From Prevotella sp. (GTDB taxonomy: Bacteria; Bacteroidota; Bacteroidia; Bacteroidales; Bacteroidaceae), in the NCBI GenBank assembly GCA_017470345.1, contig JAFUEP010000036.1, positions 25,466 through 89,465 on the forward strand: 64,000 nt of DNA, given 5' to 3'. This document shows positions 1-64,000 of the stretch, piece by piece. The notes under the pieces are model-generated. The model had not been told where the DNA came from. It was given only the letters and a program-made list of their open reading frames with translations, and made no database searches. The translations under genes were made by a program, and so were the position numbers. Numbering within the stretch: position 1 is the stretch's first letter; each line of letters opens with the position of its first letter.

Positions 1-788
1 CCGATGCTGTAGTAGATGGGGCGACCGCGATAGTGCTCGACGGTCTGCAGCGTGTGAGTGTGGTGGCAGATGAGGGCGTCGGCCCCGGCGTCGATCAGGC
101 GGTGGGCCTCCATGCGCTGGCTCGCCGTGGGGCGCAGCGTGTGCTCGGCGCCCCAGTGGAGGCTGACGACGATGACGGACCTCGGGTCCTGACGGCGCAG
201 CCGGGCCACGCGGCGGAGCAGCGAGTCCATGGGTTCCTGGCTGACGCTCGGCTTCTGCGGCAAGTAGGCAAAGTTCTCTAAAGCCAGGCGCAGCGAGGCA
301 ATGAGCCATACGCGGCGCGGCTGGCGGCAGAGCAGCACGGGCTTAGCCGCCTCGCTCATGGTCGGTCCGGCGCCTACCGCCACCATGCCAGCCTCGCGGA
401 CGTTGCGCTCCGTGTCGGTGAGTCCGCGGCGGCCCTGGTCGATGCTGTGGTTGTTGGCCAGGTTCAGATGGCTGAACCCATGGCGGCGGAGCACCTGCAG
501 CCACTCCGGCTCGGCGCGGAAGATGAAGCGTTTCTGCGTCGGGGCCTTGATGCGCGTGGCCGGGCACTCGAGGTTGCCCACCACTGCCTGGGCAGAACGC
601 AGCAAGGAGTCGATGCCCCGTGTGAAGAGGGCATCGGCTCCTTGTCGTTCAATCGTGCGGCGCACCCCGCGGTCGAGCAGGATGTCGCCGGTGAAGAGGA
701 TGGAGGCCTGCTGCGGTTTGTGTTTGTCGGCATGGCATGCCGACATACAGGACAGGCTAACAGCCAGAGCTATAAAAAACTTTCTCAT
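1..788 (-). CDS. CapA-family (poly-gamma-glutamate biosynthesis type) phosphoesterase, lipoprotein, C-terminus off the left edge
   Basis: Reading the minus strand from ATG at 788 gives an uninterrupted frame of 262 codons that leaves the window. It begins with a signal peptide ending in a lipobox-like MSAC (residues ~14-17). It then shows the CapA/PgsA metallophosphoesterase series: FTGDILLDRG near the N-terminus, VVGNLECP, NLANNHSIDQG, SLHWGAEH and, close to the edge, CHHTHTLQTVE followed by GRPIYYSIG. The Asp, Asn and His residues of these motifs are the usual metal ligands. CapA proteins are linked to capsule or poly-gamma-glutamate export, but many Bacteroidota paralogues have no tested substrate. 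The start overlaps the end of the upstream DUF3160 gene by 32 bases, so the two are probably co-translated in an envelope operon. Family assignment is firm; the exact role is unknown. Confidence 0.85.
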   Translation of the reverse strand, partial: MRKFFIALAVSLSCMSACHADKHKPQQASILFTGDILLDRGVRRTIERQGADALFTRGIDSLLRSAQAVVGNLECPATRIKAPTQKRFIFRAEPEWLQVLRRHGFSHLNLANNHSIDQGRRGLTDTERNVREAGMVAVGAGPTMSEAAKPVLLCRQPRRVWLIASLRLALENFAYLPQKPSVSQEPMDSLLRRVARLRRQDPRSVIVVSLHWGAEHTLRPTASQRMEAHRLIDAGADALICHHTHTLQTVEHYRGRPIYYSI

Positions 789-3183
789 TGTCAATGGGGG
801 CCTGCTTGACGGGGGCGATGACGGGCTTCATCCATTCGGGCACGCCCTGCCGCGGGTCGCTCTCGAGACGCTTCTGCCACTCCTCGTCGTTCATGCGCTG
901 CTCACCGTAGGGCCGTGTGAACTCGCGGTAGGAGAACACCGCACCGCGCATGAGCCACAGATAGCCCTGCACCTCGATGACGACATAGATCTCGTCGGCC
1001 GGGCCCACGCCCTCGTAGAGGATCGACTGTTGCGGGTTGTTGTCGGCATTAGCTGTGTAGACGTCGGCCACGAGGGCTACCGAGCGCTCCGGGCCCTGCA
1101 CGTCGTCCCACTCCCACAGCTCGTGGTCCTTGTCGCGGAGCATGTCGAGCGAGAGGTTCTCGAACGTGGCGCCGATGTGCTTCAGCTGGTCGCACTGCTC
1201 CTCGCTCAGGCTGCGTCCGGCCAGCTCGTCCTTGCTGGTCTGCAGGAGGAAGGCCAGCTGGTCGGCCATCTGCTCACTGATGCTCTTCGCGCGGTCAGTC
1301 AGCAGTCCGTAGCTCTGCAGCACGGTGTTGGTCTGCGTGAGCAGTTCCTGGGCCTTCTGCCAGAACCTGACGTTAGGCTCGACATAGGCCTGCACCACTG
1401 GGTCGGGAGGTCCGGCCCCGCCACACTCGGCGCCCATGGGCTGCTTGGCATAGAGGATGGCGTCGTGTTTCAGTTCGGTCCATGAGGCCAGGGCGGCGTT
1501 CAGTCCCTTGAGTCCCCACTCCGGCGCCAGCATGAAGTAAGGTGCGGCGCTGTCGGCCGGTGCGGCGACGGTGGCGAGGGCATCGATCCATCGGGTGGCG
1601 ACTGTCTGCTGCCAGTCGATGCTGTCCATGAGCTGCTTCATGCGCTCCAGGTTCGGCTTATACTTGTCCCAGCGTTTCGGCTCCTGCAGCTCGTCGATGA
1701 GGATGCGCTCGGCCATGGTGTTGCCCATGGCGGCAAAGATGTCGAGACCGCGCGGGGTGGCCCGCTTCGTGGGCGTCGACTCGTAGTCGACCATCTCCTG
1801 CAGCACCTCGGCGTCGGGCTGATAGCGCTGCGGCATCAGTCGCACCTTGTTGCGGCCCGAGCGCAGGAACTTCGGCCGGATGCGCGTCTGTTTTTCCGCG
1901 ATTTCATCGATTTTCTTGCCCAACTCATTGGGGTCAATATCATCTGTTTCCCCATCAGCCATCATTCTTCCCATTTGCATGATGCTCACGTCGTCGGGCT
2001 GTCCCATGAGCCACGTCATGGGCTCGGTCAGTCTCTTGTAGAGGGCGTTGAGCTTCTTGTTGTCATACACTTCTTGGGCCAGCAGGGAAGCCTTGAACAT
2101 GTCGAACGGACTGTCGGTCCGGAAGGGAACGGTCTGCAGCCACATCATCGTGCGGAAATAGCGTTTCAGGGCGTCGCTGCGAGTATAGTGGCCTCGGGGC
2201 CGGAACAGACTATATTCAAAGGGCACTTCCGTATAGCCGAGGAATTCCGACAAGCTGTTTTCGCTCTTCATCACTCGCTCGTACTCGGCCTGTGCCACGG
2301 GGTCTTGCTTTGGTGCCTGCTCTATCAGCAGGGCCTTGGCCACGTTGAAATAAGTGTTGATCCATTTGGTGGCCGCGAGGGTGTCGAACATCTCATCCTC
2401 GAATTGTCTGATGGGGAAGGCCTTTTGCGCTTCATCGCAGAAATGTCCCAGCAGAGGGTAGAACCGATGTTCTTCCACCTCGCGCAGCAGGGCGTCGAAG
2501 TAGAGGTGATAGAGCTGGAGGTAGAGGTCGGTGGTGACGAACGACGGGAACACGTGGTAGTCGTTCTGCTCGTAGACATGGAACAGCTGCAGATGCTGTG
2601 CCGGCATGATGGCGAAGCCGTTGCGGGCGAGCAGCGAGGTGAGTGCCGGGTCGGCGCCCCCGAGCAGCTGCGAGGCGTTGAGCACACCAGCCACGTTGAC
2701 GCGCTGCCCCTCGGGGACCTTGAAGTTCAGCCTCCGCAACTCGTCCTCGCGCGCCTTGACGCGGTCGATGAAGGCCTGCTCCTCGTCGGTATGCTTGAGG
2801 ACGGCGGGCCGGATGGACTGGTAATACTGCTCGCGCCATGAGAGCGTGCTGTTCTCGTCGTAGTGCCAGTCGAAGTTCAGCGAGTCGTCGTCGAAGGCCC
2901 ACATCAGCGAGTCGTACCACGTCGTGCTCAGGTAGATGCTGCGCAGGTAGGCATCGCGGAAGGGCAGTCCCCGGCGGGCGTCGAAGGCATGTCGCAGCAC
3001 GTAGAGGTCGCAGAGCGGCAGAGCCGAGATGTCCATGTCGAGGTCGATGGAGTCGATGAGGCTCTCGACGTCGATGTGGCTGACGGGCAGTACGTCGGTG
3101 TCCTGTTCCGTCGCCGTCGTCATTTTCTGGTTGCAGGCAGTGGCCATGATGGCCATTGCACAGGCAAATAGGATCTTTTTCAT
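757..3183 (-). CDS. DUF3160-family lipoprotein
   Basis: 808 residues. The N-terminus (MKKILFACAMAIMATAC) is a lipoprotein signal with ATAC as lipobox, so the mature protein is expected to be membrane anchored. The body matches my recollection of DUF3160: a long mostly helical protein with the stretch VTTDLYLQLYHLYFDALLREVEEH (residues ~220-245) and a later GGAGPPDPVVQAYVEPN segment. The function of DUF3160 is not known. The start codon overlaps the stop of the upstream gene (ATGA at 3180-3183) and its own end overlaps the CapA start, so it sits in the middle of a minus-strand operon of four exported proteins. Confident as a gene and a lipoprotein, moderately confident in the family name. Confidence 0.75.
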   Translation of the reverse strand: MKKILFACAMAIMATACNQKMTTATEQDTDVLPVSHIDVESLIDSIDLDMDISALPLCDLYVLRHAFDARRGLPFRDAYLRSIYLSTTWYDSLMWAFDDDSLNFDWHYDENSTLSWREQYYQSIRPAVLKHTDEEQAFIDRVKAREDELRRLNFKVPEGQRVNVAGVLNASQLLGGADPALTSLLARNGFAIMPAQHLQLFHVYEQNDYHVFPSFVTTDLYLQLYHLYFDALLREVEEHRFYPLLGHFCDEAQKAFPIRQFEDEMFDTLAATKWINTYFNVAKALLIEQAPKQDPVAQAEYERVMKSENSLSEFLGYTEVPFEYSLFRPRGHYTRSDALKRYFRTMMWLQTVPFRTDSPFDMFKASLLAQEVYDNKKLNALYKRLTEPMTWLMGQPDDVSIMQMGRMMADGETDDIDPNELGKKIDEIAEKQTRIRPKFLRSGRNKVRLMPQRYQPDAEVLQEMVDYESTPTKRATPRGLDIFAAMGNTMAERILIDELQEPKRWDKYKPNLERMKQLMDSIDWQQTVATRWIDALATVAAPADSAAPYFMLAPEWGLKGLNAALASWTELKHDAILYAKQPMGAECGGAGPPDPVVQAYVEPNVRFWQKAQELLTQTNTVLQSYGLLTDRAKSISEQMADQLAFLLQTSKDELAGRSLSEEQCDQLKHIGATFENLSLDMLRDKDHELWEWDDVQGPERSVALVADVYTANADNNPQQSILYEGVGPADEIYVVIEVQGYLWLMRGAVFSYREFTRPYGEQRMNDEEWQKRLESDPRQGVPEWMKPVIAPVKQAPIDNEKVFYSSGC

Positions 3184-3746
3184 TGGTTCAGATATTTAAT
3201 GGCTGTAGTTTTGTCAGTGTTCTTGATCAGAAAGCGTTCGAAGTAGGGGCCGAAGTCGCGCCAGCGGTATTCGCTGACGGCGTAGGACGAGCTGTCGGGC
3301 GTGGTCTCCAGGGCGCGGATGCGGCCGTCGGCGAAGCGGAAGTCGACCAGCACGCCGCCCAGCCGCGAGCCCAGCCACATCGGCCGCGCATGGCCGTCGA
3401 TCTGCTTGAAGATGAACAGGCGGCGACCCTTCTCAGGATGGAAGCGCGTCGACTTGACGACGCCCACCAGGGCGTCCTCGCTGCCGTCGCCGTCGACGTC
3501 GCCCGTCTGAAACCGGTAGACGGGGTAGGGCAGCGCCCAGTCGTTCAGCTGGTAAGCCGAATCGTTCTGACGGGTGAGGGTGAAAGCCCCCTCCAACCTC
3601 CTGGCCCCCTCCAACCTCCCCCCACTGGGGGAGGCTTTTGTGGCGGATAATTCTGGCGCAGCAGCCTCCCCCAGTGGGGGGAGGTTGGAGGGGGCCAAGG
3701 CTGCCAGACATGCCAGAGCCGCCCAAGCCCACCACCGCCGCCTCAT
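3180..3746 (-). CDS. Exported protein with FG-GAP/VCBS-like motif and a palindromic repeat embedded in its frame
   Basis: 188 residues. Residues 1-18 are a signal peptide (MRRRWWAWAALACLAALA). The C-terminal part contains TGDVDGDGSEDALVGVV (~83-99), the Ca-binding-like DxDGDGxxD motif of FG-GAP/VCBS repeats, followed by a short beta-rich segment. Between these two parts the frame reads through a 34-bp perfect inverted repeat, giving NLPPLGEA on one arm and SPSGGRLEGA on the other. This low-complexity insert is therefore probably not part of the ancestral protein. Its 3' end overlaps the DUF3160 start by 4 bases, and its start overlaps the end of the TlpA-like gene by 4 bases. No specific function can be assigned. 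Confidence 0.6.
   Translation of the reverse strand: MRRRWWAWAALACLAALAPSNLPPLGEAAAPELSATKASPSGGRLEGARRLEGAFTLTRQNDSAYQLNDWALPYPVYRFQTGDVDGDGSEDALVGVVKSTRFHPEKGRRLFIFKQIDGHARPMWLGSRLGGVLVDFRFADGRIRALETTPDSSSYAVSEYRWRDFGPYFERFLIKNTDKTTAIKYLNQ
3603..3695. repeat. 34-bp perfect inverted repeat (dispersed palindrome) inside a coding frame
   Basis: The arms 3603-3636 and 3662-3695 are exact reverse complements of 34 bases separated by 25 bases. A truncated extra copy of the outer end lies at 3588-3602. Composition is runs of C and G around a CACTG core, unlike the surrounding codons. It resembles the REP-like intergenic palindromes common in Prevotella genomes, but here it is translated. Confidence 0.85.
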
Positions 3747-4891
3747 AGCAGGGCGCGGATCTCAGCCTCGAGGTCGTCCATCTGCGACGAGCGCTTCTGC
3801 AGCTGGTTCTGGCGGTCGATGGTGAAGAACTCAGGCACGGCCTGCACATTATATTTCGCGAGCGACTCGCCCTCGGCGTCGCGCACCGTGATCCAGGGCA
3901 GCTGAGCCACCTGCTGCTTCCAGAAGTGCTCGTCGGGGTCGATGCTGACCTGATAGATCTCCAGTCCGCGGTCGTGATACTTGTTATAAAGCTCGCGCAG
4001 CAGGAGGATGCGGGCGGCCGACTCCGACGTGGCGAAGGCGTGGAAGTCGAGCAGCACCACGCGGCCCTTCAGCTCCGTCAGCGTGCGCATCTGCCCCTTG
4101 TTGTCAGGCAGCCGCAGGTCGACGACGCCCGACTGGATGACCTTCCCGGCGTCGATCACCTGATTTTCGCGGGCCTGCACCGTGCGCGCCTCGTTCATGC
4201 TCTTCAGCGTGATGTTGCGCAGGTTCTGCGCCCGCTCCGACTCGGGGAAGAACGTGTCCCAGTAGGTGGCCACGGCGCCGAACGTGCGCATGTCGTCGCG
4301 GCTGGCGTGGGGGTTGAAGATGGGCGCGGAGCCGAGCGTCTGGAACAGGGCGAAGTAGGACGACGTCTGGTCCGGGCCCGCGAAGATGTAGTTCTTGACC
4401 ACGTCCTGCTTGTAGCGCTCGACGAGCGCGTCGATCGAGTCGGCCAGCTCCTGTCCGATGTAGCCCTGCCCGAGGGCTATGGCCTGCCGCTGCAGCGCCT
4501 GCTGCTTGAGGGCCAGCTGGCGGATGCGCTCGCAGTTGTCCGACCCGCTGACGGCATAGTTGGCCGCCATGCCGGGATACTTCGCCCGGATGCTGACCGT
4601 CTCCGTGGAGTCGACGGAGAAGTTGATGATCTGGCCGTCGATGCGCAGCACGTAGAAGTCGGGCGCCTCGGGGGCATCGGCCTTGAAACTGAAGGCGCCG
4701 TCGGCCGTGAGCCGCACCGAGTCGATCACGGTGGGCCCGCTGAGCGCCATGTGGTGCAGGTAGAGCATGGAGTCCTGAGCCCCCTCGATGGTGCCCTCGA
4801 CGGTGAACGTTGCCTTTTGTGTGCATGCGCCCAGCATGGCTGCTGCCACTGCCGGTGCGATGAGCCTGAGAATCTTGTATGTTTTCATCAT
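3743..4891 (-). CDS. TlpA-like thioredoxin-fold lipoprotein with N-terminal DUF4369-type domain
   Basis: I place the start at ATG 4891 (or the adjacent ATG 4888), giving MMKTYKILRLIAPAVAAAMLGAC, a clean lipoprotein signal with LGAC lipobox. The longer frame from 4939 would put 16 charged residues in front of it. Residues ~25-115 form a beta-rich DUF4369-like domain (FTVEGTIEGAQDSMLYL). The C-terminal ~140 residues have the TlpA/AhpC fold pattern (GRVVLLDFHAFATSESAARILLLRELY, then VQAVPEFFTIDRQ). The usual CxxC is replaced by FATSES, so the protein lacks redox cysteines at the active-site position and is probably not a thiol oxidoreductase. First gene of the minus-strand operon, with a TAnnTTTG promoter just upstream. 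Confidence 0.8.
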   Translation of the reverse strand: MMKTYKILRLIAPAVAAAMLGACTQKATFTVEGTIEGAQDSMLYLHHMALSGPTVIDSVRLTADGAFSFKADAPEAPDFYVLRIDGQIINFSVDSTETVSIRAKYPGMAANYAVSGSDNCERIRQLALKQQALQRQAIALGQGYIGQELADSIDALVERYKQDVVKNYIFAGPDQTSSYFALFQTLGSAPIFNPHASRDDMRTFGAVATYWDTFFPESERAQNLRNITLKSMNEARTVQARENQVIDAGKVIQSGVVDLRLPDNKGQMRTLTELKGRVVLLDFHAFATSESAARILLLRELYNKYHDRGLEIYQVSIDPDEHFWKQQVAQLPWITVRDAEGESLAKYNVQAVPEFFTIDRQNQLQKRSSQMDDLEAEIRALL

Positions 4892-4908
4892 TTTGGTAAA
4901 TTTGGGTG

Positions 4909-4940
4909 CAAAGATAACACTTTTATTCATAAAAAACAAA
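4909..4940 (-). promoter_or_regulatory. Bacteroidota-type promoter for the envelope operon
   Basis: On the minus strand TATCTTTG (4909-4916) fits the -7 consensus TAnnTTTG. A TTTG lies about 20 bases upstream (around 4937), fitting the -33 element. The start codon at 4891 follows after about 18 bases. Confidence 0.7.
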
Positions 4941-4980
4941 AAAAAGAAGCGTAGAATTCTTTTATTTGTCTAATTATGTG

Positions 4981-4988
4981 TAACTTTG
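4981..4988 (+). promoter_or_regulatory. -7 promoter element upstream of pnp
   Basis: TAACTTTG matches TAnnTTTG and lies 36 bases before the pnp start, in a very AT-rich divergent intergenic region. No well-spaced -33 TTTG was found. Confidence 0.55.
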
Positions 4989-5024
4989 CGCCGTTTTTTA
5001 TTTTTAGATGTTTTTTAATTTAAG

Positions 5025-7445
5025 ATGAACGTAATTACAAAGACCGTTCAATTGCCTGATGGAAGAACCATCACAATTGAAACCGGGAAAGTGGCAAAGC
5101 AGGCTGACGGCAGCGTCATGCTCCGTATGAACAACACCGTCCTTTTGGCCACGGTTTGTGCCGCAAAAGATGCAGTTCCCGGAACAGATTTCATGCCTTT
5201 GCAGGTAGATTATCGTGAACAGTACAGTGCTGCCGGACGTTTCCCCGGCGGATTCACCAAGCGCGAAGGCAAGCCCAGCGACAACGAAATCCTTACATCG
5301 CGACTGGTGGACCGCGTGCTTCGTCCGCTGTTCCCCAGCAATTACCATGCTGAAGTTTTTGTCAATGTCATGCTGCTCTCGGCCGACGGTGTCGACCAGC
5401 CCGACGCCCTGGCCGGCTTTGCCGCCTCGGCAGCCCTGGCTTGCAGCGATATTCCCTTCGAGTGCCCCATCTCGGAGGTGCGCGTGGCTCGCGTCAACGG
5501 CGAGTATGTCATCGACCCGACCTTCGAGCAGATGAAGCATGCCGACATGGACATCATGGTCGGTGCTTCGGCTGACAACATCATGATGGTGGAGGGCGAG
5601 ATGAAGGAAGTCTCAGAGCAGGACCTGCTCGGCGCCCTCAAGGCCGCCATGGACGCCATCAAGCCCATGTGCGTGCTGCAGACCGAGCTGTCGAAGGAGC
5701 TTGGCAAGGACGTCAAGCGCGAATACAACCACGAGGTCAACGACGAGGAGCTGCGTGCCCGCATGAACCGCGAGCTCTATCAGCCCGCCTATGACATCAC
5801 GAAGCAGGCCCTGCCCAAGCAGGACCGCGCCGACGCCTTCGAGAAGCTGCTCGAGGACTTCAAGGAGAAGTTCTTCGCCGAGCGCAAGGCTGCCCTCGAC
5901 GGCCAAACCGCCGAGAACACTGTGCCCGACGGTTCCGCCGTCGAGATCAGCGACGACGAATACAGCGCCATGATGGACCGCTACTATCACGACGTGGAGC
6001 GCGACGCCATGCGCCGCTGCATCCTCGACGAGGGCATCCGTCTGGACGGCCGCAAGACCACCGACATCCGCCCCATCTGGTGCGAGGTGAGCCCGCTGCC
6101 CATGCCTCACGGATCGGCCATCTTCACCCGCGGTGAGACGCAGTCGCTCTCGACCTGCACCCTGGGCACCAAGCTCGACGAGAAGCTCGTCGACGACGTG
6201 CTCGACCGCGGCTACATGCGCTTCCTGCTCCACTATAACTTCCCCCCGTTCTGCACGGGCGAGGCCAAGGCCCAGCGCTCCGTCGGCCGTCGCGAGATCG
6301 GCCACGGCCATCTGGCATGGCGCGGCCTGAAGGGTCAGATCCCCGAGGACTTCCCCTACACGGTGCGTCTGGTCAGCCAGATCCTCGAGTCGAACGGCTC
6401 GTCGTCGATGGCCACCGTCTGCGCCGGCACGCTGGCCCTGATGGATGCAGGTGTGCCGATGAAGAAGCCCGTGAGCGGTATCGCCATGGGTCTGATCAAG
6501 AACCCCGGTGAGGACAAGTACGCCGTGCTCAGCGACATCCTCGGCGACGAGGACCACCTGGGCGACATGGACTTCAAGACCACTGGCACGCGCGACGGCC
6601 TGACCGCCACGCAGATGGATATCAAGTGCGACGGCCTCTCGTTCGACATCCTCGAGAAGGCCCTCATGCAGGCCAAGCAGGGCCGCGAGCACATCCTCAA
6701 CTGCCTGACCGACACGATCAGCGAGCCCCGCGCCGAGTTCAAGCCTCAGGTGCCCCGCATCGTCCAGATCGAGATTCCGAAGGAGTTCATCGGTGCTGTC
6801 ATCGGCCCTGGCGGCAAGATCATCCAGCAGATGCAGGAGGACACCGGCACCTCGATCAACATCGAGGAGACCGAGGGCGTCGGCAAGGTGCAGGTCAGCG
6901 GTCCCGACAAGGACTCCATCGAGGCTGCACTGGCCAAGATCCGTGCCATCGTGGCTATCCCCGAGGTGGGCGAGGTCTACGACGGCGTCGTCCGCTCCAT
7001 CATGCCTTACGGCTGCTTCGTCGAGATCCTGCCCGGCAAGGACGGACTGCTCCATATCTCGGAGATCGACTGGAAGCGCCTCGAGACCGTCGAGGAGGCT
7101 GGCATCAAGGAGGGCGACCACATCCAGGTGAAGCTGCTCGAGATCGACCCCAAGACCGGCAAGTACAAGCTCTCGCACCGCGTGCTCATCGAGAAGCCCG
7201 AGGGCTACGTCGAGCGTCCCGCCCGCAGGGAGCGTGGCGAGCGTCCCGAGCGTGGTGAGCGCCGTGGCGACCGTCGCGAGCGCGGCGGCGACCGTGGCGA
7301 CCGTCGCCAGCAGGGCGGTGAGCGCCGCGACCGTGGCGAGCGCCGTCAGCGTCCCCTCGAGGAGCAGGGTGAGCCCTACCGCGATCCCGCCCAGCAGCAG
7401 GAGCCGAAGGACTTCAGCGATGCCCTCGACCACATGGACTTCTAA
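5025..7445 (+). CDS. pnp: Polynucleotide phosphorylase
   Basis: 806 residues. It degrades RNA 3' to 5' using phosphate and is a core enzyme of mRNA decay. Order of domains: RNase PH 1 (~1-145), helical linker, RNase PH 2 (~340-500, with the [29 protein letters not shown] region and [17 protein letters not shown]), KH domain (~584-640, [17 protein letters not shown] with the GxxG loop) and S1 domain (~647-715, [18 protein letters not shown]). After S1 there is a tail of about 70 residues made of repeated RGE/RGD/RRG units (~732-790), probably disordered and RNA binding. The E. coli enzyme is 711 residues, so the extra length is this tail. A rho-independent terminator follows directly. Confidence 0.97.
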
Positions 7446-7474
7446 GTCTTTTCAAGCATCCAACGAATATTAAA

Positions 7475-7513
7475 GCGTCAGCCGAGGTTTTTCCCCGGCT
7501 GATGTTTTTTTAT
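7475..7513 (+). terminator. Rho-independent terminator of pnp
   Basis: GTCAGCCG and its partner CGGCTGAT flank a short A/T-rich loop and are followed by a run of T residues, 30 bases after the pnp stop. Confidence 0.85.
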
Positions 7514-7610
7514 ATATATATCTGTGAAGTGTTTTTTATGGTGATAATGCGGATTAATGGTGATAATATAGTTTTAATCAATATGGTGATAAATGCCCGA
7601 GATTTCAACG

Positions 7611-7757
7611 CCCCCCTGCCCCCCCTCTAATCTTAGAAGGGGAGTTGGATAGTACCGTAGGAATAGATGGGCGCAGTGACACTGGCGGATGCGGGCGGCA
7701 TGCACGCTAACAGACTCCCCCTCTAAGATTAGAGGGGAGGGGTTGGGGGTGGGGTCT
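7611..7757. repeat. Inverted pair of palindromic repeats (CCCCTCTAATCTTAGAGGGG type)
   Basis: Arms at ~7611-7645 and ~7714-7757 are reverse complements, and each arm contains its own near-palindrome around TAATCTTA. The spacer is about 68 bases. This family differs in sequence from the palindrome at 3603 but has the same C-rich/G-rich architecture. No gene was found from 7446 to 8289; the minus-strand frames at 7574-7903 and 7900-8082 read through these repeats and look spurious. Confidence 0.8.
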
Positions 7758-7820
7758 GTAACTTCAATATCCAGAGCAATTATGTTGTGAACTTTTTTGA
7801 CAAACTGAATTCCTGAATCT

Positions 7821-7901
7821 GAGAAGTGCCGCTTTTCGGGGCAAAAAGCGGCACTTCTCGACCCGAAAAGCACCGCTTCTCTCATCGAAAAGCACCGCTT
7901 C
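7821..7901. repeat. Perfect 16-bp hairpin plus two direct half-copies
   Basis: 7821-7836 and 7844-7859 pair perfectly over 16 bases with a 7-base loop. The right-hand unit then recurs twice in near-identical form (GAAAAGCACCGCTTC at 7865 and 7887). It could be a small repetitive element or a structured RNA; nothing indicates a protein. Confidence 0.75.
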
Positions 7902-8176
7902 ATTTGTAAATGAGATGAAAGTCTTTGGAAATCAGGTGATTAGAAAATTGGATCGTTTGATTCAGATTTTTCTTTACATTACCAGCCCCCTTTCCGCCCC
8001 AGCCGCGGCCCCAGTACCCCGCATCTTCCTTTCGCCCGCGCCTACATGCCCGCCTACGCTCGAATAGATATGTAATAAACACGCAGGAAAGGGCTATCGT
8101 GTAAAAAAAACACTAATTTTTGCCCTCTGACGAAAAAAAACCTGTAAAAATGATACGACTTATAAGATTTTTTTAG

Positions 8177-8184
8177 TATCTTTG
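8177..8184 (+). promoter_or_regulatory. -7 promoter element for the secreted modular protein
   Basis: TATCTTTG matches TAnnTTTG, 106 bases upstream of the start at 8290. The intervening leader has no obvious strong hairpin. Confidence 0.6.
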
Positions 8185-8289
8185 TCGCCGAATTGCATCC
8201 CGTGCAAATAAGTCGGGCTGACTACGAACGACCGTAATGGATTGAAACTACTATAATTTATTTACTAACTTTTTAAAATTCGTAAGCTT

Positions 8290-11200
8290 ATGAAGATTTC
8301 AAAACTACTCGTTTTGAGCGCACTTTGGCTCTGTGGCCTCGGTGCACAGGCTGCTATCGTTGACGGAGTCCGCCAGGCTCCCGAACCGAGCACCATCCCG
8401 TTCCAGGTAGGCACGAAGGAGGCACCCTACTACCTCTACAACACGTCGGCCCACCTGTTCTTCACCCAAGGCAATAACTGGGGTACGCGCGCCTGCGTCG
8501 GCCCTCACGCCTCGGCCGTGAAGCTCTACTTTGAGGAAGCCCCCGATGGTGGCTACCTGCTCTATGACTTTATCTGCATCCGCAGCACCACCTACAATTG
8601 GCACAACGCTTGCTCTGAGGCCAACGGATCGTCGCTCTACTGCGACCAGTCGGCCTCTTGGGGACGCCCCTACTGGGTGGTTGAGCCCACGACCGGCAAC
8701 GGATTCCGTCTGGCCAACCTGTCCCCCATCGAAGAGGCTGCCGACGGCAGCACCCTCTACATGGGCCGTTGCGACACCATCCCCCAGAACTACGGCAACG
8801 CCTACGCCGGTTTCACTGACGACGCCAAGCGCTTCCCCGTCAGCGACAACCTCGTGGCCAACAGCGAGCTGAACCACATCGACTGGGCACTCGTCAGCGT
8901 GGAGGACTACGAGGCAGCCGGCCAGGCCTTTGCCATCTTCGACAAGGCTCAGGAGCTGCTCGACATCATCAATGTCGCCAAGGGCAAGGGCATCAACGTC
9001 GCTGCCCAGGAGCAGGTCTACCTCAACGAGAGCGCCACGATGGAGGAGCTTGAGGCTGCCATCGCAGCCGTCAAGGAGGCCATCGCACAGGCTGCCGAGA
9101 ATGCAGCCAGCGTCGGCAGCCCCGTCGACATGACCACCTCGCTGAAGAACCCCGACTTCGGTACCGGCAACAGCGAAGGCTGGAGCGGCACGGCCCCCAA
9201 CATGTCCGGCGACGGCAACCACGCTGCTGCCAACGTGGCTGAGCAATACAACAAGACGTTCGACACCTATCAGAAGCTGACCGACCTGCCGAAGGGTGTC
9301 TACAAGATGAACGCCAAGACCTTCTTCCGCGGCACCTATGCTGACCTGCTGAGCGGCGCCAACAAGGTGGCCTACATGTATGCTGCCACGGGCGACACCC
9401 TGCGCACCTACTTCAACAACGCCTATGCTCCGCTGAACACCGAGTCGCTCGTCGACAAGTATGGTGCTACTACCTACTTCAACACCCCCAACGTTGAGGG
9501 TTCGACCACAACGGCCGACGGCATCACCTACTACATCCCCAACAACCCCTCGACCTTCCGTCTCTACTACGAGGAGGAGGGCAAGAACTGGTATGACACC
9601 AACCTCTTCTTCTCCGTCGCTGACGGCAACGCCGTCCTCGGTGTGAAGAAGGATCAGAACGTAGCTGGCAGCTCGACCGACTGGGCCGTCTTCGACCAGT
9701 TCACCCTGACCTACTACGGCAACGCCGCTGAGGCCTACCAGTACTGGGTCGACGAGTATGTCAAGGGCTGCACCGACTATTCGACGCTGCCTGAGGACGT
9801 CGTCGTCACCGAATCTTATATTGAGGCTTACAACGAGACCCTCCAGGGCCTCAAGGCCAGCAACCGCGAGGAGGCTATCGCCGCCATCGCCGCTGTTGAG
9901 GCTGCCGTCAGCAACGTCACGCTCAACATCTCGCTCTGGAATCAGTACAAGGCTCTGATCGACGAGGCCAAGAGCATCATGAACAACGAGAACCTCGACC
10001 AGGATCGCATCGAGAACACCTACGGTGTGGGCGACTGGGCTGATTTCAACGCTGAGGACGCACTCAAAGACCACTCGATGACCAACGAGGAGCTGCAGGC
10101 CGAGATCGAGAAGTGGAGCACCATCCTCAAGGAGGTCTCGACATGGTTCGTCGAGGTCGAGGAAGGTCGCATCGACCAGACCTCGCTGCTGGTCAACCCC
10201 GCCTTCACCGGCAATGCTGACGGCTGGACCCGCGAGGCTGCCAGCGGTGGCAACGTCGCCTATGGTAACAACGCCTACGAGGGCTGGAACAACGCCAGCT
10301 TCGACATCTATCAGGTCGTGAAGAACGCTCCCGAGGGCATCTACGAGATCGAGGTGCAGGGCTTCTATCGCTATGGCCGCGGCCAGAACGCATGGGATCG
10401 CTATGAGGCTCAGACCGACCAGTATGTCAAGCCCAACGGCGCTCCCGTCTTCGTCTACATGAACGCCAAGCAGACCCCGTTCAAGAACCTCTTCGACGAG
10501 CCGGGTGAGACTGAGGCCTACAGCACTCAGAACACTCAGATCACGACCGCTGACGGCACCACGCTGAACTTCCCCGACGGCATGGCCAGCTTCGAGATCG
10601 CAGGCAACGCCGGCAAGTACAAGCAGTCGGCCTACGGTATCATCCGCAAGGGTCAGGATATGCGCGTCGGTGTGAAGGGTACCACCAACCAGCTGGGCGA
10701 CAGCTGGGCTATCTGGGACAACTTCAAGCTCTACAACGTCGGTAAGAACAAGAACGCCGTGCTCAACGTGCTGCCCGACGAGATTGCCAACGCCAAGACC
10801 CTGCTCAACGAGAACATGGGCAAGAGCATCTACAACAACCTCGTGGCTGCCATCAACGCCGCTGAGGCTGCCCTGAGCAGCGACGACGGCGAGGTGCTCT
10901 TCGACGCCCTGAGCGACCTCTTCGACGCTGAGGAGAATGTCAGCGCTTCGATTGCCCTCTTCAAGCAGCTCAACGATGCCAACGAGGCACTGCTCGACGA
11001 CCTGGGCCAGTTCGACCAGACCGCTACTTCGGCTGCCAAGGCTAATGCCGGCGCCCTCTATGAAACGATCGCCGGTGCCATCGCAGGCCGTGAGCTCGAT
11101 GATGCCGACGTGGCTGACTACCTGATCAAGATCAAGGAGGCCAAGACGCAGCTCCGTCTGCCCTCTGACTATGCCGATGCCAACGACCTGGCTCCCGTCG

Positions 11201-11982
11201 TGGTGAGCAACGTCATCGTCAACGGCAGCTACGATGCTGACAACAGCGGATGGGACGGCTCGACTGCTGCCTACAACGCTACGGCCGGCAACGTGGAGAT
11301 CTTCAACGCCAACTTCGACTACTATCAGGACCTCTACGGACTGCCCGCAGGTACCTATCAGCTCAATGTCCAGGGCTTCTATCGCGCCGGTGGATATGCT
11401 GCTGACTACACCAGCTATCAGGCTAATCCCGACAGCCTCAACAACGCATTCTACTATGCTATGGTCGTCGCCGATGCTGACAGCATCTACAGCAGCAAGC
11501 CGCTGAAGCGCCTCGCAGCCGAGGCTCGCGATGACAATCCTGGCGACGGCTTCGTCGAGGTCACTGAGGGTGCCGGCAAGTTCGTGCCCAACTCGATGGT
11601 GGCCGCTGGTGATGCCTTCCTGAGCCAGGTCGATCCTAACGATCCCGCTTCGCCCTTCTTCTACACCAACGCACCGCTGACCTTCAAGGTCGGTCAGGAC
11701 GGCAAGGCCCGCATCGGTATGAAGAAGGATGAAAACATCGGCGACAACTGGTGTATCTGGGACAACTGGACACTCGTCTACTTCGGTGAGAACAGTGAGC
11801 TCGTCGTCGACGGCGACGCCTCCAGCACTCAGGGCGTCGAGAATGTCAACCTGGGCGAGCCCGTCCGCACCGAGTTCTTCACCCTCGACGGCCGCAAGGC
11901 TGCCGGCCTCGGTCATGGCATCGTCATCATGCGCCAGACCATGGGCAACGGTGCTGTCATCATCAAGAAGATCCGCAAGTAA
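8290..11982 (+). CDS. Large secreted protein with three repeated beta-sandwich modules and a C-terminal sorting-type tail
   Basis: 1230 residues. Signal peptide MKISKLLVLSALWLCGLGAQA. Three homologous modules begin near residues 287 (NPDFGTGNSEGWSG), 635 (NPAFTGNADGWTRE) and 977 (NGSYDADNSGWDG). Each continues with a YQ..xxLPxGxYxxxxxGFYR pattern and ends with a W.IWDNxxLxYxG strand, suggesting galactose-binding-like, carbohydrate-binding folds. Helical FIVAR-like linkers separate them (~210-275, ~485-625, ~820-965). The last ~35 residues (TEFFTLDGRKAAGLGHGIVIM...) resemble the C-terminal tails of Prevotella secreted proteins. Codon use is extremely biased, as in highly expressed genes. It precedes the SusC/SusD block and could be a surface glycan-binding protein. 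No catalytic domain is visible. Confidence 0.7.
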   Translation: MKISKLLVLSALWLCGLGAQAAIVDGVRQAPEPSTIPFQVGTKEAPYYLYNTSAHLFFTQGNNWGTRACVGPHASAVKLYFEEAPDGGYLLYDFICIRSTTYNWHNACSEANGSSLYCDQSASWGRPYWVVEPTTGNGFRLANLSPIEEAADGSTLYMGRCDTIPQNYGNAYAGFTDDAKRFPVSDNLVANSELNHIDWALVSVEDYEAAGQAFAIFDKAQELLDIINVAKGKGINVAAQEQVYLNESATMEELEAAIAAVKEAIAQAAENAASVGSPVDMTTSLKNPDFGTGNSEGWSGTAPNMSGDGNHAAANVAEQYNKTFDTYQKLTDLPKGVYKMNAKTFFRGTYADLLSGANKVAYMYAATGDTLRTYFNNAYAPLNTESLVDKYGATTYFNTPNVEGSTTTADGITYYIPNNPSTFRLYYEEEGKNWYDTNLFFSVADGNAVLGVKKDQNVAGSSTDWAVFDQFTLTYYGNAAEAYQYWVDEYVKGCTDYSTLPEDVVVTESYIEAYNETLQGLKASNREEAIAAIAAVEAAVSNVTLNISLWNQYKALIDEAKSIMNNENLDQDRIENTYGVGDWADFNAEDALKDHSMTNEELQAEIEKWSTILKEVSTWFVEVEEGRIDQTSLLVNPAFTGNADGWTREAASGGNVAYGNNAYEGWNNASFDIYQVVKNAPEGIYEIEVQGFYRYGRGQNAWDRYEAQTDQYVKPNGAPVFVYMNAKQTPFKNLFDEPGETEAYSTQNTQITTADGTTLNFPDGMASFEIAGNAGKYKQSAYGIIRKGQDMRVGVKGTTNQLGDSWAIWDNFKLYNVGKNKNAVLNVLPDEIANAKTLLNENMGKSIYNNLVAAINAAEAALSSDDGEVLFDALSDLFDAEENVSASIALFKQLNDANEALLDDLGQFDQTATSAAKANAGALYETIAGAIAGRELDDADVADYLIKIKEAKTQLRLPSDYADANDLAPVVVSNVIVNGSYDADNSGWDGSTAAYNATAGNVEIFNANFDYYQDLYGLPAGTYQLNVQGFYRAGGYAADYTSYQANPDSLNNAFYYAMVVADADSIYSSKPLKRLAAEARDDNPGDGFVEVTEGAGKFVPNSMVAAGDAFLSQVDPNDPASPFFYTNAPLTFKVGQDGKARIGMKKDENIGDNWCIWDNWTLVYFGENSELVVDGDASSTQGVENVNLGEPVRTEFFTLDGRKAAGLGHGIVIMRQTMGNGAVIIKKIRK

Positions 11983-12036
11983 AGTAAAGACGTATTGTAA
12001 AGAAAGAATGATTTCAATAACATTCTAACCTGAGAT

Positions 12037-12090
12037 AAGGGACTGGGGCGACCGGAAGCAAAAAACGGTCGTCGCCAGCCCCTTCATTTT
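12037..12090 (+). terminator. Rho-independent terminator
   Basis: AAGGGACTGGGGCGACCG pairs with CGGTCGTCGCCAGCCCCTT across an A-rich loop and is followed by CATTTTCTG. It separates the 1230-residue gene from the fasciclin/SusCD operon. Confidence 0.8.
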
Positions 12091-12266
12091 CTGTTGACTA
12101 CACCTTTTTTATATATAAGACATAGCCGCAGCTATCTGCGGGACGCATGATTCAGCTGACCTCCAAGCGTCGGCTCACCAAGATTGAAAACCCCTCAAGC
12201 CCGTCACCTTACGGGTGTCATCATAAAGAGAACGAGATAAAAAAACAATAACACTAACAAAACTCT

Positions 12267-15050
12267 ATGAAACGTAAAACTATCGTAATGCAAAAGCGAC
12301 AGGTGGCGATGGCCATCTGCGGGATGCTGATAGGGACGGCCGCGCTGACCACGACGTCGTGCTCCGACGACGTGCTCACCGGACAGCCTTCATGGCTGGG
12401 CAACTCTATCTATGAGCGCCTGCAGGAAGACGGCCACTACAAGACCACCCTGCGTCTCATCGACGACCTCGGCCAGGCTGAGGTGCTCGGCCACACAGGC
12501 TCGAAGACGCTCTTCGCTGCTGACGACAATGCCTACAACGAGTGGTTCGGCCACAACTCGTGGGGCGTCAACAGCTATGAACAGCTCACCGAGGCTCAGA
12601 AGAAGCTGCTCCTGAACAACTCGATGATCAACAATGCCTACCTCATCGAGCTGATGTCGAACGTCAGCGGCAACCCGCCCATGGAGGGCATGGCCATGCG
12701 CCGCGAGACGGCTGCCTCGATCTACGACTCGGTCTACATCATGCCCGCGTCGAAGATGCCCGGCACCGAGGCATGGGCCAGCTATCGCGAGCGGGGCAAG
12801 AGCATGCCCATCTTCAAGGACGGCACCGCCGCCCCGATGATCCACTTCCTGCCCGCCTTCATGCGCTACTATAAGATCACTAACGAGGACCTCGCCGTGC
12901 TCACCAACGGACAGGCCACCTCGACCGACGAGGCATGGGTCAACGGCAAGAAGGTCATCGAGCGCGACATCACCTGCAAGAACGGCTATGTGCAGAAGGT
13001 CGACGGCGTCATCGAGTCGTCGCCCAACATGGCCGAGATCCTGCGCCAGCATCCGCAGATGTCGATGTGGTCGGCACTCATCGACCGCTTCTCGGCACCA
13101 TATTATCATGCCAACGGCACACGCGAGTATAACCGCATCTACAACAACGAGGACTCCGTCTTCACCCTCCGCTACTACAGCAAGCGCTCGCTCGGCGGAC
13201 AGGAGAACAACCGCATGCCTAACGGCGAGACGGCCCCCGCACAGCTGTCGTTCGACCCGGGATGGAACCACTACATGTACTCCAACACCATGGGCTACGA
13301 CCTGCACTACGATGCCGGCGCCATGATCGTCCCGACGGACGAGGCCCTCACCGAATGGTGGAACGGCGACGGACGCGACCTGCAGGACGAGTATAAGTCG
13401 TGGGACTCCATCCCCGCTGCCACACTGGCCAAGCTGCTCAACGTCAACATGCTGCCCACGTTCACCGAGAGCGTCCCCTCGAAGTTCGACCACGTGCTCA
13501 ACGACGCCAAGGAGCCCCTCGGCATCAAGGTTGAGGACATCGACTCGTGCTTCATGGGTTGCAACGGCGTGGTCTACCTGGTCAACAAGGTGTTCGCGCC
13601 TGCCGAGTATGCTTCGGTGGCTTATCCCGCACTGGCCCACCAGTCGACGATGAACATCATCTACTGGGCCATCGAGACCAGCGACAACAATAACAACAAG
13701 TCGACCTATCTGCCCTACCTCCTCTCCATGGACTCGAAGTATGCGCTGCTGATGCCGACCAACGACGCCATGTTCTACTACATCGACCCCGCCACCTACG
13801 GAGCCACTAACAACGTCACCGGCGAGGGCGACGAGACCTACACCGTCGAGGCACCCCAGATGATCAGCTTCCGCTACGACCCCACCAAGTCGTCAACCGA
13901 GCGGGTCCAGGCCAGCCGCTTCAACTGTACGGTCGATGCCGACGGCAACATCACCCAGGGTGCACGCACGCAGCTTGAGGTGGGCCGCAAGGTGATCAAC
14001 AAGATGCTCGACGACCTGGTCAACCAGCTCATCATCGTCATCCCCGACAAGTCGAAGACGCTCGAGGACTACGTCCGCGAGGGCTACCAGTACTTCAAGA
14101 CCAAGGGTGGCAGCCTCGTCAAGGTGATGCAGCAGCCCGACGGCTCGCTGGCCTTCGCCGGCGGATGGCAGATGGAGCACAACGACAAGCCGCTGCCCGC
14201 CACTGAGGTCTACACCAAGACCAACGGCCGCTCCTATCAGATTGAGAACCAGGTGCCGATGACGGCTCAGAAGTCGCTCTTCATGACGCTGCGCGAACAT
14301 TCGGAATACAGATCGTTCTTCAGCCTGCTCGACAACGACTTCACGTCGCTGCTGAGCGAGAAGCTGAACAACAAGTACACCCCGAGCGGACAGGCTCAGG
14401 GCAACAAGAACATGTCGCTCTTTGACAACTATAACTACACCGTCTACGTGCCCACCAACGCCTCGCTGCAGCAGATGCAGCGCGACGGCCTGCTGCCCAC
14501 CGAACGCGAGCTCGACGCCGACCTGGCCCTCTGGGAGGAGGAGGTCGGACGCGAGACCATCGAGCACACCGTCCTCGACAGCATCTGCGAGGCTGAGCAC
14601 TGGTATGCTGCCAATGCCACCTGGGAGGACAAGGAGGCTGTGCAGGAGAAGGTGCGCACCTGCGTCAAGAACATCATCTCCGACTTCATCCGCTATCATG
14701 TCCAGGACCACTCGCTGGCCATCGGCATGGCTCCTGAGGCCGGCCAGAGCGACAACAACTACGAGTCGATGAAGCGCAATCCCGAGACGGGCCGCTTCTT
14801 CCCCCTGACCGTCGATTTCGACAATGAAAAGCTCTCTGTCACCGACTACAAGGGCAACACCCGTCAGGTGCAGAAGACCGAGGGCCTCTACAACAACGTC
14901 TGCCGTGAGTATTGGTTTGATGGCACCAACAACAGCGCCCGCCTCTTCATGGCCAGCGATGCCGTGGTCCATCTGATCAATGCGCCGCTCTTCTTCGAGA
15001 CGATGAAGCCCTGGCGCGAGGTGGTCAGAACTTATCTTAACAACAACTAA
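12267..15050 (+). CDS. Fasciclin (FAS1) domain lipoprotein, multi-domain
   Basis: 927 residues. Lipoprotein signal ending in TTSC (Cys ~32), with a second possible start at 12288. At least three FAS1-like modules can be seen. The first is ~45-150 (TLFAADDNAYNEWF), the second lies in the middle (KYALLMPTNDAMFYY, ~490) and the third is C-terminal (YTVYVPTNASLQQM, ~725). These carry the FAS1 hallmark 'hTVFAPTNxAh'. FAS1 domains mediate adhesion or ligand binding at the cell surface. The gene lies 18 bases upstream of a SusC gene, with a strong Shine-Dalgarno between them, so it should be co-transcribed and may act as an accessory surface component of that transporter. Confidence 0.8.
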   Translation: MKRKTIVMQKRQVAMAICGMLIGTAALTTTSCSDDVLTGQPSWLGNSIYERLQEDGHYKTTLRLIDDLGQAEVLGHTGSKTLFAADDNAYNEWFGHNSWGVNSYEQLTEAQKKLLLNNSMINNAYLIELMSNVSGNPPMEGMAMRRETAASIYDSVYIMPASKMPGTEAWASYRERGKSMPIFKDGTAAPMIHFLPAFMRYYKITNEDLAVLTNGQATSTDEAWVNGKKVIERDITCKNGYVQKVDGVIESSPNMAEILRQHPQMSMWSALIDRFSAPYYHANGTREYNRIYNNEDSVFTLRYYSKRSLGGQENNRMPNGETAPAQLSFDPGWNHYMYSNTMGYDLHYDAGAMIVPTDEALTEWWNGDGRDLQDEYKSWDSIPAATLAKLLNVNMLPTFTESVPSKFDHVLNDAKEPLGIKVEDIDSCFMGCNGVVYLVNKVFAPAEYASVAYPALAHQSTMNIIYWAIETSDNNNNKSTYLPYLLSMDSKYALLMPTNDAMFYYIDPATYGATNNVTGEGDETYTVEAPQMISFRYDPTKSSTERVQASRFNCTVDADGNITQGARTQLEVGRKVINKMLDDLVNQLIIVIPDKSKTLEDYVREGYQYFKTKGGSLVKVMQQPDGSLAFAGGWQMEHNDKPLPATEVYTKTNGRSYQIENQVPMTAQKSLFMTLREHSEYRSFFSLLDNDFTSLLSEKLNNKYTPSGQAQGNKNMSLFDNYNYTVYVPTNASLQQMQRDGLLPTERELDADLALWEEEVGRETIEHTVLDSICEAEHWYAANATWEDKEAVQEKVRTCVKNIISDFIRYHVQDHSLAIGMAPEAGQSDNNYESMKRNPETGRFFPLTVDFDNEKLSVTDYKGNTRQVQKTEGLYNNVCREYWFDGTNNSARLFMASDAVVHLINAPLFFETMKPWREVVRTYLNNN

Positions 15051-15068
15051 GGAGGAACACTACGCAAT

Positions 15069-18000
15069 ATGAGAATAATTAAGCATATCATCATGGTGCT
15101 GGCACTGATGTTCACCACGACCATCGGCGCACAGACAATCTCGTCGGTTCACGGTACGGTGAGCGACGATATGGGTCCGCTCATGGGTGCTACGGTCTGC
15201 GAAATCGACGCTACGGGCCGTATCATCGAGTCGGCCGTTACCGACCTGAACGGTAACTTCACGATGAAGATTCGCAATGCCAAGGACAAGATCCGCTTCA
15301 GCTACGTCGGCACGAAGACGGTCACGTTGCCTATCAACAAGACCACCTTCAACGTCACCATGACCTCGGCCACACAGATCAAGGAGGTCGTCGTCAAGTC
15401 GAAGAAGCGCATGCAGGGCAATGCACTGCCCATTCCCGAGCGCGAAATCTCGTACGCCACACAGACCATCTCGATGAAGGAGTTCGAGGGTCTGGGCATC
15501 ACCTCTGTCGACGAGGCCCTGCAGGGCCGTATCGCAGGTCTTGACATCATCGGCAACTCGGGCGACCTGGGCTCTGGCTCCACCATGCGTCTGCGTGGTG
15601 CCTCGTCGCTCTCGACGCTGACCGACGCCAACCCGCTCATCGTCGTCGACGGCAACATCCGCGAGGTCAGCCTCGACAACTTCGACATGGCCGGTGCCAA
15701 CAACGAGAAGTTCGCCGAGCTGCTCAACATCAACCCCGAGGACATCGCATCGATCACCGTGCTCAAGGACGCTGCCGCCACGGCCGTCTACGGTTCGCAG
15801 GGCGGTAACGGTGTCATCGAGCTCACCACCAAGCGTGGTGTGCGCGGTAAGCCGAAACTCACCTATTCGCTGAAGCTCACCGGCACCTATCAGCCCCAGG
15901 GCTACAAGCTGCTCAACGGTGACGACTACACCATGATGCTCAAGGAGGCCTACTTCAACCCTGAGCAGAACGACAACGCCTCCGACCAGAACGCCATCCC
16001 CGAGATCAACTATCTGGACAACACGGGCGGATTCCCCGACTGGCGCCAGTATCGCGACAACACCGACTGGCGCGACGCCGTCACCCAGCACGGTCTGCGC
16101 CAGAACCACTACGTCACCATCTCGGGTGGCGGTGAGAAGGCCTCGTTCCGCATCGGCGGTGGTTTCGACCACGAGACGGGTACGATGATTGAGCAGAAGC
16201 TCAACCGATTCTCCACCCGCGTCGCCCTCGACTACAACGTCTCGCAGCGCATCCGCGTCAGCACCAACTTCGCGCTGACCTACACCAAGAACGACATGAA
16301 CTACGACAACCTGCTGAGCATTGCCCTGAAGAAGATGCCGAACGTCAGCATCTACGAGAAGGACCCCATCACAGGCAAGAACACGTCGGCATACTACACC
16401 ATGCCGTGGGAAGGCATCTACATCGGTTCGGGCGTCTTCGAGAAGGACCAGCGCACCTATGTCAACCCCGTCGCTTCGGCCAAGCTGGCCAAGAACCAGC
16501 GCCGCACCTACGACATGTCGCCTGAGCTCGTCATCAACTACCAGCTGCTCGGCCTCGACGAGGACCACTGGCAGCTGAACTGGCGCGGCTCGGTCTACAT
16601 GAACATCTTCAACCAGTACGACGACAAGTTCTATCCCCAGGAGGTCACCCCGCGCGGATGGGAGGGCAAGGTCAACACCTCGTTCGCAGGCTCGTCGAAG
16701 AGCGTCTCGTTCAACACCAAGCAGACGCTGACCCTCATCCCCGCCTTCAAGAACAAGGACCACTCGATGATGATCATGGGCCGCTTCGAGCTCACCTCGG
16801 GTTCGTCCAACTATCAGAACACCAGCGGCTACGGCCTGCCCTCGACCGACAACACCGTCACCAGCCCCGCCGCCGGCGGACTGATTGAGGACGTGTCGTC
16901 GGGCTACGGACAGTGGCGCTCGATGTACTATACCTTCTCGACCCACTACGCCTATAAGGGCCGCTACATGGCCGACGTCACCGTCCGTGCAGACGGTACG
17001 ACCAAGTTCGGACCCGGCCACCGCTGGGGCTACTTCCCCTCCGTCTCGCTCCGATGGAACATCATCGACGAGCCATGGATGGAGTCCTTCCGCGAGATGG
17101 GTCTGTCGATGCTCTCGCTGCGTCCCAGCTGGGGTCGCGTGGGCAACCAGCCGAACCAGAACTATCTCTACACCTCGAAGTACGGCTCCACCAGCCGCTA
17201 TCTCGACATGTCCGCCATGCAGCCCAACAACATCCGTCTGACCAACCTGAAGTGGCAGATCGTCTCGAGCTATAACGTCGGTGCCGACTTCGGATTCTTC
17301 GACGACAAGCTGACGCTGACCATCGAGGGCTACCGCTCGACGACCACCGACATGCTCATGGCCAACTATCGCATCCCCTCGAACGCCGGTTTCGCCACCG
17401 TCCCCTACCGCAACAGCGGCAAGATGCGCAACACGGGTTGGGAGTTCCACCTCAACACCAACCGCCTCATCAAGGCCGGCAAGTTCATCATGGACATGAA
17501 CGCCAACTTCGGTAACAACCGCAACGAAATCCTCGAGATGGACGAGTACATCCTCGACAACCTCAACTCGACCTTCGGCTACAAGAACGGTGAGTGGCTG
17601 CGCCGCGTGCAGGTGCACAACCCCTTCGGCGCCATCTACGGATTCAAGTTCAAGGGCGTCTACACCCACAACTACAACACCTTCGTCAACATGACCCCCG
17701 AGCAGCGTCAAGACTTCCTGGCTCAGGGCTACACCGCTCCCGTGGCCACCAATGCTGACGGTTCCATCGTGGTCGACGCCAACGGCGTGCCCGTCCGCAT
17801 GATGTACAACTACACCAACGACGCCACGGGTAAGAACTACCGCTTCCAGGGTGGTGACGCCATCTATGAGGACATCAACAACGACGGTCAGATCAACGCC
17901 CTCGACATCACCTACCTCGGCTCGTCGCTGCCTAAGCTGACCGGTGGCTTCGGCTTCACCTTCAACTATGGCGACTGGCGCCTCTCGACTCAGTTTACCT

Positions 18001-18425
18001 ATCGTGTGGGCAACAAGATCATCAACATGGCACGCCTGCACGCCGAGGCTATGATTGGCAACGACAACCAGAGCCAGGCCGTCAACTACCGCTGGCGTAA
18101 GGAGAGCGATCGGACCTCCATCCCGCGTGCCATGCACGGCGACAACTCGCAGTTCAACACGCTGGTCAGCGACCGCTTCGTCGAGGACGGCTCCTACCTC
18201 CGTATGAGCTACGCCCAGCTGTCGTATGCCATCAAGAAGAAGTATCTGAAGTGGATCGGACTGAACCGCATCTCGTTCTACGCCTCGATCAACAACCCCT
18301 TTGTCATCACGAAGTACTCCGGCGTCGACCCCGACATCTCGAACGTCGGCTACGATCCCGCCATCGACAATGCCCAGACACCGCGCTCACGCTCCTATAC
18401 GCTGGGTGTTACTGTTGACTTCTAA
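15069..18425 (+). CDS. SusC/RagA-family TonB-linked outer-membrane transporter (first copy)
   Basis: 1118 residues. Signal peptide (MRIIKHIIMVLALMFTTTIGAQ), then a CarboxypepD_reg-like domain (~27-105, GTVSDDMGPLMGATV). The TonB plug (~130-240) shows LQGRIAGLDI, GSTMRLRGASSL, NPLIVVDG and the end motif VLKDAAATAVYGSQGGNGVI. A 22-strand-type beta-barrel runs to the C-terminal aromatic residue (TVDF). It imports an unknown oligomer or nutrient across the outer membrane with its SusD partner, which starts 14 bases downstream. The ribosome binding site AAGGAGG overlaps the stop codon of the preceding FAS1 gene, unusually strong for this phylum. Confidence 0.95.
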   Translation: MRIIKHIIMVLALMFTTTIGAQTISSVHGTVSDDMGPLMGATVCEIDATGRIIESAVTDLNGNFTMKIRNAKDKIRFSYVGTKTVTLPINKTTFNVTMTSATQIKEVVVKSKKRMQGNALPIPEREISYATQTISMKEFEGLGITSVDEALQGRIAGLDIIGNSGDLGSGSTMRLRGASSLSTLTDANPLIVVDGNIREVSLDNFDMAGANNEKFAELLNINPEDIASITVLKDAAATAVYGSQGGNGVIELTTKRGVRGKPKLTYSLKLTGTYQPQGYKLLNGDDYTMMLKEAYFNPEQNDNASDQNAIPEINYLDNTGGFPDWRQYRDNTDWRDAVTQHGLRQNHYVTISGGGEKASFRIGGGFDHETGTMIEQKLNRFSTRVALDYNVSQRIRVSTNFALTYTKNDMNYDNLLSIALKKMPNVSIYEKDPITGKNTSAYYTMPWEGIYIGSGVFEKDQRTYVNPVASAKLAKNQRRTYDMSPELVINYQLLGLDEDHWQLNWRGSVYMNIFNQYDDKFYPQEVTPRGWEGKVNTSFAGSSKSVSFNTKQTLTLIPAFKNKDHSMMIMGRFELTSGSSNYQNTSGYGLPSTDNTVTSPAAGGLIEDVSSGYGQWRSMYYTFSTHYAYKGRYMADVTVRADGTTKFGPGHRWGYFPSVSLRWNIIDEPWMESFREMGLSMLSLRPSWGRVGNQPNQNYLYTSKYGSTSRYLDMSAMQPNNIRLTNLKWQIVSSYNVGADFGFFDDKLTLTIEGYRSTTTDMLMANYRIPSNAGFATVPYRNSGKMRNTGWEFHLNTNRLIKAGKFIMDMNANFGNNRNEILEMDEYILDNLNSTFGYKNGEWLRRVQVHNPFGAIYGFKFKGVYTHNYNTFVNMTPEQRQDFLAQGYTAPVATNADGSIVVDANGVPVRMMYNYTNDATGKNYRFQGGDAIYEDINNDGQINALDITYLGSSLPKLTGGFGFTFNYGDWRLSTQFTYRVGNKIINMARLHAEAMIGNDNQSQAVNYRWRKESDRTSIPRAMHGDNSQFNTLVSDRFVEDGSYLRMSYAQLSYAIKKKYLKWIGLNRISFYASINNPFVITKYSGVDPDISNVGYDPAIDNAQTPRSRSYTLGVTVDF

Positions 18426-18439
18426 ACCGATACACAATT

Positions 18440-20215
18440 ATGAGAAAGATATATAATAAAATAATGTGCGCAGTCGCTCTGCTCGGCGGGCTTACGTCCT
18501 GCAGCGATTTCCTTGAGATCAAGTCGCAGAGTGAGATTGTGCTTGAAGATTTCTGGAACGAAAAGGCCGACGTCGACAACATCGTCGCCGGATGCTACTC
18601 GGCCCTCCAGGACGACGGCGTCATGCGCCGCATGATGGTCTGGGGCGAGTTCCGCAGTGAGAACGTCATGGCCGGTCAGAACATCAATGACGACATCAAC
18701 CTTGAGAACGTTCTCAAGGAGAGTATCACCGCCATGAACGCCTACACCACGTGGGACGGCTTCTACAACGTCATCAACCGCTGCAACACGGTCATCAAGT
18801 ATGCACCGCAGGTGGCACAGCGTGATCCGGGCTACACCCAGAGCGAGCTGCAGGCCACCATCGCCGAGGTCTCCGCTCTGCGCGACCTCTGCTTCTTCTA
18901 CCTCATCCGCACCTTCCGCGACGTGCCCTACAGCACGGAGGCCTTCACCGACGACGACCAGAAGATGGATCTGCCGGCAACACCCTTCAACGCCGTGCTC
19001 GACTCCCTCATCCAGGACCTTGAGGCCGTCCAGGGCTATGCCGTGCAGCGCTATCCTGAGACCAGCCCCCTCTACCAGACGGGCCGCATCACTCAGGACG
19101 CCATCCACGCCATGCTCTGCGAGATGTATCTCTGGAAGCAGGACTACGACCAGTGCATCCGTTATGCTGACATGGTCATCGACTCGAAGAAGAAGATGTA
19201 CGAGGAGAAGCGCAGTCAGAACGCTTCCTTCGGACTCGGCGGCTCCAGCCAGAACGTCCTCAACACCCGCATGAACGGCTATCCCCTGGTCAACAGCCTC
19301 TCGTCGGGCTACTACGGCAACACGTACACTGAAGTGTTTGTCAACGGTAATAGTCAGGAGACCGTCTTCGAACTCCTCTTCGACAAGACGGAGGCCGGCT
19401 ACACGATGCCTGGCAACTCGGCTGTAGGCGCGTTCTACGGCAATGCTTCCGTTGATAAGGGACTCGTAGGCCCCTCGACCACCGTCACCGAGGATATCGC
19501 CAAGACCTCCTCGCGCACCATCTTTGCTGACCGCAACAAGAAGGTGGACGCCCGTCTCTATGAGAATGTCAACATGAACACCGAGTCGATCAATAAGTTT
19601 GCCTCGCGTGGCTTGCTGATCAATGCGACCCAGCCGACAAATGTCAGCGTCTCCTATATGGCTAAATATCCTTTCGCCAAGATCAACAATGTCAATCACT
19701 ATTACAACAGCAGCTCGTGGGTCATCTACCGTCTCTCCGACATCATGCTGCTCAAGGCCGAGGCCCTCTGCCAGAAGATGCTCGAAGGCAGCGACGAAGA
19801 GATCAACGCCCACAACCAGCCGCTCCTGGCCCAGGCCTTCTCGCTGGTCAACGCCGTCAACAAGCGCTCCGTCTGCGAGGCTACGCTCGTCGACACCCTC
19901 GTCGCCGGCGACTATCTGACCAAGGCCCAGATGGAGCAGCTCGTCCTGCAGGAGCGTCAGCGCGAGCTGATGTTCGAGGGCAAGCGCTGGTACGACCTGG
20001 TGCGCCGCTCGCTGCGCGACGGCAACACCCAGGTGCTCTCGTCGGCCGCGCAGAAGCGCGACGGCGTCAACGGCCAGTTCATCCAGAACTTCTTCCAGAA
20101 GATGGACGCTATCTTCTGGCCCTACAACAACGATGAGATCAAGGTCAACCGCAACCTCGTCCAGAACCCGTCGTTCGGCAGTGGCGAGAACAGCAGTTAC
20201 GAGAAAACCAAATAA
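18440..20215 (+). CDS. SusD/RagB-family surface lipoprotein (first copy)
   Basis: 591 residues. Lipoprotein signal with TSC lipobox (MRKIYNKIMCAVALLGGLTSC). N-terminal SusD pattern (DNIVAGCYSALQDD), TPR-like helices (AEVSALRDLCFFYLIRTFRDVPYS) and the C-terminal hallmark QERQRELMFEGKRWYDLVRR (~508-527). The last ~25 residues (NLVQNPSFGSGENSS...) extend beyond the usual SusD end. It binds the ligand at the mouth of the SusC barrel encoded immediately upstream. Confidence 0.95.
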   Translation: MRKIYNKIMCAVALLGGLTSCSDFLEIKSQSEIVLEDFWNEKADVDNIVAGCYSALQDDGVMRRMMVWGEFRSENVMAGQNINDDINLENVLKESITAMNAYTTWDGFYNVINRCNTVIKYAPQVAQRDPGYTQSELQATIAEVSALRDLCFFYLIRTFRDVPYSTEAFTDDDQKMDLPATPFNAVLDSLIQDLEAVQGYAVQRYPETSPLYQTGRITQDAIHAMLCEMYLWKQDYDQCIRYADMVIDSKKKMYEEKRSQNASFGLGGSSQNVLNTRMNGYPLVNSLSSGYYGNTYTEVFVNGNSQETVFELLFDKTEAGYTMPGNSAVGAFYGNASVDKGLVGPSTTVTEDIAKTSSRTIFADRNKKVDARLYENVNMNTESINKFASRGLLINATQPTNVSVSYMAKYPFAKINNVNHYYNSSSWVIYRLSDIMLLKAEALCQKMLEGSDEEINAHNQPLLAQAFSLVNAVNKRSVCEATLVDTLVAGDYLTKAQMEQLVLQERQRELMFEGKRWYDLVRRSLRDGNTQVLSSAAQKRDGVNGQFIQNFFQKMDAIFWPYNNDEIKVNRNLVQNPSFGSGENSSYEKTK

Positions 20216-20236
20216 CCCCAATGCTCGATTGAAGAT

Positions 20237-22348
20237 ATGAAACAGACACTCATTTCAATACTTTGTGCGCTCTCGGTCGTCTGCGGCTTCACGGCCTGCT
20301 CCGACGAGCCCGACAGCGAGAACTTCTACACCTTCACCGGTGAGATGATGAGCGACTATCTCAGAAACCGTCCGCAGTACAGCGACTTCGCCACCATCGT
20401 GCAGCGCGCCGACCTGATGGACCTCCTGTCTACCTATGGTCACTACACCTGCTTCCTGCCCAACAACGAGGCCGTCTCCAACTTCCTCAGTGAGCACGGG
20501 CTCCAGTCCGTCGACCAGCTCAGCGACGCCGACTGCGACACCATCGCCCGCACCCACCTCATCTCCAACATGTACACCACGTTTGAGATGACGCAGGACC
20601 GCCTGCAGACCAGCAACATGCTGGGCCGCTATCTGGCCACGTCGCAGGGCCTTGACGACGACGGCAACGCCGTGGTCTTCCTCGAAGGTGTGGCACACAT
20701 CTATTTCGACCTGAAGAACGACTCCGTCGAGAACGGTATCGTGCAGCCCATCGACATGGTGCTCGAGAAGTCGAACAGCTACATCGCCGACATCCTGCGC
20801 GACAACAGCCAGATCAGCACCTTCTATCAGGCCCTCGAGGCTACCGGTGTCTACGAGCAGATCTCGCTCGTCGAGGATGCCGACTATAATCCCAAGGACT
20901 ACGAGAAGTACTACTACACCAGCGACTTCTGGCGTGAGGTGGCATGGGTGCCCGACACGAAGAAGTACGGATTCACCGCCTTCGTCGAGCCTGACGGCGT
21001 CTATGACCTCGAGTTCCAGAAGCGTGGCATCTCCACCGCCAACGGACGCCTGCGTGCCGTCTACGACCTGGCCTGCCAGATCTACGACCCCGTCTATCCC
21101 GCCGACGTCAACGCCCCCGGCCACTCGTTTGAGAACCTGACCGACAGCGTCAACCCCCTGAAGCGCTTCGTCCAGTATCACATCATCAGCCGCTACGTGC
21201 CCGGCACGAGCGACCTGACTCCGCTCATCATGAATGTCGGCGCCACCAACGAGGCCTTCGGCATCCACACCAAGCTGGCCAACCCCTGCGACTGGTATCA
21301 GACGCTGCTGCCCCACACCATGATGAAGATCGAACAACTCACCATGGACCGCGACGAGGCTGGCAACGACTGCCGCGGCAATGACGTCGGCAACGTCGGC
21401 GAGCGCTTCATCAACCGCCGCTATGCTGCCCCTGACTACAACTTCCGCGGTGCGCTCATCGACTCGAAGGTCGAGACCACCGTCGACCACGATGCCCTCA
21501 ACGGCCACTACTTCTATGTCGACGACATCGTCGCCTTCTCGAAGGATGTGCAGGAGGTGGTCCAGAACACCCGTATCCGCATGGACTTCTCGACCATCTT
21601 CCCCGAGGTCATGACCAACGACATGCGACTCAAGGGCAACCCCACACAGGACGACCCGTCGGGCACACCCGACGATGCCTCCATCCCCAAGAACGGACGC
21701 AACTTCTACTTCCCCCTGGGCTATCTTGACGGCGTCACCTTCACCAACTGCCACGTCGTCATGCGCCGGCCCCACACCAACTTCTGGTCGTGGCAAGGCG
21801 ACGAGTGGAACCTCTTCGGCGACTACGACTTCACCTTCCGCATCCCGCCCGTGCCCAAGAGCGGTGAGTATCAGCTCCGACTGGGCTTCTGCGGACTGAA
21901 GACCCGCGGTGTCGCACAGGTCTACTTCGACGGTGTGCCCCAGGGCATTCCTCTCGACATGACCCTCTACCTCAACGAGGAGTTCTTCCTCGGCGACCGC
22001 TTTGTCGACGATGAGAAGCTCGGCGACTACAACAGCAAGACAGCTGAGGAGAAGGCCGAGGAGCAGAAGCTGCTGAAGAACCTGGGCGCCTATCGTGCCG
22101 GTCGCAGCACCTATCACTTCAATCCCTCCAGCGGCGAGCAGTTCGACTTCACGGGCAATCCCCGTACTTATCGCCGCATCCTCTGCCAGACCTACATCGA
22201 TGCCAACAAGGACCACTATCTGCGCTTCCGCGTGGCCAGCGACGGCAAGCAGGGCAACAACAATGAGTTCATGCTCGACTACTTCGAGCTGGTGCCCAAG
22301 AGCGTCTACGGCGTAGGCGGTGACGGCGAGATGGAGGACGATCTTTAA
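20237..22348 (+). CDS. Fasciclin (FAS1) domain lipoprotein
   Basis: 703 residues. Lipoprotein signal ending in FTAC. A FAS1 domain occupies ~30-185 (SDFATIVQRADLMDLLSTYGHYTCFLPNNEAV). A second degenerate FAS1-like region follows (~195-440). The last ~200 residues form a beta-rich segment (RNFYFPLGYLDGVTF..., YQLRLGFCGLKTRG) that could be a jelly-roll ligand-binding domain. The gene lies 21 bases after SusD in the same operon. It is probably exported to the surface with the transporter; the ligand is unknown. Confidence 0.78.
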   Translation: MKQTLISILCALSVVCGFTACSDEPDSENFYTFTGEMMSDYLRNRPQYSDFATIVQRADLMDLLSTYGHYTCFLPNNEAVSNFLSEHGLQSVDQLSDADCDTIARTHLISNMYTTFEMTQDRLQTSNMLGRYLATSQGLDDDGNAVVFLEGVAHIYFDLKNDSVENGIVQPIDMVLEKSNSYIADILRDNSQISTFYQALEATGVYEQISLVEDADYNPKDYEKYYYTSDFWREVAWVPDTKKYGFTAFVEPDGVYDLEFQKRGISTANGRLRAVYDLACQIYDPVYPADVNAPGHSFENLTDSVNPLKRFVQYHIISRYVPGTSDLTPLIMNVGATNEAFGIHTKLANPCDWYQTLLPHTMMKIEQLTMDRDEAGNDCRGNDVGNVGERFINRRYAAPDYNFRGALIDSKVETTVDHDALNGHYFYVDDIVAFSKDVQEVVQNTRIRMDFSTIFPEVMTNDMRLKGNPTQDDPSGTPDDASIPKNGRNFYFPLGYLDGVTFTNCHVVMRRPHTNFWSWQGDEWNLFGDYDFTFRIPPVPKSGEYQLRLGFCGLKTRGVAQVYFDGVPQGIPLDMTLYLNEEFFLGDRFVDDEKLGDYNSKTAEEKAEEQKLLKNLGAYRAGRSTYHFNPSSGEQFDFTGNPRTYRRILCQTYIDANKDHYLRFRVASDGKQGNNNEFMLDYFELVPKSVYGVGGDGEMEDDL

Positions 22349-22381
22349 TAGATAATAGTTAATAGATAATAGATAATAGTT

Positions 22382-24157
22382 ATGATTACCAAGATAAACA
22401 GACTAATTCAGACGGGTCTCATGGGGTGTGCCTTCATCGCAACCTTCACGGCTTGCACTGACACCTGGGACGACCATTACGAGACTCCGGCCACGGGTGT
22501 CAACGATGGCTCGCTGTGGCAGGCCATCAAGGCCAACCCTGACCTGAGCAACTTTGCCAGCGTCATCGAGGCTTGCGGCTACGACAAGGCCCTCGCCAGC
22601 AGCCAGGTGTTCACCGTCTTCGCACCCACCAACGCTAGCCTCTCTGCCGACGAGGCTGCCGAGCTGATCCGCCAATTCAACAGCGAGAACGGCAAGGTCA
22701 GCGAAGAGGACAACACCGTCATCAAGGAGTTCCTGCAGAACCACATCGCGCTCTACAACTACTCCGTGTCGCCCAACAGCAGCGACTCCATCGTGCTCAT
22801 GAACGGTAAGTACGCCGTCCTCTCAGCCAACCATATCAACGAGACGCCGATGCTCTCGACCAACGCCCTCTATGAGAACGGCGTGCTCTTCACCGTCGGC
22901 GAGCAGGTGGCCTATTTCCCCAATATCTTCGAGTATCTGCGCAAGGATGCCGACCTCGACAGCCTGCGCAAGTTCCTCTATTGTGGTGACACGCTCAACA
23001 GCGACCGCTCGCAGCCCCTCTTCTACTACAAGGACTTCCTGCCCTCGCGAAGCATCCCCGGCGGCATTGAGAACGGTAAGACTGTCTACCTCGACTCCGT
23101 CTTCGCTCAGCGCAACGAGCTCTTCACCTTCCTCGACGCCCAGCTCAACTCCGAGGACAGCACCTACTGGATGGTTGTTCCCACCAACGCCGTCTGGCGC
23201 GACCTCATCGATCAGACCACGAAATGCTTCAACTATGCCAACAACGTCGAGGACCGCGACTCGCTCATCTACACCAACTCGCGCCTCGCCATCGTCGAAG
23301 GCACCATCTTCAGCCGCACCATCAACCCGCTGCTCGGCACCGCCGCACGGCTCGACTCCGTCATGTCGACCAGTGCCGTCACCAACTACTCCTACCGCCG
23401 TTCCTACTGGGGCAGCGACACGCTCTGCTACTACCAGTACTTCAACCCGACCGACGCTGGCGGCGTCTTCGACGGCACCACACCCGTCGAGTGCAGTAAC
23501 GGACGTCTGCTGAAGGCTTCAACGTGGAATTTCGACAAGGCACAGACCTTCGGCAAGATCATCATTGTCGAGGCCGAGCGTGCCAGCAGCATCAAGGAGG
23601 TCAGCCGCCTGCCAGACTCGCACGGCGACTCCATCGGCACCATCACGCCCACCTCGCGCTACGTCGAGAGCACCAATGCCTACTACAACAAGGTGTCCAG
23701 CAACGGCTTTGTTGAGTTCGTGCCTGCCTCCTCGAACGTCAACCACTACGTGACGTTCAACATCACCAACGTGCTCTCCGACCTGGGCTACGACATCTAT
23801 CTCGTCACCGCTCCCGCACTGGCTAACGACAGCAATGCCACCGAGGTGCAGCGCCTGCCGACCACCGTGCGCTGCACGCTGGGCTACAACAACCAGGCCG
23901 GACGCCATCAGGAGCGCCAGCTCGTCTCCTCCGTTAGCACCAACGACGAGAAGCTGGGCTACAGCCCCGATGCCGTCAACTGGATCAAGCTGGCCGACAA
24001 CTACAAGTTCGAGGTGTCGTCCTACGGACTGGAGGAGGAGAACCCCCAGGTGACCCTCAAGGTCGAGACCCGCGTGAGCAACGCCCAGCAGCGCAACAAC
24101 CAGTACACGCGTACCATGCGCATCGACTGCATCGTGCTTAAACCCCACGAGGAGTGA
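22382..24157 (+). CDS. Fasciclin (FAS1) domain lipoprotein
   Basis: 591 residues. Lipoprotein signal with FTAC lipobox (Cys ~25). FAS1 module 1 at ~45-190 (NFASVIEACGYDKALASSQVFTVFAPTNASL) is followed by a second at ~230-400 (YWMVVPTNAVWRDL). The C-terminal ~190 residues are beta-rich (FVEFVPASSNVNHYVTFNI). The start at 22382 follows a short A/T-rich leader made of repeated TAATAGATAATAG units. It is the third FAS1 protein of the locus and lies 43 bases before the second SusC gene. Confidence 0.8.
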   Translation: MITKINRLIQTGLMGCAFIATFTACTDTWDDHYETPATGVNDGSLWQAIKANPDLSNFASVIEACGYDKALASSQVFTVFAPTNASLSADEAAELIRQFNSENGKVSEEDNTVIKEFLQNHIALYNYSVSPNSSDSIVLMNGKYAVLSANHINETPMLSTNALYENGVLFTVGEQVAYFPNIFEYLRKDADLDSLRKFLYCGDTLNSDRSQPLFYYKDFLPSRSIPGGIENGKTVYLDSVFAQRNELFTFLDAQLNSEDSTYWMVVPTNAVWRDLIDQTTKCFNYANNVEDRDSLIYTNSRLAIVEGTIFSRTINPLLGTAARLDSVMSTSAVTNYSYRRSYWGSDTLCYYQYFNPTDAGGVFDGTTPVECSNGRLLKASTWNFDKAQTFGKIIIVEAERASSIKEVSRLPDSHGDSIGTITPTSRYVESTNAYYNKVSSNGFVEFVPASSNVNHYVTFNITNVLSDLGYDIYLVTAPALANDSNATEVQRLPTTVRCTLGYNNQAGRHQERQLVSSVSTNDEKLGYSPDAVNWIKLADNYKFEVSSYGLEEENPQVTLKVETRVSNAQQRNNQYTRTMRIDCIVLKPHEE

Positions 24158-24200
24158 ACACATATTTCCGAATCATCAACTTAGCATTAATACATTAAGT

Positions 24201-27200
24201 ATGAAACGATATATCTTATTTGGACTTACCCTGCTGATGGCCTTCCCGCTCGCCGTTGTCGCCCAGGACGAAGACACCGATGAGGAGGTGGAGGCTGCCG
24301 ACGTGAGAAGCATCGCGCCCAAGCAGAAACAATATGAGACCCGCACCATCCGGGGACAGGTGATCGACGCCACGACGCAGACGCCCGTCGCCGGTGCCAT
24401 CGTGCGCGCCGCCGACATCGATGGCTACAGCGTGCTGACTGAGGACGACGGTTCCTACGAGCTGCGTCTGCCCGTCTTCGCATCGGCCGTCTTTGTCACC
24501 ACGCCCGACTACAACCCCGTGCGCATCGGCCTGCTCAGCACCGAGCAGCAGCGAGCCGCCCAGCTCTATCCCACGACCTTCACGGCAGAGTATGCCCCGC
24601 AGGAGAACGTCCGTGGCGACCAGACGGCCAGCGACTTCCGCTACACCAGCGCCATCAACATCAAGAATGAGATTCAGAACCAGCTTGGCGCCTATGCCCA
24701 TACCGTCAACCGCAACGGCACGCCCGGCGTGGGCAGCGTCATGTTCGTCCAGGGTCTCAACTCGCTCAATGTCAACGCACAGCCCCTCGTCGTCGTCGAT
24801 GGCGTCATCGTCGACCAGCAGTACGGTCGCACCCTGCTGCACGACGGCTTCTACAACGACATCCTGACCAACATCAACCCCAGCGACATCGAGAAGGTGA
24901 GCGTCGTGCGAAACGGTACCGCCCTCTATGGTGCCAAGGGTGCCAATGGCGTCATCCTCATCCAGACCCGCCGCAACAAGTCGATGGCCACCCGCATCAC
25001 GGCCAACGTCTCGGCCGGTGTCACCTTCGAGCCCAAGTACATCTCCGTCATGGGCGCCGAGCAGTATCGCGGCTACGCCAGCGAGCTGCTGAAGACCACA
25101 GGCACCACCAACCGCCAGTTCAAGTTCCTCAACGAGGATCCCGACTACTATTATTACACGCAGTACCACCAGAACACCGACTGGAAGGACCTCGTCTATC
25201 GCACCGCCATCAGCCAGAACTACGGCATCAACGTCGAGGGTGGTGACGACGTGGCCAACTACAACCTCTCCGTCGGCTACGGCAACAGCCAGAGCACGCT
25301 CAAGAACAACGGCATGGGCCGTCTGAATGTGCGTTTCAACACCGACATCTCGCTGACCCGCCGGCTCTCGGTCCGTTTCGACGCCTCCTTTGCCAACGTC
25401 ACCCGCAACCTGCGCAACGACGGCGCTCCCGAGGGCTACGATGAGGGCACTCCCACGTCGCCCGCCTTCCTGGCCTACGCCAAGAGCCCCTTCCTCAGCC
25501 CCTACAGCTACGGTCGCGGCGTGCTCTCTGACAGCCACTTCGACATCAACGCCGAGGACTACCTGACCGAGGCCCTCTACAGCTACTACAACTCAGGCTA
25601 CAACTGGCAGCTGGGCAACCCCGCCGCCATCCTGGAGTACTCGGAGGCTGAGAACAAGAACCGCTTCGAGAACTCGATGCTCAACCTCAGCATTACGCCC
25701 AAGTACCAGTTCAACGCCAACCTCTCGCTCTCCGAGCACTTCAGCTACAACCTGGTCAACACCAACGAGATGTACTACATCCCCATCAACGGTACGCCCA
25801 GCTACATCGTCAAGTCGATCAGCAGCGACGTGCGTCAGAACAATGAGGTGCGCTCGCTGGCCTCCAAGCAGAACTCCGTCCAGAGCGACACCCGTCTCGA
25901 CTGGCACAACCGCTACGATGCCCACTACATCCACGTGCTCGGCGGTGCCCGCATCAACTGGGAGAGCTTCACCACCAACTCGCAGGTGGGCTACAACACC
26001 GGTAACGACAAGACGCCCTTCATGCGTAAGGATCTCAGCAACATCTCCGTCGACGGCATCAACGAGAACTGGAACTCGCTGACGTGGTATGCCCAGGCCG
26101 ACTACAACTACATGAGCCGCTACTATCTACAGGCCAACGTCAGCGCACAAGGCTCGTCACGCTTCGGCCGCGATGCCGGCTCTGTCCGCCTCTTCAAAGC
26201 TCCCTGGGCCCTCTTCTATGGCGCACAGGCCTCGTGGGTAGTGACCAACGAGCCCTGGCTGGCCAACGTCAAGGGTCTTGACTACCTGCGTCTGACCTGG
26301 GGCTACGACGTCAGCGGCAACGACGACATCGACTACTATGCCGCCCGCAGCTACTTCCGCGCCTCGCAGTTCCTCCACGCCATCTCGGGCCTCTCCTTCG
26401 ACGGCGTCGGCAACACCGAGATCCAGTGGGAGACCACGCGCCGCTTCAACGCCGGCTTCGAGTCGAGCCTGATCAACAACCGCCTCGGCGTCACCTTCAA
26501 CTACTTCCGCTCCACCACCGACAACCTGCTCACCCGCCAGTCGCTCGGATTCCTCAGCGGACTCGACCAGAACTGGTCGAACGGCGGTAAGCTCTCCAAC
26601 GAAGGCTTCGACGTCAGCTTCACCGCCAAGCTCCTCGCACTGAAGGACTGGCAGTGGCAGCTCGGTGCCAGCGTGGGCCACTATAAGAACCGCATCACCA
26701 GCCTGCCCGACAACGACGCCACCATCCTCACCGACGTCTATGGCGCCACCATCCAGACCAAGGTGGGCCAGGCTGCCAACGTCTTCTACGGCTTCAAGTC
26801 GCTCGGCGTCATGTCCACCACCGACGAGGCCCAGAAGGCCAACCTCAGCGTCCGCCAGGCCAACGGCGAGCTCATCCCCTTCGAGGCCGGCGACATCCGC
26901 TTCTACGACCTCAACGGCGACGGCGTCATCAGCGACGGCAGCGACGGCTATGCCGACGACCGCATCGTCATCGGCGACCCCAACCCCGACATCTACGGTA
27001 ATATCTTCACCACCCTGGCATGGAAGCGCTTCAAGCTCGACGTCCGCTTCAACTATTCGCTCGGCAACGACGTCTACAACTACATGCGCTCGCAGCTCGA
27101 GGGTGGCAGCCGATTCATGAACCAGACCACGGCCATGCTGCGCCGCTGGCAGGCTGAGAACCAGCAGACCGACGTGCCACGCATCACCTTCCAGGATCCC

Positions 27201-27473
27201 ATGGGCAACGCCCGCTTCAGCGACCGCTGGATCGAGGACGGCTCCTACCTCCGCCTGAAGGACGTCACCCTCTCCTACGACCTGCCCCTCAAGTCGGAGT
27301 TCATCCAGGGCATTCAGGTCTGGATCCAGGGCAACAACCTGCTCACCTTCACCAAGTATCTGGGCAGCGATCCTGAGTTCACCATGACCAGCAGCGTCAT
27401 CGGTCAGGGCATCGACCTGGGCCGTCTGGGCCAGAGCCGTTCCGTCGTGGCCGGTGTGAAGATCAACCTGTAA
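24201..27473 (+). CDS. SusC/RagA-family TonB-linked outer-membrane transporter (second copy)
   Basis: 1090 residues. Signal peptide (MKRYILFGLTLLMAFPLAVVAQ), an acidic segment (DEDTDEEVEAAD), a CarboxypepD_reg-like domain (~50-120, RGQVIDATTQTPVAGAIV), the plug domain (~145-265, VMFVQGLNSLNVNAQPLVVVDG; VVRNGTALYGAKGANGVI) and the barrel. It is clearly divergent from the first SusC of the locus, so it is not a recent duplicate, and probably binds another part of the same nutrient. The SusD partner follows after 36 bases. Confidence 0.95.
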   Translation: MKRYILFGLTLLMAFPLAVVAQDEDTDEEVEAADVRSIAPKQKQYETRTIRGQVIDATTQTPVAGAIVRAADIDGYSVLTEDDGSYELRLPVFASAVFVTTPDYNPVRIGLLSTEQQRAAQLYPTTFTAEYAPQENVRGDQTASDFRYTSAINIKNEIQNQLGAYAHTVNRNGTPGVGSVMFVQGLNSLNVNAQPLVVVDGVIVDQQYGRTLLHDGFYNDILTNINPSDIEKVSVVRNGTALYGAKGANGVILIQTRRNKSMATRITANVSAGVTFEPKYISVMGAEQYRGYASELLKTTGTTNRQFKFLNEDPDYYYYTQYHQNTDWKDLVYRTAISQNYGINVEGGDDVANYNLSVGYGNSQSTLKNNGMGRLNVRFNTDISLTRRLSVRFDASFANVTRNLRNDGAPEGYDEGTPTSPAFLAYAKSPFLSPYSYGRGVLSDSHFDINAEDYLTEALYSYYNSGYNWQLGNPAAILEYSEAENKNRFENSMLNLSITPKYQFNANLSLSEHFSYNLVNTNEMYYIPINGTPSYIVKSISSDVRQNNEVRSLASKQNSVQSDTRLDWHNRYDAHYIHVLGGARINWESFTTNSQVGYNTGNDKTPFMRKDLSNISVDGINENWNSLTWYAQADYNYMSRYYLQANVSAQGSSRFGRDAGSVRLFKAPWALFYGAQASWVVTNEPWLANVKGLDYLRLTWGYDVSGNDDIDYYAARSYFRASQFLHAISGLSFDGVGNTEIQWETTRRFNAGFESSLINNRLGVTFNYFRSTTDNLLTRQSLGFLSGLDQNWSNGGKLSNEGFDVSFTAKLLALKDWQWQLGASVGHYKNRITSLPDNDATILTDVYGATIQTKVGQAANVFYGFKSLGVMSTTDEAQKANLSVRQANGELIPFEAGDIRFYDLNGDGVISDGSDGYADDRIVIGDPNPDIYGNIFTTLAWKRFKLDVRFNYSLGNDVYNYMRSQLEGGSRFMNQTTAMLRRWQAENQQTDVPRITFQDPMGNARFSDRWIEDGSYLRLKDVTLSYDLPLKSEFIQGIQVWIQGNNLLTFTKYLGSDPEFTMTSSVIGQGIDLGRLGQSRSVVAGVKINL

Positions 27474-27509
27474 TCTGAATTGAAAATTGAAAATTGATAA
27501 TTGAAAATT

Positions 27510-29318
27510 ATGATTACCAAAGCATATAAATTCATCTGTGCAGGCCTGGTCTGCTGCGGCATGGCCGCCGTCACCACCTCCTGCGAGGACTTCTTCGACC
27601 AGGAGTCAGACCACGTGCTCTACTCCGGCCATGATCACCTCAACAACGCCGTCGACACCATCTACAGCGTCACCGGCATCCTCAACAAGCTGCAGGCCCT
27701 GGCCGACCGCACCATCCTGCTCGGCGAGGTGCGCGGCGACCTGGTCGACCTGACCGACCAGGCCACGAGCGACCTTCGCGACGTGGCCAACTTCAACGTC
27801 GGCGACGACAACCAGTACAACGTGCCGCGCGACTACTATGCCGTCATCAACAACTGCAACTACTTCATCGCCAATGTCGACACCGCCCTGCGCAGCAACC
27901 GCGACCAGAACATCTTCATGCGTGAGTATGCCGCCGTCAAGGCCATCCGCGCCTGGACCTACCTGCAGCTCGTGCTCAACTACGGCAGCGTACCCTTCGT
28001 CACCGAGCCCATCCTGACCAAGGAGGAGGCCGAGCTCGACTATCCCCGCGCCGACCTGCAGACCGTCTGCCAGTACTTCCTCAACGACCTGAGCGACATC
28101 CCCGAGGCCTACAACACGGCCTATCCCGGCTATCGCATCATCCGCAACCAGGACTCGCGCTTCTTCTGGTTCCCGCTCAGCATCGTCCGCGGCGAGCTCA
28201 ACCTCTGGGCCGGCAACTACCGCGAGGCTGCCCTGCAGTACTATAAGTACATCAGCCAGCGCAACGGCATGAACTCCACCTATCCCACCGGCGCCGGCCT
28301 GCGCATGTGGATGCCCGGCAATGCCAACTACACCGGCACGCTGAGCTTCAACTTGAGCTCCTACATCTACTCACAGGAGAGCTACAGCGAGACCAGCGAG
28401 CTCATCACCATGATTCCCGGCGACTCCATTCCCGCCGAGGGCAACTACAGCCAGCTGCGCAACCTGTTCAACTCGACCAGCGACAACAAGCAGCGCTTCA
28501 GCATCACCCCCTCCGCCGGCATGGAGGAGATTTCTGAGGCCCAGGCCAACTGCTGCCTCAGCGCTAATGGCAACACCGTCACCTATGCACCCCTCGGACT
28601 CTCCAACCACCGCACCGGCGACCTCCGCCTGTCGATGGTTTGGGGCGAGAGCTACTCCATCGACGACATCACCAACGAGCGTCTGGAGACCCAGTCGATC
28701 TACAAGTATCAGACGCGCAACGTCCACATCTATCGCCGCCAGATGGTCTATCTCCGTCTGGCTGAGGCCCTCAACCAGGCCGGTTTCCCCCGCGCCGCCT
28801 TCACCATCCTCAGCCACGGTCTGACCAACCAGACGATGCAGGCCTACGTCATGCCCTACTACTCGCAGTCCGACTCGCTCTTCCTCGCACAGTTCGACTT
28901 CCCCACCAGCCGCTATAACGTCGTCACCGTCGAGGACATCATCGGCATGAGCATGGGTAGCAACCACAACACCATCGGCATCCACACACGTGGCTCCGGC
29001 TGGACACCCATGAACGAGTACTACCAGCTGCCCGAGGACACCCTCGCCGCCGCCGACGTGCTCACCCGTCGTCAGCAGCACTTCGTCGACAGCCTCCTGC
29101 TCAACGAGAACGCACTCGAGCTCTGCTTCGAGGGCACCCGCTTCTACGACCTCATGCGCTTCGCCCTGCGCTCCGACAACCCGGGCCAGTTCATGCAGGA
29201 CCACATCTACGCCCGTCGCGGCAAGGAGGGACGTGCCAGTGTCCAGGCCGACATCAAGGCTAACCTCGCCGACCAGCGCAACTGGTATCTCCGCTGGAAC
29301 GGCAAGATCGGCTTCTGA
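27510..29318 (+). CDS. SusD/RagB-family surface lipoprotein (second copy)
   Basis: About 602 residues from ATG at 27510 (MITKAYKFICAGLVCCG..., lipobox TTSC). A frame from 27501 would need a TTG start inside a leader of repeated GAAAATT units, so I prefer the ATG. SusD features are the N-terminal AVDTIYSVTGILNKLQ, the helix AAVKAIRAWTYLQLVLNYGSVP and the C-terminal LNENALELCFEGTRFYDLMR. It pairs with the SusC gene just upstream. A strong terminator follows, ending the operon. Confidence 0.94.
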   Translation: MITKAYKFICAGLVCCGMAAVTTSCEDFFDQESDHVLYSGHDHLNNAVDTIYSVTGILNKLQALADRTILLGEVRGDLVDLTDQATSDLRDVANFNVGDDNQYNVPRDYYAVINNCNYFIANVDTALRSNRDQNIFMREYAAVKAIRAWTYLQLVLNYGSVPFVTEPILTKEEAELDYPRADLQTVCQYFLNDLSDIPEAYNTAYPGYRIIRNQDSRFFWFPLSIVRGELNLWAGNYREAALQYYKYISQRNGMNSTYPTGAGLRMWMPGNANYTGTLSFNLSSYIYSQESYSETSELITMIPGDSIPAEGNYSQLRNLFNSTSDNKQRFSITPSAGMEEISEAQANCCLSANGNTVTYAPLGLSNHRTGDLRLSMVWGESYSIDDITNERLETQSIYKYQTRNVHIYRRQMVYLRLAEALNQAGFPRAAFTILSHGLTNQTMQAYVMPYYSQSDSLFLAQFDFPTSRYNVVTVEDIIGMSMGSNHNTIGIHTRGSGWTPMNEYYQLPEDTLAAADVLTRRQQHFVDSLLLNENALELCFEGTRFYDLMRFALRSDNPGQFMQDHIYARRGKEGRASVQADIKANLADQRNWYLRWNGKIGF

Positions 29319-29340
29319 CCCCACGCTCTTTCCATCACAC

Positions 29341-29390
29341 AAAGGTGTGCCACATTGAGGAGACTCAATCTGGCACACCTTTCTTATAGT
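29341..29390 (+). terminator. Rho-independent terminator of the SusCD operon
   Basis: AAAGGTGTGCCA and ATTGAG pair with CTCAAT and TGGCACACCTTT around a 4-base loop, followed by CTTATAGT. It lies 23 bases after the SusD stop. Confidence 0.85.
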
Positions 29391-29436
29391 CGTTAAAAAG
29401 AGACCCGAAGTGTTTCTTTTTTTCAAAAGAAAGTGT

Positions 29437-29444
29437 TACCTTTG
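29437..29444 (+). promoter_or_regulatory. -7 promoter element for the sugar transporter operon
   Basis: TACCTTTG matches TAnnTTTG, 25 bases before the ATG at 29469. Confidence 0.6.
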
Positions 29445-29468
29445 CAGTCATAAAACCAATAACGAACA

Positions 29469-30794
29469 ATGAAGACAGATTCCATACTCACGAAAGACGG
29501 CGTCAGCCTCGTCCTGCCCTTTATTCTCATCACGTCGTGCTTCGCCCTCTGGGGCTTTGCCAACGACATCACCAACCCGATGGTGAAGGCCTTCTCCAAG
29601 ATCTTCCGCATGAGCGTCACCGACGGCACCCTCGTCCAGGTCGCCTTCTATGGCGGCTACTTCGCCATGGCCTTCCCCGCCGCCCTCTTCATCCGCCGCT
29701 TCAGCTATAAGGCCGGCGTCCTCATGGGCCTCGGACTCTATGCCACGGGCGCCCTGCTCTTCCTGCCGGCGAAGATGATCGGGGCCTACGGCTGCTTCCT
29801 CCTCGCCTATTTCGTCATGACCTGTGGCCTGTCGTTCCTCGAGACCTCCTGCAACCCCTACATCCTCACCATGGGTAGCGAGCAGACGGCCACGCGACGC
29901 CTCAACCTCGCCCAGTGCTTCAATCCCTGCGGCTCCATCATCGGCATGTTCGTCGCCATGAACTACATCCAGGCCCGTCTCAATCCCCTCAGCAGCGACG
30001 AGCGCGCCCTCCTGAGCGACGCCGAGTTCGACGCCCTCAAGGCCCAGGATCTCAGCGTCCTCATCTCCCCCTATCTCATCATCGGCCTCGTCATCGTCCT
30101 GATGTTCGTCGTCATCCTGCTCACCCGCATGCCCGCCGACGGCGACAAGAGCCGCGACCTCCACTTCGCTGTCTCCCTGCGCCGTCTCATCCGCCAGCCC
30201 CGCTATCGCGAAGGCGTCGTCGCCCAGTTCTTCTACGTCGGCGCACAGATCATGTGCTGGACCTTCATCATCCAGTATGGCACCCGCATCTTCATGGCCG
30301 AAGGCATGAGCGAGCAGGCCGCCGAGGTGCTCTCCCAGCGCTACAACATCGCCGCCATGCTCCTCTTCATCTTCAGCCGCTTCCTCACCACGTGGCTCAT
30401 GCGCTGGTATCGCCCCGCCGTCCTCCTCGTCGTCTTCGGCCTCCTCGGCATGGTGCTCACCGCCGGCGTCATCCTCCTTCAGAACCGCCTCGGCCTCTAC
30501 TGCCTCGTCGGCGTCAGCGGCTGCATGTCGCTCATGTTCCCCACCATCTATGGCATCGCCCTCCGCGGCCTCGGCGACGACGCCAAGTTCGGCGCCGCCG
30601 GCCTCATCATGGCCATCCTCGGCGGCTCCGTGCTGCCCCCCCTCCAGGCTATGATCATCGACCGTGGCACCGTCCTCGGCTCCTTCCCCGCCGTCAATGC
30701 CTCCTTCATCCTCCCCCTCTTCTGCTTCCTCGTCGTGGCCCTCTATGGCCATCGCGTCACCCGTCATACCCCGTCTGCCCTCCCCAACGACTAA
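29469..30794 (+). CDS. FucP-type MFS sugar transporter (L-fucose:H+ symporter family)
   Basis: 441 residues with about 12 hydrophobic segments. The start ALWGFANDITNPMVKAFSKIF and the CNPYILTMGSEQTATRRLNLAQCFNPCGS region are characteristic of the FucP branch of the major facilitator superfamily. It would move a monosaccharide across the inner membrane with protons. The actual sugar cannot be read from the sequence; other members carry glucose, galactose or N-acetylglucosamine. The oxidoreductase starting 25 bases downstream suggests uptake linked to catabolism. It lies directly after the SusCD block. Confidence 0.88.
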   Translation: MKTDSILTKDGVSLVLPFILITSCFALWGFANDITNPMVKAFSKIFRMSVTDGTLVQVAFYGGYFAMAFPAALFIRRFSYKAGVLMGLGLYATGALLFLPAKMIGAYGCFLLAYFVMTCGLSFLETSCNPYILTMGSEQTATRRLNLAQCFNPCGSIIGMFVAMNYIQARLNPLSSDERALLSDAEFDALKAQDLSVLISPYLIIGLVIVLMFVVILLTRMPADGDKSRDLHFAVSLRRLIRQPRYREGVVAQFFYVGAQIMCWTFIIQYGTRIFMAEGMSEQAAEVLSQRYNIAAMLLFIFSRFLTTWLMRWYRPAVLLVVFGLLGMVLTAGVILLQNRLGLYCLVGVSGCMSLMFPTIYGIALRGLGDDAKFGAAGLIMAILGGSVLPPLQAMIIDRGTVLGSFPAVNASFILPLFCFLVVALYGHRVTRHTPSALPND

Positions 30795-30819
30795 ACGACC
30801 AACCCCTAAACTACCAACA

Positions 30820-32124
30820 ATGGACCGCCGACATTTCCTCAAAGACCTGGGCGCCATGGGCGCAGGCGTGCTCGCCCTCACCAGCCCCTGGCTCACCACC
30901 TTCGCTTCCGCCGACGCCACCGTCGGCCATCGCCTCCGCTTAGGCCTCATCGGCCCCGGCTCCCGCGGCCGCTTCCTCCTCAGCTTCCTCGTCCAGAACC
31001 CCAAGTGCGACGTCGTAGCCTTCGCCGACATCTATCAGCCCTCGCTCGACGAAGCCCTCAAGATGGTGCCCACGGCCAAGACCTATCATGACTACCGGCG
31101 CCTGCTCGACGACCCCTCCATCGACGCCGTCGTCATCGCCACGCCCCTCAACACCCACTACCAGATAGCCCTCGACGCCTTCGACGCCGGCAAGCATGTC
31201 TTCCTCGAGAAAGCCCTGGCCTACACCATGGAGGAGACCCTCCATCTCTACCAGCGCCACCGTCAGACCGGACTCATCTTCTTCAGCGGCCAGCAGCGAC
31301 TCTTCGACCCCCGCTACATCAAGGTCATGGAGATGATCCGCATGGGGCTCTTCGGAGAGATCAACGCCGTCCACGCCTTCTGGCATCGCAACGGCGACTG
31401 GCGCCGCGATGTCCCCTCGCCTGAGCTCGAGCGCCTCATCAACTGGCGCCTCTACCGCGAGTCGTCGAAGGGGCTCATGACCGAGCTCGCCTGCCATCAG
31501 CTGCAGGTCGGCACGTGGGCCCTCGGCAAGCTCCCCGTCAGCGTCATGGCCACAGGCGCCATCACCCATTGGCGCGACGGCCGCGAGGTCTACGACAACA
31601 TCCACTGCATCTACGAGTTCGACGACGGGCGCCAGATGACCTACGCCTCCGTCATCTCCAACCAGTTCTATGGCCTCGAGGAGCAGATTCTCGGCAACCT
31701 CGGCACCGTCGAGCCAGAGCGCGGCAAGTACTACTACGAGAACTACGGCCCCGCCCCCGCACCCGCCTTCGTCCAGATGCTCATGGAGTGGGAGGACAGC
31801 CTCTTCGGCGCCAACACCTTCGCCGGCAGCAGCTGGGACCCCGAGGTGGCCCGCAACAACCCCGGCGAGTGGATTCTCGGCAAGGCCCCCGAGTCCGACG
31901 GCACCTCACTCCTCCTCGAAGCCTTCGTCGAGGCCGCCATCACCCGTCAGCAGCCCCCACGCATCATCGAGGAGGGCTACTATGCCACCCAGCTCTGCCT
32001 CATCGGCCATCAGGCCATCGAGGAGCATCGCCCCGTCGCCTTCCCCGACGCCATGCGCATCGGCTACGCACCCTATGACACCCCCGCCACCACCACTGAC
32101 AACCCAACCATCGCAGCCCTATGA
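30820..32124 (+). CDS. Gfo/Idh/MocA-family oxidoreductase with Tat signal
   Basis: 434 residues from ATG at 30820. The longer frame from 30664 lies inside the transporter gene in another frame and is not credible. The N-terminus MDRRHFLKDLGAMGAGVLAL carries the twin-arginine motif RRHFLK, so export in folded form is expected. The Rossmann domain has GLIGPGSRGRFLL (~40-52) and the family motif EKALAYT (~131-137, in place of the usual EKPxA). Gfo/Idh/MocA enzymes act on sugars with bound NAD(P). Exported members in Bacteroidota often act on glycans or sugar derivatives. The next gene overlaps by 4 bases. Confidence 0.9.
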   Translation: MDRRHFLKDLGAMGAGVLALTSPWLTTFASADATVGHRLRLGLIGPGSRGRFLLSFLVQNPKCDVVAFADIYQPSLDEALKMVPTAKTYHDYRRLLDDPSIDAVVIATPLNTHYQIALDAFDAGKHVFLEKALAYTMEETLHLYQRHRQTGLIFFSGQQRLFDPRYIKVMEMIRMGLFGEINAVHAFWHRNGDWRRDVPSPELERLINWRLYRESSKGLMTELACHQLQVGTWALGKLPVSVMATGAITHWRDGREVYDNIHCIYEFDDGRQMTYASVISNQFYGLEEQILGNLGTVEPERGKYYYENYGPAPAPAFVQMLMEWEDSLFGANTFAGSSWDPEVARNNPGEWILGKAPESDGTSLLLEAFVEAAITRQQPPRIIEEGYYATQLCLIGHQAIEEHRPVAFPDAMRIGYAPYDTPATTTDNPTIAAL

Positions 32125-32363
32125 ACCGTCCCGGCATCCTCATCACCTATCGCCGCCTCCGCACCGAGGCCCTCTGGCTCGCCCTCAGCCTCGTCGTCGC
32201 CTGCGGCCTCAATGTCTACGCCATCATCCATTACCACGCCCCCTGGACCGAGCTTCTCACCTCTGTCCTCTACGTCCTCATGGCCACCGCCGTCGTCTAT
32301 CTCATCCTCCTTCTACTCCGCCTCCTCTTTTGGGGCCTACGCCGGCTGATCATCAAATCCTGA
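32121..32363 (+). CDS. Small two-helix membrane protein
   Basis: 80 residues. Two hydrophobic helices (~13-36, LWLALSLVVACGLNVYAIIHY; ~45-70, ELLTSVLYVLMATAVVYLIL) are followed by a basic end. Its start overlaps the oxidoreductase stop (ATGA), so it is translated with it. No family recognised. Confidence 0.6.
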   Translation: MNRPGILITYRRLRTEALWLALSLVVACGLNVYAIIHYHAPWTELLTSVLYVLMATAVVYLILLLLRLLFWGLRRLIIKS

Positions 32364-32396
32364 CCCCATAAGTCCCAACGCTCCCACTTCCCAACT

Positions 32397-33212
32397 ATGT
32401 CCTACATCACCATGCTCGGCACCGGCAACGCCCTCGCCACCCACTGCTACAACACCTGCTTCACCCTCCACGGCCCCGACCCCGACTCCCTCCTCCTCGT
32501 CGACGCCGGCGGCGGCAACGGCATCCTCACCCAGCTCGAGCGTGCCGCCATACCCCTCGACGCCATCGCCAACCTCTTCGTCACCCACGCCCACACCGAC
32601 CATCTCCTCGGCTGCATCTGGATGATGCGCATGGCCCTCCAGAAGCGCCATCCCCTCCACGTCTGGAGCCATCGCAAGGTCGTCGACCTCCTCACCTACA
32701 TCTGTCGTCAGATCCTGCCCCCACGTCAGTCGCGCGCCATCACCTACGCCGACGACCCCGCCCCCGACGCCTTCGTCGTCATGCACACCCTCCAGAGCGC
32801 CGACCACTTCAGCGTCGGCTCCTTCCGTCTCCAGTGCTTCGACATCCTCTCCACCAAGGAGCCCCAGTACGGCTTCACCGCCCTCCTCCCCGACGGCCAG
32901 CGCCTCTGCTGCCTCGGCGACGAGCCCTTCAACGACGCCTGCCGCCCCTACGCCGAGCGTGCCGACTGGCTCATGAGCGAAGCCTTCTGTCTCTACGACG
33001 ACCGCGACCGCTTCCATCCCTACGAGAAGCACCACAGCACCGTCCTCGACGCCGCACGACTCGCCCAGCAGCTCGCCGTCCGCAACCTCATCCTCTACCA
33101 CACCGAGGACAAGACCCTCGCCACCCGCCGCCAGCGCTACACCGCCGAGGCCCTCACCGCCTTCACCGGCCGCGTCTACGTCCCCGACGACCTGGAGCGG
33201 ATTGACCTCTGA
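32397..33212 (+). CDS. Metallo-beta-lactamase-fold hydrolase, RNase Z-like
   Basis: 271 residues. The N-terminus MLGTGNA and the metal site HAHTDH (residues 64-69, HxHxDH) place it in the RNase Z/PhnP-like branch. Later metal ligands fit GDEPF (~176) and EKHHST (~216). It hydrolyses a phosphodiester or similar bond; the substrate is unknown. Likely the last gene of the transporter operon. Confidence 0.82.
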   Translation: MSYITMLGTGNALATHCYNTCFTLHGPDPDSLLLVDAGGGNGILTQLERAAIPLDAIANLFVTHAHTDHLLGCIWMMRMALQKRHPLHVWSHRKVVDLLTYICRQILPPRQSRAITYADDPAPDAFVVMHTLQSADHFSVGSFRLQCFDILSTKEPQYGFTALLPDGQRLCCLGDEPFNDACRPYAERADWLMSEAFCLYDDRDRFHPYEKHHSTVLDAARLAQQLAVRNLILYHTEDKTLATRRQRYTAEALTAFTGRVYVPDDLERIDL

Positions 33213-33290
33213 ATGCGACGATGCTTCCCCCGCCTTAGGAGGAGGGGCGATTATTCATTTGTCGAGCCGTTAAATTAAAGTGACGAATTA

Positions 33291-33382
33291 CAAACAAAAA
33301 GTCCACCGTTAAAGGACGATGGACCGGGGCCTAATGTTTTCACAACGGAATAATCCTTATTGTGATTTGCTAAAAATTAGTA
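33291..33382 (-). ncRNA. tracrRNA of the type II-C CRISPR-Cas9 system
   Basis: On the minus strand 33382-33360 reads TACTAATTTTTAGCAAATCACAA. This is the complement of the first 24 bases of the CRISPR repeat except for one missing T (five Ts against six As). The anti-repeat is followed by the usual Bacteroidota continuation (AATAAGGATTATTCCGTTGTGAAAAC), then a GTCCA...TGGAC hairpin with a T run (33324-33291) as terminator. It is divergent from cas9 and ends 78 bases before the stop of the hydrolase gene on the other strand. It base-pairs with crRNA and guides Cas9. Confidence 0.9.
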
Positions 33383-33385
33383 GTG

Positions 33386-33393
33386 CAAAGATA
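33386..33393 (-). promoter_or_regulatory. tracrRNA promoter (-7 element)
   Basis: TATCTTTG on the minus strand. With transcription starting about 5-7 bases downstream, the 5' end falls at ~33379-33381, next to the first base of the anti-repeat. Confidence 0.7.
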
Positions 33394-33435
33394 AAGTTTT
33401 TCTTAGAATCTACCAAATATTTCAAAAGAAATTCG

Positions 33436-33443
33436 TATTTTTG
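33436..33443 (+). promoter_or_regulatory. cas9 promoter (-7 element)
   Basis: TATTTTTG matches TAnnTTTG, 27 bases before the cas9 ATG. It is divergent from the tracrRNA promoter about 43 bases away. Confidence 0.6.
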
Positions 33444-33470
33444 TCTCAAAATAACTAAAAATACAGAATT

Positions 33471-36400
33471 ATGAAGAAGATTCTAGGCCTTGATTTAGGA
33501 ACTACCAGCATAGGATGGGCTCTCGTCAATGAGAAGGAAAACGAAAGTGAGCAATCATCGATCATCCGACTTGGCGTGAGGGTCAACCCGTTAACCATTG
33601 ACGAGAAGACGAACTACGAAAAAGGAAAGTCTGTTACAACTAACACAGACCGACGTCTGAAGCGTAGCATGCATAGAAACCTGCAGCGCTACAAATTGCG
33701 CAGAAAAAATCTTATCGAATGTCTTATTGAACATCATATCATCCATGACAACACACCGCTCTTTGAACTGGGCAACGGCTCTACCTTTAATACTTATAGA
33801 GCCAGAGCTAAAGCCGTGACAGAAGAAATATCGCTTGAGGATTTGGCTCGTGTCCTGTTGATGATAAACAAGAAAAGGGGCTATAAGAGTAGTCGTAAGG
33901 TGAAAGACGGCGAAGAAGGAGAGCTCATAGACGGCATGGAGATTGCCAAAAGGCTCTACGACGAGAACCTGACCCCAGGACTGCTGCTCCGCGAATTATA
34001 TGAGAAGGGCAAAAAGACAAGGCCTGCCTTTTATCGTTCTGACCTGCAAGCAGAATTCGACAAGATATGGGAGATTCAGTCTGCATTTTATCCTGACATC
34101 CTGACAGACGACTTTAAGGCTTCTGTCCGGGGCTTCAACAAAACCCAGACATCAGGTGCGTTCTATGGAGTCTACAAGATATACACAGCAAAAAACATTG
34201 GCAAGGAAGGCTATGCCCAATCCCTGAAATGGCGAACAGAAGCCTTGTCACGACAGCTTGGCATTGAGGAGGTGGCCTACATCCTGGCAGACATTAATGG
34301 AGCTATCAACAACTCAAGCAAGCGCTTAGCCATGATTAGCGACAGGAGCAAAGAGCTGTATTTTAGCCATCAGACCATCGGCCAGTATCTGATGCAGCGT
34401 TTAGACGAGAATCCCAATGCCAGCCTGACAAACATCATATTCTATCGTCAGGACTATATGGATGAGTTTGAGGCTATTTGGGAAAAGCAAGCCCAATATC
34501 ATCCAGAGCTGACTGCCGAATTGAAGAAAGAAGTCAGAGACAATATTATATTCTACCAACGCGAACTGAAAAGTTGTAAGAATCTTGTCAGCTATTGTGA
34601 GTTCGAGCACCAGGAACGCGAAGTCATCATCGACGGAAAGAAGAAGATGATACTGACCGGATGCAAGGTGTGCCCGAAGTCATCCCCATTATATCAGGAT
34701 TTCAAGATATGGCAGATCCTGAACAACCTGCAAGTGTCAGTCGTCGGCTATCAAAAGAAGAAAATCAGAAAGGAGTCTTCGCAGTTATCCCTTTTCGACG
34801 ACATCGAAACAGGTTCTCTTAACAGATTCCTGAGCCAAGAAGAAAAGGACATCCTCTATCATGAACTCTCAATCAAAGAGAAAATGAACAAAAAGGATGT
34901 TCTCAAGTTGCTGTTTGACAATCCGAAGAATCTTGACCTTAACTTTAAGGAGGTGGAAGGAAACAGAACTGTAGCCCTTCTCTTCAAGGCTTTTCAAGAC
35001 ATCATAAGCTTGACTGGCAACGGTGAATTCGACTTCTCAAAGATGTCAACAGACGACGTCCTGTCCACTGCTGCCGAGATCTTTAGTGGATTAGGCTACA
35101 AGACTGATTTCCTTACCTTCGATTCCTTGCTCGAAGGTAAGGCCTTAGAGCAACAACCACTCTATCGGTTGTGGCACCTGTTATATTCTTATACGGGCGA
35201 CAATTCGGCAACAGGCAACGTGGCTCTTCTTGAAAGAATCAAGGACCTCTGCGGCTTCGAAAAAGAATATGCAAACGTTCTTGCTAATCTGCCGTTGCCT
35301 CTTGACTATGGCAGTCTTAGCGCCAAAGCGATACGCAAGATATTGCCACACATGATGAAAGGATATGAATATAGCGAAGCCTGCAAGATGGCGGGCTACA
35401 ATCATTCCGTTCGCTCTCTGACTAAAGAAGAACTTGCTACGAAAGAATATAAGACACGGTTAGACGAGATAAAACGCAACAGCCTGCGCAACCCCGTGGT
35501 GGAAAAGATCCTTAATCAGATGATCAACGTCATCAATGAGATCGTGGCCACCTACGGCAAACCTGACGAGATACGTATTGAGATGGCTCGCGAACTGAAA
35601 AAGAGTCAGGAAGAACGGCAACTATTAGAAGAGGCCATCAGAAGAAACACTACTGAGAGTGAGAAACTGCGTCATGAGCTGGAAACAGAGTTCGGCATCC
35701 AACACGTAACCCGAAACGACATTCTCCGCTACAAACTTTATAACGAACTGAAATTAAACGGATACAAAACGCTCTATTCCAACACCTATATCCCAAGAGA
35801 GGAACTCTTCAGCAAACGGTTTGACATTGAACACATCATCCCGAAAGCCAGACTGTTTGATGACTCTTTCTCCAACAAAACCATTGAGGTAAGGGATATC
35901 AACATCGAGAAGGGAAGCATGACAGCCTATGACTATGTAGCCGGAAAATACGACGAGAAATATTTGTCTGACTATAAAAGCCGGATTGAAGAGCTCTATT
36001 CCCAGAAGGTGATCTCAAGAACCAAGCGCAACAACCTGCTGATGCAAGAATCCGAAATACCCTCAGACTTCTTGGAACGTGACCTTCGTGATTCACAATA
36101 TATAGCAAGGGAGGCAAGGGAGATTCTGGAGGAGATGGTGCCCCATGTCGTTACGACCACCGGCGTTGTCACTAGCCGGCTACGCGAAGACTGGCAACTG
36201 GTCAACCTTATGCAAGAATTGAATTGGGATAAGTATGACGCCTTAGGCATGACGGAGCGCTATACGGATAAAAACGGAAATGTCGTCAAGCACATTAAGG
36301 ACTGGACCAAGCGGAATGACCATCGCCACCATGCCATGGACGCTCTGACGATTGCATTTACAAAGCGCAGCATTGTGCAATATCTGAGTAATCTGAATGC

Positions 36401-37667
36401 CCGAAGTGACAAATCAGGCAGTATCTATGGTATAGAGCAAAAAGAGTTGCATCGCGACGAGAAGGACCACAAGCTGGTGTTCAATGCCCCGATGCCTTTG
36501 AATGAATTCAGGGCAGAAGCAAAGAAGCACCTTGGAAGCATTCTCGTTTCTATAAAAGCTAAGAACAAGGTAGTCACTAAAAACATCAACAGATTCAGAA
36601 GCAGCGAGGGCCAACGGCAAAAGGTTCAACTGACACCCCGCGGAGCGCTCCACAACGAAACTGTATATGGGAAGATTCTGAACTATGAAGCTGGATACAA
36701 GAAGGTGGACGGTAAGTTCACAGAGGAGGTCGTCCTTCGTGTCTCGAATCAAAGATACCGTCATGCATTATTAGCCAGACTAAATGAATACGGGAATGAC
36801 CCGAAGAAGGCTTTCACGGGGAAGAACAGCTTGGACAAGAATCCGGTTTGGCTTAGTGCCGACCACTCTCACAGCGTGCCCCAAACGGTCAAGCTCTTTA
36901 AGGTCGTCGATGTGTTCACAATCAAGAAGCCCGTCGATAAAGACCTGAAGGTTGACAAGGTCATCGATGGGCGTATCCGCCAGATATTGCGTGAAAGGCT
37001 TGTTGAGTTTGGCGGCGACGCGTCAAAAGCATTTTCTAATCTCGACGAGAATCCCATTTGGCTTAATCGGCAAAAGGGAATCTCAATTAAGAGAGTGAAA
37101 GTCAAGGCTAAGGTCTCAAGTGACACTTCCGTTGCTCTGCACGTCAAAAAAGACTTGTTTGGAAACATCATGAGGAATAAGGACGGGCAGACCATTCCGA
37201 TTGATTATGTCAATACTGCAAACAATCATCACGTTGCAATCTTTGCTGACGAAGAAGGCAACTGGCATGAACATGTCGTTCCGTTTTATGAGGCTACCGC
37301 AAGCGCATTGTTGGGTCTGCCTATAGTCGACAAGGACTATAAGCATGAAGAAGGATGGAAATTCCTTTTCTCGATGAAGCAAAACGAATACTTCGTATTC
37401 CCGAACGAGAAGACAGGATTTGTCCCCTCTGAAATTGATCTGACCAATCCCGACAACTATCACCTCATCAGTCCTAATCTTTATCGGGTGCAGAAGTTCT
37501 CCAGTTCTTTCTATGTGTTTAGGCATCACTTGGAAACCAATGTTGATGAATCAAATGAACTGAAAGGTTTTACATGGAAAAGAATTACAAGTCTAAAGAA
37601 TCTTGAAGGTGTCGTCAAGGTACGAGTAAACCATATCGGTCAAATAGTAAATGTTGGTGAGTATTAG
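33471..37667 (+). CDS. cas9: CRISPR-associated endonuclease Cas9, subtype II-C
   Basis: 1398 residues. RuvC-I: LGLDLGTTSIGWA with D8. Arg-rich bridge helix ~58-90 (DRRLKRSMHRNLQRYKLRRK). RuvC-II: IRIEMAREL with E704. HNH: FDIEHIIPKARLFDD with H788 and SFSNK downstream. RuvC-III: HRHHAMDA with H954 and D957. The remaining ~430 residues are the wedge and PAM-interacting part. All nuclease residues are present, so it should cut both strands of target DNA. Length is at the upper end for II-C but usual for Bacteroidota members. cas1 starts 3 bases downstream. GC content and codon use are lower and more mixed than in the SusCD block, consistent with horizontal acquisition. Confidence 0.98.
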   Translation: MKKILGLDLGTTSIGWALVNEKENESEQSSIIRLGVRVNPLTIDEKTNYEKGKSVTTNTDRRLKRSMHRNLQRYKLRRKNLIECLIEHHIIHDNTPLFELGNGSTFNTYRARAKAVTEEISLEDLARVLLMINKKRGYKSSRKVKDGEEGELIDGMEIAKRLYDENLTPGLLLRELYEKGKKTRPAFYRSDLQAEFDKIWEIQSAFYPDILTDDFKASVRGFNKTQTSGAFYGVYKIYTAKNIGKEGYAQSLKWRTEALSRQLGIEEVAYILADINGAINNSSKRLAMISDRSKELYFSHQTIGQYLMQRLDENPNASLTNIIFYRQDYMDEFEAIWEKQAQYHPELTAELKKEVRDNIIFYQRELKSCKNLVSYCEFEHQEREVIIDGKKKMILTGCKVCPKSSPLYQDFKIWQILNNLQVSVVGYQKKKIRKESSQLSLFDDIETGSLNRFLSQEEKDILYHELSIKEKMNKKDVLKLLFDNPKNLDLNFKEVEGNRTVALLFKAFQDIISLTGNGEFDFSKMSTDDVLSTAAEIFSGLGYKTDFLTFDSLLEGKALEQQPLYRLWHLLYSYTGDNSATGNVALLERIKDLCGFEKEYANVLANLPLPLDYGSLSAKAIRKILPHMMKGYEYSEACKMAGYNHSVRSLTKEELATKEYKTRLDEIKRNSLRNPVVEKILNQMINVINEIVATYGKPDEIRIEMARELKKSQEERQLLEEAIRRNTTESEKLRHELETEFGIQHVTRNDILRYKLYNELKLNGYKTLYSNTYIPREELFSKRFDIEHIIPKARLFDDSFSNKTIEVRDINIEKGSMTAYDYVAGKYDEKYLSDYKSRIEELYSQKVISRTKRNNLLMQESEIPSDFLERDLRDSQYIAREAREILEEMVPHVVTTTGVVTSRLREDWQLVNLMQELNWDKYDALGMTERYTDKNGNVVKHIKDWTKRNDHRHHAMDALTIAFTKRSIVQYLSNLNARSDKSGSIYGIEQKELHRDEKDHKLVFNAPMPLNEFRAEAKKHLGSILVSIKAKNKVVTKNINRFRSSEGQRQKVQLTPRGALHNETVYGKILNYEAGYKKVDGKFTEEVVLRVSNQRYRHALLARLNEYGNDPKKAFTGKNSLDKNPVWLSADHSHSVPQTVKLFKVVDVFTIKKPVDKDLKVDKVIDGRIRQILRERLVEFGGDASKAFSNLDENPIWLNRQKGISIKRVKVKAKVSSDTSVALHVKKDLFGNIMRNKDGQTIPIDYVNTANNHHVAIFADEEGNWHEHVVPFYEATASALLGLPIVDKDYKHEEGWKFLFSMKQNEYFVFPNEKTGFVPSEIDLTNPDNYHLISPNLYRVQKFSSSFYVFRHHLETNVDESNELKGFTWKRITSLKNLEGVVKVRVNHIGQIVNVGEY

Positions 37668-37670
37668 CCT

Positions 37671-38941
<1,271 letters not shown>

Positions 38942-38943
38942 AG

Positions 38944-38984
38944 GCGGAGAATCCCATCTGGCCGATGGAATCTCCGCTTTTCTT
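38944..38984 (+). terminator. Terminator after cas2
   Basis: GCGGAGA...CCAT pairs with ATGG...TCTCCGC and is followed by TTTTCTTT. It ends the cas operon on the plus strand. Confidence 0.8.
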
Positions 38985-39049
38985 TGCAGCATTTTTCTTT
39001 TCTAATCTGTAGTGCAAACATCTGGATATCAGCTAATTCCTGTAATCGA
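38985..39049. promoter_or_regulatory. Candidate CRISPR leader next to cas2
   Basis: AT-rich 65 bases between the cas terminator and the first intact repeat. It contains GTAGTGCAAA, a 10-base string also present beside the tracrRNA anti-repeat (33381-33390). The repeat at this end is intact while the far end is degenerate, so I infer this is the side where new spacers enter. Confidence 0.4.
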
Positions 39050-42000
39050 GATGTTTCTGCCACTGCAAAGGTACTAATTTTTTAGCAAATCACAACTTAA
39101 ACCCCGTCGGCTCGCCAGAACGATTGGATGTTTCTGCCACTGCAAAGGTACTAATTTTTTAGCAAATCACAACCTGTCGTCGATGTTGATTGTGTTCATT
39201 ACAGATGTTTCTGCCACTGCAAAGGTACTAATTTTTTAGCAAATCACAACCGTTGGCGTTGATGGTGTAGTCGATGTAGGGATGTTTCTGCCACTGCAAA
39301 GGTACTAATTTTTTAGCAAATCACAACCGTATCGGCTGCACGGCATTAAGTAATACGGATGTTTCTGCCACTGCAAAGGTACTAATTTTTTAGCAAATCA
39401 CAACGGGCATGCGTCGGCACAGACGACGCAGATTGATGTTTCTGCCACTGCAAAGGTACTAATTTTTTAGCAAATCACAACTCAAACGCTTCTTTGGCTT
39501 TCGGCATGAGGATGTTTCTGCCACTGCAAAGGTACTAATTTTTTAGCAAATCACAACTAAAACTTCGTTCCAACCATACTCGTCCGAGATGTTTCTGCCA
39601 CTGCAAAGGTACTAATTTTTTAGCAAATCACAACTCTTCCATGATGATGATCCCCGCTATGTCTGATGTTTCTGCCACTGCAAAGGTACTAATTTTTTAG
39701 CAAATCACAACATTGCGCCTTGCTCTCCCTGTGCGCCACGAGATGTTTCTGCCACTGCAAAGGTACTAATTTTTTAGCAAATCACAACCCGATCCCCGAG
39801 GATTGCGATGACCTGGACGATGTTTCTGCCACTGCAAAGGTACTAATTTTTTAGCAAATCACAACCCACGACGCATCGTTCTTTATGAATAGCGGGATGT
39901 TTCTGCCACTGCAAAGGTACTAATTTTTTAGCAAATCACAACAAATAAGCATAATGAGATCAAGGCCCTGGGGATGTTTCTGCCACTGCAAAGGTACTAA
40001 TTTTTTAGCAAATCACAACAGCCAGGCGGGTGTGCATCGTATCGAAACAGATGTTTCTGCCACTGCAAAGGTACTAATTTTTTAGCAAATCACAACTGGT
40101 ACAGACATTGAAACTGCACCGCATCCGATGTTTCTGCCACTGCAAAGGTACTAATTTTTTAGCAAATCACAACTTCTTGGTCAACCTCTATCTCCTCTAT
40201 ATTGATGTTTCTGCCACTGCAAAGGTACTAATTTTTTAGCAAATCACAACTAATGGTTGGCAACACGCTTTACGTATGTTGATGTTTCTGCCACTGCAAA
40301 GGTACTAATTTTTTAGCAAATCACAACTTCACAGCCATTTGTCTGCAAGTATCTTAAGATGTTTCTGCCACTGCAAAGGTACTAATTTTTTAGCAAATCA
40401 CAACTGTAGAGCATTTCAGCCCGCTTCACCAGCGGATGTTTCTGCCACTGCAAAGGTACTAATTTTTTAGCAAATCACAACTGCATAGCCGCAGGGGAAA
40501 TGGCAGGCTCTGATGTTTCTGCCACTGCAAAGGTACTAATTTTTTAGCAAATCACAACTACGCTTGCATCTAATAAGCCGCGTTTGATGATGTTTCTGCC
40601 ACTGCAAAGGTACTAATTTTTTAGCAAATCACAACTGAACTTCAAAATATCAGTTTGCGGCCTCTGATGTTTCTGCCACTGCAAAGGTACTAATTTTTTA
40701 GCAAATCACAACTACAAAGTTGCACATGTATCCAAAAGACAGATGTTTCTGCCACTGCAAAGGTACTAATTTTTTAGCAAATCACAACCTGATGATTTTG
40801 CGGTGATTCTTGGTATTGATGTTTCTGCCACTGCAAAGGTACTAATTTTTTAGCAAATCACAACAGAGCTTCAAAATATTAGTTTGCGCCCTCTGATGTT
40901 TCTGCCACTGCAAAGGTACTAATTTTTTAGCAAATCACAACTGCTTGGTGATATTGCAGGTAAAAATTACGGATGTTTCTGCCACTGCAAAGGTACTAAT
41001 TTTTTAGCAAATCACAACACCTCTTGCTTGAAACGTTGCTCGTATTTGGATGTTTCTGCCACTGCAATGGTACTAATTTTTTCGAAAATCACAACGGCAT
41101 TGCAGCGTGCGTGAAAAGCATCCTTGATGTTTCTGCCACTGCAAAGGTACTAATTTTTTAGCAAATCACAACAATTTTGTCATTTATCGCTTTCTAATCC
41201 TCGATGTTTCTGCCACTGCAAAGGTACTAATTTTTTAGCAAATCACAACTACCGCCTAATCGCGTCAGAAGATGGCGCCGATGTTTCTGCCACTGCAAAG
41301 GTACTAATTTTTTAGCAAATCACAACGGCTGTGCGGAAATTACCACCGAGCGCCGCGATGTTTCTGCCACTGCAAAGGTACTAATTTTTTAGCAAATCAC
41401 AACAGAGCTCCAAAATATATCCTTGCGTCCTCTGATGTTTCTGCCACTGCAAAGGTACTAATTTTTTAGCAAATCACAACCTACAGCTGAAACTGAAAAC
41501 GCGTCTCTTGGATGTTTCTGCCACTGCAAAGGTACTAATTTTTTAGCAAATCACAACTGGACTTATCTTCTTTAACCATCGTGGATGGATGTTTCTGCCA
41601 CTGCAAAGGTACTAATTTTTTAGCAAATCACAACAGACCGCTGCTTTTGCCCGTTTTAATACGGGATGTTTCTGCCACTGCAAAGGTACTAATTTTTTAG
41701 CAAATCACAACTCCACGGTGATGCTTGCGGTGATCACTGAAGATGTTTCTGCCACTGCAAAGGTACTAATTTTTTAGCAAATCACAACACCCGGAAGGCC
41801 GCAAGTTCACACAGTCCAGATGTTTCTGCCACTGCAAAGGTACTAATTTTTTAGCAAATCACAACATTCCTGCAGCTTGAGGCCTTCTGCCTGTAGATGT
41901 TTCTGCCACTGCAAAGGTACTAATTTTTTAGCAAATCACAACATGCGGTTGTTGTATGTGCGCGGCGACAGCGATGTTTCTGCCACTGCAAAGGTACTAA

Positions 42001-43017
42001 TTTTTTAGCAAATCACAACTAGAGCATGAGGGGCTTTGCGTCTGTGACAGATGTTTCTGCCACTGCAAAGGTACTAATTTTTTAGCAAATCACAACGTCC
42101 CCGGTAACTTTCCCCTCTCTATGGGGATGTTTCTGCCACTGCAAAGGTACTAATTTTTTAGCAAATCACAACAGTTTGCTGATGAGGTTCGTTTTTTGTA
42201 CAGATGTTTCTGCCACTGCAAAGGTACTAATTTTTTAGCAAATCACAACCACTCAAGCTGCTTTATCGCTTCCGAGTATGATGTTTCTGCCACTGCAAAG
42301 GTACTAATTTTTTAGCAAATCACAACTGTGAATCTTTGGGTTCCTATGGCTTTTAAGATGTTTCTGCCACTGCAAAGGTACTAATTTTTTAGCAAATCAC
42401 AACAGGTCATCCATCAGTTTCTTATCATTCTTGATGTTTCTGCCACTGCAAAGGTACTAATTTTTTAGCAAATCACAACTGTCCTCACGCTCATGGTGCT
42501 CACGCTCCGATGTTTCTGCCACTGCAAAGGTACTAATTTTTTAGCAAATCACAACAGGTTTTTCTTCTCGGTAAAATTTCTTGATGATGTTTCTGCCACT
42601 GCAAAGGTACTAATTTTTTAGCAAATCACAACGCTCTGGCCGACTTCTGCGATACGTTCTTGGATGTTTCTGCCACTGCAAAGGTACTAATTTTTTAGCA
42701 AATCACAACGACAGAGTGTTGTTCCAGCTACTTGACAGAGATGTTTCTGCCACTGCAAAGGTACTAATTTTTTAGCAAATCACAACTTGGTGTTCCAAAT
42801 TCGATAGTAGACTGTAGATGTTTCTGCCACTGCAAAGGTACTAATTTTTTAGCAAATCACAACTGAGGCAGTGGCCGACCTGCCAGCTGCTCAGATGTTT
42901 CTGCCACTGCAAAGGTACTAATTTTTTAGCAAATCACAACAATACAGGGCTGGTAGGAGTGCTGACGCTCGATGTTCCTGCCACTGCATAGGTGCTAATT
43001 GTTTAGCAAATTACGAT
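39050..43017 (-). CRISPR. Type II-C CRISPR array, 52 repeats of 47 bp and 51 spacers
   Basis: Counting unit by unit gives 52 repeats. Forty-five spacers are 30 bases, and six are 29 (after repeats 6, 22, 23, 40, 44 and 45). In crRNA orientation (minus strand) the repeat starts GTTGTGATTTGCTAAAAAAT and ends GGCAGAAACATC; its first 24 bases match the tracrRNA anti-repeat. Repeat 27 (41049-41095) is mutated in both the pairing region and the promoter-like motif, and repeat 52 (42971-43017) is degenerate. Every intact repeat contains TACCTTTG at repeat positions 24-31 with TTG 19 bases upstream, a Bacteroidota promoter pointing into the following spacer. Spacers at 40636-40665, 40865-40894 and 41404-41433 are variants of one target. 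The other spacers are mutually unrelated as far as I can see. Confidence 0.98.
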
Positions 43018-43041
43018 TTGTCCAAGCCGACGAAAAACTGA

Positions 43042-43125
43042 TGTCACGACGTGACTTCATGACGTCACGACGTGGCGGCATGGCGTCACGACGTGATTTC
43101 ATGGCGTCACGGCGTGACGGCATGA
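43042..43125. repeat. Four tandem copies of a 21-bp repeat
   Basis: Units at 43042, 43063, 43084 and 43105 follow the pattern CGTCACGACGTGnnnnCATGG. Each contains the near-palindrome GTCACGACGTGAC. The repeats begin 24 bases after the last CRISPR repeat. Read as protein they give a seven-residue repeat (SRRDFMx), but the frame around them shows no convincing gene. Confidence 0.85.
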
Positions 43126-43183
43126 GGCTTGGCTGCTCCCTGTTAGATTGGGGTGGGGGCAGGGGGCGCGGGAGAGCGGGACC

Positions 43184-43552
43184 TCAACTGACTTCCCTTC
43201 CGAACGGGGAGAGGGCTAGCTTGGCAAGGCGGAAGTGCATGCGGCCGAAGGGGATGCCGATGATGGTGATGTAGAACAGTAGGCCGAAGAGGATGTGGGT
43301 GAGCCAGATCCAGATGCCTCCGACGAAGAACCACAGGACGTTCATGAACATGTTCAGGCAGCCCGGCTGGGGCTGCTTGCGCTTGATGTGTGTGCCGAAG
43401 GGCCATAGTGCGAGGATGCCGAGCTTCATGCTCTGCAGGCCGAAGGGTATGCCGATGATGGTGAGCATGAGGGCGAGGCCGCCGAGGAAATACTCGATGG
43501 CGATCTCGAGGCCGCCAAAGATGACCCAGATGATGTTGCCGATGGTCTTCAT
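43184..43552 (-). CDS. yccF: YccF-family inner-membrane protein, full length
   Basis: 122 residues with two similar halves. Each half has a membrane segment ending in TIIGIPFG (residues ~31-38 and ~96-103), the YccF (DUF307) signature, preceded by NIIWVIFGG or NVLWFFVGG. Role unknown. It starts 6 bases after the YbjQ-like gene and is presumably co-transcribed with it. A shortened relative is encoded at 63228-63401. Confidence 0.85.
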   Translation of the reverse strand: MKTIGNIIWVIFGGLEIAIEYFLGGLALMLTIIGIPFGLQSMKLGILALWPFGTHIKRKQPQPGCLNMFMNVLWFFVGGIWIWLTHILFGLLFYITIIGIPFGRMHFRLAKLALSPFGREVS

Positions 43553-43558
43553 AGGGGC

Positions 43559-43876
43559 TCAGATGACGACGGCGGTGCCGCTGGTGGCTACCATGAGCAT
43601 GGAGTTGGTCTCGCCGATGGTCTCATAGTCGATGTCGATGCCGACGATGGCGTTGGCTCCGAGGGCCTCGGCACGCTCCGTCATCTCGCGCATGGACGTG
43701 TCCTTGGCCTGGCGCAGCACTTTCTCGTAGCTGCCGGAGCGGCCGCCTACGATGTCGCGGATGCCGGCGAAGAAGTCCTTGAAGGCGTTGGCGCCGATGA
43801 TGGTCTCGCCTGTGACGACGCCCTTGTATTCGCGGATGGGGCGCCCTTCGATCTGTGGGGTTGTCGTGAGTGTCAT
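43559..43876 (-). CDS. YbjQ/UPF0145-family protein
   Basis: 105 residues from ATG at 43876 ([21 protein letters not shown]). The upstream part of the frame to 43969 crosses the promoter and is unlikely to be translated. Family signatures are [33 protein letters not shown] and [15 protein letters not shown]. YbjQ proteins form a pentameric fold once called a heavy-metal-binding domain; the function is not settled. Confidence 0.88.
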
Positions 43877-43914
43877 TTTGTTGCTGGTTGCTCTTTTGTT
43901 TGGAATTGTGGGGG

Positions 43915-43922
43915 CAAAGTTA
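43915..43922 (-). promoter_or_regulatory. -7 promoter element for the ybjQ-yccF pair
   Basis: TAACTTTG on the minus strand, 38 bases before the ATG at 43876. It lies inside the first copy of the direct repeat. Confidence 0.6.
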
Positions 43923-44050
43923 CGAAAAAACGAGCGAAATGCAAAAGGAAAGCTTGCTTTTCTTTTCATTTCCGAGTATTAGTAACTTCGGCAAAGCCAA
44001 AGTTACGAAAAAACGAGCGAAATGCAAAAGGAAAGCCTGCTTTTCTTTCT
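43916..44050. repeat. Direct repeat of about 50 bp, two copies
   Basis: AAAGTTACGAAAAAACGAGC and the following ~30 bases occur at 43916-43966 and 44000-44050 with almost no change. Both copies carry the reverse TAACTTTG motif. The second copy abuts the stop of the MFS gene. It looks like a short dispersed element duplicated next to a promoter. Confidence 0.8.
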
Positions 44051-45225
44051 TATTCTTTCGGGGGGAGACTCTGGAAATGGCGGGTCAGGTAGACCTGGGC
44101 GGCGAAGAGCAGGCTGAGCATGATACCTACTTTGTAGGGCCCGGTCAGGTCTGTGCTGCCGAACAGGATATGGGAGGCGGGCGTCACGATGATGGGCGAG
44201 ACGAACTGTCCGAGGTAGAGGGCAGCGGAGAGCAGGGGCATGACGGTGGTGGCGGAGTTACGGCCGCCCTTGATGCTGGCGATGGTGTTCAGATAGGGTA
44301 CGCCTACGCCGTTGGCGATGCCGATGCAGGCTGAGCCGAGTGTCACCATCAGGACGTCGGGGACGAGATAGGCAGCATAGCCTGCGAGGAAGAACATGGG
44401 TGCGACATACTTGACGCCCCGGCGGAAACGGCTCATCACGCCGCCGAACACCATGCCGACGAAGAAGGCCACGACGTCGAGCCCCACCATGATGAGGGTG
44501 ATCAGCTCTGTGCGCAGACCTAACTGCTGGGTAGCCACGACGGCAAAGTTGGTGGGGAAGATGAAGAAGATCATCATCAACAGCAGCATGCCGATGACTG
44601 ACGGATGGAACTTCAGCAGCTGGCGGGGCTGGAAGGGGATGCCGCGCTTGTTGGCCGACCCTAACTGTTCGTCGGGCAGCCACAGCCACACCATCACCAG
44701 CGATATGATTCCGAGCAGATAGACCAGGAAGGCGTAGCGCCACTCGATGGTGGCCAACAGTCCTGCGAGCAGCGTGGCCACCACTCCGCCCATCTGGTTC
44801 ATGGCGGCCGATAGTCCCATCAGGCGCGCCTGCTCCTCGGGGGGGAAGTAGTAGGCCAGCAGTCCTGTGGAGAGCGGCATGATGAGGCCGACGCTGACGC
44901 CCAGGAGGGCGCGCAGGAGGAGCAGCACGCAGATGTCGTCGACAAAGAAGCTGCCTGCACCCGCCACGACGTAGAGCAGCAGGCCCGTGGTGGCAATGGC
45001 GCGGGTGCGGAGGATGCGGCTCAGCGGCAGGAAGAAGAGGTTGGTCAGGATGATGAGCAGGGCGGGCATGCTGACGATGAACTGCACCAGCATGGGGGAT
45101 GCATCACTGAAATGAGCCTTGATGATGCCCAGTGCGGGGGCGATGGCGGCTCCGGCCATCACGGTGAGCAGCGACATCGACAGGATGGTGGCCGTCACTT
45201 TTTGGGAGACGTTGTTTTTTTCCAT
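44050..45225 (-). CDS. MFS drug or metabolite exporter
   Basis: 391 residues, about 12 membrane segments. The N-terminal half has the DHA1-type pattern (APALGIIKAHFSDASPMLVQFIVSMPAL, then LPLSRILRTRAIATTGL as the loop 2-3 motif, and RALLGVSVGLIMPL). Members of this group usually export drugs or small metabolites. Substrate not predictable. Promoter TAATTTTG at 45320-45327 on the minus strand; the ~90-base leader carries a dispersed repeat. Confidence 0.82.
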   Translation of the reverse strand: MEKNNVSQKVTATILSMSLLTVMAGAAIAPALGIIKAHFSDASPMLVQFIVSMPALLIILTNLFFLPLSRILRTRAIATTGLLLYVVAGAGSFFVDDICVLLLLRALLGVSVGLIMPLSTGLLAYYFPPEEQARLMGLSAAMNQMGGVVATLLAGLLATIEWRYAFLVYLLGIISLVMVWLWLPDEQLGSANKRGIPFQPRQLLKFHPSVIGMLLLMMIFFIFPTNFAVVATQQLGLRTELITLIMVGLDVVAFFVGMVFGGVMSRFRRGVKYVAPMFFLAGYAAYLVPDVLMVTLGSACIGIANGVGVPYLNTIASIKGGRNSATTVMPLLSAALYLGQFVSPIIVTPASHILFGSTDLTGPYKVGIMLSLLFAAQVYLTRHFQSLPPKE

Positions 45226-45241
45226 AAAGATGTTTGTGGAG

Positions 45242-45275
45242 GTTCTTGCTCTGGCAAGCGGCGAAGCCGAGCGAA
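45242..45275. repeat. Dispersed repeat (GGCAAGCGGCGAAGCCGAGC type), copy 1
   Basis: TTCTTGCTCTGGCAAGCGGC followed by GAAGCCGAGCG. A near-identical copy lies at 63458-63491 on the same strand, and a fragment (CGGCAAAGCC) at 43988. Found in leaders of minus-strand genes. Confidence 0.75.
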
Positions 45276-45319
45276 AGCTCTACCAAGCTATAGAGTCGTT
45301 CTTTTTTTTAAATCGGCCG

Positions 45320-45327
45320 CAAAATTA
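45320..45327 (-). promoter_or_regulatory. -7 promoter element for the MFS gene
   Basis: TAATTTTG on the minus strand, 95 bases upstream of the ATG at 45225. Confidence 0.5.
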
Positions 45328-45416
45328 GTAAAAATAGTTTAAACGGAGGTGGTTTTACGTCTTAAAAAAACAAAAAAGTGAGTAGATGCAGCATTCGCAA
45401 AATCGACTTTTTTTGT

Positions 45417-45424
45417 TAATTTTG
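45417..45424 (+). promoter_or_regulatory. -7 promoter element
   Basis: TAATTTTG, 42 bases upstream of the small coiled-coil gene at 45467. Confidence 0.55.
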
Positions 45425-45466
45425 CATAGGGAAACCTGATGTTTTATCACTAATAATAAGAGAATT

Positions 45467-45775
45467 ATGTCAAAGACAGTAGAACTGCAAATCGAGAAGA
45501 GCCGCCATCTGGTGGAGGGGCTGCGCAAGCACCTGGGTGGCATCGGCGGCGGAGTGACCAACGAAGAAATCAACGGCATGGAGCAGTCGCTCTGCGAGCT
45601 GGAGGCTGCCAATGCCGAGGTGGAGCGTCTGCGCGAGGAGCTCACGCCGAAGGTGAAGAAGATGAACGAGGTGCTGGCCCGTGTGAAGGAGGCTTATGCT
45701 GACAAGAAGAAGACCTTGAAGGGCTACTACCCTCAGGAGCGTTGGGCCGACTACGGCATCCCCGACAAGCGGTGA
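45467..45775 (+). CDS. Small coiled-coil protein of unknown function
   Basis: 102 residues. A helix-rich, charged sequence with heptad-like spacing (EQSLCELEAANAEVERLREELTPKVKKMNEVLARVKEAYADKK, ~44-86) ends in a conserved-looking KGYYPQERWADYGIPDKR. I recall similar short hypothetical proteins in Bacteroidales but no assigned function. It has its own promoter and terminator, so it is a single-gene unit. Confidence 0.7.
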   Translation: MSKTVELQIEKSRHLVEGLRKHLGGIGGGVTNEEINGMEQSLCELEAANAEVERLREELTPKVKKMNEVLARVKEAYADKKKTLKGYYPQERWADYGIPDKR

Positions 45776-45803
45776 CCCTCCCTCCCTTTTGGTCAGAACT
45801 GAA

Positions 45804-45848
45804 AAAAAGGAGCAGCGTCCGTCACGAGTCGGGTGCTGCTCCTTTTTA
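45804..45848 (+). terminator. Rho-independent terminator of the coiled-coil gene
   Basis: AAAAGGAGCAGC pairs with GCTGCTCCTTTT, followed by TACT. It lies 29 bases after the stop. Confidence 0.85.
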
Positions 45849-46043
45849 CTATCTTGCGGTAACCCACATCAGCAGGGATATGGTCTTTGCATCCCTGTCA
45901 GGCACACGACGCAAAGAGCGGTTAATATCCTTGTCGTCATCAGAGCCCGTCTTATTTCGGCTTCAAAGGTACACAAAGTAGGGGGCAGAAAAAAGTCACT
46001 TATTATTTATGCCGAGACGGAGGATAATACCTGCAACACGTTA

Positions 46044-47048
46044 TTAAGAGCATTTAGGAAAGCGGTTGAACTTTTGAATCCACCTCCATACAGCTCCGCA
46101 GCTGTTCCTCACCCTGACGGCTCGTTTGCCGTCACTGTATGTCACTATGTCTATCAAGCCAAGAGCAATTCTCTGCCACGGCACTACATCCTCAGCATTG
46201 TCTGTCGGCAGGAAATCCTCACCTCCGTTTCTCCTTCGAAAACAAACTGCAAGTCCATTCTGACTTGGAACGACAAAAGCTTTTCTGATAGTTCTTCGCT
46301 CAGTGCTTGTCAGCGGAACAACAGAAATGATGCGGACTTCCCATTTCGTGTCTATAATCTTGTTTGCCTCAGAAAGGGCAGCATCTGAAGTGGGGACGAT
46401 GACTCCGGCAATGAGTTTATGATGACGTTCCTCGTAGACGAGTCCCAGCGAGAGTGTTACATACAGCTCAGACTGTTTACCCAACTTGACCCGATTCGTG
46501 TTTAGCGCTTCTATATAGTATGGGTCGGTCACAGACAGGTCATACACGACTCCATGATACTCCAGTAGCATCCTATAGCGTGTCTTGTCCTCACGCACAT
46601 CGGCTACAATCTTGGCATCGCTGACAGGTATGAACATCAGCGAGTGATCTCCTGTGGCGAATGTTGGAATGTCAATTGCCCGGTCAGTGCCATAAAAAAA
46701 TACCTGATGCACACTATCCACAAACTGACTCAAAACGGCATCCGCGCCTGAAACCTTTCCCACCACCCGCATCAGGCCGTAATGCACGTCCTCGGTATGT
46801 GACTGGCAGGGAATCGGAATGACCCCCTCTAGCTTGACCACCGACAGCAGAGGGATATGCTGCGCCTCACCAATCCTGATCTCGCCAAACTCCGTAGTCG
46901 CGTCAATGGGTCTTATCCATCGGGGGCTGCCGTCTGGTTTCCTGACCACCGTCCATTTCCGTTCATCGTCAATCGTCACCTCAACGCCAGCGATACACCG
47001 CCCGCCGCGTTTCAGAGAGTTGGCCAGACAAACAAAATAAGCATCCAT
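46044..47048 (-). CDS. Dual OB-fold domain protein linked to DUF488
   Basis: 334 residues. The N-terminus MDAYFVCLANSLKRGGRCIAGVEV and the RMLLEYHGVVYDLSVTDPYY segment fit the 'dual OB-containing' domain family as I know it, which is expected to bind nucleic acid. The C-terminal ~110 residues (YVTLSLGLVYEERHHKLIAGVIVPTSD...) repeat some of this pattern. It starts 7 bases after the DUF488 gene, so the two are co-translated and probably act together, downstream of the large restriction-modification gene. Function inferred from context only. Confidence 0.6.
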   Translation of the reverse strand: MDAYFVCLANSLKRGGRCIAGVEVTIDDERKWTVVRKPDGSPRWIRPIDATTEFGEIRIGEAQHIPLLSVVKLEGVIPIPCQSHTEDVHYGLMRVVGKVSGADAVLSQFVDSVHQVFFYGTDRAIDIPTFATGDHSLMFIPVSDAKIVADVREDKTRYRMLLEYHGVVYDLSVTDPYYIEALNTNRVKLGKQSELYVTLSLGLVYEERHHKLIAGVIVPTSDAALSEANKIIDTKWEVRIISVVPLTSTERRTIRKAFVVPSQNGLAVCFRRRNGGEDFLPTDNAEDVVPWQRIALGLIDIVTYSDGKRAVRVRNSCGAVWRWIQKFNRFPKCS

Positions 47049-47055
47049 ATAACGA

Positions 47056-47667
47056 CTATTCCTCCTCCGTTCTGTATCCTATCTCGCGATTCTTCTGCCT
47101 GTAAGCATCCCGCCGCTGGTCATCACGGGTGTATGTACCGAACAATTCGTCAATCTCCGGAATGTGATACTTCCTGGCATGCAGATATTCCTCGATCATC
47201 TGCTTCTCCAGAGACTCGTGCGATACAGCTGAAGCATCCTTCATGATGTGTCGGACATCCCACCTTTGATCGTAAAAATATCGGGCCACCAATGAGAACC
47301 TATGACACTCCAAGGGGTTAGCCTCCGAGCACATCAGCGCAATGTGATAGCCTTTATCAGCGCCTTTCTTTACCCGCTCAACCCCAAAGAGGAAATCAGC
47401 AGTAGTCACAGCCTTCTCAAAATCCACCTGCCCGTCCTCATTGATGCTGTCAGTTCTTCGAGCCCCGAACTCCTTGCCGAAATGGAGATATACCACACCG
47501 TTTCGTTTCAGGAACCCTCGCAGCACCTCCATATTGAACTGAGGTGAATACTTGCTGGCCGGAACACTCCGAACGTCAACCACACAGTCAACGCCATGCC
47601 GACTAAGCATCGCAAGAAATTCCTCCTGCGACTGATTCGAGTGGCCTATAGTGAATAGTTGGTTCAT
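47056..47667 (-). CDS. DUF488 family protein
   Basis: 203 residues. It begins MNQLFTIGHSNQSQEEFLAML and has VVDVRSVPASKYSPQFN and ALMCSEANPLECHRFSLVARY, the three DUF488 signature blocks with a conserved Cys and His near residues 113-121. DUF488 proteins have no firm function but recur next to DNA-modifying or nucleic-acid genes. It lies 55 bases after the type IIG enzyme and 7 bases before the dual OB-fold gene. Confidence 0.88.
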   Translation of the reverse strand: MNQLFTIGHSNQSQEEFLAMLSRHGVDCVVDVRSVPASKYSPQFNMEVLRGFLKRNGVVYLHFGKEFGARRTDSINEDGQVDFEKAVTTADFLFGVERVKKGADKGYHIALMCSEANPLECHRFSLVARYFYDQRWDVRHIMKDASAVSHESLEKQMIEEYLHARKYHIPEIDELFGTYTRDDQRRDAYRQKNREIGYRTEEE

Positions 47668-47722
47668 GCCGATATGTATTTTTTAGCTTATCGATTAACT
47701 GTAAATCGGCAGAAATGTCTTT

Positions 47723-50700
47723 TTACTCCGGTTCTGTAATACCATAATGAGCATAAATCATCCTGTCCAGTTCATGCTCCTTTTCGTCTGTTGACAGTCC
47801 TTCACGTTTCATCTGCTGAATCTCCATCACCCGGCGTTCGTATTCGGCATCCTCTTCATCGGTGACGTCCTTGATGGGGATGCGCTCAATGAGCACCTCA
47901 CGTAGTTCACGATTACCACCCTGTATAGGCGGGAAATCCTCAAAGAAACAATATTGGAACAGAGCAGAATTGAAGAATGCTGTCAGATAGCCCAAATGCT
48001 TGCCTACTATCATGAAAGCCTTATCGTTGAAATAGTAGCCATTGGTATCCAGATAGAAAGCAGGAGCTTTTGCTTGAATGGAGTATATGATTTTCTTTTG
48101 GGAAAAATCTCTCAGATAAGCACAATTACGCAAATTATATGGTGTAACGCCTTTATCTCCTCTGTCAGCTAACTGCTTATAATAGTGGTCAAGATGCTTT
48201 TTTACCGGCTTATAGTCATTGATGTCAATGGGTGCCGACTCCTCATCCTTCAATCCGTTATGGCTGTTGATGAGATAGAATCCCTCCCAATTTATCTGGT
48301 ATTGCTTGATATTGCGGCCACGAAGGTGGGGCACAAGGATATCTTTGCAACGCTCATCTTCTGAGACCATCGCCTGATACTGCTCTGATGAAATCCAGAA
48401 AGCAGGGTTGTAGCCGGTTAAGATTCCTCGATTAATAATCAATGCCCAATCTGCAAGCGGCATACCTTGTGCTTTGACGGAATTAATAAACGCTTCTTTC
48501 TCTTCATCACGGAATACCCAAGGTGTTCGGCCTATAAACGAATATTCCTTCTTGTTCTCGCGATAGAACTTCCCAACGTCCTTCAGCTTAAACGACTTGT
48601 TGTCCTCCACCGTGCAAGTCATCAGCCTATTCTGATTCTCTGCTTTCTGCAGCATCAGGATATTTGTACGGATGGTGACTTCCCGAAACACCTGGAAGGT
48701 GAAGAAGTCTATCAACATCATCGGATTGACATCTTTACGCTCAAAATACTTTTGCAATTTCTTGCCATAATCTGCCCGCATCCATGCGTTGGTGGTGATA
48801 AATGTCAAGTATCCGCCCTTGCGGAGCAGACTCATGCACCATTCGTAGAAAAGTACACAGATGTCGCCCGTGCGGACAAACGATGCATAGCCCTTACGGC
48901 TGTACTCATCGGCCACGCCTCCCATCTTTTGCAGCTGTATGTAGGGGGGATTACCGATGATACAGTCAAAGCCTTCGAAACGCCCGTCATCAGCAAGCAC
49001 GTCGGGGAACATATATCGCCATTCGAAGGCGTTTTCATAGATTAGTTCGCGCTCACTTATCTGAGCTTTTACCTTTTTTAAATCAGCTTCAAGCTTTTCC
49101 ACTACTTCCCTGGTGTTCTCGTCGGTTATCTCCTCATGGTGAAAAAGAGGATCAACATATCCGACAAATCCCAGCTTGTCAAGTTTCTTTTCTAGTGTCT
49201 CTCTCCGCTTATAAAGCCTGTCTTCCTTATTCTTGGCTATGTAGAGCAGGCTTTTCTGTATATTCTTCAGTATCTTGTCATACTCCCTGCGCCGTGATTT
49301 GTTAGCCGTCTTATAGTTGGTATTAACCTCCTTGTAAGTGCTGACGGTGACTAAATGCTTCTTCAAGATTGGAGTAATGTCAGCATCGAGTGGCAGATTG
49401 TGAAGCAAACTGTCACCCTGCTTGATGTTGATGTCGATGTTAGGCAGCGTCACCAGCTGGTCACCTTCGTAGTAGGCGTTCTTCAGTAGCTCTATCCATA
49501 ATCGTAGCTGGCAGATGTCCACCGACTTGGGGTTCAGGTCAACACCGAAGAGACAATTTCTGATGATGGCAGCTTTCTCTTGGAAAAGCGCTTTCTGAAT
49601 GCGGGTCAGCTCGTCCACCCCCTTCTTGTAAGAGAAATGTTGTCCCATGCGTTTCACCTCCAGTTCATCATCCTCGCTGACGGCAATGTTGTAGCTGAAC
49701 GTCAGCGGCTGGCCATCTTCGTCTAACAGCACACCGAGTTCCGCCTTGATGGCCACGAGCCGATTCAGAGCCGATACCAGAAAATGGCCGCTTCCGACAG
49801 CAGGGTCGCACACGCGGAGTTCGTTGATGGCATCACTGACCGTACGCGACTTCTCGGCGGGGATGTGGCTTTTCAGTTCCTGCAGGGTCCGGCACTGGCA
49901 TTCCAGCCGCTGGTTGAGTTTCTCTATCACGGCACGTTCCAAAGTCTCCTTGCATATAAAGTTGGTAATTGAAGCCGGGGTGAATACCGCACCGTCCTTA
50001 TAGCCATTGATCTTCTCAAATATCTTGCCAAGCACAGAGGCATTGATCAGTTCCCGCGTGTCGTCCTTCCTTGCCTCGCCAAAATTATAGCTGGCCAGGA
50101 ATGCTATCAGATAGCCGATGTTGCTCAAGGGGGCTTTCGCTCTCCTCCCGGCACTGTCTGTAACGACAGTATTCTTGTATGGTCTGATGTCTTTAACCTT
50201 CAAGTTGGAAATCCTGGTGCTGAGACGACGCTCCAGATGGGTACACTCAAACAGCTTACTGTTCAGGTAGGGCACTGCAGCAAACTGTCTGTTCACATCG
50301 TCATCACGATCCTCCGGGGGGAGTGCCAGAACCTTGAAGAACAGGTCGTCAATATTCAGGAAGTCCTTTATCTTTTCTTCATTGAAGAAGCGGTGTCTGG
50401 CTGCATCATCCCATGGGTTGAAACTGATAACTTGCGATTCTACCAGTTTGATGAACAGCAAACGGTTAACCCATGTCAGAACCAATTCCAGGGCTGCGTC
50501 GTACCGCTCTTCCTCACTGAGCTGGTCATGTGCAGCCAGACACGTCAGCGTGCTTTCTATCAGCGAGCCCTGCTCACGGTAACCCTCAGGCAGGCGTTGA
50601 ATGGTGACATTGCCTTTTTCACTCTTTTCTTCGAGCCCGATGATGTAGAGCAACTCCTTATAGAAGGCATCGTTCATATCATTAGGGTCAAGGCGACGCT

Positions 50701-51406
50701 TGCCAAGAAGGAAATAGGGAGACAGCAACTTGCAAGTCGTGGACAGTCGCTGATTGCTCATCTTGTCCCAGTCTTTCAAAGAGAAGTAGATGCATGCCAT
50801 CTTGTCCGTCAAACCTTCATTGCTGATTTCCTGCGACACGTAGGCATAGAAGTCTTTGGTTGTCTCTTTGTATAACTTAGCTTCATTAGGCTTGACCTTT
50901 CTGTATTCCTGTATAAACTTTCTTGAAGTAAAAAGCCTGCGGAACATGGTCTCTTCGAACACATACCAGTCGTAGCCATTAGAGGCTATCAAATACCGTA
51001 TGGCATTGTTGTGATGATTGTCCTGCAGTTCAGTCAGATAATAGAGTATCAGTTCGTGGAGTGCCTTGCGGTTCAGATCGTCTTCCGTCAGCATTTCACC
51101 TTTCTCCGCAGGCTTCTTCATCTCTATCAGCACTACAGGTGATGACGATGTGGTATTGTCCTCGAAGATGTTCAAGTCCGTATTGACATCTTGTCTCCGA
51201 GCAATCTTGTTCTTGCCTTTGTAGAAGGTGTCTTCCAACAGAGCCTTTACGTTGTCCTCGTAGTTTGATTCAGGATCATTGTCGGGCTTGGGTGGCAAAT
51301 GGTTTGAGAGAGCTTCCTTGAATTTCTCCAGAAGATCCTTCTCCACGGGTATCTCGCGGAGTTTCTTCTCTTTCAGAAATTCTGATGGACTATATATCGT
51401 TGCCAT
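47723..51406 (-). CDS. Single-chain type IIG restriction-modification enzyme (Eco57I-like)
   Basis: 1227 residues. The N-terminal ~200 residues contain a PD-(D/E)xK nuclease pattern (D77 and VVLIEMKKP with E95 and K97). A helical connector follows to ~500. The methyltransferase part has motif I DPAVGSGHFL (D534 onward) and catalytic motif IV NPPY (819-822), the gamma-class m6A arrangement. The C-terminal ~350 residues fit a TaqI/Eco57I-type target recognition domain (LVPHLRGRNIKQYQINWEG). One protein would cut unmodified DNA and methylate adenine in its own recognition sequence. Promoter TAATTTTG lies just upstream (51425-51432). The DUF488 and dual OB genes follow in the same direction. Confidence 0.9.
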   Translation of the reverse strand: MATIYSPSEFLKEKKLREIPVEKDLLEKFKEALSNHLPPKPDNDPESNYEDNVKALLEDTFYKGKNKIARRQDVNTDLNIFEDNTTSSSPVVLIEMKKPAEKGEMLTEDDLNRKALHELILYYLTELQDNHHNNAIRYLIASNGYDWYVFEETMFRRLFTSRKFIQEYRKVKPNEAKLYKETTKDFYAYVSQEISNEGLTDKMACIYFSLKDWDKMSNQRLSTTCKLLSPYFLLGKRRLDPNDMNDAFYKELLYIIGLEEKSEKGNVTIQRLPEGYREQGSLIESTLTCLAAHDQLSEEERYDAALELVLTWVNRLLFIKLVESQVISFNPWDDAARHRFFNEEKIKDFLNIDDLFFKVLALPPEDRDDDVNRQFAAVPYLNSKLFECTHLERRLSTRISNLKVKDIRPYKNTVVTDSAGRRAKAPLSNIGYLIAFLASYNFGEARKDDTRELINASVLGKIFEKINGYKDGAVFTPASITNFICKETLERAVIEKLNQRLECQCRTLQELKSHIPAEKSRTVSDAINELRVCDPAVGSGHFLVSALNRLVAIKAELGVLLDEDGQPLTFSYNIAVSEDDELEVKRMGQHFSYKKGVDELTRIQKALFQEKAAIIRNCLFGVDLNPKSVDICQLRLWIELLKNAYYEGDQLVTLPNIDINIKQGDSLLHNLPLDADITPILKKHLVTVSTYKEVNTNYKTANKSRRREYDKILKNIQKSLLYIAKNKEDRLYKRRETLEKKLDKLGFVGYVDPLFHHEEITDENTREVVEKLEADLKKVKAQISERELIYENAFEWRYMFPDVLADDGRFEGFDCIIGNPPYIQLQKMGGVADEYSRKGYASFVRTGDICVLFYEWCMSLLRKGGYLTFITTNAWMRADYGKKLQKYFERKDVNPMMLIDFFTFQVFREVTIRTNILMLQKAENQNRLMTCTVEDNKSFKLKDVGKFYRENKKEYSFIGRTPWVFRDEEKEAFINSVKAQGMPLADWALIINRGILTGYNPAFWISSEQYQAMVSEDERCKDILVPHLRGRNIKQYQINWEGFYLINSHNGLKDEESAPIDINDYKPVKKHLDHYYKQLADRGDKGVTPYNLRNCAYLRDFSQKKIIYSIQAKAPAFYLDTNGYYFNDKAFMIVGKHLGYLTAFFNSALFQYCFFEDFPPIQGGNRELREVLIERIPIKDVTDEEDAEYERRVMEIQQMKREGLSTDEKEHELDRMIYAHYGITEPE

Positions 51407-51424
51407 AACTTGTATATTTGGCTA

Positions 51425-51432
51425 CAAAATTA
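51425..51432 (-). promoter_or_regulatory. -7 promoter element of the type IIG gene
   Basis: TAATTTTG on the minus strand, 18 bases before the ATG at 51406, implying a very short leader. Confidence 0.6.
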
Positions 51433-51540
51433 CACATTCTTTCCGAGAATGAGGCCATTCTGGGCAGAAAAAACACATTATTTAATAAACGTGTAGCAAT
51501 GCAATTTGCCGCTGGCGCTCTTTTTGCCGCATTGAGCCGT

Positions 51541-52182
51541 TCAGTATTTATACCCATGCTCCTTGCAATAGTCGATGGCAGGCTGGAAGCACTGAAACGT
51601 AGCCTTGTGGATCCACTTCAGGCCCTTGCGCTCGTCCTTGGGAACGCCCGTGCCAGTCATCAGAAACCAGCCTGTGGCAAACTGTGCCTGGGCGTCGCCG
51701 CCGTTGGCAGCTAACTCATACCAGAAGACGCACTCCTCCAGATTCTTCTCCACGCCGTCGCCGTTCCAATAGGCAGCTCCCACATTCTTCTGGCTGAGGG
51801 TGTGGCCTTGGAAAGCGGCCTCGCGATACCAGAGGAAGGCTTTGTGATGATCCTGCTCCGTGCCGTTGCCTAGATAGTAGGCGTTGGCCACGTTGACCTG
51901 CGACTGCATGTCGCCCTTGTCGGCAGCTTTCATGTACCACCGGAAGGCCTGGCCTGCGTCCTGCTCCACGCCCTTGCCATGGTAATAGCACTCTCCGACG
52001 TTGAAGCAGCCATAGACATCGCCCAGCTGCGCTGCCTTCATATACCACTCGAAAGCCGTCTCCAGACTGGCCTTTACGCCGGAGCCACGCTCATAGCAGA
52101 CCCCAAGGTTGTTCATTGCCTTGGCGTCGCCGGCGTATGCCTTCTCACGGTAGTCGTCAGCTCTGTTTCGTTCTTTTGGCAT
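51541..52182 (-). CDS. Sel1-repeat protein
   Basis: 213 residues from ATG at 52182 (MPKERNRADDYREKAYAGDAKAM). The extension to 52209 needs a GTG start. Five tandem Sel1 units of ~36 residues each have the pattern A..xxLGxxYxxGxGVxxDxxxAxxWYxxAA (for example NNLGVCYERGSGVKASLETAFEWYMKAA, ~24-51). Sel1 solenoids act as protein-protein scaffolds. No signal peptide, so cytoplasmic. It lies between two defence genes, but nothing shows a direct role in defence. Confidence 0.9.
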   Translation of the reverse strand: MPKERNRADDYREKAYAGDAKAMNNLGVCYERGSGVKASLETAFEWYMKAAQLGDVYGCFNVGECYYHGKGVEQDAGQAFRWYMKAADKGDMQSQVNVANAYYLGNGTEQDHHKAFLWYREAAFQGHTLSQKNVGAAYWNGDGVEKNLEECVFWYELAANGGDAQAQFATGWFLMTGTGVPKDERKGLKWIHKATFQCFQPAIDYCKEHGYKY

Positions 52183-52213
52183 GTTTCTTCTTTCTTCTAA
52201 TTGGGTCACGATA

Positions 52214-52567
52214 TTACGGCTGACGGCATCGCTTATACTTCCCCTTGACGATCTCGTAGGAGTTTCGGGTAAGCTCCTTCAACAGTTCGTCAGGTGCTGT
52301 CGCGGGATTGATGCCTATCCAGTGCTTGGGCGATTCGTTGTACGGATTGCCGACACACTCATGCTGCGCTTTCAAGTCGTCGATGCGTTCCGGCTGACAT
52401 TTCAGCGAGACAACCGAGAAATCATTGCAGTCGAAGAACGAGAACATGTGTCCTGACACGTAGAACACCAGAACACCCTCTCCGCTCTTAAACTTCTGGA
52501 ACGGCAGTTTTTCTTCTATGTCATTGCCCAACGACAGGCAATAGTCGCGATAGTCCTCTATGTTCAT
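52214..52567 (-). CDS. MmcQ/YjbR family protein
   Basis: 117 residues. Begins MNIEDYRDYCLSLGNDIEEKLPF and ends with the family pattern NESPKHWIGINP...LLKELTRNSYEIVKGK. The fold is a small double-wing-like domain, named DNA-binding from structure only. Promoter TACCTTTG ~100 bases upstream (52669-52676). Confidence 0.88.
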   Translation of the reverse strand: MNIEDYRDYCLSLGNDIEEKLPFQKFKSGEGVLVFYVSGHMFSFFDCNDFSVVSLKCQPERIDDLKAQHECVGNPYNESPKHWIGINPATAPDELLKELTRNSYEIVKGKYKRCRQP

Positions 52568-52668
52568 GTAGCATTGACAAATTGGAGCTGACTTTTGTAT
52601 AGTCAGCTGTGGTCTTCATCTTCATCTTTTGCTTCTTCTTTGCCATGTCGATTTGATGTAAGATGGTG

Positions 52669-52676
52669 CAAAGGTA
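52669..52676 (-). promoter_or_regulatory. -7 promoter element for the MmcQ/YjbR gene
   Basis: TACCTTTG on the minus strand. The ~100-base leader contains a Lys-rich 41-codon frame (ATG at 52646) that overlaps the gene start in another frame and is probably not a gene. Confidence 0.5.
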
Positions 52677-52850
52677 CGAAATCTCAGGCAATTCCCGCAG
52701 ATTTTTTAGTAATTTTGCACAAAAACAGGGAATACCTCATGCTACGCCGGGACCCTCCATCGCCCTGCCGTTCTCTTTCAGTAAGAGACAGTTTTTCCCT
52801 GATTGTTGCAAATAATCCCAAAGATATTTTCTCGTTTCGCTGAAAATTCG

Positions 52851-52960
52851 TAATTTTGCAACTGCATCTGCCCCATGAGGCTGTGATGTCATCTGAGGGT
52901 GACAGAGCCACGGGGCGGACACTACATATTGGAAAAGCGACACTTGACGCTTTGTTTTTG
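52851..52960 (+). ncRNA. Candidate small RNA with own promoter and terminator
   Basis: TAATTTTG at 52851-52858 is a good -7 element with no gene behind it. The following ~60 bases can form a long imperfect stem: GCCCC with GGGGC, GGCT with AGCC, and TGTCA with TGACA around a TCTGAGGG loop. Then a hairpin AAAGCG/CGCTTT (52934-52953) is followed by GTTTTTGG as a terminator. The transcript would be ~95 bases. No known family recognised. Confidence 0.5.
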
Positions 52961-53444
52961 GTGACTTGAACGTCGGAAATTCAAATCCCAATCAGAGACA
53001 AATGCAGAGGTGACGCCTACGGGTGTGTATATACGCAGCCGGAGTGTGCCGTGGACTAACCATGCCATTACAGGCACACTTTTGGGTGCATTTTGTATAT
53101 ACTCCAGCGTGGGTATCTATTCTGTTCGTTCTATTGGGATGGCTTCCGACGGCCAAAGTTACAACGAGCAGGTGTAGATACCCCGTTTTTCGTTATGTAG
53201 GTATCAATGGAGTAAGAAACAGTCTGACTTGGGTGTTTGTCAGAGCAAAATAGAAAGGCAAGGCAATTAAGAGTAACTGGCAAACATAGAACACGAGATT
53301 CATTTCACTTCTGGTGACATAGAACTGGGAAACTAACTTACGCAGAAGCAGAAACGAGAATGACCTCGCACGGAGAACGGCGTGGGGGATTCGTTATGCT
53401 TTCATTCTGCAGCGTTTCCAGTCGCTTATGTCACAAGCATGACC
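52961..53444 (+). other. Gene-free stretch with decayed reading frames
   Basis: No convincing gene. Around 52995-53165 one frame reads VYIRSRSVPWTNHAITGTLL and ends MASDGQSYNEQV; the neighbouring frames continue in protein-like fashion to ~53265. This suggests a decayed gene rather than random DNA. Two GTATATAC octamers (53024 and 53096) and an AGTGTGCC/GGCACACT pair lie in the same stretch. Origin unknown. Confidence 0.3.
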
Positions 53445-53481
53445 GCCCCTGCGCTTCTCAATGAAACGCAGGGGCTTTTTG
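53445..53481 (+). terminator. Terminator-like hairpin (possible attenuator) just before the fused methyltransferase
   Basis: A perfect 9-bp stem GCCCCTGCG/CGCAGGGGC (53445-53453 and 53467-53475) is followed by TTTTT. It sits 19 bases before the ATG at 53500 and its loop contains the other possible start (53461). It either ends upstream transcription or controls how much enzyme is made. Confidence 0.75.
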
Positions 53482-53499
53482 GTTGCTGCGACAACATAC

Positions 53500-56499
53500 A
53501 TGGCGAGAGCTTATCAGAAGAATCAACCTCAGCAGCTGGACTTGTTTCAGCTACAGGCAGAGTACCCCAATGAAATCATCAGGAATCCAAATCAGGGAAT
53601 CAATCAGTATGATTTGGACCTGTCCAAGAATGTCCTCATCTGCAATGTCAAGAAAGACAATATGGAGCACTTCCTTGATGGAACGGCCAAGATATATTAC
53701 ACGGGGAAAAGATTCCCATCGACAGTAGCACTCAACAAGCTCTATTACTTTATCCCCTACATCGGAAAGCAGTGCGACCTGGATTACTGGGGAGTAAGAG
53801 ACTTGTATCTGATAAAGATTGCAAGAGTGGGTTCACGAAGAGAGGGAGAACTGGATAATGATCCCAATGACCTCCGCCTTGTTTTCGAATTGCAGTTTGT
53901 TAAGCAGCTTTTCCCTGAATACAAACAACATAGGTTTCAAATCTGGGATACGTTTACAGACACAAGTTTGGGCCAATTACTGGATGACCAGAAAAAGAAA
54001 GCGATTCCATTACGACAGCAGTTGACATATATTAGTCTTTTCAGTTGTGCTGGTATTGGCTGTTATGGATTTAAGCAAGAGAAATTTGATTGCGTCGCAA
54101 CGGTAGAACTGATAGAACGCCGTCTGAATGTACAGAAGTACAACCACAAGTGTCGCTATGACAGCGGATATATCTGTGGCGACCTGACGTTGCAAGAAAC
54201 TCATGATAGGGTGTTCCACGAGATAGATATGTGGAAGCAGAGAGAGCGGATGACAGAACTGGATGTGATGATAGCTACGCCGCCCTGTCAGGGAATGTCC
54301 GTTGCTAATCACAAGAAAGGAGATGAACTAAAAAGAAACTCGCTGGTGGTTGAATCTATCAAATTTATTCAGCAGGTCAAGCCCCGCTTCTTTGTGTTTG
54401 AGAATGTGCCAGCTTTCTTGAAGTCCATCTGTACGGATACTGACGGTGTTGACAGGTTGATAAAAGACGCTATTGAGTTGGACTTGGCAGGTGACTATAA
54501 CATAGCTGCCAGGGTTATCAACTTCAAAGACTATGGCAATCCGAGCAGCAGAACGAGAACCTTGGTGATAGGAGTGAGGAAAGACCAGAAGGAGATTGCG
54601 CCGCTTGAACTGTTCCCAGACCGACAGGAAGAGCAGACTCTACGACAAACAATCGGACATCTTCCCCATCTGCAAACGATGGGCGAGATATGGGATCAAG
54701 ACATCTACCACGCTTTCCGTCCATACGCTCCACAGATGGAAAGATGGATAGAGAACATCACCGAGGGGCAGTCGGCTTTTGACAATGAAGACAGAAGCCG
54801 CATCCCTCACCATGAGAAAGATGGAGAAATCATCTACAACCAGCGTAAAAATGGTGATAAGTACACACGCCAGTATTGGGATAAAGTGCCGCCATGTGTT
54901 CATACCCGTAATGACATCTTAGCCAGTCAGAACACTGTTCACCCTACAGACAATCGGGTTTTCTCCATCCGCGAGGTAATGCTGATGATGTCCGTTCCAC
55001 AGGAGTTTGAATGGAATGCGATACCATATTCTCAACTGAATGCACTTCCACTTGACGAGAAACAAAAGTACCTGAAGAAAGAAGATGTCAATATCCGTCA
55101 GAGCCTAGGTGAAGCCGTGCCTACTATCATTTTCCGACAGATTGCACACAAGATTAGAACTAAGGTGACTGAAACTGTTTTGAGCGAACAAGAGATAGCG
55201 GGCATCATAGACAAAAATGGCCTGGCTGACTCTGCTACTCTACTGAAGTATGTCAAGAAAAACAAGAAGCTTGGCTTTGTTCGTTTGGCAAAAATTGCCG
55301 AATATGCAAACAGCGTGAGAGAGGAGACAGCCGCCTATTATACGGGGCAGGATATTTGTTACGCCGTAGTTAAAAACCTGCCAGACTATCCTGATTCGAA
55401 AGTGCTACATATCCTCGAACCAGCCACGGGTGTTGGAAACTTTCTGCCGTCGTTGTTCATGAAATATGCAAACGTCGCAGAACTCCATATTGATGTCATC
55501 GACATTAACCCAGAAAGTATTGCCCTGCTTCAGCAGATTCTCCAGTCGATTCCAATTCCTAAGAATGTGCGGCTGAACTTCATCAATAAGGATACGCTAT
55601 TACAGAGATTCCCCAAAAGGTATGACATCGTTGTTGGCAATCCTCCATACATGAAGGTGAAGGACAAGCATCTGCTCAAACTCTACAAGCAGTTGGTAAA
55701 GAACACAGACACCAGCAACATTTTCTCTTTCTTTATCGAGAAGGCATTGGAACTTGGTGATGTCGTTTCGCTGATAGTCCCAAAGAGTCTGATTAATGCA
55801 CCAGAGTTTGACAAGACTCGTCAGTTGATGAACGAATATCCGATAACTCATATCGTTGACTTCGGAGAAAAGGGTTTCAAAGGAGTGAAGATTGAGACGA
55901 TAGCCTTTACCATCAACAAGAAAGACGAGAGCGGGATTACGAAAGTGGAATCCTACATAACGAATGGCGTTGAAGTGAAACTGCAGTCATACATTACTGA
56001 CCCTGCCTTCCCTTATTGGCTGATTTATCGAAATAGTGACTTCGATGAAGCTGCCAACAAAATGCGCTTCGGTATCTTCAAGGCTTTCAGAGACCGTACC
56101 CTCACCAAATCCAACACGTCTCAACAAGGAGCCATTCGAGTACTGAAGTCACGCAATATCGGTAGTAACGAGATCATCGATATCGAGGGCTATGACACAT
56201 ACATTGATGACATCAGCGTCCTGGAAGTAGGAAAATATCTGAATCACACAGAATGTGTATTGGTGCCCAATCTGACATATTATCCTCGTGCTTGCTTTAT
56301 GCCACATAATTGCATTGCTGATGGCTCTGTCGCAATCCTTACTGCCATTGACGGCGAGGCGGTGACTGAAGAAGATTTGGCTTATTATGCCACTGATGAA
56401 TTTAGCAAGTTCTACAGTATTGCCCGTAATCGAGGTACTCGCTCTCTGAATATCGACAACAACTCCGTATTTTTCTTTGGTAAACTAAAAAGAACATGA
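53500..56499 (+). CDS. Fused m5C and m6A DNA methyltransferase of a type IIS-like restriction-modification system
   Basis: About 999 residues from ATG 53500 (MARAYQKNQPQQLDLFQLQ). A frame from 53461 starts inside a terminator hairpin. After a ~170-residue N-terminal region comes a cytosine-5 methyltransferase: motif I ISLFSCAGIGCYGF (~178), catalytic motif IV TPPCQGMS with C263, and motif VI FVFENVP. A second methyltransferase follows, gamma-type m6A: motif I LEPATGVGNF (E640) and motif IV NPPY (N714). A target-recognition region ends the protein. Such dual enzymes protect both strands of an asymmetric site, as known for the Alw26I/Eco31I/Esp3I group. The stop overlaps the endonuclease start by 4 bases. 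Confidence 0.88.
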   Translation: MARAYQKNQPQQLDLFQLQAEYPNEIIRNPNQGINQYDLDLSKNVLICNVKKDNMEHFLDGTAKIYYTGKRFPSTVALNKLYYFIPYIGKQCDLDYWGVRDLYLIKIARVGSRREGELDNDPNDLRLVFELQFVKQLFPEYKQHRFQIWDTFTDTSLGQLLDDQKKKAIPLRQQLTYISLFSCAGIGCYGFKQEKFDCVATVELIERRLNVQKYNHKCRYDSGYICGDLTLQETHDRVFHEIDMWKQRERMTELDVMIATPPCQGMSVANHKKGDELKRNSLVVESIKFIQQVKPRFFVFENVPAFLKSICTDTDGVDRLIKDAIELDLAGDYNIAARVINFKDYGNPSSRTRTLVIGVRKDQKEIAPLELFPDRQEEQTLRQTIGHLPHLQTMGEIWDQDIYHAFRPYAPQMERWIENITEGQSAFDNEDRSRIPHHEKDGEIIYNQRKNGDKYTRQYWDKVPPCVHTRNDILASQNTVHPTDNRVFSIREVMLMMSVPQEFEWNAIPYSQLNALPLDEKQKYLKKEDVNIRQSLGEAVPTIIFRQIAHKIRTKVTETVLSEQEIAGIIDKNGLADSATLLKYVKKNKKLGFVRLAKIAEYANSVREETAAYYTGQDICYAVVKNLPDYPDSKVLHILEPATGVGNFLPSLFMKYANVAELHIDVIDINPESIALLQQILQSIPIPKNVRLNFINKDTLLQRFPKRYDIVVGNPPYMKVKDKHLLKLYKQLVKNTDTSNIFSFFIEKALELGDVVSLIVPKSLINAPEFDKTRQLMNEYPITHIVDFGEKGFKGVKIETIAFTINKKDESGITKVESYITNGVEVKLQSYITDPAFPYWLIYRNSDFDEAANKMRFGIFKAFRDRTLTKSNTSQQGAIRVLKSRNIGSNEIIDIEGYDTYIDDISVLEVGKYLNHTECVLVPNLTYYPRACFMPHNCIADGSVAILTAIDGEAVTEEDLAYYATDEFSKFYSIARNRGTRSLNIDNNSVFFFGKLKRT

Positions 56500-57686
56500 T
56501 AGATACAATAACTAAATTCCTGAATCAGTACGATTTGGATGTCCGTAAAAGCCACGATGCTCGTTTTATGGACCAGAAGTGTACACCAGATGTGGTGTGC
56601 TTCATTGCCGACTGCCTGATAAATCTCAATCCTGAGGGCGAGTTTATCGTGCAGGACGTGTGGGATATGCAGTACTTCATCAAGAATGCCTCTGCCATTT
56701 TCTGCAAGCCAAGCCCGAAGAATGAAACAGCAAAGCATGAATACGACAAGTTCATTCAGCAACCACTGCGCATGCTGTCATACGCCCATGTACTTGACAT
56801 TGAGAAGCGAGGAAACATCAACTACTATCGCATTGCTAACGAAGAAATCTTGGAATACATTGCAACGAAAGAACGTAATGCCTACAACTTCCTTTACGCC
56901 TATATTGTAAAAGTCTTGGGTGATAGTGGTATTTTGAAATACTTTGAGCAATTCCGAGATGCTTGCCAAAAAGACACTGTGAGTCAGCTTGACTATAAAG
57001 AACTAAAAGACAGATATACTCGATTCATCATTGGTAACACCGCCATAAATGGCGAGGTGGAAGTGGCTCGTATCTTCACGAAAGTCATTAATGTCTATTC
57101 CGCTGAGAATGATATTCAAGGGACAGCGATGGGTCGGTTATCCAAGGATATTATTGCCTTTTCCGATTTGATGTATAATCGCAAGAATTGGCGAGACATA
57201 GACAAGGCTAAGTCGCAAACTCGACAGGAAGCAGCAACTGAGGCTGATGTCAAACAGCAGGAAGCTTACGATGCATATCAAGTTAGCAAAGCAATGAATT
57301 TGTTGCGCAAGATACAGCTGGAGAGTGAGGTGAGAGACCAATATGCAAATGGAGAAGCGACACAAGTACACCACATTTTCCCAAAATCACAGTTCCCAGA
57401 GATTGCGCATTATCTTGAGAACCTGATTAAACTGACAGCTACTCAGCATTATACGAAAGCTCATCCAAATAACCATACCCAAATAACAAACAGGGACTAT
57501 CAGTTAGTCTGTCTGTTGGCAAAGTCACAAAATATCGAGCAGTCGCTGAAGACTTTTGGCGACAAATACTATAGAAAGGAATCGTTCATCTATGTCATCA
57601 ACACAGGGCTTCATACAGAGTTAAGCCAAAAGCTTTCTTTTGCAGATATTCGTAAACAGTTACGCATCCTATATAACGCAGCATAG
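56496..57686 (+). CDS. HNH restriction endonuclease, probably Alw26I/Eco31I/Esp3I-like type IIS
   Basis: 396 residues. The C-terminal part contains an HNH/beta-beta-alpha-metal motif: VHHIFPKS with H292/H293, N309 in LENLIKL and H318 in TATQHYTKAH. The N-terminal ~270 residues have no recognised motif and are presumably the DNA-recognition part. The assignment rests on the translationally coupled (ATGA overlap) dual m5C/m6A methyltransferase, the arrangement known for asymmetric-site HNH type IIS enzymes. The recognition sequence cannot be read here. Confidence 0.75.
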   Translation: MIDTITKFLNQYDLDVRKSHDARFMDQKCTPDVVCFIADCLINLNPEGEFIVQDVWDMQYFIKNASAIFCKPSPKNETAKHEYDKFIQQPLRMLSYAHVLDIEKRGNINYYRIANEEILEYIATKERNAYNFLYAYIVKVLGDSGILKYFEQFRDACQKDTVSQLDYKELKDRYTRFIIGNTAINGEVEVARIFTKVINVYSAENDIQGTAMGRLSKDIIAFSDLMYNRKNWRDIDKAKSQTRQEAATEADVKQQEAYDAYQVSKAMNLLRKIQLESEVRDQYANGEATQVHHIFPKSQFPEIAHYLENLIKLTATQHYTKAHPNNHTQITNRDYQLVCLLAKSQNIEQSLKTFGDKYYRKESFIYVINTGLHTELSQKLSFADIRKQLRILYNAA

Positions 57687-57687
57687 T

Positions 57688-57999
57688 ATGTATAAATCGT
57701 ATTTCGGAAGAACTGGACAAGTTTGTTTCTCTGGGCCAGAGGAGTATTACGAGCTTCTATACTATTTAGCAAAATCTGACGGTTCTACATCTCTGACTTG
57801 GGAGAAAAACGAAGAATAGGGCGCGTGGGGAAGTGAAGGACGTAGATGTTTCCATACAAGACGACTCCCACCAGCAGGGAATTTATTTGATAAGGGCACA
57901 GACATAATGCAGGCAATAAGGTGTGTAAGAACTCTCACTCCAGCCATGAGCAGACGGCAGGGGAGGAGTACATTAATAGTGTTACCCGATAGCAATTAA
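57688..57999 (+). pseudogene. Short reading frame interrupted by one in-frame TAG
   Basis: ATG at 57688, one base after the endonuclease stop, opens a protein-like frame (MYKSYFGRTGQVCFSGPEEY..., 43 codons) that ends at TAG 57817-57819. The same frame then stays open for 59 more codons to TAA at 57997-57999. Either the first 43 codons are a small protein co-transcribed with the restriction system, or this is a remnant with a nonsense mutation. No family recognised. Confidence 0.4.
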
Positions 58000-58176
58000 C
58001 TTGTTGTCGGGTAAATTGTATCTGACGGGATGGACAAAACTGATGGCCTTACCGTCATAGGCGGCAGAGGTGTCGATGCCTCGCCGCTGGAACTCATCGA
58101 TGAGGGCACGGTCGTGATAGGCTCGCATAGATGACCACGCACGGCTTTGAACCTGCTGATTGAACGTGTTAACTAA
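57982..58176 (-). pseudogene. Coding remnant, C-terminal fragment of unknown protein
   Basis: Minus-strand frame without a proper start: NTFNQQVQSRAWSSMRAYHD, then RALIDEFQRRGID, then SFVHPVRYNLPDNKLIAIG and stop (57982-57984). It reads like the end of a real protein, but the N-terminal part is missing. It is in the same frame as the acetyltransferase fragment, separated from it only by TAG at 58177-58179. Not recognised. Confidence 0.4.
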
Positions 58177-58359
58177 CTAAATACTGCAAATATGTTGTAA
58201 CTTTTGATATGCTAACCGCTCATCACCATTCGCCAGATAGATAATGCCGCAATAGGTAAAACCATGCTTGCTTAGGTTGTGCTGCATGATATGGTTGTCC
58301 CGGTGGGTGTCTATGCGGATGTTCGGGTCAAGTGAGAAACGGAAGTCCATGATTCTCAT
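58177..58359 (-). pseudogene. GNAT-family N-acetyltransferase, C-terminal remnant
   Basis: 60 codons: PNIRIDTHRDN, then MQHNLSKHGFTYCGIIYLANG and DERLAYQKL. This matches the acetyl-CoA-binding C-terminal end of a common GNAT subfamily. The N-terminal ~110 residues are absent; upstream DNA has no continuation in any frame I could follow. It is a truncated gene at the right edge of the restriction island. Confidence 0.7.
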
Positions 58360-58399
58360 AGACGGCCCACCTCGCTACGATAGGAAGGGGCTACGTCCG

Positions 58400-59056
58400 C
58401 TATGAAAGTGACCGTATCTTCTCCGCCATCTGCTTACCAGCATTATAGGCTTTCTGCAAGTCTTCTTCCCAATGCTCTTCACGATACTGACGCTTCGCCT
58501 CTTCTGAAAAGCCGCCAAGTTCAAAGCGGTCGTAATTCTTCACCTGATAAGTGTTGTAGGCTATCAGGTGCTCAGGCTCACCAAGAGCCCCCTTAATGCA
58601 GTATTCCATTGATCCATAGCCATTACTGTTATTTCTGTCAGGCAGCCCGTTCATTGTTTCTATCAACACCACAGGCATCTTCTTCGGAGCCGACAGGCTA
58701 TAGTCGTTGTATGAAAGCCAAGGAAATGCCAAACGCTCCAGGAAGGTACGCATTTGGCCAGTTACGTCACCAAAGTAAATCGGTGATCCCAGCGCCAGGC
58801 CATCAGCTTGGGCGATTTCCTCCAAGACTGGAGTCAGAGCGTCCTTAAATTTGCACACATTGGAAGCCTTGCCCTTTATCTTACAGGCCATGCACGACAT
58901 ACAGCCCTTGTAGTCCATACCATAAAGGCGTACAGTCTTTACTTCAATGTCACCACTAACAGAGTTTGCGCCATCAGCAAATTTCTGTAGCATCGAGGCC
59001 GTGTTGAAATTCTTTCGGGGGCCTCCGTCAATAATCACTATCTTCTTCATAATCAT
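58400..59056 (-). CDS. Flavodoxin-like NAD(P)H-dependent oxidoreductase (iron-sulfur flavoprotein type)
   Basis: 218 residues; an alternative start is ATG 59050. The flavodoxin fold begins IVIIDGGPRKNFNTASMLQKF (FMN phosphate loop). A Cys cluster CMSCMACKIKGKASNVC (~52-68) fits the [Fe-S]/Cys motif of the ISF group. GSPIYFGDVTGQMRTFLERL (~94-113) is the family's second flavin contact. It reduces small molecules or metals with NAD(P)H; the substrate is unknown. Confidence 0.87.
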   Translation of the reverse strand: MIMKKIVIIDGGPRKNFNTASMLQKFADGANSVSGDIEVKTVRLYGMDYKGCMSCMACKIKGKASNVCKFKDALTPVLEEIAQADGLALGSPIYFGDVTGQMRTFLERLAFPWLSYNDYSLSAPKKMPVVLIETMNGLPDRNNSNGYGSMEYCIKGALGEPEHLIAYNTYQVKNYDRFELGGFSEEAKRQYREEHWEEDLQKAYNAGKQMAEKIRSLS

Positions 59057-59103
59057 ATATGTTTAGTCAAGCATATTAACTAATATCTTATTTAATCAAC
59101 AGG

Positions 59104-59111
59104 CAAAGGTA
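59104..59111 (-). promoter_or_regulatory. -7 promoter element of the flavodoxin gene
   Basis: TACCTTTG on the minus strand, 48 bases before 59056. The context ATGAGTACCTTTG is the same as at 61865 and is close to the promoter-like core of the CRISPR repeat. Confidence 0.6.
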
Positions 59112-59661
59112 CTCATTTTTGCCCGATTTTTCGTAATTTTGCCCTCATTATTAGGAATGTTTATGAAGAAAGGTGCATTTTTCCGCTGACCCGATAATTG
59201 GGCAAAAAGAGGAGTTACGATTTCTCGTAACTCTCTCATCTCTAATGCGCTTCAGGATGGCCTGAACCAACGACCCCCTGATTAACAGTTCCACTTGAAC
59301 CGATATTTTGTGATAGTTCATTTTTGCTATATTTCTGTGTCTGAGTTACTTGCATGAAGATTGGCTTTTGCTGTGATAGCCTAAAATAGCCTATAATTAT
59401 AGGGTCATTGTACACCATTTGTTCACACCTTTGTATTATTTCTTCAAAGAACTCTGTTGTTTCATAGCGAGTAATCTCACTTCTGCAATGCCAATAATCA
59501 AAAAAAAAAAGTTGTTTTTAGTACTGCGAGTTTTTTCCAAAGTTGCAAGTTTTTGGCGATTTTGGAAAAAAACTCAGTCTGATTTCTTTTTCTCTGAGAT
59601 TGAAGAGGGGGCTTGGCATAGAGGTATTCCAGGCAACAGCGATGGAGGCATAAGGCTCTAT
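59112..59661. other. Gene-free stretch with a hairpin
   Basis: A plus-strand -7 motif TAATTTTG lies at 59134-59141, and a 9-bp perfect hairpin GAGTTACGA/TCGTAACTC at ~59212-59233 without a T run. The plus-strand frame at 59419-59703 would need a TTG start and runs through an A-tract; I do not believe it is a gene. Confidence 0.4.
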
Positions 59662-59727
59662 AAAATTGTGCGTAAATCAGCGGAATCTATAACATTTCGG
59701 TAGATTCCGCTGGTTTGAGTATATTTT
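59662..59727 (+). repeat. 66-bp palindromic element flanking the ATPase gene, left copy
   Basis: It contains a perfect 12-bp stem CAGCGGAATCTA (59678-59689) / TAGATTCCGCTG (59701-59712). It ends in TATTTTTG, a -7-like motif pointing into the 3' end of the ATPase gene. It matches the reverse complement of 61222-61287 at 56 of 66 positions with no gap, and most differences lie in the loop. Confidence 0.85.
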
Positions 59728-59739
59728 TGCATTCTTATG

Positions 59740-61191
59740 CTAAAGGAACAAGTCTTCTAAGCACACTTCATTTTGTATTTCCTTGGAATAGGCATTGTGT
59801 GCTAGACCATCGGTTGTGACCATGATATTATGCACGGCTTTTGGGGTCTTGGATGCCTCTTTAAAGATATTCTTCCTGTTGTTCAAGTCCTCTTGGTAAG
59901 ATTCCGAAATAGTAAACTTACCCTCATGGTACTTCATCTCGCAGAGGTCGATAATGCCGTCACTACGGTCTATCAATAAGTCAACCTGGGCACCCTCCTT
60001 CTTCCTCTTACCTTTTGCCACTGCAGGTTCTTCATCCTTCTTCTTGGGAATGTATCGCCATGCGTATTCCTCTGTCAGAATTCCGCTAATGCCTAGTTTT
60101 TGTTTTATCTGGTCAATATGCCAGAGACAGACGCGCTCGAAGGCACGGCCACACCAGTCGTAATATCTGGGAGTTCCCTCCGTTGCCTGCCAGAAATTTA
60201 TGCCGTGCCGTTTTCCATGGATATATTCATAATAGAAGAGTGTGTAATGGTCGATAAGTTGAAAAATCTCATCCTTTGTTCGTTTGCCAATGACGGAGTA
60301 GCCGCGGATGAAACCACACCATTCCAGATCGTTCAATAGGTCTGTCAGTTTTCCATTATCTTCCAATCCTCCTTCCTCAATAAGTTTCAGTCTAGTCATA
60401 CCCTCTTTCTTTCCTGCCAAAAGGCTGATTATTTTGATGTATGGCTCTGGTTTCTTAAAGAGTGCTGCATAGAGCATACTAAACTCATCATACATATCTC
60501 CCTCCTTAGAGAAAATCAGACGGTCAACCTCTTGCGAGAGACTGGCTCCCTTTTGCAGCAGACTCCAATAGTAGGGAACTCCACCGAATATCATATATCC
60601 GTTCAGTATCTGCTTGCGTGTCATCTCGATACCGCGAGATGCCATCAACTCTTCGCACAGACGGAGAGAGAAAGGCTTCAGGGCTATTCTATGAGTGAGC
60701 CTGTTATGCAGTCCACCCTTATTCTTGATAATCTTCTTGACCATCCAAGATGTAGCACTGCCGCACACTACGAATACGATGTCCTTTCTGGCCGATGCCC
60801 ATCCGTTCCAGAACGATTCCAGTTCAGAAAGGAAACCAGAACGAGGGGCATCCATCCAGGGCAATTCATCAAGGAAGATGATTTTTTTACCTTCTGGCTG
60901 TAAAGTGATAAATCGCTTCAATTCAGAGAATGCGACTATCCAATTGGAGAATACTGGCGGCATATCCGTCAGCCCATGCTCCTTCAGTGCCATGCGGAAA
61001 CGAGCCAGCTGCTTCCTGGCTGGGGTTTTAGCCGCTCCAGTGAACTGGAAAGTGAAATGATAGTCGTATGACTCTCTTATCAGGAAAGTCTTGCCAATAC
61101 GGCGACGGCCATAGACCGCTATAAACTGAGAATACTCATCAGTAAGCGCGGCTTGCAGTATTTTTCTTTCGTTGTCTCTTCCTATCAGCAT
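59740..61191 (-). CDS. AAA-family ATPase with C-terminal DUF234 (PD-(D/E)xK-like) domain
   Basis: 483 residues. GRDNERKIL at the start, Walker A GRRRIGKT (28-35), Walker B KKIIFLDE (~102-109), sensor-type CGSATSWM, then a winged-helix-like region. The C-terminal domain has VDLLIDRSDGIIDLCEMKY (~403-421), matching the D...ExK pattern of the DUF234/restriction-like nuclease fold. These ATPases are very common and multicopy in Bacteroidota and archaea; their job is unknown, and a role in mobile elements or toxin-like systems has been suggested. The gene is bracketed by inverted copies of a 66-bp palindromic element. The right copy lies just behind the promoter. Confidence 0.88.
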   Translation of the reverse strand: MLIGRDNERKILQAALTDEYSQFIAVYGRRRIGKTFLIRESYDYHFTFQFTGAAKTPARKQLARFRMALKEHGLTDMPPVFSNWIVAFSELKRFITLQPEGKKIIFLDELPWMDAPRSGFLSELESFWNGWASARKDIVFVVCGSATSWMVKKIIKNKGGLHNRLTHRIALKPFSLRLCEELMASRGIEMTRKQILNGYMIFGGVPYYWSLLQKGASLSQEVDRLIFSKEGDMYDEFSMLYAALFKKPEPYIKIISLLAGKKEGMTRLKLIEEGGLEDNGKLTDLLNDLEWCGFIRGYSVIGKRTKDEIFQLIDHYTLFYYEYIHGKRHGINFWQATEGTPRYYDWCGRAFERVCLWHIDQIKQKLGISGILTEEYAWRYIPKKKDEEPAVAKGKRKKEGAQVDLLIDRSDGIIDLCEMKYHEGKFTISESYQEDLNNRKNIFKEASKTPKAVHNIMVTTDGLAHNAYSKEIQNEVCLEDLFL

Positions 61192-61209
61192 AATCTAAGA
61201 ATTTTGGTG

Positions 61210-61217
61210 CAAAGATA
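61210..61217 (-). promoter_or_regulatory. -7 promoter element of the ATPase gene
   Basis: TATCTTTG on the minus strand, 18 bases before the ATG at 61191 and immediately inside the right copy of the palindromic element. Confidence 0.65.
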
Positions 61218-61221
61218 ATAT

Positions 61222-61287
61222 AAAATGTGCTCAAACCAGCGGAATCTGCCATTATTTTTAAGATTCCGCTGGTTTACGCACAATTTT
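61222..61287 (-). repeat. 66-bp palindromic element flanking the ATPase gene, right copy
   Basis: Inverted relative to the left copy at 59662-59727. Stem CAGCGGAATCT/AGATTCCGCTG around a ~13-base loop. The two copies face each other like terminal inverted repeats around the ATPase gene. Confidence 0.85.
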
Positions 61288-61431
61288 TGGTGTTTTGATG
61301 CTCAAACATTTTGAAAACAGAGGCCATCCATCAGCAGTGTAGTCACTGCAGTCTTTGTTTCCATTATTTTAGCACAAGCGAGCAGAATTTACATAATATG
61401 TGTATTGTTTCTTTTGATGTACTCTTACTTA

Positions 61432-61799
61432 TTAAGAAATAGTTTCCAGCCCAATGATAGACGCTATCAGCGTCGTAAGAAAGAAGGGAGGAATCCGCGA
61501 GATTGATAATCTCGTGGAGGGAACCTGAGCCAGAACGTAGCTGGCTCACGGAAGATGAAAACACCTACAAGCACAGCACCTACGGCACCAAAGCCCGTCC
61601 ATACGGGATAGGCCGTACCTATTGGCAGTGTCTGCGTGGCCTTTGCCAGTAGTATGGCACTTAAAACGTAGAATACGGAAAAACCGCTAATCCATGTCCA
61701 ACACTCGTAGCCTGTCATGCCTTTGGCTCGTCCGAGACAAAAAGTGAAACCAACTTCGCACAGCCCTGCGAAAATCAAGATAATCCAGTTCATATTCAT
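61432..61799 (-). pseudogene. SMR-family (SugE/Gdx-like) small exporter broken by a palindromic insertion
   Basis: Codons from ATG 61799 give a normal SMR start with four-helix topology: MNWIILIFAGLCEVGFTFCLG, then ATQTLPIGTAYPVWTGFGAVG and FREPATFW. After the Trp the frame runs into a 40-base palindrome (61486-61525) and stops in the wrong frame after 19 residues. The expected last helix, FLTTLIASIIGLETIS, is intact just beyond the palindrome in another frame, ending at 61432. Between FW and FLTT there are 47 bases where relatives have about 9, a net gain of ~38 that shifts the frame. SugE/Gdx proteins export guanidinium or cationic drugs; this copy lacks the fourth helix. Confidence 0.8.
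61486..61525. repeat. Palindrome inserted in the SMR gene
   Basis: GGAATCCGCGAGATT and its imperfect partner AATCTCGTGGAGGGAACC form a long hairpin with a 3-base loop. A second chance palindrome from the gene itself (GAGCCAG/CTGGCTC, 61527-61547) abuts the insertion point. Confidence 0.75.
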
Positions 61800-61872
61800 T
61801 ATGCCCCTTTGGCTTACGCCGCATCCCCGTTTTGCGGGGATTGCTCAAACCTTCTAAGGCGCTGCAAAGGTA
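61800..61872 (-). promoter_or_regulatory. Promoter and structured leader of the SMR gene
   Basis: -7 element TACCTTTG at 61865-61872 (minus). The ~60-base leader can form ATCCCCG/CGGGGAT with a CAAAA loop and then GGC-GTAA-GCC with a GNRA loop, just before the start codon. Guanidine riboswitches often precede SugE-type genes, but this leader does not match the known classes as I remember them. Confidence 0.4.
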
Positions 61873-61956
61873 CTCATTTTTATTCGGAAAAAGGCTGACG
61901 AGGGGAAAATCCTATTGATGTTTAGGGAAAAACACCCTCCACTTTAGGATTTATCC

Positions 61957-61988
61957 TTTGCAAATAAGCCGAAAAATGCCGTACTTTG
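61957..61988 (+). promoter_or_regulatory. Promoter of the His-rich exported protein
   Basis: TTTG at 61957-61960 and TACTTTG at 61982-61988, about 21 bases apart. Close to the -33/-7 pattern though the -7 element has one base fewer than TAnnTTTG. Confidence 0.45.
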
Positions 61989-62041
61989 CACCGTGATTAA
62001 GAAACAAATGTCGAACTTTTAAAGTATAAGGAGATTTGAAT

Positions 62042-62428
62042 ATGAAGATGATGAATAAAGTGATTGCAGCAGCCATGATGATGGCTATCACAGCAATGCC
62101 AGCAATGGCAGGTAATAAGCACCACAAAAACTACGACAAGAAGACAACTGTCGTAGTAGTAACCAACAACCCCAGAGGTTCGCATTTCGACAGGGTGGAC
62201 AAAAGGACTTCCCATTTCGATAACCACAGGCACCATGCCTACCGTCCAGTGGTTAAGACCTGTACGTTCAGAGTCAGCCGTCACGCTGCCCACCACCATG
62301 CAGTGGCCAAGGCAGAACGCATCCACGGCGTAATAGGAGCCTACTGGAACCCTCGCACTCACGAAATGACTGTCCGCTATGATGCCCGCGTGACATCAGC
62401 CCGTCACATCATGCACTTAGTGGCTTAG
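62042..62428 (+). CDS. Small His-rich exported protein
   Basis: 128 residues from ATG 62042, chosen because AAGGAG lies 8 bases upstream; the longer frame would use TTG at 62036. Signal peptide MKMMNKVIAAAMMMAITAMPAMAG. The mature part has 18 or more His, many in HH or HxxH spacing (NKHHKNYDKK, HFDNHRHHAYRP, RHAAHHHAVAKAE). The last ~40 residues (GVIGAYWNPRTHEMTVRYDARVTSARHIMHLV) look like a ferredoxin-fold heavy-metal-associated domain without its CxxC. It may bind metal ions in the periplasm; this is inference from composition. Confidence 0.75.
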   Translation: MKMMNKVIAAAMMMAITAMPAMAGNKHHKNYDKKTTVVVVTNNPRGSHFDRVDKRTSHFDNHRHHAYRPVVKTCTFRVSRHAAHHHAVAKAERIHGVIGAYWNPRTHEMTVRYDARVTSARHIMHLVA

Positions 62429-62448
62429 ATGCCATACAATATATACTC

Positions 62449-62490
62449 AAAAGAAGTCCCGGCTTGCACAAAAGCAGGTCGGGACTTCAA
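62449..62490. terminator. Hairpin terminator between convergent genes
   Basis: GAAGTCCCGGCTTGC pairs with GCAGGTCGGGACTTC around ACAAAA. The T run follows on the minus strand, so it mainly ends the hsp20 transcript. Confidence 0.8.
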
Positions 62491-62513
62491 CTTATGCGGT
62501 TAATCAATGTCCG

Positions 62514-62939
62514 TTACGAGACCTCAATGGCCTTTGTAACTTTCTCCTTCGGCTCGGTTTTCGGCATGGTGATGGTCAGGATGCCGTCCTCCACCTTGGC
62601 AGAGATCTTGTCGCGAACCACATCGTCAGGCAGCACGTAGTTCTGCTCATAGTTCGAGTAACTGAACTCACGGCGCAAGTAGTGACGATGACTGTCCTCA
62701 TGCTTGTGTTCCTGCTTGTTCTCGATGGCGATGGTGAGGTTGCCGTCGTCATTGATGCCTACGCGGCAATATTCTTTCTTGATGCCAGGGGCTGCAAGCT
62801 CCATCGTGTAGGCCTTCTCACTCTCCTTGACATTGACTGCGGGTGCTGTACTGTTGGCACGAGGCATGAAATCAGTGTTAAAGAAATCATCAAACATCGT
62901 TGGGAACCAACCATTGCTTTTCATTAATCCATTCAACAT
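62514..62939 (-). CDS. Hsp20/alpha-crystallin small heat-shock protein
   Basis: 141 residues from ATG 62939. GGAGGT lies 7 bases upstream of this ATG but only one base from the alternative at 62945, which decides the start. The alpha-crystallin domain spans ~35-130: VNVKESEKAYTMELAAPGIKK, the DGNLTIAIENK strand, and the end motif VEDGILTITMPK. ATP-independent holdase that keeps unfolded proteins soluble. Confidence 0.95.
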   Translation of the reverse strand: MLNGLMKSNGWFPTMFDDFFNTDFMPRANSTAPAVNVKESEKAYTMELAAPGIKKEYCRVGINDDGNLTIAIENKQEHKHEDSHRHYLRREFSYSNYEQNYVLPDDVVRDKISAKVEDGILTITMPKTEPKEKVTKAIEVS

Positions 62940-63129
62940 AATCATTACCTCCTAATTATACTTTTAAAGTTTAACTTGTTTGTTTTTGACCTTTCGGTCG
63001 AGTCTGCTTTCGCTCGGAAGATTCAAAGCGGGCTTTGATCTTCTCTCGCTTAATCGCAGCCTTGATTGCCTCGGCTTTCGCTTTAGCTTTCACTAACAGA
63101 TAAGCAAAGTACGTGCCTACAGAATGAAT

Positions 63130-63169
63130 CCGTGCCAGAATGACAATCACGAAAGTCAATCTGGCACGG
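63130..63169. repeat. Hairpin (CCGTGCCAGA / TCTGGCACGG)
   Basis: A 10-bp perfect outer stem plus TGAC/GTCA inside. It has no T run, so it is not a clear terminator. Its core (GTGCCA...TCTGGCAC) is related to the terminator at 29341. The minus-strand frame 62971-63159 begins inside it with TTG and is not believed. Confidence 0.6.
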
Positions 63170-63227
63170 AATTTAAACTCGGTTAAACTATGCTGACAAT
63201 TTATTAAACTCGTTTAAATATTGGCGA

Positions 63228-63401
63228 TTATACCACTTCTTTTCCAAAAGGTGAAAGAGCCAGCTTTGCAAGTCGGAAGTGCATCTTTCCGAATGGGATG
63301 CCGATGATGGTGATCATCAGTATTAGGCCTGCGATGAAATACTCCAAGGCTATATGCAAGCCTCCGAATACGACCCAGATGATGTTTCCTAACGTCTTCA
63401 T
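63228..63401 (-). CDS. Half-length YccF-like membrane protein
   Basis: 57 residues from ATG 63401. The sequence starts MKTLGNIIWVVFGGLHIALE like the first half of the full YccF at 43184-43552. It has a single ITIIGIPFG motif and ends KMHFRLAKLALSPFGKEVV like the very end of the full protein. It thus equals the first half joined to the C-terminus at the internal repeat, with ~65 residues missing. The frame is intact with a proper start and stop, so it may still be made. Confidence 0.75.
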   Translation of the reverse strand: MKTLGNIIWVVFGGLHIALEYFIAGLILMITIIGIPFGKMHFRLAKLALSPFGKEVV

Positions 63402-63457
63402 TGATTTGATTTCCTTTTAAAAGTTTCTATCTGTTAGACGCATGAAAAACAAGAAAA

Positions 63458-63491
63458 GTTCTTGCTTAGGCAAGCGGCAAAGCCGAGCGGC
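63458..63491. repeat. Dispersed repeat (GGCAAGCGGCAAAGCCGAGC type), copy 2
   Basis: Near-identical to 45242-45275, immediately after the stop of the small membrane protein on the minus strand. Confidence 0.75.
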
Positions 63492-63492
63492 A

Positions 63493-63696
63493 TCATTCTT
63501 CTTTTGTTAATTTGTAAATTGCCCACGTAGGAAGGATGACCAATAGCAGCGAAGCAATCTCGACAAAGATATACGAGTCAAAATAATCAACCAATGTCTG
63601 GAACTTCAGAACTCCATCTATAAGAAAGACCAAAAGGCCAAACCAACAGATAAAGAAGATGGTTGCGTAATTGATTTTTCTTTTCTTTAATTTCAT
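63493..63696 (-). CDS. Small membrane protein of unknown function
   Basis: 67 residues, basic start (MKLKKRKINYA) and two hydrophobic helices (FFICWFGLLVFLIDGVL; IFVEIASLLLVILPTWAIY), ending in KLTKEE. No family recognised. It lies 24 bases after the next minus-strand membrane protein, probably in one operon. Confidence 0.55.
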   Translation of the reverse strand: MKLKKRKINYATIFFICWFGLLVFLIDGVLKFQTLVDYFDSYIFVEIASLLLVILPTWAIYKLTKEE

Positions 63697-63720
63697 TTGA
63701 TGATTCCACTAAATTGGAAT

Positions 63721-64000
63721 TTAATGCAATAACGATGATGCCAATAGGCACAAGCAAGAAATGCTTAGAATAACCATAATGACATACGACAATCTGTTGT
63801 CACAGACCTTGGACTTGCCTGTCCGATGCATGGGAATATGATAGCCTGCAGCACCCAAGCCTCCGATGGCTACTATAACAGATAGTATGTCACCTGCCTG
63901 ATTTCCCAAATACACAGGAACAATGCCTGCAAGTGACAAACCAATCAGCACTAATGACGTAATGAGCCAAAAACTATAACTTCCTTTATAGATAAAGTCC
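63721..64000 (-). CDS. Membrane protein of unknown function, N-terminus beyond the right edge
   Basis: The frame is open from the window edge (DFIYKGSYSFWLITSLVLIG) to the stop at 63721, giving 92 visible codons. The GTG at 63951 is not a needed start. Three hydrophobic stretches are visible (~WLITSLVLIGLSLAGIVPVYL, ILSVIVAIGGLGAAGY, LSYVIMVILSISCLCLLA). No family recognised. Confidence 0.6.
   Translation of the reverse strand, partial: DFIYKGSYSFWLITSLVLIGLSLAGIVPVYLGNQAGDILSVIVAIGGLGAAGYHIPMHRTGKSKVCDNRLSYVIMVILSISCLCLLASSLLH

Follow-up and report, generated by a model that had tools for sequence, protein, structure and literature searches.

The type II-C CRISPR array of this Prevotella contains three non-identical spacers that encode one peptide, ELQNISLRP, through synonymous changes alone. 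Our analysis confirmed this observation, and the same-site habit is shared by related arrays. We consider it highly likely that one PAM-locked protospacer was acquired three times independently, from diverged alleles of a conserved invader gene. The stretch of DNA analysed, 64,000 nucleotides in full, is referred to below as the window.

Organization and orientation of the CRISPR-Cas locus

The window carries a type II-C CRISPR-Cas9 locus, with genes in the order cas9-cas1-cas2 and the tracrRNA upstream of cas9. Cas9, a type II Cas1 and Cas2 are encoded together, and the anti-repeat pairs with the 5' part of the repeat. The components of the locus are as follows.

33359..33384, minus strand: tracrRNA anti-repeat, directly upstream of cas9, matching the repeat 5' half
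33471..37667, plus strand: cas9, 1398 aa (TIGR01865, E=6.6e-154)
37671..38606, plus strand: cas1, 311 aa, type II family (TIGR03639, E=9.5e-94)
38603..38941, plus strand: cas2, 112 aa (TIGR01573, E=1.2e-17)
38942..39049, no strand assigned: presumed leader, between cas2 and the first repeat, the probable entry point of new spacers
39050..43017, minus strand: CRISPR array, 52 repeats of 47 nt and 51 spacers of 29-30 nt, crRNA sense minus
42971..43017, minus strand: degenerate last repeat (7 mismatches), interpreted as the trailer end

Within the run of cas9, cas1, cas2 and array there is no room for csn2 or cas4, and neither was matched in seven flanking open reading frames, one of which matched no family. 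The array repeat resembles Rfam family CRISPR-DR49 on the minus strand, with a score of 29.8 bits that falls under the gathering score of 41. TACCTTTG and TTTG within the repeat resemble Bacteroidota -7/-33 elements, and are putative in-repeat promoters.

With the repeat written as GTTGTGATTTGC..., the anti-repeat fits the repeat 5' end with 1 mismatch in 18 positions; its best fit at the 3' end has 5. Because it matches the 5' half, crRNA transcription is assigned to the minus strand, which places the PAM left of the spacers as printed, the side that a first-pass annotation of this DNA had named. The 7-mismatch last repeat suggests that the right end of the array is the old end, which is consistent, though indirectly, with acquisition at the crRNA-sense 3' end. 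The leader was placed on the left on the basis of this degenerate repeat together with the polarity given for type II-C systems in an earlier report, with acquisition at the 3' end and promoters within repeats (PMC12638026). In the reported Flavobacterium columnare II-C system, crRNAs are transcribed toward the acquisition end and the PAM end faces the leader (PMC8092290).

Related arrays were collected by a Cas9 search in 299 genomes of the genus, partly incomplete assemblies, of which 98 had a match and 77 exceeded the cut-off; 80 stretches beside Cas9 genes were taken. With the window, these yielded 61 arrays at 59 loci and 1345 usable spacers, all from one genus. A non-CRISPR repeat in locus L120 and one 58-nt spacer that arose from a skipped repeat (1346 to 1345) were dropped before counting, and removal of duplicates left 1330 unique spacers for the comparisons with microvirus and dsDNA panels described below.

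An incorrect crRNA orientation is countered by the anti-repeat test across these loci. At loci with 47-nt repeats the anti-repeat fitted the 5' half better by at least 2 in 25 of 39, and the opposite held in 3. In the other repeat class the 5' half was favored in 7 of 18 and the reverse in 0, with 3 of the 18 being cut 47-nt repeats; 12 of 15 loci whose repeats are truly 36 nt long have a conserved match to the repeat 5' half next to cas9. A degenerate repeat marks the crRNA-sense 5' end in the window and in 19 of 21 callable long-repeat arrays, where L186, of unclear class, was counted against.

Three spacers that encode one peptide

The three spacers are given below with their plus-strand codons; the guides are the reverse complements.

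40636..40665, minus strand: spacer 21, plus strand T GAA CTT CAA AAT ATC AGT TTG CGG CCT CT, ELQNISLRP(L)
40865..40894, minus strand: spacer 24, plus strand A GAG CTT CAA AAT ATT AGT TTG CGC CCT CT, ELQNISLRP(L)
41404..41433, minus strand: spacer 31, plus strand A GAG CTC CAA AAT ATA TCC TTG CGT CCT CT, ELQNISLRP(L)

The peptide is read from base 2 in each spacer, in one register, and the trailing CT forms bases 1-2 of a tenth codon that would be Leu. Spacers 21 and 24 differ at 4 of 30 positions (1, 4, 16 and 25), 24 and 31 at 6 (7, 16-19 and 25), and 21 and 31 at 8. Outside the AGT/TCC serine codon every change is at a third codon position; within it, the first two positions change as well. 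In simulations, random substitution preserved ELQNISLRP with P = 0.0055 for 4 changes, 2.7e-4 for 6 and 2.5e-5 for 8; when any open frame of the six was allowed to be kept, the values for the three pairs were 0.016, 8.5e-4 and 5.5e-5, and in the case-by-case comparison across the genus they were 0.016, 0.0014 and below 5e-5. Local alignment scores of the pairs were 15, 18 and 23, and the next-best pair in the window array scored 11. The first-pass annotation had described three spacers at these positions with 4 to about 8 differences in 30, shared boundaries and a common peptide maintained by third-position changes or the AGT/TCC switch, and had proposed a protein segment under purifying selection as their source. 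Exact parsing of the array, with all three spacers 30 nt long, and direct reading of the codons bear out the description, and the preserved peptide, at the probabilities given above, upholds a protein-coding source under such selection.

If the leader is on the left, spacer 21 is the newest of the three and 31 the oldest. Spacer 24 lies between 31 and 21 both in sequence and in array position, a weak hint, drawn from three items only, of one lineage sampled over time. The spacers adjoining 21, 24 and 31 differ from one another, and the repeats around all three are unchanged.

Same-site variants in arrays of the genus

Same-site variant spacers recur in the arrays of the genus and are flush at the PAM end. 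Within loci, 13 spacer pairs showed 1-8 mismatches over at least 27 bases, while five shuffles gave 1, 0, 0, 0 and 1. Between loci, 11 variant pairs were found against 3-10 in shuffles, and the sole convincing same-site pair among them was L167/L180, which is flush with 5 mismatches. When both strands and shifts of up to 18 bases were scanned over 23,090 within-locus pairs, 12 non-identical overlaps exceeded the score limit, compared with 0, 0, 0, 1 and 0 in five shuffles. Ten lay on the same strand with flush PAM ends, one was shifted by one base and one was on the opposite strand. Two of the ten flush pairs come from the window, leaving 9 independent flush cases of 11; random choice with a PAM every 16 bases would give a flush share of about 18%, a comparison in which short offset overlaps are detected less readily than flush ones.

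With the window counted once (pair 21/24), and the L151 pair 2752/3210 (shift of one) and L163 (opposite strand) left out, all mismatches fell in one codon phase in 6 of 9 cases (L149, L112, L138, L164, the window and L142; P about 3e-5); one phase was not kept in the other 3. The peptide was kept exactly in some frame in 5 of 9 (L149, L112, L164, the window and L142). L142, with five changes (P 0.0077), is significant alone, like the window triple; L149, L112 and L164 keep the peptide over two mismatches each and are weak singly (P 0.14-0.28). One residue is changed in L138 (P 0.93), two in the adjacent spacers of L166 (P 0.71) and four in the adjacent spacers of L147 (P 0.96). In L151 (P 0.72) both versions form a perfect hairpin with one compensated stem base pair, and on these grounds the constraint there looks structural.

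In 4 of the 9 cases (L112, L138, L166 and L142) the two spacers differ in length, 29 against 30, with the PAM end flush, in agreement with the PAM side set by the anti-repeat. Mismatches were somewhat concentrated toward that end, with 13 of 31 within 8 bases against 8.3 expected (P 0.047), and 8 of 9 cases had a mismatch within 10 bases. An identical neighbor accompanied 0 of 11 listed variant pairs as opposed to 9 of 16 identical pairs, the latter being what duplication of segments would leave.

Search for the target of ELQNISLRP

Degenerate DNA patterns for ELQNISLRP retrieved no convincing protospacer from IMG/VR, where six scans returned 0, 2, 1, 4, 1 and 0 stretches, or from genome_contigs, where one scan returned 3. 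The peptide pattern gave 2 hits with up to one mismatch in 300 other genomes of the family and 13 with up to two mismatches in 397 other genomes of the genus, none convincing. Pattern hits were translated, except for L007 of the family search, the listed letters of which contain an in-frame stop; they proved to be short frames, altered peptides and unrelated genes. Among those not accepted as targets were a ParB-like frame reading ELQKITLRP (L049), ELLNISLRP in a 22-residue frame (L006) and a repetitive frame of 62 residues (L042). By blastn, spacers 21, 24 and 31 singly gave weak matches only among 50,697 phage records, and spacer 24 gave eight weak matches among 72,556 plasmid records. A Lak megaphage match of spacer 24 (E=8) reads the differing peptide EIQNIILKIL in an apparent ABC ATPase, and a fecal phage match of spacer 21 lies in an ABC transporter frame. 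The whole array matched two plasmid records that resemble other CRISPR arrays, plus one by chance.

One group of hits invited a specific identification of the target as a DarB-like protein of a phage or plasmid, hit in its SNF2-like helicase part. Two IMG/VR contigs read ELQNITLSPYL in frame (L004 and L005) and a Bacteroidales SNF2 protein reads ELQNITLRPY (L045). The phage matches, however, replace Arg with Ser, the L045 match is at another helicase site, and we estimate that patterns of this kind would meet about ten matches by chance in the collections searched, where other scans yielded unrelated matches in similar numbers. In SNF2/DarB-like genes of Bacteroidota the exact peptide was not encountered in frame, only ELQNITLSP, ILNARLIAISP and ELQNITLRPY. 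We judge the in-frame SNF2-like matches to be due to chance and this identification to be very unlikely.

Microviridae as targets of the arrays

When the array was compared with phages by blastn, five weak records were returned and there was one lead, a match of spacer 25 to a microvirus capsid gene. This spacer and a second, weaker candidate are located as follows.

40942..40971, minus strand: spacer 25, adjoining spacer 24; LGDIAGKNYG, a Microviridae major capsid protein motif
39943..39972, minus strand: spacer 12; ISIMRSRPW, a possible Microviridae capsid site (weaker)

Spacer 25 matches the Microviridae capsid beyond chance. Its score was 40, a level reached by 0 of 1330 spacers with the reversed panel and 2 of 1330 shuffled spacers, with a control maximum of 36 in 204; its capsid-profile score was 40.1, against a null maximum of 36.6 in 2660. 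Spacer 25 alone retrieved 125 blastn records at chance-level E-values, and among the 60 of these that were listed, 15 were microvirus capsid genes, with the match in 13 cases lying at the GDIAGK part. Spacer 12 had a capsid-profile score of 35.7, with null maxima of 31.5 in 1345 and 36.6 in 2660.

The capsid motifs of Bacteroidota-type, Alpavirinae-like Microviridae match spacer 25 of the window and also many spacers of the genus. A panel of 58 proteins from 15 microvirus records plus three prophage capsids, compared with the 1330 unique spacers, gave 34 hits at scores of at least 38, while reversed proteins gave 0 and shuffled spacers 2. With the threshold set at 34, profiles built from 17 capsid and 13 replication proteins gave 41 hits in 23 of 59 loci, compared with 1 to 1.5 per profile and orientation for shuffled spacers; several hits can share a locus (5 in L112) and do not then count independently, and the panel derives from animal-associated records. 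The L149 same-site pair very probably targets an ssDNA phage, as both of its spacers read QEKMLEKQF, identical at 9 of 9 residues to a Microviridae pilot protein. At least one synonymous same-site pair would thus be directed against such a phage. In a search of the L142 spacer against phages, the microvirus match examined proved to be a Ser-Ala stretch without the peptide, and it was rejected as the target.

In most cases, guides that match microviruses are complementary to the coding strand: among the 41 profile hits, 35 are antisense to it and 6 are sense. In Microviridae the coding strand is the virion strand. A similarly sized panel of 103 open reading frames around portal, terminase and capsid genes of dsDNA prophages in the same genus, not each a proven gene, gave 2 antisense and 3 sense hits at the score where the microvirus panel gave 28 and 6, five hits being few for comparison. 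The reversed-panel control at 34 showed no antisense excess (5 antisense, 9 sense). PAM composition was rejected as a general cause, with too few motifs having a strong ratio: among 255 four-letter motifs in the microvirus panel, the antisense to sense ratio was at least 5 in 3 and at least 3 in 9. PAM composition may lie behind the bias for single Cas9s.

A narrower version of the repeated-capture reading would make the invader of the triple itself a Bacteroidales-type ssDNA microvirus, with ELQNISLRPL corresponding to the capsid site PE(L/F)DN(L/I/V)GMQPL in a diverged subfamily. Repeat sampling of one site would come naturally with a small genome, where PAM sites are few, and the matches of spacer 25, more weakly of spacer 12, and of the L149 same-site pair to microviruses are in keeping with this proposal, as is the guide orientation of the triple, which agrees with the antisense majority. 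The best capsid-profile position for ELQNISLRP (EFDNIGMVP/ELDNVGMQP) scores 20.2, and the next 8.3. Against it, 20.2 is equalled by 120 of 1345 shuffled spacers (P about 0.09), position six of the motif is Gly in 17 of 17 capsids but Ser in all three spacers, and blastn of spacers 21, 24 and 31 gave no microvirus match. Scans of IMG/VR with a whole-capsid pattern gave no match, and with the GDIAGK motif six unrelated hits; that such capsids were not retrieved with the patterns used could explain the missing target. We regard a microvirus source of the triple as a tentative possibility.

Discussion

By examining the array of the window alongside those of the genus, we found support for independent acquisition of the three spacers in the synonymous-only changes, the lack of duplicated neighbors, the flush PAM ends and the codon phase, and further support in the recurrence of such variants in related arrays. 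The type II-C system would have taken the same protospacer on three occasions, each time from a different, long-diverged allele. If only a small number of PAM sites is favored, whether through a hotspot or through the few sites that a small phage genome presents, Cas1-Cas2 would have cut beside the same PAM on every occasion. Spacer 31, the oldest, may then have ceased to cover later variants owing to PAM-proximal mismatches, and the newer spacers 24 and then 21 would have been added and kept. Mismatches near the PAM end weaken a Cas9 guide; as every pair among the three has at least one mismatch within 7 bases of that end, an earlier guide would probably have worked badly on a subsequent variant. 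Both the extent of the divergence and the serine switch, which alters three bases, suggest that the variants came from lineages circulating side by side and not from newly arisen escape mutants. The first-pass annotation had proposed that one site was taken from three diverged versions of an invader gene. Codon constraint and recurrence in related arrays sustain that proposal, and the collections searched for ELQNISLRP, which yielded no protospacer, do not add to it. Also on the debit side, only 5 of 9 genus cases keep the peptide exactly, three of these being weak, and two of the ten flush pairs, both from the window, are not independent.

Other routes to the triple were considered. Duplication within the array followed by mutation of the copies is largely refuted for the window triple by the synonymous pattern of all its changes, and we hold it to be extremely improbable: although 16 identical spacer pairs exist in the arrays, the neighbors of the triple are not duplicated, its flanking repeats are unchanged, and elsewhere some pairs flush at the PAM end differ by one base in length, a result that copying does not yield. 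Recombination between arrays of strains, each having sampled the hotspot from its own phage variant, is permitted by the identical repeats, and identical segmental copies are present in several arrays. Exchange of this kind nonetheless appears quite unlikely, with L167/L180 the one convincing cross-locus same-site pair and the count of cross-locus pairs close to that of shuffles, and the scarcity of such pairs argues that the other sampled species were not the source. It is also unlikely, in our view, that an older, partly matching Cas9 guide bound the diverged site and steered Cas1-Cas2 to the same protospacer. Such guidance by memory fits the large excess of same-site pairs over other overlaps (10 versus 2) and the mismatches near the PAM end in 8 of 9 cases, but a plain hotspot yields an identical pattern, and type II priming as reported for Streptococcus mutans acquires spacers nearby, not at the same site (PMC8265633).

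In the published work, the nearest precedent for repeated capture is provided by spacer pairs of Legionella pneumophila type I-C directed against LME-1, in which an older spacer is mismatched and a newer one perfect on overlapping targets (PMC5071653). Possible priming after escape is one interpretation offered there, and to that extent the pairs also favor guidance by memory. The Legionella pairs belong to a type I system and involve overlapping targets with PAM or seed differences, whereas the window displays synonymous divergence, three alleles and one boundary. In the S. mutans type II-A system, 55% of first spacers acquired by priming were reported to fall within 2.5 kb (PMC8265633). The likeness is that an older spacer with a partial match seems to influence what is acquired afterwards; new spacers there fall within kilobases, whereas those of the window lie on the same protospacer. 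F. columnare type II-C shares the cas9-cas1-cas2 arrangement and is reported to draw on a limited protospacer pool with uneven targets, which speaks for repeated capture (PMC8092290). The window differs in being a natural array with three alleles of one site, and in its repeat of 47 nt, not 36. Our searches of the open-licence literature turned up neither a type II-C example of same-site spacer families with synonymous differences nor a strand bias against Microviridae.

Taken together, the same-site variants and the antisense bias of 35 to 6 among microvirus matches allow a broader reading. In type II-C systems of the genus, a Cas9-guide complex with a partial match would mark the diverged site for renewed capture of one protospacer, so that memory is revised where it stands. 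Microviruses with ssDNA would be a frequent object of this revision, and guides would be selected or retained for complementarity to the coding strand, the one packaged in the virion, as though the entering ssDNA or its mRNA were what is worth targeting. We put this forward as speculation that is improbable as it stands.

Synonymous spacer families reveal, from the host genome alone, a protein stretch that an unseen phage cannot change, and they record phage diversification over the lifetime of the array. Protein-level matching of spacers yielded many Microviridae targets, and nucleotide matching of the array found one. Two models of adaptation, random sampling with hotspots and sampling steered by memory, are difficult to separate, and same-site families are informative about both. 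Moreover, the mostly antisense orientation of Cas9 guides that match microviruses raises the question of whether Cas9 defends against ssDNA phages at the level of their single-stranded DNA, of the replicative form or of mRNA.

Microviridae matches of genus spacers

Microviridae capsid, replication and pilot proteins were frequent matches of spacers from the genus, which were drawn from the window and from 58 array loci within the Cas9-adjacent stretches of other genomes (L112 to L191; the number following a handle is the position in that stretch). Among guides with hits to Microviridae profiles, 35 of 41 were antisense to the coding strand. The same spacers set against the dsDNA prophage panel (ORFs near portal, terminase and capsid genes) yielded 2 antisense and 3 sense guides. 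Two spacers of the window array match conserved motifs of the Microviridae major capsid protein.

Window spacers matching the Microviridae major capsid protein
40942-40971, spacer 25, encodes LGDIAGKNYG, conserved motif matched
39943-39972, spacer 12, encodes ISIMRSRPW, weaker match to a conserved motif

Another capsid motif, K(A/S)VRPMS, is matched by spacers of different species (L167 11235, L180 1970 and L152 11737). The only convincing pair of same-site spacers between loci, that is, variants covering one protospacer and flush at the PAM end, was L167/L180.

Within loci, the same-site spacers L151 1216 and 1446 are two versions of one perfect hairpin in which a stem base pair is compensated, as if a phage terminator, or an element of comparable structure, had been their source. 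Spacers L163 10745 and 12668 lie on opposite strands and overlap by 17 bases, the sole opposite-strand overlap exceeding the score limit among 23,090 within-locus pairs.

Array polarity

In the window array, a lone internal repeat with 3 mismatches (41049-41095) separates spacers 26 and 27, and GACGTCACGACGTGAC-like palindromic units stand in tandem immediately past the trailer end (43039-43125).

Across the genus, array ends were distinguishable in 28 of 61 arrays. Read in the crRNA sense, the degenerate repeat of such arrays was located at the 5' end in 19 of 21 with long (47-nt-type) repeats and at the 3' end in 6 of 7 with 36-nt repeats. These data suggest that two II-C subgroups within one genus acquire spacers at opposite ends.
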